Assembly (NCBI GenBank): GCA_945885655.1
Contig: CAMCZE010000004.1
Coordinates: 1 to 32,016 of the forward strand
Source: Bacteriovorax stolpii
Lineage (GTDB): Bacteria > Bdellovibrionota > Bacteriovoracia > Bacteriovoracales > Bacteriovoracaceae
Length of the DNA stretch: 32,016 nucleotides
Direction of reading: 5' to 3'
Shown: piece by piece, positions 1 to 32,016 of the stretch
Layout of the letters: each line of letters starts with the position of its first letter
Numbering within the stretch: the first letter of the stretch is position 1
Made by a program: the position numbers and the translations under genes
The notes under the pieces: model-generated
The model's input: the letters and a program-made list of their open reading frames with translations, nothing else
Database searches by the model: none
Told to the model about the DNA's origin: nothing

Positions 1-237
1 GAGATCTTCCCGCTCGGCCTGATCAAGAAGTTTTTCCACTTGTCCAGGCTCAGACTGATCATGCAAAGAAAAAACTCTTTTACCCTGAAGGGAAATTCCT
101 AAATGGTTTAAGAGTTCTTTAAATACCCGAGTGTCTTCGGCCGCAAAGACCTCTCCCTTCTCCAAGGCCTCTCTTACACGAGTCGTAAGATCGCCAAGAT
201 TTCCAATAGGTGTATTTAAGAGAATGATTTTTCCCAC
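1..237 (-). CDS. rsmI: 16S rRNA (cytidine-2'-O)-methyltransferase RsmI, N-terminal part (truncated by window edge)
   Basis: Not in the ORF track. Reverse-complement reading from GTG at 237 gives MGKIILLNTPIGNLGDLTTRVREALEKGEVFAAEDTRVFKELLNHLGI..., open to position 1. The TPIGNLGD and AEDTR motifs are typical of RsmI. Confidence 0.9.
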   Translation of the reverse strand, partial: MGKIILLNTPIGNLGDLTTRVREALEKGEVFAAEDTRVFKELLNHLGISLQGKRVFSLHDQSEPGQVEKLLDQAEREDL

Positions 238-306
238 TCTAAACCCCTTTCTTATACCGTGATAGAGTTATCTACAGTACCGGGCATACACCAAGGAGTA
301 AACCCA

Positions 307-702
307 ATGAGTATGAAGGCCAATGTTCTGCGCGACGCCAACGGAAATATCCTCATTCATATGCAGGGTGATCTTAATTACGACCATTCCGGACCGCTTC
401 GTGGTCAATTACAGACCATTGCTAAAGACAATCCGAACTCCAAAATCACAATTGATATTGGTGCGATTGATTTTGTAGGTTCTTCTGGAATTTGCCATTT
501 TGTTGAGACAGTCAAATTTCTCAAAGAAGGCCGTGAAGCATCGGTTCATCTCTCAAACGTGAAGCCAGAATTTATCAAGATTTTTAAGCTTTATTCACTT
601 AATGAAGCCGATTATGTAGCGGAACTCTTCAATTTCGATAACGATGAAACTGAAAATCTCAGTTCTCGTTTTGCGAATCGTACAAATACTTTCGAAAACT
701 AA
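307..702 (+). CDS. STAS-domain protein (anti-sigma-factor-antagonist type)
   Basis: The ORF 259..702 contains a better start at ATG 307, preceded by AAGGAG. The protein has a STAS-like core ending in IDIGAIDFVGSSGICHFVE with the conserved Ser region. Confidence 0.8.
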   Translation: MSMKANVLRDANGNILIHMQGDLNYDHSGPLRGQLQTIAKDNPNSKITIDIGAIDFVGSSGICHFVETVKFLKEGREASVHLSNVKPEFIKIFKLYSLNEADYVAELFNFDNDETENLSSRFANRTNTFEN

Positions 703-1193
703 AAATTAAAATTAATGATGTTTACAGTAAGAGGGGGCAATGAGCTTCCTCTTACTTTTTGAGAGTCACCAGTAAAGGCCTGCCCATGAAGGCCTTCTTG
801 CAAAATACTGAAGCGGTTAAAACTTCCTTGAGGATCTCTCCCCTCCTCACCGCCACCTTCTTGAGCATCATAGTCTTCACCATAAACATCAGTGGCTTGA
901 TCATAATTACTATCATCGTATGTGCCTTGTTTATTCCTACCGGCCGAAAAAATAACATAGGCCCCAAAAAGAATCCCTGCATACAAACCAATAGAGGCCC
1001 CTTGTGCCACTGCACGAGTAGACGTTCCGAATGCTAACGACGCTGTTCCTAAAAGAGCACCACCAGCAGTCCCATAACCAATAATTGTCAGGACGGCCCG
1101 GGCCTTGGCCGGCATGGCCGCTTGAGCAGGTAGAGGTCTAGTGAGTGTCGCCATCACAATCATGGCCATAAAAAATGTAGCGATTTTTTTCAT
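699..1193 (-). CDS. small secreted/membrane protein with signal peptide and Gly/Ala-rich hydrophobic segment
   Basis: 164-aa ORF with an N-terminal signal sequence (MKKIATFFMAMIVMATLTRPLPAQA) and a Gly-rich hydrophobic hairpin-like stretch. Start overlaps the upstream ORF by 4 nt (1190..1193). Confidence 0.6.
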   Translation of the reverse strand: MKKIATFFMAMIVMATLTRPLPAQAAMPAKARAVLTIIGYGTAGGALLGTASLAFGTSTRAVAQGASIGLYAGILFGAYVIFSAGRNKQGTYDDSNYDQATDVYGEDYDAQEGGGEEGRDPQGSFNRFSILQEGLHGQAFTGDSQKVRGSSLPPLTVNIINFNF

Positions 1194-1540
1194 ACTCTTA
1201 GAGTAATGAACATTAATAATATTTGCAAAACAAACAATTGACCGACTATTTCAATAAACCTTGATGGTGCTCCAAAAAGTCCAGATAAAAAATATTGTGA
1301 GTTTCGTAATCGATTCATTTGATTCCGTAACATACTCTCTGATCCAACGAGGGAACTTTTGACTTCTCCAACTTCGATGACCCATCCCCCATACTGTTTT
1401 ATCATCCTGGCCACATCCACTTGCCCTAATCCCCTAGCTCTTAAAAGCTGAGGAGAAACAAGAAGAGGCAATCCTTTAGCATGAAAATTCTCTGACGCTT
1501 TTTTTTCTATCTCAATGGCGTGTAACGAATTCCCGCACAC
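1190..1540 (-). CDS. YraN/UPF0102-like protein (divergent PD-(D/E)XK fold candidate); start uncertain
   Basis: The track ORF is 1190..1654, but it overlaps the rnhB 3' end. The GTG at 1540 is one plausible start. Residues EIEKKASENFHAKGL...GLGQVDV...WVIEVGEVKSS align by eye with the YraN pattern GE-A--YL--KG----...GEIDLI...FVEVK-R. It also sits in the usual yraN position after rnhB. Confidence 0.5.
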   Translation of the reverse strand: MCGNSLHAIEIEKKASENFHAKGLPLLVSPQLLRARGLGQVDVARMIKQYGGWVIEVGEVKSSLVGSESMLRNQMNRLRNSQYFLSGLFGAPSRFIEIVGQLFVLQILLMFITLRV

Positions 1541-2213
1541 CTTTAAAGGTTTTACGATGGATGGGACTTGGCCCATGGAGCTTGATGGCCTCACGGTGGG
1601 CCGATGTGGGATATCCGAAGTGAGTGTTAAATCCGTATTGAGGATAAATTTCATGCATGTCTCTCATAAAAGCATCACGCTTTTCTTTAGCGATGATGGA
1701 GGCGAGCCCAATTAATAGAGATTTTGAATCCCCTTTAATAATAGGAATCTCATTCCAAGAAGAGAGCTTATTACCGTGACGAAGTTTCATAGGCCCATCA
1801 ATTAGGATTGTCGTTGAGCCTTTTTTCGACTTTGAAAGAAACTGTGCTGCCTCTTTCATCCCTCGCAGACTGGCCCCTAAAATGTTCTCTTCATCAATAA
1901 TATTGTGGTCCATATCCCAGGTGGTAAAAGTTAATTTAATGCCTTTAAACTCAATTTCACCACTTGCTCGATAGGAGAGAAAAAAAACGCCCAGCTTCTG
2001 CAAAACTTTAAGCCTATCCGCAGAACTGAGTTTTTTAGAGTCTTTAATACCTTTTGATTTAAGAAACTTAAGAAATACTTTTAGATTTTCGGCCGACTCA
2101 AATAAAACACGTACCGCTCCAATGACAACAGGTCCACCCAAGGGACCTCTTCCCACTTCATCAACAGCGATAATTTCTTGAGGAAAATTCTGAACAAGCT
2201 TAAGTTCAATCAT
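1512..2213 (-). CDS. rnhB: ribonuclease HII
   Basis: 233 aa with the VDEVGRGPLGGPVVIGAV, GIKDSKKLS and LASIIAKEKRD motifs of RNase HII. Confidence 0.95.
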   Translation of the reverse strand: MIELKLVQNFPQEIIAVDEVGRGPLGGPVVIGAVRVLFESAENLKVFLKFLKSKGIKDSKKLSSADRLKVLQKLGVFFLSYRASGEIEFKGIKLTFTTWDMDHNIIDEENILGASLRGMKEAAQFLSKSKKGSTTILIDGPMKLRHGNKLSSWNEIPIIKGDSKSLLIGLASIIAKEKRDAFMRDMHEIYPQYGFNTHFGYPTSAHREAIKLHGPSPIHRKTFKGVREFVTRH

Positions 2214-2241
2214 GAGAAGGTGTAACCCAGGTTAAATCCTA

Positions 2242-2271
2242 ATAAATAAAAGTCGGTTAACTTTTATTTAT
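2242..2271. promoter_or_regulatory. AT-rich perfect inverted repeat (12-bp arms, 6-nt spacer) upstream of rnhB
   Basis: ATAAATAAAAGT (2242-2253) - cggtta - ACTTTTATTTAT (2260-2271), located 29 bp upstream of the rnhB start. Confidence 0.6.
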
Positions 2272-2344
2272 CTCTTTCATATTTTTACCTCATGCAGAAA
2301 GAGAATAAAAGAAATTTTCTAAAATCAGGATAGTGTGCACAAAC

Positions 2345-2370
2345 AAAAAAGGCCCCTTTCGGGGCCCTCT
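2345..2370 (-). terminator. Rho-independent terminator after rplS
   Basis: Minus-strand stem GGCCCC-GAAA-GGGGCC followed by TTTTTTG, immediately downstream of the rplS stop. Confidence 0.9.
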
Positions 2371-2387
2371 TTTGGAAAAACTTTTGA

Positions 2388-2747
2388 TTAACGAGAGTAA
2401 TCGATAGCTACACGAGCTGCTTTACCAGTACGTTCACGTAGATAGTTGTGTTTAGCGCGACGAGATTTCCCTTTAGAGATAATCGTAACACCTTCAACTG
2501 CTGGTGAATGGAATGGAAATACACGTTCAACACCAACACCATCAGACATTTTACGAACACGGAAGTGACCGTTAACTTGTCCAGGGTGCTTCATAGCAAT
2601 ACATGTACCTTGGAATACCTGAATACGAGTTTTTTCACCCTCTTTGATTCGAACGGCAACTTCAATTGTGTCACCAGTTCTGAAAGCAGGGAGTTTCGCA
2701 ACGTTTGGGTTCGCATGCTGTTTTTCAACAAGATCAACTAAATTCAT
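2388..2747 (-). CDS. rplS: 50S ribosomal protein bL19
   Basis: 119 aa; FRTGDTIEVAVRIKEGEKTRIQVFQGTCIA and GVGVERVFPFHSP are bL19 motifs. Confidence 0.97.
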   Translation of the reverse strand: MNLVDLVEKQHANPNVAKLPAFRTGDTIEVAVRIKEGEKTRIQVFQGTCIAMKHPGQVNGHFRVRKMSDGVGVERVFPFHSPAVEGVTIISKGKSRRAKHNYLRERTGKAARVAIDYSR

Positions 2748-2816
2748 AACGTCCTCACATAGACTTGTCTTCCATTCGGCGAACTTGTGCCCAGAGGGAA
2801 GGAAAAAATTAAAGGA

Positions 2817-3392
2817 TCAGAGGCTTCTGGCGAGCCGGTCACAATAAATTGCGACAGCTGATCGAACAGACAGATGATTATATCCGTCATCTGCTATGCC
2901 AAATATTGGCTCTAGCCGAAAATCGGCCTGTTCAACAACCGAGGCAGTTAATCCCCATCCTGTACCAAATAACAAGAACATAGGTTTTCCGTCAAGACGA
3001 ATCTGCTCTAGGAGCGCTTTTTCTTTTCCATCATATTTTTCAAAATTCGCACCGGTCACCACAACAAAAGGACGCTGCCCTTCAATCTTAGTGATTTCTT
3101 CAATGGCCAGCTCTATTGAATCAATGACTTCCGCCTCTGCTAAGGCATTTTTTCGGTCTGGATTATAGATCAGTCCAGAGTCCGCTTCCCAAAAACCTAA
3201 GATTTTTTTAACCATGGCCTGTTGGGTCTTAATAGGGGTAATGAGAAAATAATGCTTAAACCCAAAAGTTCGAGCAGTACGAGAAATATCGTGAATATCA
3301 AGATTAGTCACCGAGGTGGTGATCTCTTTACCATCCTTAGACCTGATAGGCCCGTGGACAAGTCCAATGTAACTAGCTGTAGGTAATTTCAT
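2817..3392 (-). CDS. SAM-dependent RNA methyltransferase of the SPOUT superfamily (Methyltrn_RNA_4 type)
   Basis: Within ORF 2817..3434, the internal start MKLPTASYIGLVHGPIRSKDGKEITTSVTNLDIHDISRTARTFG fits the family better than the upstream start. LLFGTGWGLTASV is a knot-like C-terminus. Located between trmD and rplS. Confidence 0.8.
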   Translation of the reverse strand: MKLPTASYIGLVHGPIRSKDGKEITTSVTNLDIHDISRTARTFGFKHYFLITPIKTQQAMVKKILGFWEADSGLIYNPDRKNALAEAEVIDSIELAIEEITKIEGQRPFVVVTGANFEKYDGKEKALLEQIRLDGKPMFLLFGTGWGLTASVVEQADFRLEPIFGIADDGYNHLSVRSAVAIYCDRLARSL

Positions 3393-3439
3393 GGCCCATG
3401 AATATAAGAAACACCGAAAGGTGTCACGTACCATTTGGC

Positions 3440-4174
3440 CTATTTGATAAGATCAGGGCGATGTTTTTTTGTCATGCGAAGTTTTTCTTGGCCCTGCCAC
3501 TCTACGATCTTTTTGTGATGCCCTTGGACCAAAACATCTGGCACCAACATTCCTTCAAATTCACGAGGTTTGGTATATTGAGGATATTCAATGAATCCAT
3601 CTTCAAATGAGTCGGCCTCACTGGATAATTTATTACCTAAAATGCCCGGAACAAATCTCACAGCACTATCAAGCATCAACATAACTGCTAACTCTCCGCC
3701 TGTAAGAACCACATCTCCAATAGAATAATACTCTTGAACATACTTTTCTAAAAATCGCTCATCCACTCCCTCATAACGGCCACAGATAAACACCAGATCT
3801 TTTGCTTCTGGGCCCATGTGAGTGGTAGCAAATTCGCGAGCGACCTTGTTATCCCACACTCTGCCTCGAGGTGAAGTGTAAACCACACATAGCTCCTCTA
3901 CCGATGCATATCCCCCGGCCTCAACCACGCCCTTTATAAGTGCATCTCGCAGAATATCTGCCTTCATCACCATACCAGGTCCACCGCCATAGGGTGAATC
4001 ATCCACACTTTTATATTTTGTCGTGGAGTAATCACGAACGTTTACACACTTCACTTCAAATTTAAAATCCCTTTCATGACGTTCACCACGAAAGGCCTGG
4101 CCTGCAATGCCACATTCTAAAAGAGGTTTAAAAAATTCTGGAAAAAGAGTGAGAATCCAAATACGTCTCATCAC
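3440..4174 (-). CDS. trmD: tRNA (guanine-N1)-methyltransferase
   Basis: 244 aa; WILTLFPEFF, YGGGPGMVMK, ICGRYEGVDERF and SIGDVVLTGGELA are TrmD motifs. Confidence 0.97.
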   Translation of the reverse strand: MMRRIWILTLFPEFFKPLLECGIAGQAFRGERHERDFKFEVKCVNVRDYSTTKYKSVDDSPYGGGPGMVMKADILRDALIKGVVEAGGYASVEELCVVYTSPRGRVWDNKVAREFATTHMGPEAKDLVFICGRYEGVDERFLEKYVQEYYSIGDVVLTGGELAVMLMLDSAVRFVPGILGNKLSSEADSFEDGFIEYPQYTKPREFEGMLVPDVLVQGHHKKIVEWQGQEKLRMTKKHRPDLIK

Positions 4175-4713
4175 TCCGTAAACTCCGGCATAATCATGGT
4201 GATTTTTTTATTTTCAACGTCCACATTTGGAAAAAAAGCATCTACATAAGGAAGAGTTATGAGCTCTCCATTAACGAGTCTTACTTCAAAAAGATACTGC
4301 ATACCATTATCAGAAAAACTTTCAAGTTTACCTAACTCTTCCCCAGAAGGTGCCACCACCATCATATCGATGAGGTCTACCAGATAAACCTCTCCATCAT
4401 CAACGTCAGGAAAAGATTCTCGATCAAGGAAGATTTCAAATGGCAATAAGGTTTCAAGATGGGTGCGATCACGAATGCCATCTAGCTGGCAAATGACCTT
4501 GTTCCCAAAACGAAGTTTGACTATGTGCCACTGCTGACCTTGTTCTGGAATTTTTGATTTCGGAGCAGCTGGAAATAGCCAAACATCCATATCATCATCA
4601 AGAACACTTTCATCTTGGTTGGGATTTAATAAACGAAATTCAACTTCACCCTTAATACCATGAGGGTGGGCGGCGAAGGCCATCTTAATTAACTGATCTT
4701 TGGATTTTGTCAT
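4171..4713 (-). CDS. rimM: ribosome maturation factor RimM
   Basis: HPHGIKGEVEFRLL and PYVDAFFPNVDVENKKITM motifs. The ATG at 4713 (MTKSKDQ) is preferred, because the tracked TTG start at 4731 lies inside a hairpin. 4-nt overlap with trmD. Confidence 0.9.
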   Translation of the reverse strand: MTKSKDQLIKMAFAAHPHGIKGEVEFRLLNPNQDESVLDDDMDVWLFPAAPKSKIPEQGQQWHIVKLRFGNKVICQLDGIRDRTHLETLLPFEIFLDRESFPDVDDGEVYLVDLIDMMVVAPSGEELGKLESFSDNGMQYLFEVRLVNGELITLPYVDAFFPNVDVENKKITMIMPEFTE

Positions 4714-4722
4714 GAAATAAAA

Positions 4723-4760
4723 ATACCCCAATTAAACATTAAACTGCTTAATTGGGGTAT
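4723..4760 (-). promoter_or_regulatory. perfect 13-bp hairpin with T-rich 3' flank between khpA and rimM (terminator/attenuator or RBS-occluding structure)
   Basis: ATACCCCAATTAA (4723-4735) and TTAATTGGGGTAT (4748-4760) are exact inverted repeats with a 12-nt loop. On the minus strand the stem is followed by TTTTATTTC and then the rimM ATG. Confidence 0.8.
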
Positions 4761-4781
4761 ATAAAATTTTTGAAGTGAATA

Positions 4782-5021
4782 CTACTCAATAATTTCGAGG
4801 ACTGATCTCTTCCTCAGCTTGGTCGAAGCTGCATTTAGAATTGTTCTTAATGCCCTAGCTGTTCTTCCTTGCTTTCCGATCACTTTACCAAGGTCAGACT
4901 TATCTACCTTAAGCTCAATAACCGTAGTCTGCTCACCGTTGATCTCATTGACTTCCACATTATCGGGCATGTCTACGAGGGCCTTGGCAACAATCTCAAT
5001 CAGAGTTTTCAATTCGCTCAT
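4782..5021 (-). CDS. khpA: KH-domain RNA-binding protein KhpA
   Basis: 79 aa with the KH GxxG loop ([20 protein letters not shown]); positioned between rpsP and rimM as usual. Confidence 0.92.
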
Positions 5022-5069
5022 AATACCTACTTGTGTTAGAGCAGATCCGAGAATAAACCTCGAATAAAA

Positions 5070-5312
5070 TTATAACTTGATATTATTATTTTTAAGCAAA
5101 GTTCTTACAGTATCTGAAAGTTGAGCACCTTTAGAGAGCCACGTTTTGATTCCTTCTACGTTCACCATTTTTAGCATATCTGGAGACTTAGGATCATACT
5201 GTCCTAATTTCTCTAAAAATTGGCCATCACGAGGACTACGTGAATTTGTGGCCACGATTGTATAAACAGGACGGTTTTTGCGGCCGCCACGGGCCATTCT
5301 GATTTTTACCAT
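5070..5312 (-). CDS. rpsP: 30S ribosomal protein bS16
   Basis: 80 aa; MVKIRMARGGRKNRPVYTIVATNSRSPRDGQFLEKLGQYDP. Confidence 0.97.
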   Translation of the reverse strand: MVKIRMARGGRKNRPVYTIVATNSRSPRDGQFLEKLGQYDPKSPDMLKMVNVEGIKTWLSKGAQLSDTVRTLLKNNNIKL

Positions 5313-5402
5313 TTGAGCATCTCCTATAAAGATCGCGAAAAAATTTAGTGTTTTTATATTTCATCAAAAAGCTAAAGTCAAACTCCGCAGGCCATTAACC
5401 CC

Positions 5403-6842
5403 TTAAAAATACTTCTTTCCGAAAGGGCTTTTTTTATTATCCTTTTCAGGTTTCTGTGCAAATGGCTGTTGTTTCTGAGGAGCTTGGCGGAATCCTTTGA
5501 CGGGACCCATGCCTGGAAGATTTGGAAGTCCTCCTCCTTTCATCATCCCCATCATACCAACCATCATCTGACGCATCTGTCCAAATCGTTCAATAAATTG
5601 ATTCACTTCCTGAACCGTACGACCGGCCCCAGAGGCAATTCTCTTACGACGAGGACTATCGATAAGATCCACGTCTTCGCGCTCTTTTTTTGTCATCGAG
5701 TTAATGATGACCTTCATTTTTTTCATTTCATTTTCGGCCGGACCTAAATCGCCCATCTGGCGAAGGGCCCCACCCATCCCTGGTATCATTTTAAGAATAG
5801 AACCAAAAGAACCAAGACGGTTAATGGTCTCCATCTGTTTAACAAAATCGTTGATGGTGAATTTGCCTTTTTCAAGATTGGCCATCATACCCATGGCATC
5901 GTCTTGGTTAATGGCCTCTTCAGCTTTTTCAACCAAAGAGAGAACATCTCCCATATCAAGAATACGTTTGGCCAAACGATCTGGATGAAAGGACTCTAGG
6001 TCCTTCATCTTCTCACCCACCGAAATAAATTTTATGGGCACACCTGTTACATAACGAATCGAAAGGGCCGCACCACCTCGAGCATCTGAATCCATTTTTG
6101 AAAGCACAACACCAGTAAGGCCCACTTTTTCATGGAAAACCTTGGCAACGTTGACGGCCTCTTGGCCTGTCATCGCATCGGCCACAATAAGAACTTCAGG
6201 ATTATCCAGAGATTTACGAACATCAACGAGTTGATTCATAAGTTCATCGTCAACTTGCAAACGTCCTGCAGTATCAATAATGGCGATTTCTTTATGCATC
6301 TTACGAGCATAAGCTAAACCATTTTTGACAATCTCCACAGGAGATTGAGTTAAATCAGAATCAAAATAATCGACCCCTAAATTTTTAGCATGAGTGATCA
6401 ACTGATCTTTAGCGGCAGGACGAAAATTATCCGCAGGAATAAGAAGCACTTCTTTTTTATTTTTATTACGAAGAAAAAGGGCCAGTTTACCGGCAAAAGT
6501 TGTTTTACCAGCACCATTAAGACCCACAATCAAAATGGGTATCACTGGTGGGCGATTAAGATTAAGAGTCTCCTGCTCACCACCCATAAGTCGGGCCAAT
6601 TCATCATGCATAATCTTAACAAACTGCTGTCCGGGCTCAACACCTTTAAGCACTTTTTCACCGAGAGCTTCGGTCTTAACTTTTTCAACAAATTCTTTTA
6701 CGACTTTAAAATTTACGTCAGCTTCTAAAAGTGCGGTCTTCACTCCTTTAAGTGTTTCCTCAATATTGGCCTCGGAGATTTTGTGACTGCCTTTGAGTGC
6801 GCGAAACGCGTCTGAAAACTTCTCACTTAAATTATCGAACAT
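5403..6842 (-). CDS. ffh: signal recognition particle protein Ffh
   Basis: GLNGAGKTTFAGKLA, IDTAGRLQ, LSKMDSDARGGAALS and a Met-rich M domain (MVGMMGMMKGGG). Start could be 6842 or 6848. Confidence 0.97.
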   Translation of the reverse strand: MFDNLSEKFSDAFRALKGSHKISEANIEETLKGVKTALLEADVNFKVVKEFVEKVKTEALGEKVLKGVEPGQQFVKIMHDELARLMGGEQETLNLNRPPVIPILIVGLNGAGKTTFAGKLALFLRNKNKKEVLLIPADNFRPAAKDQLITHAKNLGVDYFDSDLTQSPVEIVKNGLAYARKMHKEIAIIDTAGRLQVDDELMNQLVDVRKSLDNPEVLIVADAMTGQEAVNVAKVFHEKVGLTGVVLSKMDSDARGGAALSIRYVTGVPIKFISVGEKMKDLESFHPDRLAKRILDMGDVLSLVEKAEEAINQDDAMGMMANLEKGKFTINDFVKQMETINRLGSFGSILKMIPGMGGALRQMGDLGPAENEMKKMKVIINSMTKKEREDVDLIDSPRRKRIASGAGRTVQEVNQFIERFGQMRQMMVGMMGMMKGGGLPNLPGMGPVKGFRQAPQKQQPFAQKPEKDNKKSPFGKKYF

Positions 6843-7305
6843 GGTCATCTCCCTTAAGATTTTCGAGCAGAAGCTTACTACACTCTAAAGGATGCGACAC
6901 TATGAAATCGGCCCCAAATTCCTTTAAGGTTTGTGAAGATGCATCCCGCTGCCAAATGGCCCCTATGGCCATAACTCCAAAATTTTTTGCTCCTACCATA
7001 TCGGCCGAGCTATCCCCAATGACACAAATAGAATGTTTGGGAGTGCTGCCTAAGAGTGAAAACAGGCCAGCGACGTGAGGCTTACCAGGAGCATCATCTG
7101 GTGTACAAAGTTGATCAAAAAGATGAAGAATGCCCATCTCTTCAAAGAAGCGCAGTGTTGAGGCACGCCCTCTCGCCGTCCACACATAAAGCATGTAGTC
7201 CTGTGTAAGCTCTAATAAAAGCTCTTTGATTCCAGGAAAAAGTTTATATTTGGCCCCAGACGTATCAAGAATCGTTCCGTCACAATCAAAAACAACATGC
7301 TTCAT
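6832..7305 (-). CDS. HAD-superfamily hydrolase (phosphatase-like)
   Basis: 157 aa; VFDCDGTILDTSG, YVWTARGR and CVIGDSSADMVGAKNFG are HAD motifs I, II and IV. Confidence 0.85.
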   Translation of the reverse strand: MKHVVFDCDGTILDTSGAKYKLFPGIKELLLELTQDYMLYVWTARGRASTLRFFEEMGILHLFDQLCTPDDAPGKPHVAGLFSLLGSTPKHSICVIGDSSADMVGAKNFGVMAIGAIWQRDASSQTLKEFGADFIVSHPLECSKLLLENLKGDDHVR

Positions 7306-7371
7306 GGTAAAGATTCTAAATAAAGTTAAGCGATAATTACAACTAATTACATCTTCGATTAAACATAGCCC

Positions 7372-8466
7372 ATGAATTATCCACGCCCTTTTGGCCCAGA
7401 ATTAAGCCTAAAACTCAAAAGTTTCAGAGGTCATGCCAAACCGATTAAGTTGGGCCAGATTGATTTTGACTCTAAACTCATCCTGGCCCCTATGGCGGGG
7501 ATCTGTAATATTCCTTTTCGCATTCTCATGGAAGACTTAGGGGCCGGTGGTACTGTTTCTGAGCTCATTTCATGCCACGGGATTAACTATGGTAATCAAC
7601 GAACCCTTGAAATGCTCAAGATCCATCCCTTAGAGAGAAATGTAGGTATCCAACTTTTTGGTGAAGATCCTGAATCGATGGCCAAGGCCAGTGAAGTGGC
7701 AGAAAGTTACGGGCCCAAATTTTTAGACATTAACATGGGCTGCCCTGTGACCAAAGTGGTCACCAAGGGTGGTGGCTCGGCCTTGATGAAAGACATTAAA
7801 AATCTAGCGCCATTATTTGAAAAAATGCGCTCTCGCATGAAGATCCCTTTATCAATTAAAATTAGAACAGGCTGGGATTCTAGTTCTCTGAACGCCGCTG
7901 AGGTGATGAAAATTGCGGCCGAGTCAGGGATTGAATGGGTCGCCATCCATGGACGCACACGCACTCAGCAGTACACGGGCCAAGCAAATTGGGATTTTAT
8001 CGAAAATCTCAATGAAGTTAAAAAAACTCCTCTTATTGGCAATGGTGACCTCCATCATCCCTATGGAGTTTCTGAGCGTCTTCAAAAAACTCAGTGTGAT
8101 GCTTTGATGATTGCCCGCGGGGCCCTTCGAAATCCTTTTATTTTCCTTGAATCACTTGATCCTCATTATGCTTCTCAAAAAAGATCTGTCTTCAATGGGT
8201 CCGATTATTGGGAGGTAGTGCAAAGACTTCATCACTACACCACGGAAACTTTTTCTGAAGAGCGGACCATCTTGGTCCAGATCAGAAAACTTGTGGTTTG
8301 GTTTGCTGCTGGTTTTCCCCATGCCGCCGCTTTCAGATCAAGAATCTTTACATGCCAAAATTTAGAGGAGTGCATGAAGATTTCGGAAGAGTACTTTTTA
8401 GGCCTTGGAAGTGCTCAAAAATTCATCAACTACGATGAAGTATTCATGAGTTCGGGCCATGGCTAA
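7372..8466 (+). CDS. dus: tRNA-dihydrouridine synthase (DusB-like)
   Basis: 364 aa; LAPMAGICNIPFR, DINMGCPVTKVVTKGGGSALM, IKIRTGWD, IHGRTRTQQYTG and ARGALRNPFIF. Confidence 0.92.
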   Translation: MNYPRPFGPELSLKLKSFRGHAKPIKLGQIDFDSKLILAPMAGICNIPFRILMEDLGAGGTVSELISCHGINYGNQRTLEMLKIHPLERNVGIQLFGEDPESMAKASEVAESYGPKFLDINMGCPVTKVVTKGGGSALMKDIKNLAPLFEKMRSRMKIPLSIKIRTGWDSSSLNAAEVMKIAAESGIEWVAIHGRTRTQQYTGQANWDFIENLNEVKKTPLIGNGDLHHPYGVSERLQKTQCDALMIARGALRNPFIFLESLDPHYASQKRSVFNGSDYWEVVQRLHHYTTETFSEERTILVQIRKLVVWFAAGFPHAAAFRSRIFTCQNLEECMKISEEYFLGLGSAQKFINYDEVFMSSGHG

Positions 8467-8535
8467 CCCCCTTAATTCCCGACGTATCAAATAAGCTATC
8501 AAGATTTCCGATGTTTTAGCCGAAAATAGAGAGGT

Positions 8536-10488
8536 ATGAAATTCTTAATCCTGATCTTATTCATCACTCCTGCGTTTTCTCAAGAATTGGCACCTAATTG
8601 CCAAGAGCTCTCAAAAATTCTTCAAAGTCTTGAGCAAGACCTTGCCATGAGTTCCATCACAAATGTGCCTGGGGGATGTAATACATATATCAATCAAGAA
8701 ATTCCAGAGAATCAAAAAGGATATTTTGATGAAAAAAAGTGTGACACACTTAATACGATTGAAACTGAATTAAGATCTCTTGAAAACCAAGAAGGCATTT
8801 TAAAAGGCCTTCAGAGATTACGTCTGGATATTCAAGCATCATTGGATAAAACCAAAAAGACTACAGGTCTTGCGGCCGCAATCGCTGGGGAAGAATTTGT
8901 TCAAAAACTCAACATTGGGCAATCTTTTGAAACCATACTCCGTTTAGATATTGATTTGAGATTGAAATTTGAGAGTGAGATCAAGGGTAAAGATATTGAC
9001 ACAGCAGAAGAGATGAAGGCCCAATTTTTTTCTTTTTGTAATAACCCTGAAATCAAATCTCAAATAAAACCAGGCCAACACACCTTTTGTGAACCGGGAT
9101 TATTTAATCCCTCAGACGCAGCAGTTAAAGAATTAAACCTTTATCTGCATGAATTTGCATCGCCTGTCTCAGATGAGATTTCGAAAGCAGAATCTAAAAA
9201 GAGAGAGGAAGAGGCCCTCTCCAATAAAGATTCTAAAGGGGATCCTGTCTCTTTCACTGAGATGACTCAAAAGCTTGTTGAGGAACTTTCAAAAAGTACC
9301 AATACAGATGAAAAAACTGCAGGATTGGCGTTGGCCAAACTTACTAAGGATGAAAGTCAATCTCTGTCTAGAGATGAATTAAAGGCCGTTCAAAAACTGG
9401 GCTCTTTTACAAAAGATCATGATGCTTTAAAAAACAAAATATCCTCTGAACGGTATAAATTTTTACTTGATGATATTAAAAAAAGACAAGAACTTGAGAT
9501 TCGTTCTAAGGCGTCAATCCTTATTTCACAATATGGAACGAAACTCTCTTCTGATCAGCAGCTTAAATGTGCTAAAACAAAATCAGATATCAATGTGGCC
9601 AAAGATTGCCTAGAGCTCCTAGATCAATCTTATGGGACGAACGGAACGGCCGAGACAGATGTGCATAAAGGTGTGAAGGCGTTGAGTGCTTCTTTGCTCT
9701 ACTTAAATACATTACAAGAGATGCAAAATAAGTGCACAGGTGCCGAAAAAAATCCACTCCCAGACATTTGCAGCAATCCTGATTTTAACGTGGAAGACTT
9801 TGATTCCTTATATAAAAACATACATTCTTTAAATCTTATCCGTGCTCAAATCATTTCTGAAAATAAAAAACAAGCAGATCTAAAAAACTTCACTCTTGCC
9901 ACGATGATGAAAATGGATAACTGCTTAACTTCGGAACAAACTGAAATTGAATTTTGTGAAGCAGAACCAAAACTCAATACAGAGGCCATCTCTTTAAGTA
10001 GTGATATTTTGGATATCTCGATTGTCATCGGAAAATCCAACGAAAATTCTTCTAAACCAGATATCTCTGAGATTTGTAAAACAGATGGAAAAAATCACGA
10101 TGAAAAAAGATTATGTGCGGTACTCACTGGCCCGCCTGCTAGTGAAACACCTCTAGAGATTCCGAAAAAAGAAAATAAAGAGGAAGAAGTTTTCACGACT
10201 CCTGGGAAAAGAGAAGAGTCCAGCATTGCCGACAAGATAGGTAGTGTATTCGGGTTTGTACAACAAGTTCTGGCAAGCCCAAGTTCAGTTCCTCCTATCT
10301 ATCCAATGATACCTCCTCCAGGCTTTGCAAGTCCCTACGCCAACGGGGGCGGAGGGGCCATGTCGATCTCTGACCGCATTCTAGCACCGGCCGTTTTCCA
10401 GGGTGGCTTTGGATTTTATCGGAACACCCCTGGCACCCAACCTTTCACTTCATTTGGATCGCGAACAACGAGCTCTTTTTTTCCTTAA
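8536..10488 (+). CDS. secreted hypothetical protein, helical/charged with Pro- and Gly-rich C-terminus
   Basis: 650 aa; signal peptide MKFLILILFITPAFSQ, many charged helical stretches, then SSVPPIYPMIPPPGFASPYANGGGGAM. Confidence 0.7.
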   Translation: MKFLILILFITPAFSQELAPNCQELSKILQSLEQDLAMSSITNVPGGCNTYINQEIPENQKGYFDEKKCDTLNTIETELRSLENQEGILKGLQRLRLDIQASLDKTKKTTGLAAAIAGEEFVQKLNIGQSFETILRLDIDLRLKFESEIKGKDIDTAEEMKAQFFSFCNNPEIKSQIKPGQHTFCEPGLFNPSDAAVKELNLYLHEFASPVSDEISKAESKKREEEALSNKDSKGDPVSFTEMTQKLVEELSKSTNTDEKTAGLALAKLTKDESQSLSRDELKAVQKLGSFTKDHDALKNKISSERYKFLLDDIKKRQELEIRSKASILISQYGTKLSSDQQLKCAKTKSDINVAKDCLELLDQSYGTNGTAETDVHKGVKALSASLLYLNTLQEMQNKCTGAEKNPLPDICSNPDFNVEDFDSLYKNIHSLNLIRAQIISENKKQADLKNFTLATMMKMDNCLTSEQTEIEFCEAEPKLNTEAISLSSDILDISIVIGKSNENSSKPDISEICKTDGKNHDEKRLCAVLTGPPASETPLEIPKKENKEEEVFTTPGKREESSIADKIGSVFGFVQQVLASPSSVPPIYPMIPPPGFASPYANGGGGAMSISDRILAPAVFQGGFGFYRNTPGTQPFTSFGSRTTSSFFP

Positions 10489-10606
10489 ATCGTTTTTCTC
10501 AGGTACATATTTCCCCCTATGAAAATGGAACAATTTTCCGCGACTCGAGTACAATAAAGACTGTGGTGTAAAATTCCGACATAAAAAGCTGGGAGATATA
10601 ACTAGC

Positions 10607-13600
10607 ATGGATGTTAAGTTATTACTGGTCTTATTATTTGCCATCATCTCATGTACACCTCAAGGCGATGTGAGCAAAGGCAGTTCAGTCAGTCCCACTT
10701 CCACCGGGGGCAGTACAGGTGGATCATCAACTTCAACTTCTCTTACGACAATATGGAATTTTTTAGGAACCAACGCCAACCTCATTTCAGTTAATGTTAC
10801 CAATATTCAAACCGCCTATTTGGTTGGGGCACCCGTTGAAAAATTTTTAGATACAACTGTTGATGGCATTTTTACCAACTTCGCCGGAGCGGAATATTGC
10901 CTCATCTCAAACTTCACCATTAGTGGAACTGCAACCCAGCTTAGAACTCGAGTGGTTCCTATTTCTTATTTTGATTTTAAGGCCAATAAAACAGTACGTG
11001 TTTTCCGAGTGGACTTTCCTGATGTCACAAACTCACAAGGTTTATGTAACCTTCCTGTTAGAACATTCAGTGCCACGGGTGCTTTAGTGGTTGAGCCTTT
11101 TGCGACTCCAAAGTTTGACCCCAATTTATTGTGTTCGACTTGTACGAGTTTTTTAACTTCAGGCAAATTACGCCTTTTTAAACGTGGAACAACCCTAGAT
11201 GAAGTTTCGCTCAATCTTGTTACTCTAACTCCTCTTACTCTCAAAGTTGATCCAAATGCTAACTCCACTGGAGAGGTAGGAATTTGCAGCAATTCTGAGT
11301 GTGTCTCCCGAGGTTTTGATTGCTGTTTAGATAATCAATGTGTCAGAGATGGATTCCCTAGACCTTCAGCATCTTTATCCCATACAACTCAATTGGCCAT
11401 GGCCGAAGCGGAGAGACTTCAAAATCCTTTGGCCTATTTAAATTATCCTCACCTTTTTTATGTGTGTGGAAATTCTATTCCAACGACGACAACCACTGGA
11501 CCAACTACTGGTGTTACTTATGATGCTGCATTTGAAGCGTTAAAAAATGATTATAACTGTATCCAGGATTTAAAAAATCTTTCAAGTTCTACTCCTTTTC
11601 ATTCGGATACACTTTTAGCTCCTGGCCTTCACCCTTTTAATGCTTCAACAAAATGTTTAACTTCAGCTGCTCAAACTTCTTCAACGATGTTTTATCAAAG
11701 TGTGATGAGACGTCTTTATCAAACCTGTGGATGCGCTCAAACAAACCTTCCGGACATGGTGAGTTCTTGTCCGGCCTATGACTATGTCATCGAAGAAGCA
11801 AGTACGACTGGTGCTCCTTTAAGAATTGATTGTTTCACACCCGCAGTGGTTGAACCTAGCATTCCATCAACTCAAAACGTTAACGTCAGTGCAAGATCTG
11901 CTCCTCATCGCTTTTTTGATTCTTCTGGTAATGAACAGGTTCTTTCGTTAAATGCAAATTTCACTCAAGAAGGTGAGGTTTTTAATTACGCCGATGATCA
12001 AAAACTTATACCTCAAGCTCAAAACTTCAGCATGAATTCTATTCTTGGCCAAATGAGTGTGACCATGGATAAGGCCCTTCCGGCCAAAACGGTGGACGTT
12101 GAGGTTGATCAGGTCTATCTCATTTCTACCAGACAAGGATTTTATACTCCATGCCCAACATGCTCTAAAGACTCTTGGCTCTCAACTCTCACCGCTTTTC
12201 CCACCTCTTCATTTGGAACAGGACTTCAGGCCATAGGACACTCAACTGCCCGAGACGAACTTTCAACAAACATCACTGGCGGCAATTACGAAGATACCAT
12301 CTTTGGAAGAGCGTGCTGGCTACCACCAACGATGATTCCTTTCACTCACGCTTCAAACTCAACCATCGCCACTCAAAGAACTGATCGTTTACGTGCTCAG
12401 GCCGCTCTTTTTATCAATGGATATCAGAAGGATTGGTTCGGTTTTAATAAAGGTGCGACCATTGGATCCTTTGATGGAGTAACCTGGTTTGCCATTGGAA
12501 AAGGCAGAATTGTCAGATCCACATCAAAAAAACTTTTCCTCGCCATCAATGCTCCATTTGCTGATGTCGCAAGTCCCACTCTTCAAGTGGTAAATATATC
12601 TGCCTTTGATGGAATCTCTCAGGCCACGGCCGTAGATTACGATCCACAGTTTCATCTCTCCCACCCGCTACAAAACGAAGCAGGAAACTGTCAGGCCAAT
12701 CACTTTTGTTCAACAGATACAGATTGTGTAACAAAACTTGGTTGGGAATATTCTTGTGCTGACGTTAAAACCGTAAAAACCAAGTGGCCAACTTTTGATG
12801 CAGACGGAAATGAAAAAACGGGCTCAACGATCTTAACCTTAGATCAAATCCTTGCTCAAAAGAAGTTTCCCTCCGCCAGCTCCAAGAGATGCATTTACAG
12901 GGGAGCAGGGGCCTTATGTAACAGGGCCACTGAAGCGCAACTCAATCTTATGGATGTTAATGAAAAACGTTTTGCCACCTGTGCACCAAATTTTTTCTGT
13001 GCTGATGTGGATAACACCGCCGCCACTAATTCTGTTTTTAACTCTAAGATCTCTCGTTTTGCTGGGCCCATTGAAGACATTCCCGTCGTAAGAAATCATC
13101 TTTATGGAAGAGATACAAACGTCCTTGGACGTCCACTTCATTATGTGGCCACGTCATCTTCAACTGCAGCTTTAGAAACCACGACACTCCCCTTTAACAT
13201 CTTCAGTATCCTAAAAGATAATTCGGCCTTAACTCTCATTCCTCCTGAAGTTTCAAATGATGAAACCGGTGTATGCCGCCCAGGAAAGGCCCTCGATGCT
13301 AACTCACCTTTCACTCAGCATCGATCAGCAGACACCGAAAGTCGCACGGACTTCATCAATCAAATTGCGAGTTGTGATTCAAAAAACTTTAAAAACGCAA
13401 CCACTACCACCGTAGGCCGATTTGCATCATGCCCTGTTATAAATGCGACCTCTGGTAACTACACCATGTTCACCAGTATTCTTCCCCTAACATTTTCAGG
13501 TCTCGAACATGCTCAGGCAGCAAGACATCAAAACTCATGTGGCCTAGAAGTTGTGAGTGGCATGAGCTCGGCCACCATGAATTTATCAAGTACCACCACC

Positions 13601-15913
13601 GACCAAATAAGCATCTTCTCACCATTTAAACTCATTGAGGCAAAACCCCTGAGTAATACTTCTCAAACAATCATTGATCCGACTCTTACCCGTGATGCTT
13701 GTTTAAGAAGAGCGGGCCAAGTCTGTCACACCGACTTAGACTGTGGGCCAAATAAATTCCATGCGGCCCAAGTTGATTTTTTTCCATCTTTTTTTGGTAA
13801 CGATGCAGAGAAGGCCTATTACAGTGAGTATCTTGTCTGTGGCCAGGAAACTCCAAAACCTCTTCCTTCTCAAGGAACGGTCTTCACAAGTTTTAACATG
13901 GGATTAAATCGCTGTTGCCGTGAGGCCGGTAAAGACATCTCAACTTTCACCAGTGATATACCTACATCAAATGTTACCTCCCTCTCTGGTGGTGTACACT
14001 CTGTTCCTTATGAAGCATCCTCACAATTACTCATGAGCCTAGCGGTCACGGATACTCCACAGAATAGTGCTTTCAAAAATTCAAGACTCATGACGGTTGA
14101 AAATCTGGGTACGCCCGACAGACCTTACCTCACTGCTTTCCAAAACTGGACAAATGCCGCCGCACAAACATTAGTAGCAACCAATGTAAAAAGTCTTGGT
14201 GTTGGATCAACATTTCTAAATGTTAACGTTAGAACACCTAAACAATGGAGAACTTTAAACGAGGCCAACAGTGAAACTTGTTGTGGAGGTGGCTGGGTTC
14301 GTAAGTTTGCAGATGGAACAAATAATTGGAGTAAACGTGATCGATTGTTTATGGATGTGACAAACTTTAAATGTCTTAACTCTAGAACGACACTCTTAAC
14401 AAATCCTACTTCCTTTGATGACTATTATAGACTTCCTTTTACAAAAACAACCAACGCTGTTCTCCCCTTGAGAACTTATGTTCCTGCTAGTAATAATGCT
14501 ACAAATACCGTGGCAAAAGATTTTTTACATTATTGTATTGACCCCTTAGGAGAGGTTGCAAGTTGCGCGCAATTTGGATTTGAATCAAACGTTGCAGATA
14601 CTCCACCTGATTCAAATCCGAGTTTTACCTATGAAGGCTCCATTCAGGTTAATACTCTGACTCCAAATTTTGTCGATAAACTTGATTACCTATTTAAACC
14701 TTTTAGTGCAGATACTGATGTTCGAACTCATCTTAATTTTACAACAACTGATGCACGTAAAAACATAAAAATAAAAATTCCAAGTTATATCTCTTCTGAA
14801 TTTGAAGAACGTTTAAACGAAGATGAGCTTGCAGGTGTTCACAACACGATTAAATTGGTCAATGCGGATGAATCATTCTTCACAGAATGTTCTCCTAATT
14901 CAGTAGCTTTTCCATTTGAAACTACACTCACATCACCTACTACTGGCGATACACTGACCTGCATTCCTATAAATGGCAACTGCTGTTATGCTTATGATCA
15001 AGCTACTCGAACTATAATTGCAACTGCTCAAGCTGGTTCTATTGGAGGAGCTGTTCCAGACGATGAGGATCTAGGTTTAACTTTTGAATTTCACGCTGTA
15101 GGCTCTGTAGATCTAAGAAATTTTTTAAGTCCTAAACCTGGTTATCAAGCCTTAACAAAAACACGTACCAAACCAGGAACAGACTCATACTACCTGCGCC
15201 GTTTAGGAAACTTCGAACTTCTTGGCATTCCACAAATATCTTACGAGGCCCTTTATTGTAATGATGATGAGGACAGAGTTGTTCCTGGACTTTTTAAAAC
15301 ATCTTTGCCTGATAGAGCTAGTTTTGAGGTCAATACAAATTCATTTAAAGACAACGGAATTCATTTCGTGAACCAATTTGCCACTGATCATGAGCCCATT
15401 TTTTCTGCGAATGATTTTAAATGCTGCTCACCATTGGGTAAAACGGTGAACTCTCAGGCCACATGTTGTTCTGGTTTTGGTGTTTCTAATAATGCGACCA
15501 ACACCAGTTTTACTTGCAGACTTCCGGCGGGTACAGATTTGATGGTGTATTTTAACCGTTTTGTTTCTAACGAAGGTGTGGGTACTGACAAACCAGGTGG
15601 CGGTTTGGTGGAAGCTGATTTTGAAGACCAGACTGGGGAACCAAAAGTTCTTAATGCAAGCGTGATTCAGAAAATTTCGGCGATGGGAAATGCTTTTTGT
15701 GTGAACAATTCAGTTCGCCAAGGTGGAGCTTTTGGCCAGTTTGCTCCAGAGCCAGTAGGCCCTTTCACACGATCGGCCATCCCTATATATAATATCGTTG
15801 ATTCTTTTGGAGATTTTGCTACAAATTCCAATGCCACAAAAACTGTTGATGTGGGATACTTTGCTTTTATGAACGGTTTCCGCTGGAACCACCACCTATA
15901 TTGTGATGACTAG
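10607..15913 (+). CDS. giant cysteine-rich lipoprotein (1768 aa), possible LecA/PA-IL-like segment
   Basis: Lipobox-like LLFAIISC followed by a Ser/Thr/Gly linker. Uninterrupted 1768 codons. Six vicinal CC pairs and CxTDxDC motifs. WFGFNKGATIGSFDGVTWFAIGKG...KKLFLAINA resembles bacterial galactose-binding jelly-roll proteins. Confidence 0.75.
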   Translation: MDVKLLLVLLFAIISCTPQGDVSKGSSVSPTSTGGSTGGSSTSTSLTTIWNFLGTNANLISVNVTNIQTAYLVGAPVEKFLDTTVDGIFTNFAGAEYCLISNFTISGTATQLRTRVVPISYFDFKANKTVRVFRVDFPDVTNSQGLCNLPVRTFSATGALVVEPFATPKFDPNLLCSTCTSFLTSGKLRLFKRGTTLDEVSLNLVTLTPLTLKVDPNANSTGEVGICSNSECVSRGFDCCLDNQCVRDGFPRPSASLSHTTQLAMAEAERLQNPLAYLNYPHLFYVCGNSIPTTTTTGPTTGVTYDAAFEALKNDYNCIQDLKNLSSSTPFHSDTLLAPGLHPFNASTKCLTSAAQTSSTMFYQSVMRRLYQTCGCAQTNLPDMVSSCPAYDYVIEEASTTGAPLRIDCFTPAVVEPSIPSTQNVNVSARSAPHRFFDSSGNEQVLSLNANFTQEGEVFNYADDQKLIPQAQNFSMNSILGQMSVTMDKALPAKTVDVEVDQVYLISTRQGFYTPCPTCSKDSWLSTLTAFPTSSFGTGLQAIGHSTARDELSTNITGGNYEDTIFGRACWLPPTMIPFTHASNSTIATQRTDRLRAQAALFINGYQKDWFGFNKGATIGSFDGVTWFAIGKGRIVRSTSKKLFLAINAPFADVASPTLQVVNISAFDGISQATAVDYDPQFHLSHPLQNEAGNCQANHFCSTDTDCVTKLGWEYSCADVKTVKTKWPTFDADGNEKTGSTILTLDQILAQKKFPSASSKRCIYRGAGALCNRATEAQLNLMDVNEKRFATCAPNFFCADVDNTAATNSVFNSKISRFAGPIEDIPVVRNHLYGRDTNVLGRPLHYVATSSSTAALETTTLPFNIFSILKDNSALTLIPPEVSNDETGVCRPGKALDANSPFTQHRSADTESRTDFINQIASCDSKNFKNATTTTVGRFASCPVINATSGNYTMFTSILPLTFSGLEHAQAARHQNSCGLEVVSGMSSATMNLSSTTTDQISIFSPFKLIEAKPLSNTSQTIIDPTLTRDACLRRAGQVCHTDLDCGPNKFHAAQVDFFPSFFGNDAEKAYYSEYLVCGQETPKPLPSQGTVFTSFNMGLNRCCREAGKDISTFTSDIPTSNVTSLSGGVHSVPYEASSQLLMSLAVTDTPQNSAFKNSRLMTVENLGTPDRPYLTAFQNWTNAAAQTLVATNVKSLGVGSTFLNVNVRTPKQWRTLNEANSETCCGGGWVRKFADGTNNWSKRDRLFMDVTNFKCLNSRTTLLTNPTSFDDYYRLPFTKTTNAVLPLRTYVPASNNATNTVAKDFLHYCIDPLGEVASCAQFGFESNVADTPPDSNPSFTYEGSIQVNTLTPNFVDKLDYLFKPFSADTDVRTHLNFTTTDARKNIKIKIPSYISSEFEERLNEDELAGVHNTIKLVNADESFFTECSPNSVAFPFETTLTSPTTGDTLTCIPINGNCCYAYDQATRTIIATAQAGSIGGAVPDDEDLGLTFEFHAVGSVDLRNFLSPKPGYQALTKTRTKPGTDSYYLRRLGNFELLGIPQISYEALYCNDDEDRVVPGLFKTSLPDRASFEVNTNSFKDNGIHFVNQFATDHEPIFSANDFKCCSPLGKTVNSQATCCSGFGVSNNATNTSFTCRLPAGTDLMVYFNRFVSNEGVGTDKPGGGLVEADFEDQTGEPKVLNASVIQKISAMGNAFCVNNSVRQGGAFGQFAPEPVGPFTRSAIPIYNIVDSFGDFATNSNATKTVDVGYFAFMNGFRWNHHLYCDD

Positions 15914-15925
15914 AGGCCTTAAAAT

Positions 15926-16411
15926 ATGAAACGAAATGCAAAAACTCCTTCTGAAACTTCTGTAGAAATGCGTGAACTTGTCATGCCTAACCACACCAAT
16001 CCCCAAAACACAGTATTTGGGGGAACAGTGATGAGCTGGATTGATATTGCCGCTGCGATGGTGGCCGCACGACACTGTGGACGTCCGGTTGTCACGGCCC
16101 ATATAGATGACATTGATTTTATCGCTCCCATTAAAATGGGCTACCACGTGCTTATTCAGGCCTCACTAAATTATGTTGGAAAAACATCCATGGTTATCGG
16201 TGTAAAAGTGACTTCAGAAAATCCCTACACTGGTGAGTGTCGCACAACGACCAAGGCCTACCTTACGTTTGTGGCCCTTGATGATTTAGGCCGCCCAGTT
16301 GTTGTGCCTGAACTCACACTCCAAAGTGAAGATGAATTCCGGCGTTTTGAGAATGCTAAAAAAAGAGTCGCCATGAAAAAAGAATTTAGAGGCTCTCTGA
16401 GAAGCAAATGA
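15926..16411 (+). CDS. acyl-CoA thioesterase, hotdog fold (YciA-like)
   Basis: 161 aa; MPNHTNPQNTVFGGTVMSWIDIAAAMVAARHCG and TAHIDDIDFIAPIKMGYHVLIQASLNYVGKTSM. Confidence 0.88.
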   Translation: MKRNAKTPSETSVEMRELVMPNHTNPQNTVFGGTVMSWIDIAAAMVAARHCGRPVVTAHIDDIDFIAPIKMGYHVLIQASLNYVGKTSMVIGVKVTSENPYTGECRTTTKAYLTFVALDDLGRPVVVPELTLQSEDEFRRFENAKKRVAMKKEFRGSLRSK

Positions 16412-17217
16412 AATATTCCCGATATGACTTTATTTTAGTGTTGCTCTCTTTTTTTCAGGCATCAGGCCTGTTATTGTGGGCCATTTATTTTAACGATTTA
16501 TATTTCAACGAAAACTGTCTGATCTTTTTATTTCAATTATTTTTGTTTTATTTTAACCCTATCGTAACCACTCATAACTTTTTACACACACCTTTTTTCA
16601 CTTCTTCTTGGATGAATAGCTCTTTTGCCATTTTAAACTCTATGAATCTTGGTCTGCCTCAAATTCTCTATAAATATCATCACCTCAATCATCACCGTCA
16701 TAATAACTCTCTCGAAGATCCTTCATCGACCTATCTTTTTGGGAAAAATAAAAAGCAGGAACACTGGATCAGCTACAGTGCTCGTTCGTTATTTAGAGAA
16801 GGAACTACCCTTGCTTTTAAACAGACTTTACAAAAAAAAGAAACGGCCCAGCTCTTGGTTGAAACTCTAAGCACACTTTTTTTTTGGTCCATGTTAGTTT
16901 TTATTAATTGGAAATTTTTTATTTGTGCTTACTTGCCACTTTTTTATGCGGGATGGTTTTTGGCCCATGTTGAAAATTATTTTGAACACTTCAAGGCCCG
17001 TGCTCCATCAAATCGTTTTGGGAATGCAGTCAGTTTTTATGGGAGAGGTTATAATATTGTAATGTTTAATGAAGGGTATCATCAAGAGCATCACATCTCG
17101 CCTCAAGAACATTGGTCAAAACGTCCTGAAACAACACTTCGTTATCAAAAACAAATGAGGGAAGCAGGTGCCTATACGGCCAAACTTCCCCCACTCTTAG
17201 GTATGTTCGAAAGATAA
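16408..17217 (+). CDS. fatty acid desaturase-like integral membrane di-iron protein
   Basis: 269 aa, hydrophobic; His boxes HNFLH, HHLNHHRH and HQEHH. ATGA overlap with the thioesterase. Confidence 0.8.
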   Translation: MKYSRYDFILVLLSFFQASGLLLWAIYFNDLYFNENCLIFLFQLFLFYFNPIVTTHNFLHTPFFTSSWMNSSFAILNSMNLGLPQILYKYHHLNHHRHNNSLEDPSSTYLFGKNKKQEHWISYSARSLFREGTTLAFKQTLQKKETAQLLVETLSTLFFWSMLVFINWKFFICAYLPLFYAGWFLAHVENYFEHFKARAPSNRFGNAVSFYGRGYNIVMFNEGYHQEHHISPQEHWSKRPETTLRYQKQMREAGAYTAKLPPLLGMFER

Positions 17218-17228
17218 CTTATTAAAGC

Positions 17229-18080
17229 TTACCACCAACCAGTAAAAGCTTGTTTCCAAGCAGTACTTACTTCACTTTGATTCCAAGATCTTTGTGGAAC
17301 TGTCTCAGTCTCCATAAGTTCTAAATTATTTGGTTCCCAATAGTACATTGGAACTTTCATTAGATAACAAGATTGAGCGTACTGATTATTGTTATACTCA
17401 GAATATTTAGCAACTGTTGGGCAATAAGCTTCATTCTGCATGAATTCATCAGTCCAAGCTTTCATTTCATAGGGAGCGTCAGTAAAAGCTCTATCAAGAA
17501 CTCTTTCTTCAGCTTTTCCATTAATGTCTACTAAAACATAAGGAGAAACGTGGAACCACCACTTATAACGGTATTGTCTGATGTATTTTGTTGTGAAGAA
17601 CAAAAAGACTTTCATTGATTTCACTGAGTGTCTGTTCCACATATCATTGGCCCAAACGTGGGCACGATTAAAACATTGAGATCTTTTTTTTGCTCTACCA
17701 TTCATTTCCCAGAAATACTCATCAGCTGTTTCCAAAGAAGAAATAACTGTTGGTTCATAGGCCTGGGCCTGAATTTTAAAACGTGAGGCCGCTTTGACTT
17801 TAGATTGACCTGCAAGTTTAGCACCGATAACGTTTCCATGGGTGTCGATCTCTACTTTAACGAGGAAGTTATCTTTCTGAGCGATTGAGAAAGCTTCAAC
17901 CATTTTTGTGTCCGTGCTATCAACAAGAAGAACACGGCCTTCTTTGTGTGCAAAAACAAGTGTCGGTTCAGTAGGTGAAGTACTGATATCAACTTTTTCG
18001 ATGGTTGTAGTCAAAACCGTATTCCCAACAACACCTGCAAAAGCAGAGCTGAAGAGAATGAATGCGAGCGAACTCAACAT
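17229..18080 (-). CDS. secreted hypothetical protein
   Basis: 283 aa; signal peptide MLSSLAFILFSSAFAG; preceded by AAGGAG at good spacing. Confidence 0.65.
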   Translation of the reverse strand: MLSSLAFILFSSAFAGVVGNTVLTTTIEKVDISTSPTEPTLVFAHKEGRVLLVDSTDTKMVEAFSIAQKDNFLVKVEIDTHGNVIGAKLAGQSKVKAASRFKIQAQAYEPTVISSLETADEYFWEMNGRAKKRSQCFNRAHVWANDMWNRHSVKSMKVFLFFTTKYIRQYRYKWWFHVSPYVLVDINGKAEERVLDRAFTDAPYEMKAWTDEFMQNEAYCPTVAKYSEYNNNQYAQSCYLMKVPMYYWEPNNLELMETETVPQRSWNQSEVSTAWKQAFTGWW

Positions 18081-18150
18081 ATGTATCTCCTTAACAAATT
18101 AGTTTTGGGGATATGTACAATTCATGACTGAGTCCGGCAAGAGGGTGAAT

Positions 18151-18176
18151 AAAAAAAGCCTCCATTCGGAGGCTTT
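18151..18176 (-). terminator. Rho-independent terminator (minus strand)
   Basis: AAAGCCTCC-GAAT-GGAGGCTTT followed by a T run on the minus strand; downstream of the 38-aa microprotein ORF. Confidence 0.85.
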
Positions 18177-18332
18177 GTGTGTGTGCAGGAATGTTGAAAC
18201 TTTTATTAAAAGAGATACTTTAATTAAACATGTCAAAAGGGCCAGACGTCAAACGTAAAACACTAGATCTAGTATTCTTTATCGTCACAAATTTGACAAG
18301 AAACAATACAAATAACGCTTTAGGCTAAAAAA

Positions 18333-18449
18333 TTAGTTATTATGCCCTTTTAGAAGTTTTTTCTTACGAGCAATTCTTTTTAATTTAAGACCGCTTTTGT
18401 TGTTCTTCTTAGATTTTTTCGCAGGGCGCGACTTTTTTAACTTTTTCAT
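18333..18449 (-). CDS. 38-aa highly basic microprotein
   Basis: Not in the ORF track. MKKLKKSRPAKKSKKNNKSGLKLKRIARKKKLLKGHNN with a strong SD (GAGGAGG-ATTTT-ATG). 15 Lys and 3 Arg, no acidic residue. Confidence 0.75.
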   Translation of the reverse strand: MKKLKKSRPAKKSKKNNKSGLKLKRIARKKKLLKGHNN

Positions 18450-18522
18450 AAAATCCTCCTCAATAAAATAATTGCGGTGAGCTTATAATAAAAGAAGTCC
18501 TTTGGAAATAACGGGAGACACA

Positions 18523-19323
18523 ATGCTTACAGGATATTTACTCTTTTTCATCACTCTTCCACTATTTGCACAGGTTAGGCCGCCCATCCAAGTCATACCG
18601 GAGCCTAAAACCGCCGCGGATTTTGAACATCAGTTCAAAGGATGTTTTGAAAACTCTGAATGTGACCAGGTTATGGGACTTCAACTTGGGCGCTGGAGGG
18701 AGCTTATCACAAAGCTCAAGGCGCCCGAAATGGGTGAAGAGAAAAGAGTTCAGTTCCTGGAACTCTTTAGAGCAAAGTATGGTTTACCGATTGAATTCTA
18801 CACAAATGATAAATCTCAGCTCACTTTTAGGCCTATGATTTTCAACTCTCCATGTAAAAATCATAATCTCAAAGAAAAAAAAATCTTAAGAGGAACCGCT
18901 TTCATTAAAGCACTTTCAAAAGAGAAGGCAACAGTTTGGAGAGATCAGGCCCAGATAGAGGTTCCCATTGGGGAGTTTTTTATTCCTCAGCCAGTGCTCG
19001 TGTATTTTTCACCCACGCCTGAGGTTTATTTTTTACCTTTGGATGATCAACCTCTTTATCTTAAAAATAAAGAGATCCATGTTCTTAAAGATGAAGATGA
19101 TTACTTTTATTCAATCAAAATTGATCGTTTAGGAAATTGGAAGGCCGTGGCCACGGATTATTCTCGTTTAAGCGAGCTCGAAGATAAAAGACAGGAAGTG
19201 AAATGTCCATCAGAGACATTTTCGGCCCCAAAAGCTTTTGGGACCGAATTTTGTAAAACTGTATGGGACGAAGATACTAAAAAAACAGTGATCGTTAAAA
19301 TGTACCGCGGCTGTGTTATTTAA
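18523..19323 (+). CDS. secreted hypothetical protein
   Basis: Within ORF 18502..19323, the ATG at 18523 follows GGGAGA and gives signal peptide MLTGYLLFFITLPLFAQV. Confidence 0.65.
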   Translation: MLTGYLLFFITLPLFAQVRPPIQVIPEPKTAADFEHQFKGCFENSECDQVMGLQLGRWRELITKLKAPEMGEEKRVQFLELFRAKYGLPIEFYTNDKSQLTFRPMIFNSPCKNHNLKEKKILRGTAFIKALSKEKATVWRDQAQIEVPIGEFFIPQPVLVYFSPTPEVYFLPLDDQPLYLKNKEIHVLKDEDDYFYSIKIDRLGNWKAVATDYSRLSELEDKRQEVKCPSETFSAPKAFGTEFCKTVWDEDTKKTVIVKMYRGCVI

Positions 19324-19993
19324 GGGTGGCCGTTCTCACTAAAACCTTGCCTATTTCGCAAGTTGAACGTGAGACAAGCTTTCTTTCTACAAAAAATCCG
19401 ATACGTGGGCCAGTTATCTGAAACTTAATCCACTCCTCAGAACCGATACGATAATCATTGCCTTCAACAAGCTGACCTTTTCTAATCATCACACAAAGAG
19501 TATTCACATTATCCCCTGCACATTCACTCGTCCTTGTAAGAGCTGTAAACCAGATGGCGATACTTGAATTAATCTGCATGGGACTTCTGATATCACCAAG
19601 GTTTTTACAAATTTCGGCCATTGATCCATACCGAGTGGTCTCTACATTTGGAAAAGCAAAAGGATCATTATTGATTTTTTTAAAAATATAATTATCTTGA
19701 GAAGGCTCAATTTTAACTAAGATATCAAGCGCTGGAGAAGCACTTTCGGCGGCACAACTTTTTTCAGAGAACAAATACGTAAAATGAGTATCAGGACCCA
19801 AATCATTAAGCACAGCTACTTTACTATCTAAAGCATTACAGATGCGTGCAAGCTTGGAAGCATCATCATTACTTAAAAGTTCTGGATTGTAACTTATTAG
19901 GGCCGAAACCGTTGCGGGATCCGTTCTTTTGAGGTCTTTTTTGTTACATGAAAATATAATAAAAAGGCTCAGAAATACGAACAGCTTCGCCAT
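19316..19993 (-). CDS. putative lipoprotein, paralog A of a tandem pair
   Basis: Start MAKLFVFLSLFIIFSC (lipobox) after GGAGG; shares RICNALDSK, KSC, YIFK and RIGFFVER with the neighbouring ORF. Confidence 0.65.
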   Translation of the reverse strand: MAKLFVFLSLFIIFSCNKKDLKRTDPATVSALISYNPELLSNDDASKLARICNALDSKVAVLNDLGPDTHFTYLFSEKSCAAESASPALDILVKIEPSQDNYIFKKINNDPFAFPNVETTRYGSMAEICKNLGDIRSPMQINSSIAIWFTALTRTSECAGDNVNTLCVMIRKGQLVEGNDYRIGSEEWIKFQITGPRIGFFVERKLVSRSTCEIGKVLVRTATLK

Positions 19994-20058
19994 AGGGATC
20001 CTCCAATTTAATTTGCTCATTAAATTGTCATTAATCGTGGAGTTCCTGGCAAATTTTA

Positions 20059-20748
20059 TTATAGGTTTTTAAGCAAGGCCCTAACTTCTGTTGTTTGATT
20101 CACAGCACACAGACCTGTTGAAATATTAGTCCGTTGTAAAAAAAATCCTATGCGAGGTAAAGTGGGATCAACTTGAAAACGGAAAAAGTCACGATCAGTA
20201 ATTTTATAGGTGTTCCCATTAGGACTCCCTGTCTCGACTGAAAGACACAAACTTTGGGGGGTTGGAGAACAATCTGTACTATTTACCTTTGTAGTAAACC
20301 AAACGGCCTTACCACTTGAAAGAACCACTGGATTTGTTATTGGATTGGTGGTGCTAGAAAGTTTACTACATAGCTCTCCGACTAAACCACTGTTAGGAGT
20401 TTGTAATTCACTAAAAATGAAATCTCGATTATCCAAAACTCTTTTAAAATAGTACTGAGTTCCAGCTTGCTGAATATAAACAGATTCATCAAAAGCGGCC
20501 GGAGCTGTTGCCTGAATACAACTTTTCTGACTAACGGTAAAAATATAAGTGTCCGCAGTGGTATTATTAAGTGCCAAGGCCTTTTGCCCTAAAGCATTAC
20601 AGATCGTCGACAGCTGGGCACGATCATCACTTTCAATATTAATGAGTGAAAGACTGCGCTGAGTTCCCACCACTGCATCACTATTTGTGCCTGGAGGGTT
20701 GCCACCGCAGGCCGCTAATAAAAAAAGAGGTAAGGCCCACATTTTCAT
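20059..20748 (-). CDS. putative lipoprotein, paralog B of a tandem pair
   Basis: MKMWALPLFLLAAC lipobox; TICNALGQK, QKSC, YYFKR and RIGFFLQR align with paralog A. Confidence 0.65.
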   Translation of the reverse strand: MKMWALPLFLLAACGGNPPGTNSDAVVGTQRSLSLINIESDDRAQLSTICNALGQKALALNNTTADTYIFTVSQKSCIQATAPAAFDESVYIQQAGTQYYFKRVLDNRDFIFSELQTPNSGLVGELCSKLSSTTNPITNPVVLSSGKAVWFTTKVNSTDCSPTPQSLCLSVETGSPNGNTYKITDRDFFRFQVDPTLPRIGFFLQRTNISTGLCAVNQTTEVRALLKNL

Positions 20749-20750
20749 AA

Positions 20751-21491
20751 CTACCTTTTAACCATTGTGTTCTTGATATAAGTTCCACGCATTTTACTGG
20801 CCTCATCAACATACTTCTCAAACCAATCAGTCCGAGTCATTTTGATAAATCTTTTTTCTTCAGGATGAAACGTAAGTTTTCTTAGATTCTCTGCTTGAAG
20901 CATTTTCACAAGATAAAAATTAGCAAATACGGGAATTTTAAGAACTGATTCCATGGCCGTTTTATCTAAATGAAAAGATTTTTTATTGGCATAATGAGTG
21001 ACAAGGTTATCAAATTTATAATAATTATCACTCACTCCTTCCTCACATAATACTTTTAATTCTTTTTTCATCATGTCATGGTGGTCTTTAAGCGAAAAAG
21101 ATTTTGTAAAAGCGAGTTCGGGGAAATAGTCTCTTCCTTCTTTGACTACGTTTGAAGCTTTATACATCAAGACTTCCGGAACAGCATAAGTCGCATCAAC
21201 TTCTGTCCGGTCATGGTGAAATTGAGGACAAAACTTAATCCCTGGATTTTTATCCATATGCTGACCCAATGTCAGGTACTGATGATATAGAGAACTAAAA
21301 TAAACCCTACGAGCAGACTTACCTTCTACCTCTTCAACTTCAAGTTTTGTTTCTGGAACTTTAAAGGCCGTCTTTTGTACCGACTGCAAGAGTTCTTTGG
21401 CATAAGGAAAATACACGATCTTTGTTTCTTCCTTTAAGTGTGAACAGCTAACCACTGAAAACGTGAGAAGACATAAACTCATATTTTTCAT
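20751..21491 (-). CDS. putative lipoprotein
   Basis: MKNMSLCLLTFSVVSC lipobox with an upstream GAGGGG SD; track start is 21506. Confidence 0.6.
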   Translation of the reverse strand: MKNMSLCLLTFSVVSCSHLKEETKIVYFPYAKELLQSVQKTAFKVPETKLEVEEVEGKSARRVYFSSLYHQYLTLGQHMDKNPGIKFCPQFHHDRTEVDATYAVPEVLMYKASNVVKEGRDYFPELAFTKSFSLKDHHDMMKKELKVLCEEGVSDNYYKFDNLVTHYANKKSFHLDKTAMESVLKIPVFANFYLVKMLQAENLRKLTFHPEEKRFIKMTRTDWFEKYVDEASKMRGTYIKNTMVKR

Positions 21492-21571
21492 AAAACCCCT
21501 CTTCATTCTGTGCTTCTCGGTGACTCAGAAGAGAACTTGATTAACCATCTTTTTCTGTCCATTATAGAGAG

Positions 21572-22030
21572 ATGAATTATTGGCTTATGAAATCTGAACC
21601 TGATGTTTTTTCTTTTGCGGATCTTAAAAAAAGACCCAATCAAACTGAGCCCTGGAATGGGGTCAGGAACTATCAGGCACGTAATTTCATGAGGGATGAC
21701 ATGAAGATAGGTGATCTTATTCTCTTTTATCATTCAAGCTGTGAAATCCCCGGAGTGGCCGGCATCGCACGTGTAAGTTCCATTCCTTATCCAGACAGCA
21801 CTCAATTTGATAAAAAGTCTGAGTATTTTGATTCAAAACCCAGTAAGGATGGCCCTCGCTGGATACTCATTGATGTGAGCTTCCATGAAGAGTTAAAAAG
21901 GTTCATTTCATTGGAGGAATTAAAAAAACAACCTGAACTCGCAGGCATGAGGCTTCTTCAAAGAGGGAACCGGCTTTCAATTTTACCGGTTACCTCATCT
22001 GAATATAACATCATAAGAAATTTAGTTTAA
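21572..22030 (+). CDS. EVE-domain protein (thymocyte nuclear protein 1-like)
   Basis: 152 aa; NYWLMKSEPDVFSFADL, WNGVRNYQARNFMRDDMKIGDLILFYHS and PGVAGIARV. Confidence 0.92.
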   Translation: MNYWLMKSEPDVFSFADLKKRPNQTEPWNGVRNYQARNFMRDDMKIGDLILFYHSSCEIPGVAGIARVSSIPYPDSTQFDKKSEYFDSKPSKDGPRWILIDVSFHEELKRFISLEELKKQPELAGMRLLQRGNRLSILPVTSSEYNIIRNLV

Positions 22031-23335
22031 GAGAGCAAAATTCCCATTACTTCCGATCTCATCTTTACGGACTTCAACTTCAAGATCTTTAACTGATCCA
22101 TTTTTTTCTTTTATTGAGAATCGATATTTCCCTTCAGGCATTACTTTATAAAACTCCGAAGAACTAAAAGCATAATTTCCAAAGTCTTTTTTCTCAGGAG
22201 AAATTTGAGTGATACTCACGACACCTTCAGCATTCGTCTTAGCGAATTTAAACCCTGCCCCTCTATGAACCTGCTTCATATAAAAAATAAGTGAGTCACG
22301 GTTGTTAGCATAAAAGTCAGGGATATCATGATAACTTGGCCATTTTGCATAAGAGAGTTCAACCGTTATCTGAAGATCTTGATGCCAAAAGTAACTCCAA
22401 TCTTGCATCCCACCTTTAACAACATACCAGTCAGCACCATTTGTTACCCCTAATGGAAACTCTGATGAATTCCTCATCTCTGGATTAAGTTCTGCATAAC
22501 CTATAGAGAGTTCTTTTACGAACGCATCAAGTGGGTGCCGATCATAGGTCGAATCCCATGGGTAGTTAGCAACAATCACTCCTCCGTGAAAGTTTGCAGA
22601 AAGAGCAAAATGCCGCTCGGCCTGAAATTTCATAACGGCCTGGTTTTCAACTTCGCGACCGATTGATGTACTGTCACGATCCCTTAAAATATCGGGAAAA
22701 TTACGGTTCAAATCAGTTCCATTAGCATTGGCCCTTTGGCGGAGTTCACTACCATCGGGATTCATCGAAGGCATAACATAGATTTCAGTATTATTAATGA
22801 GATTTGTAATCTCCGTGTCTGAGCCGTACTTTTGCCCAATCTCTTGAATAAGATTTATCATAAGTTCGCGCCCAGTGATTTCATCTCCATGCATTGAAGA
22901 TATATACTTAAACTCTGGTTCAATCTCATCAAGATTTACATTATCAGAGATTTTCATCATCCAAAGAGAGCGGCCCTTTACTGTTTTTCCAATACTGAAG
23001 AGTCTCATAATTTTAGGGTATCTCTGCGCCAGTTCTTGAAGAGATGTTGTGATCTGAGTGTAGCTTGGATAGTCTGCCATCATTTTTTTATTCATGAGTT
23101 TCATGTCAAAATAAAAAATGTTTTTCTGATCGAGGTAAGTCTTAAGACCTTTTGAACCATAGAGCTCAAAACCTTCAGAACTCACGTGATCCACTTCCAC
23201 GGAGCCTGAATCTATGAGCTCTTTAACAATTTCTGGTCTCTGTCCGGTAACAAAAACCTCTTCTTCAATCTTCACAGTGGCCATACATGGCAAACTTAAC
23301 GTGAGTAATACGAGCGCAACATTTATTTTCATCAT
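22022..23335 (-). CDS. M14-family zinc carboxypeptidase of the regulatory (CPN/CPE-like) type
   Basis: 437 aa; signal peptide; HGDE zinc motif, MNPDGSELRQRANANGTDLNRNFPD, NFHGGVIVANYPWD, NGADWYVVKGGMQDWSYF and TVELSYAKWP; C-terminal transthyretin-like segment. Confidence 0.9.
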   Translation of the reverse strand: MMKINVALVLLTLSLPCMATVKIEEEVFVTGQRPEIVKELIDSGSVEVDHVSSEGFELYGSKGLKTYLDQKNIFYFDMKLMNKKMMADYPSYTQITTSLQELAQRYPKIMRLFSIGKTVKGRSLWMMKISDNVNLDEIEPEFKYISSMHGDEITGRELMINLIQEIGQKYGSDTEITNLINNTEIYVMPSMNPDGSELRQRANANGTDLNRNFPDILRDRDSTSIGREVENQAVMKFQAERHFALSANFHGGVIVANYPWDSTYDRHPLDAFVKELSIGYAELNPEMRNSSEFPLGVTNGADWYVVKGGMQDWSYFWHQDLQITVELSYAKWPSYHDIPDFYANNRDSLIFYMKQVHRGAGFKFAKTNAEGVVSITQISPEKKDFGNYAFSSSEFYKVMPEGKYRFSIKEKNGSVKDLEVEVRKDEIGSNGNFALLN

Positions 23336-23371
23336 GAAATCCTTCGTTATGCATCCTTAAAAAATCCTACC

Positions 23372-23398
23372 CAGACTTATGCCGGATGGCAAAGTCTG
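23372..23398. promoter_or_regulatory. hairpin between bamB and the carboxypeptidase gene
   Basis: CAGACTT-a-TGCC-ggat-GGCA-AAGTCTG: 11 paired bases with one bulge; on the minus strand a short T6 run follows 8 nt later. Confidence 0.5.
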
Positions 23399-23438
23399 TT
23401 ATGGCCGGATTTCTAAATTTAAAATGAAGGTTTATTGT

Positions 23439-24530
23439 TTATCTAAAAACGTAAAGCCTATTTCGTGAAGAATACAAAGTGAGGTACTCATCAGTGATGA
23501 CAAGATCAGAGAAGATAGAAGAGTAATCATAACCTAAAGCAAAGGAATCGATGACAGTCAATGTAAGGGGATCAATTGCACGAAGGTAACCATCAAAACT
23601 TGCAGCTACGATAGTATCCTTCCACCAGGTCACTGCACTCACTGGTTGTTTAGAGATCTTAACTCTTTTTAATATCTCTCCACCTAAACCCATAATGACC
23701 ACTTCTCCATCATTTGTTCCTAGAAGAAGTTGTTGTCCCCTTATAAAGGGATGGGCCATGACACTGACATTAAAACTGCGAGAGATAGCACCACTATCTG
23801 GATTGATGGCCTTCAGTTCCCCTGATGGAGAACCCATAATCAATAATCCTTGAGCAATAAGAGGATTTAAATCAGCATCCACAAACTTCTGCTGATCGAC
23901 AACCTTTGTCTCCCAAAGGAGAAGTCCCTCTTCGACTGAAAGAGCACCCACAAATCCGTCAGCAAAACCAATAAAGATTTTATTACCAGAAACGAGTGGT
24001 CGACTGGTTCTTTGAAAAGTTGTTGTGACAGGAACGGCACGTTTGTACACCCAAAGAACTTTTCCTGTCTCAGCATCTAAATGAACAATCTGATGTCCAC
24101 GAAGATAGATAAGGAGTTTATCATTATAAAAGAAGGGAGCACTCTCAATTGGCGCCATGAGATCAATGGCATACTTAAGTTTTCCCGTTAGATAATGACG
24201 AACAAATAAACGACCGTTTAGTCCACCATAGGCCACATGATCTTTAAAAAATTCTACAGGTCCACCCAGCGGGGTTTTATCATTTTTTGACCAGATAGTA
24301 CGTCCAGTTTCTACATCGTAAGCCGTCATCACACCGGACATGCTTCCCATATAAACCAGATCATTAAAAACACGAGGAGCACCCAAACCAATGGGCAAGT
24401 TGCCGGTGACATATTCAGGATCAAGATTTTTTGCCCAGTTCAGGGAAAAAAATCGTTTTTCCTGAGCAGGAGCATGAGGCCTAAACTGCCCACATGACGC
24501 AAGAAAAAGAATGAGGAAAAAAAATTTCAT
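23439..24530 (-). CDS. bamB: BamB-like outer membrane assembly lipoprotein (PQQ-type beta-propeller)
   Basis: 363 aa; lipobox MKFFFLILFLASC; repeated propeller motifs (DVETGRTIW, DAETGKVLWVYK, SVEEGLLLWETK, NPDSGAI); directly after a YfgM-like gene. Confidence 0.8.
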   Translation of the reverse strand: MKFFFLILFLASCGQFRPHAPAQEKRFFSLNWAKNLDPEYVTGNLPIGLGAPRVFNDLVYMGSMSGVMTAYDVETGRTIWSKNDKTPLGGPVEFFKDHVAYGGLNGRLFVRHYLTGKLKYAIDLMAPIESAPFFYNDKLLIYLRGHQIVHLDAETGKVLWVYKRAVPVTTTFQRTSRPLVSGNKIFIGFADGFVGALSVEEGLLLWETKVVDQQKFVDADLNPLIAQGLLIMGSPSGELKAINPDSGAISRSFNVSVMAHPFIRGQQLLLGTNDGEVVIMGLGGEILKRVKISKQPVSAVTWWKDTIVAASFDGYLRAIDPLTLTVIDSFALGYDYSSIFSDLVITDEYLTLYSSRNRLYVFR

Positions 24531-25207
24531 TGAGCTAATTTTGAAAGATAAAGTTTGGCAAGTTTAGCATACTCATCATTAGGATAATTACTCACAACTG
24601 TATCAAACTGAGTTTGTGCCTTCCCTTTTTCACCTTTTAACAAATACAACCGACCTAATTCAAGATTAACTTTTGCAGGTAAAATCCCATCTTTAGTCTG
24701 AGCAAGTTTTTCTAAAAGGACCATGGCCTCTTCAACTTTATTTAATTTTTCTAAAACAACTGCCAATTGCATAGTTACAAAAAAAGCACCTACAGGATGT
24801 TTTGTAGTGCCAGCAATTTTACGAAGCACTATTTCTGCTTGAGAGTATTCACCTTTTTCATAAAGAAATTTTCCCATCTCAAGAACAACTGGCAACATCA
24901 CCGGTGTGGATTGAACGGATGAATCCAGTTTTTCAAACTGACTGACTAGTTCTGTCGGTGCTATTTTCCCTGTCTTGGCCTCAGACCATACTTTATTTTT
25001 GAATTCAAAAACTTTTACTGAATCATTAAGATCCGAAGAGCGCTGAGATTGTCTCCATAAAAAATATCCAGTGACTCCAACTAAAATGGCCACTAATAGT
25101 GCAAAAAACACTTTTCTCTTTTCATAAATAAGATGACCTAAATCTGTCTTATTAAGGGTCTGCTCTAGAGTTTGAGATTGATCGGTAGCTTGAGTCACTT
25201 CGCTCAT
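24527..25207 (-). CDS. YfgM-like TPR membrane protein
   Basis: 226 aa; one N-terminal TM helix (VFFALLVAILVGVTGYFLW) then TPR-like helices; 4-nt overlap with the bamB-like gene. Confidence 0.75.
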   Translation of the reverse strand: MSEVTQATDQSQTLEQTLNKTDLGHLIYEKRKVFFALLVAILVGVTGYFLWRQSQRSSDLNDSVKVFEFKNKVWSEAKTGKIAPTELVSQFEKLDSSVQSTPVMLPVVLEMGKFLYEKGEYSQAEIVLRKIAGTTKHPVGAFFVTMQLAVVLEKLNKVEEAMVLLEKLAQTKDGILPAKVNLELGRLYLLKGEKGKAQTQFDTVVSNYPNDEYAKLAKLYLSKLAQ

Positions 25208-25296
25208 TGGTCGGTCCTTTTGGTACTAAATTCCCTAGAAGTTTAAAATCTGCGAGCAACGTTGTCAAAGATCAAAAGATTTCTTAGACTTAAGTT

Positions 25297-25785
25297 ATGA
25301 AACAAAAAATTCTTTTTTTATTTATGCTGCTTCCCTCACTCACTTTTGCTGCGGACTTAAGAGGCCGTCTTGGAGTAGGTGCCACGAATCAATTAGCGAC
25401 TGATCTACCGGCCCTTTCTTTTAAGATTCAACAGTCTAAAACCTTTGCCCTTGGTGGCCTTCTTGGATTTAAATCAGACGAGGACAACACTCTTTACGGA
25501 ATCGGGCTCAAGGCGTACCGCATTATATTTGATGAGCCGCAGCTCAATTTTTATTTTGCTGGGATGCTGGCCACGCAAACTTATTTAGATAATGAAGACG
25601 ATGTTAAAAATGGCTACCAGGTCGATGGAACCATGGGCACTGAGTTTAACTTCACAGGACTTGAAAGTATCGGCTTTAGTTTTGAGTTTGGTGTTAGTCT
25701 TCGCACGACCGATCCAGATCATGGAAGATCCATTCAAACCTTGGGTGACAACTTCCTAAAAGCTGCCGTTCACTTTTATCTTTAA
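25297..25785 (+). CDS. outer membrane beta-barrel-like protein
   Basis: 162 aa; signal peptide MKQKILFLFMLLPSLTFAA; alternating amphipathic strands, ends in AAVHFYL. Confidence 0.55.
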   Translation: MKQKILFLFMLLPSLTFAADLRGRLGVGATNQLATDLPALSFKIQQSKTFALGGLLGFKSDEDNTLYGIGLKAYRIIFDEPQLNFYFAGMLATQTYLDNEDDVKNGYQVDGTMGTEFNFTGLESIGFSFEFGVSLRTTDPDHGRSIQTLGDNFLKAAVHFYL

Positions 25786-25795
25786 CCAAAAAAAT

Positions 25796-26599
25796 ATGGT
25801 GCTAAAAAGCCTTGTCCTCATTTTTTTCTTTTGTACGACTATCTCAGTGATGGCCCAATCGACTGATCAAGTTTTACAAGAGATGGAAGATGATACAACT
25901 TTAGGCAGTGACATCTTTTCTGATTTTAATGAAGATCTAGAATCAGCTCAAGTTTTAGAAGACGAACGTTTTTATCGTTACGGCCGTTTTTTTTCCGTTA
26001 ACCTTGGTGGAGGGGCAACAACTTTCACCGGTAATCGTGGTAAGGCCTACGATGACAATCACCCGACTTTCCATCTCTCTGTTAACTATTTTTTAGATTT
26101 TCAAAAAGCTATCACCCTCGGTATTGAATATTCAAAACACACCATGGTTCTTGATACTGTCGTCAATGGCTTCCCAGATAATGGCCCCTTGGGTGCGGTC
26201 GTCACAGATATGACACGCGTTTTTGTGGGTTATAAATATTATGTTGATACCACGGACTTAGGTACGGCCATCACATATTCAAATCCTCACTTCATCGGTC
26301 GCCTTGAATACTGGTACCAAAGCAATAAATTTATTGATCAACCGTCTATACCTCGCGAAAAAGGTGGCGGTATTGGAACAGGTATCGGAGCGGGATTTGA
26401 ATTTCCTGTAGTTTTAAAAGAATCTTATATCAGTGTGGAAGGTCTTTATCATGTCGTGAACTTCTTTGATAAGTTCACCCAGAATTACCGCCAGGCCTTC
26501 AATGCCGACGGTACTACCGTTGAAGGTAGTACTTTTGGAATTGATGACCTGACAGGAAATGCGATGTCACTTATCGTGACTTATAACTTTACTTGGTAG
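25796..26599 (+). CDS. outer membrane beta-barrel-like protein
   Basis: 267 aa; signal peptide; strand-rich sequence ending [10 protein letters not shown] (terminal aromatic). Confidence 0.6.
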
Positions 26600-28424
26600 A
26601 GGCAAATTTCTTTTCAACTTTTTTCATCCTTCGTTCAATGTCCGACGAAGTTCTAAAAATCAAATGAACCGGCGTGTTCGTAAGATCAAATTCACGACGG
26701 ATCCCATTGACTAAATATTTCCTGTAATTCTCAGGAATCCCTTGAGACTTGTTACTAAAGAGTAGGAACGTCGGAGGACTCGTCTTAAGCATTGAAGCAT
26801 ATTTCACTTTGAAACGAACACCGTTGGTTTTTTTAATGACCACAGGGTTCTGATCAGTAAGATTCTGAAGGCATCTATTTACTGCACCTGTTGAGATCTT
26901 ACGGTTACGAACAACGATTGTTCGTTTGACGGCTTCACGAAGATAATTGATGTTACGGTTTTTCTGAGCAGAAATAGTCACTAGCTGACAAAAACCTAAC
27001 CAAGGCACATCATCTCTAAGATTTTGTAGCCATTCTTTTTTCTTTTTAGCATCAGCAAAAGTTTCTCTTAAGAGATCAATCTTATTTAGACAAATGATGA
27101 TGGACTTACCTTTTTCCAAAGCAATGTCACAAAGACGACGATCTTGGTGAGTAATGCCTAAGGTCGAATCTACCATAAAAAGCACAATATCAGATTCAGT
27201 AATTGAACGAAGAGAGCGATAAACTGATTGAGTTTCAATAAAACCATCAACAAGCTTAGACTTACGAATTCCAGCAGTGTCGACGATTTTTATCGAGCGC
27301 CAACGGTTGATCTGATGAGCATGCTCAAGATTTTCAACTTCTTCTGCCGGCCCATTCCAGTTTTTTTCTATTTCTGAAACGATTTGTTTTTCCGTAAAAT
27401 AATCCTCTCCTACATTAGACTCATCAAAACTAAAATCATTTGAACCTGTAGGTTCCACGATATCAGCGAATGCATCTTCAGTTGTTTGACCAAACTCTAA
27501 ATAGATTTTTTTCTCTTCTTCTGTTAAATCTTCCTCATCAACACTAAAATCTACATGTCCTGCATCTTGATACTGTTTGATCTCATTATAAATATCTGCA
27601 TTATCTTTTCTGAATGGATTTTCTTTCGAACTTAACATCTCAACATCTGGCCCAAAATAAAGGTCAATATAACCTTCAATAGGATCAACTGTCGTTCCAG
27701 CAATTTCTGAAACAAGAGCTCGCTGAGCTCCTACTAAACAATTAAGAAGAGTTGATTTTCCAGCATTTGGAGCACCGATAATGGCCACTGAAGAAACGAC
27801 ATCATGACGTGGGGTCACGCCTTTTTGCAAAAACTCCTCATCTTCTTGACCTTGGAACTCACGAGACATTTTTGTCAGACGTTCACGAAGATCATAAAAG
27901 CCACGGTTATGTTCAGCAGATACAATCATCATATCTTCTTCATCAAGGCCTAACTTATAAAATTCGTACTGATCTCCTTCTTGTTTTTCAGTGTCAAACT
28001 TGTTGAGGATGAGCCAAAAAGGTTTTTTAGTTGATTTGATATAATCACAGATGCCTTTGTCAAAAGGCAAAAACCCTTCTCGAACATCTACTATGAACAA
28101 TACAAGATCTGATTCATCAATGGCGATTTTTGCATGCTCTGCCATGATATTAAAAAAAGGATCAACGTTGTTTTTTTTACGTGCATCGATTTCTATCTTT
28201 TCGGGATAAAAACCACCTGTATCAACAAGAATAAGTTCTTCATGAATGGTTTCCCCTTCATAGACTTCATCCAACGTCATGATGCCGTAATGGCGGTCTC
28301 GAGTGACACCTGGCTGATCGTGAGTCATGGCCAAATGTTGTTTTTTCATCAATCGGTTAAAGATGGTACTCTTCCCGACATTGGGTCTCCCAATAAGGGA
28401 AACGACCAGAGATCTTTTATTCAT
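26589..28424 (-). CDS. der: GTPase Der with an unusual insertion in G domain 2
   Basis: Two G domains ([18 protein letters not shown] and [22 protein letters not shown]) and a C-terminal KH-like region ([10 protein letters not shown]). ATG 28424 overlaps the era stop by 4 nt. Confidence 0.93.
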
Positions 28425-29386
28425 TTTTTCCTCCACACACGAGCTGAATTTTGTGTTCGTGGTAGGCCTATCTCATCTAATACGTAATTGTTATTAAACC
28501 ATTTTGGCGAAACTTTAACGTGGAGATTTAAATGCACCTTCCCACCTGTCATCGCTTCAATTTTTTTACGAGCATTGATCCCTATTTCTTTAATCACTGA
28601 ACCACTTCTTCCTACAACAATCGCTCTCTGAGAAGGACGGTTAACAAGAATAGAAGCAGAAATGTGCGAGGCACCAGGACTCATATCATCTTTTTTTACA
28701 TCTTTATATTCATCAATTACCACTGCCACTTCATAAGGAAGTTCCTCTTGCAAAAGACGGAATGCCTGCTCCCGAATGTATTCAGTGGCAAAAAATCTTT
28801 CACTCTTATTTGATACGTCACCGGCCGGATAAAGATGTGGCCCACTGATGGCCACGTCTTGGATAGCACCAGTAAGTTCGTGGATGTTATGTCCATCTTT
28901 GGCGCTGATCACAAAATGTTTTTCAATGCTTGGGCAAATTTCTTTGAGTTGAGCAACAATGGGAGCAACGTTAATAGTTTCTTTGTTTAAAAGATCGGCC
29001 TTTGTGAAGATAATCCATGTACGCCCAAGAGGAGCATCAAAGTTTTTCATAAACTCTTTAAATTCTAAAACCATATCAGTCATGAGGTCCACTAACACAA
29101 AGTTAATATCCACTCCTTCAGATCCCATTTGGGCCTGGCCATTCATACGTTTATTGATCTCCTGACTCGTAGAGTGAACTCCCGGAGTGTCGACTAAAAC
29201 CACTTCCGTGCGATCAATTGTAAAAGCACAATGAAAATTATTTCTTGTGGTCTGAGGCTTAGAACTTACAATTGAGAGATCAAAACCCAAAAGGTGGTTA
29301 ATGAAAGAACTTTTCCCAACGTTGGGTTTTCCTAATACGGCGATCATGATCGCTTTATTGTGCGGATGTTGGTCAGTTAATAACAT
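28421..29386 (-). CDS. era: GTPase Era
   Basis: [32 protein letters not shown] and the C-terminal KH domain [23 protein letters not shown]. Confidence 0.95.
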
Positions 29387-29397
29387 ATAAAATCTCC

Positions 29398-30147
29398 TTA
29401 AATGAGGTTCTGTTTTAGTGCAAGAGAGGCCAGCTCTTTTTCCCCTGTTTTTTTTGAGGGATAAATGCCAGACCCTAAAAGTATGTCGTTAACCCAGAGT
29501 TTAACTTCAAATCCGCCTTCAACGGGTAAAGATGTATATAATGGTAATTTTTTATATTTACCCAAACTCGCTTCCTGAAGTTTTGATTTAGCATCAAATT
29601 GCTCCAAAGCATTCATATCAAAGGCATCTGAACGGTAGGCCTTAAACAGGGCAAGGACCCAGAGACGAGCAAACTCTAAACCCTGGAAACGATACACCTG
29701 GGCCAGGAGCGCCTCAAATGTATCTGCTATCGTTGCGTCTTGCTCAAAAAGCTTACGTTTAAATTCGCCCTTACCCACAAGGATCAGCTGATCTAGCTTA
29801 ATTGAGCGTGCAATCTTTGCTAATGAACTTTCATTTACAAGTGAGCTTCTACGTTTTGAGAGACTCCCCTCTTTTTCATCTGGAAAACGATGGTATAGTT
29901 CGTCTGTAAGAATCAGTTGCAAAACGGAATCACCTAAAAACTCCAATTGCTCCTGATGAGGAATCTGGTATTCATGAGAAAAAGAAGTATGAATAAAGGC
30001 CTTCACTAACTCTTCTTTGGGAATAGTGAGATAATGGGTCTTTTTAAACGTCTCAAAATCTGGGTGTAGGAAACAGTGATTGAGTACTTCTGGATTACGC
30101 TCTTCGAGCAGAGTTTGTAATAAACTATGGAAGTGAGGATGTGACAT
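29398..30147 (-). CDS. rnc: ribonuclease III
   Basis: QLEFLGDSVLQL and IADTFEALLAQVYRFQG catalytic motifs plus a C-terminal dsRBD. The ATG at 30147 follows AGGTG. Confidence 0.92.
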   Translation of the reverse strand: MSHPHFHSLLQTLLEERNPEVLNHCFLHPDFETFKKTHYLTIPKEELVKAFIHTSFSHEYQIPHQEQLEFLGDSVLQLILTDELYHRFPDEKEGSLSKRRSSLVNESSLAKIARSIKLDQLILVGKGEFKRKLFEQDATIADTFEALLAQVYRFQGLEFARLWVLALFKAYRSDAFDMNALEQFDAKSKLQEASLGKYKKLPLYTSLPVEGGFEVKLWVNDILLGSGIYPSKKTGEKELASLALKQNLI

Positions 30148-30167
30148 AATCACCTAAGGTCGTCTAT

Positions 30168-30193
30168 CTTGAGTTCCCTCGGGAAGCCTCAAG
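30168..30193 (-). promoter_or_regulatory. hairpin in the rnc 5' leader
   Basis: Minus strand CTTGAG-gc-TTCC-cgag-GGAA-CTCAAG, ending about 20 nt before the rnc ATG. Confidence 0.55.
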
Positions 30194-30295
30194 CAAAATT
30201 AAATAACTGTTAGCCATTACTAATCGTTTTGGTTCAATTAAGCAATGCCGCAAAAGAATGAGGGTAGATTTTACGTTTAAAGTTGCGCTAAGTCA

Positions 30296-30643
30296 TTAGA
30301 TTTTGATTCGAGCATTTGCTTTACGAAGTCTTTCGGCCAGGGTTTTGACAAGAATATCTAACCACTTAGGCTGGCCTTTAAAGATATTATCAAAGGTTTC
30401 TTGGGGAATCACAATAAGCTCAGACTCAATAGTGGCCTTAACAGTCGCACTTCTAGACTCTTTATCTAAAAAAGAGATCTCCCCCACTAACTCTCCTGTA
30501 TAAACATGGCCTAAAATCACATCTTCGTTGCCTCGTTTTTTAGTCACCACTAATTGTCCACTTTGAACCCAGTACATGCTCCGGCTATGCTCACCCTCAT
30601 TAAGGAGAATTTGATTAGGAGATAGCTTAACAATGTTGGCCAT
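30296..30643 (-). CDS. stand-alone cyclic nucleotide-binding-domain protein
   Basis: 115 aa; VQSGQLVVTKK and GELVGEISFLDKESRSATVKA phosphate-binding-cassette-like motif. Start abuts the ABC-F stop (TAAATG). Confidence 0.85.
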   Translation of the reverse strand: MANIVKLSPNQILLNEGEHSRSMYWVQSGQLVVTKKRGNEDVILGHVYTGELVGEISFLDKESRSATVKATIESELIVIPQETFDNIFKGQPKWLDILVKTLAERLRKANARIKI

Positions 30644-32016
30644 TTAGTGTTCCCCGATGGAAGTAAGATATTCAGAGTATGCTCCTGGATAAAATGTTAC
30701 TCCGCCTTTATCAACTTCTGCAACCTGAGTTGTGAGCTGCTTTAAAAAATGCCTATCATGGGAGACAATGAGGATTGTGCCTTCATAATTTTTTAAGGCC
30801 TCAACTAAAACCTCTCTGGAACGAATATCCAAATGATTGGTAGGCTCATCCAGGATAAGCAAATTACAAGGATTGGTGAGAATCGTTGCAAGAATCAAAC
30901 GAGATTTTTCTCCCCCTGATAAAACAGAAACTTTTTTATCAGCATCATCACCTCTAAATAAAAAAGCGGCCAGAAGGTTTCTCATATAGCCATCTGATTT
31001 ATCTTTCACTCGATCTCTGACTTCATCAAAAACTGTTTTCTGAGGATTAAGCACATCCATAGAATATTGACTAAAATAACCAACCGTCACATTAGCACCT
31101 ATACTGACTGTTCCGGATGTTGCATCAGTCAAACCAGCGATACATTTTAGTAACGTAGATTTTCCAGCTCCGTTAACTCCAACGACGGCCACCCGTTCTA
31201 GTCTTTTCACCAGGCCAGTCACATTAGAAAAAACTTTTCTTTCTCTGCCTTCTGGCGTAACCCAAACTTTCATTAAACTGTCCATTTTCACCACATCGTT
31301 TCCAGAACGAGGAGGTTTAGGAAATTCAAAATGAATGGACTGATCTTCAGGTATAACTTCTATACGATCAATCTTATCTAATTTTTTTACTCGAGACTGA
31401 ACCTGGGCGGCATGTGAGGCACGGGCCGCAAATTTGGCAATAAATTCTTCTTCTTTTTTTAGCATGGCCTCTTGGCGCTCTGAACTGGCCACCAATTGCT
31501 CACGACGGATATCTCTTTCTTTTTCATAATAATCATAGTTTCCAGAATAAACCGTAATCGTTTTATGATTCACTTCAACAATCTTTTTGACTAATCCGTT
31601 CATAAAAATTCGGTCATGGCTTGTCATGAAAACCGCACCTTTAAAATTTCTTAACCAATTCTCCAGCCAAACAATAGATTCCAAATCAAGATAGTTAGTC
31701 GGTTCATCCATTAAAATAAATTCAGGGTTTTGTGCCAGGACCTTGGCCAAAGCAATACGCATTTTCCAACCACCGGAGAAGGCCTCCACTGGACGGCCGT
31801 GCTCTTCAGGTAAAATTCCCAACCCTGTTAAAACCTCAGCCGCTTGATACTCAATTTCATAACCACCAAGTTTTTCAAACTCCGTTTGGTAGTCTCCTAA
31901 TTTTTCTAAAAGAGCATCTGAGTACTCACCGTCTTCGAGTCGTTTTTCAATTTTTGATATTTCATTTTTCAAAAACCCCAAACGTTCATTTCCATGAATC
32001 ACTTCTTCTAAAGCAC
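30644..32016 (-). CDS. ABC-F family ATPase, C-terminal part (truncated by window edge)
   Basis: FSGGWKMRIALAKVLAQNPEFILMDEPTNYLDLES, GVNGAGKSTLLKCIAGL and LSGGEKSRLILATILTNPCNLLILDEPTNHLD. The first Walker A lies outside the window and the frame stays open to the edge. Confidence 0.92.
   Translation of the reverse strand, partial: ALEEVIHGNERLGFLKNEISKIEKRLEDGEYSDALLEKLGDYQTEFEKLGGYEIEYQAAEVLTGLGILPEEHGRPVEAFSGGWKMRIALAKVLAQNPEFILMDEPTNYLDLESIVWLENWLRNFKGAVFMTSHDRIFMNGLVKKIVEVNHKTITVYSGNYDYYEKERDIRREQLVASSERQEAMLKKEEEFIAKFAARASHAAQVQSRVKKLDKIDRIEVIPEDQSIHFEFPKPPRSGNDVVKMDSLMKVWVTPEGRERKVFSNVTGLVKRLERVAVVGVNGAGKSTLLKCIAGLTDATSGTVSIGANVTVGYFSQYSMDVLNPQKTVFDEVRDRVKDKSDGYMRNLLAAFLFRGDDADKKVSVLSGGEKSRLILATILTNPCNLLILDEPTNHLDIRSREVLVEALKNYEGTILIVSHDRHFLKQLTTQVAEVDKGGVTFYPGAYSEYLTSIGEH

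Follow-up and report, generated by a model that had tools for sequence, protein, structure and literature searches.

The question raised by the der (engA) locus of Bacteriovorax stolpii is what a long acidic segment is doing inside the second G domain (GD2) of an otherwise ordinary Der, a GTPase that is essential in bacteria where tested and whose core spacing is strongly conserved. The stretch of DNA analyzed (hereafter the window) comprises an entire contig, 32,016 nucleotides long. Its Der scores 408.9 bits against the NCBIfam model GTPase_EngA (TIGR03594; cut-off 306.7), in two stretches that are split by the insert, and contains two MMR_HSR1 G domains in tandem with the G1, G2, G3 and G4 motifs present, in agreement with the original prediction that both G domains are otherwise intact, as well as a C-terminal KH domain (PF14714; 82.8 bits vs. 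27.3, residues 513-595 in GTG-start numbering). A search for a second Der locus gave no match at E ≤ 1e-20 in this genome, and an arm-free second copy was rejected, none being present among the matches at this cut-off in genomes of the class Bacteriovoracia. Because the G motifs and the KH domain are intact and the gene is single-copy, the arm-bearing protein is, judged by its sequence, the working Der of the genome, and GTP-dependent binding to pre-50S particles would be expected of it as a trait of the family to which it belongs by sequence.

The der reading frame is open over 615 codons, counted from the listed GTG at 28436, but the start is likely to be the ATG at 28424 (Table 1), because this codon has a GGAGG 5 bases upstream (28434-28430) and forms an ATGA overlap with the era stop. 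The gene order rnc-era-der, then a same-strand TPR_21 (YfgM-like) gene and a BamB-like propeller gene (window 23439-30153, minus strand), resembles the E. coli yfgM-bamB-der cluster, and era adjoins der in many relatives as well. Two plus-strand ORFs (25297-25785 and 25796-26599) lie inside the cluster, convergent to der; both have signal-peptide-like N-termini and no Pfam match.

Table 1. Coordinates of der and of the parts of its product in the window.
Feature	Position	Strand	Remarks
der (engA) CDS	26589-28424	minus	611 aa from ATG; frame, profile match, start signals
GD1 (first G domain)	27840-28424	minus	G motifs present; β2-β3 hairpin +8 aa relative to 21
GD2, first part, including β2 strand (stalk of the arm)	27651-27809	minus	
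Acidic arm, residues 259-375	27300-27650	minus	117 aa; net -23; predicted mostly disordered; between β2 and β3 of GD2
FRKDNADIY (FRxNN-type motif)	27588-27614	minus	12 residues into the arm; predicted helix, moderate confidence
GD2, second part: β3, DTAGIRK (G3), NKID (G4)	26910-27299	minus	
C-terminal KH-like domain (PF14714)	26652-26900	minus	

Between GTTVD and DTAGI of GD2 the window Der has 139 residues, compared with the usual 21 (a common trait of Ders rather than a criterion of the curated model), and the composition of the arm (D/E 28%, K/R 8%, net charge -23) bears out the acidic insert that had been noted between the two switches of this domain. Its site was placed correctly; its limits, put at 27312-27647 and about 112 residues, have moved to those in Table 1. 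When 301 proteins were sampled from a genome of the same genus, just 2 contained an equally acidic stretch of 117 aa. The frame is uninterrupted, as had been noted, and the insert is present in frame in all same-genus genomes, which excludes an assembly or frameshift artefact; a pseudogene was rejected too, on its in-frame presence in 95 class genomes and the purifying selection described below. Neither a known domain nor a transferred element could be recognized in the arm, which had no Pfam match (four arms searched) and no PDB match at E ≤ 1, and all strong matches (E < 1e-20) in an arm-only search of relatives were Der.

AlphaFold2 models of two lineages of the class (the window Der and a distant member) gave pLDDT values of about 80-95 for the domains and about 40-70 in most parts of the arm, which showed a few short helices. 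In the window Der, strands β2 (249-256) and β3 (375-382) are well formed with the arm between them, and in the models the arm therefore leaves from the tip of the β2-β3 (interswitch) hairpin and projects outside both switches; the predicted position between the two switch motifs is retained, but not as an insertion within the switches. A structure search found the model to fit ribosome-bound Der (YphC) 9bsl_W best (TM 0.92 by target length). The window Der shares with Der/EngA/YphC (TIGR03594; PDB 9bsl, 3j8g, 2hjg, 1mky) two full G domains, the C-terminal KH domain and an Asn of the K+-dependent type in both P-loops, and it differs from the aligned PDB Ders and from 35 Ders of the phylum in having the GD2 β2-β3 arm.

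Alignment of Der across Bdellovibrionota recovered the insertion, not as a one-off but as a class-wide feature of variable length. It is present in all 95 Der proteins read from Bacteriovoracia, a class of predatory-type bacteria (+6 to +159 aa; among the genomes surveyed, class and order amount to one family), and these proteins still score as Der by the family model. In the other families of the phylum the spacing from GTT to DTAG is exactly 21 in 35 of the 35 Ders read, a count that includes three proteins of family f3 (L042, L044, L055) counted by hand from LTTRD and excludes L056-L058, which resemble MnmE. The same f3 proteins, outside the class, have LTTRD in GD2 and DSQG in place of DTGG in GD1, so their GD1 may be altered in catalysis. 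The longest Ders outside the class carry their extra length between the two P-loops and not in the GD2 hairpin. In a sweep of 290 genomes of the phylum, the matches to the Der model listed outside the class were continuous (unsplit), and two-part matches were essentially confined to the class, with one exception (G248). Full-length bacterial Ders of the PDB, aligned to an outgroup Der, show no gap at the insert site (five alignments listed; Bacillus, Coxiella, Neisseria), and for Der of Thermotoga and of E. coli the chain coordinates leave no space for an insert. The expectation that such an insertion would be uncommon is thus upheld for the phylum and the PDB Ders, which our survey covered; similar insertions may have arisen independently in other phyla. 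The Val found for the Arg of GTTRD, to which attention had also been drawn, is present in the window GD2 (GTTVD) but cannot be linked to the insertion, since GTTVD, GTTID and GTTTD are widespread in the phylum without it. Two proteins of genus g10 (L028, L126) have GATVD rather than GTTVD in switch I of GD2, the first Thr of the motif being replaced by Ala.

The remaining GD2 spacings that were measured are constant within the class, at 26 from P-loop to GTT and 65-66 from DTAG to NKxD, and the distance from P-loop 1 to P-loop 2 varies moderately. The β2-β3 hairpin of GD1 is extended by +2 to +14 in the class (mostly +6 to +8) and by +4 in some sister families; co-growth of this hairpin with the arm was rejected, the GD1 increase being small and the correlation weak. 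All 95 class Ders carry the insert, none does outside the class (phylum and PDB Ders), and the class is monophyletic with full support in a mixture-model tree, so the sequence data fit a single origin of the arm on the stem leading to the class, its length having changed repeatedly since then. A quick tree placed short arms at the base of the class and suggested stepwise growth from short to long; in the more careful mixture-model tree, however, short arms are not basal and arm lengths shift repeatedly. The AU test mildly rejects uniting long arms in a clade (p-AU 0.043 and 0.007).

Within the genus, pN/pS is 0.30 for the arm compared with 0.18 for GD1 and 0.11 for GD2+KH, and dN/dS of the arm is about 0.12, values that are rough because synonymous sites are near saturation and that point to purifying selection on an arm constrained yet looser than GD1 and GD2+KH. 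Synonymous divergence in the arm (pS 0.83) is no lower than in the rest (0.79), which gives no sign of a hidden nucleotide-level element. The sequence is largely unalignable between genera. All 93 arms that reach 10 aa carry a net negative charge (mean -0.23 per residue), the two shortest of the class (+6, +8) are not acidic, and a charge-hydropathy plot assigns all 88 arms of +40 or more to its disordered side. One protein (L098, genome G109) has an arm that consists for the most part of a near-simple EQER repeat; this arm is acidic all the same, and its length is similar. Among the 65 non-redundant arms of +40 or more, short arms being left out, 46 contain an FRxNN-type motif (a mean of 2.1 and at most 9 in shuffles) and 18 an [ILVM]Yxx[VLI]F motif (0.4 in shuffles), a significance that is somewhat overstated because the patterns were composed after the arms had been read. 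The position of FRxNN, nearly always 12 or 24-26 residues away from where the arm starts, was not selected for in this way. The half made up of GD2 (after switch II) and KH carries a charge of about +18 to +21 in the class vs. +10 outside it, and this core is basic to the same degree in short-arm and long-arm members. When the tree is taken into account, core basicity is only weakly related to arm charge (r = -0.21, p = 0.04; this is one of four tests).

According to PMC13278734, published structures place GD1 of ribosome-bound Der close to the L1 stalk; GD2 occupies P-site space, and KH is directed towards the PTC. Our preferred reading, which we hold only tentatively, is that the arm is an electrostatic RNA-mimicking element that would tune docking of the basic GD2-KH half on pre-50S particles; it is favored over a partner-docking arm and over tolerated loop growth because an acidic disordered segment beside a basic GD2-KH matches the arrangement in Hfq, whose disordered acidic C-terminus attaches to the basic core, where it competes with RNA and helps release (PMC5606850). 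On the class stem, the GD2 interswitch hairpin of an ordinary single-copy Der would have been extended into an acidic, mostly disordered arm acting as an RNA-like electrostatic competitor in cis. In free Der the arm would lie across GD2-KH, the strongly basic half of the protein; it would be displaced once GD2-KH docks correctly at the P-site/PTC region of pre-50S, and its rebinding could help to reject wrong RNA and speed release after GTP hydrolysis, with the FRxNN helix as the putative specific contact point. The single fixed insertion point with other measured GD2 spacings constant, acidity kept despite almost free length and sequence, predicted disorder in both lineages, purifying selection, the fixed-offset FRxNN, the basic GD2-KH half and the best fit to ribosome-bound Der are all consistent with this, as is the location of GD2. 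The Hfq precedent goes as far as a lineage-variable, acidic and (in the arm, by prediction) disordered appendage on the basic RNA-binding core of an RNA chaperone; the Hfq appendage is a terminal tail with demonstrated autoinhibition, whereas the Der arm is an internal loop of a GTPase domain, 117 aa long with motifs, and is likened to it by predicted disorder and acidity. We infer the contact of the arm with GD2 and KH, and the arm is of low confidence in the model. The equally basic core of short-arm members and the weak charge covariation argue against the RNA-mimicking arm, and some members, two of which have non-acidic arms, manage with just +6 to +16 residues, so that Der in the class can do without a long acidic arm.

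The conserved FRxNN suits a partner-binding arm at least equally. A possible, if doubtful, alternative is therefore that the FRxNN helix and IYxxVF-like motifs serve as binding sites for a lineage-specific assembly factor, for a basic r-protein or for a GAP, and that acidic spacers supply reach and charge complementarity. Both motifs far exceed their shuffled counts, and regulators of Der/EngA are known, YihI binding GD2 and KH of E. coli Der and PipX binding GD1 of EngA in cyanobacteria (PMC8696166). No YihI was found in any of 57 class genomes (the E. coli control was positive), which leaves room for another regulator without showing one; the partner is hypothetical, and roughly one in three arms of +40 or more lacks FRxNN. 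Like the arm in our preferred reading, YihI (PF04220, GAP-like for E. coli Der) is a hydrophilic regulator acting on GD2-KH (PMC8696166), but it is a separate protein and the arm is an internal segment of Der. Fusion of YihI in cis was rejected, no PF04220 or other Pfam match being found at E ≤ 1 in four arms.

It is unlikely that the arm is mostly tolerated loop growth, in which a hairpin tip free of ribosome clashes accumulates acidic disordered sequence of little function. The range of lengths, the poor alignability between genera, the EQER arm and the repeated length changes on the tree would all be expected of such growth, but the arm is under apparent purifying selection, is almost universally acidic with a motif at fixed offset and occurs in every class member read, and there is no comparable growth in the other measured GD2 spacings. 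Very improbable is a spacer or anti-association device, an arm projecting from the 50S to bar 30S or tRNA sterically or electrostatically until Der leaves, whose working would depend on length and charge, not on sequence, and which would suit GD2 in P-site space at the subunit interface (PMC13278734), since some members have very short arms and the direction of the hairpin tip in the lineage is assumed.

Lineage variation in Der length is already known, the Der family including variants in the linker and the KH/C-terminal region, with f and non-f groups (cited in PMC8696166); the interswitch arm would add to these. In the open-licence literature we found no account of a Der with an insertion between its switches, nor anything relevant on Der insertions in Bdellovibrio or Bacteriovorax. 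The arm provides a clean class-level marker for Bacteriovoracia, and a single GD2 loop that has grown by up to 159 residues with other measured spacings fixed is a natural experiment on GTPase-ribosome docking, its length series making the role of the arm testable with chimeras. A bolder proposal, which we consider rather unlikely, is that the class has rebuilt the control of Der, release and rebinding of an RNA-mimicking interswitch arm on the ribosome replacing a YihI- or PipX-like regulator. If true, the essential 50S-assembly GTPase of a whole class would be regulated by its own arm and not by an external regulator.
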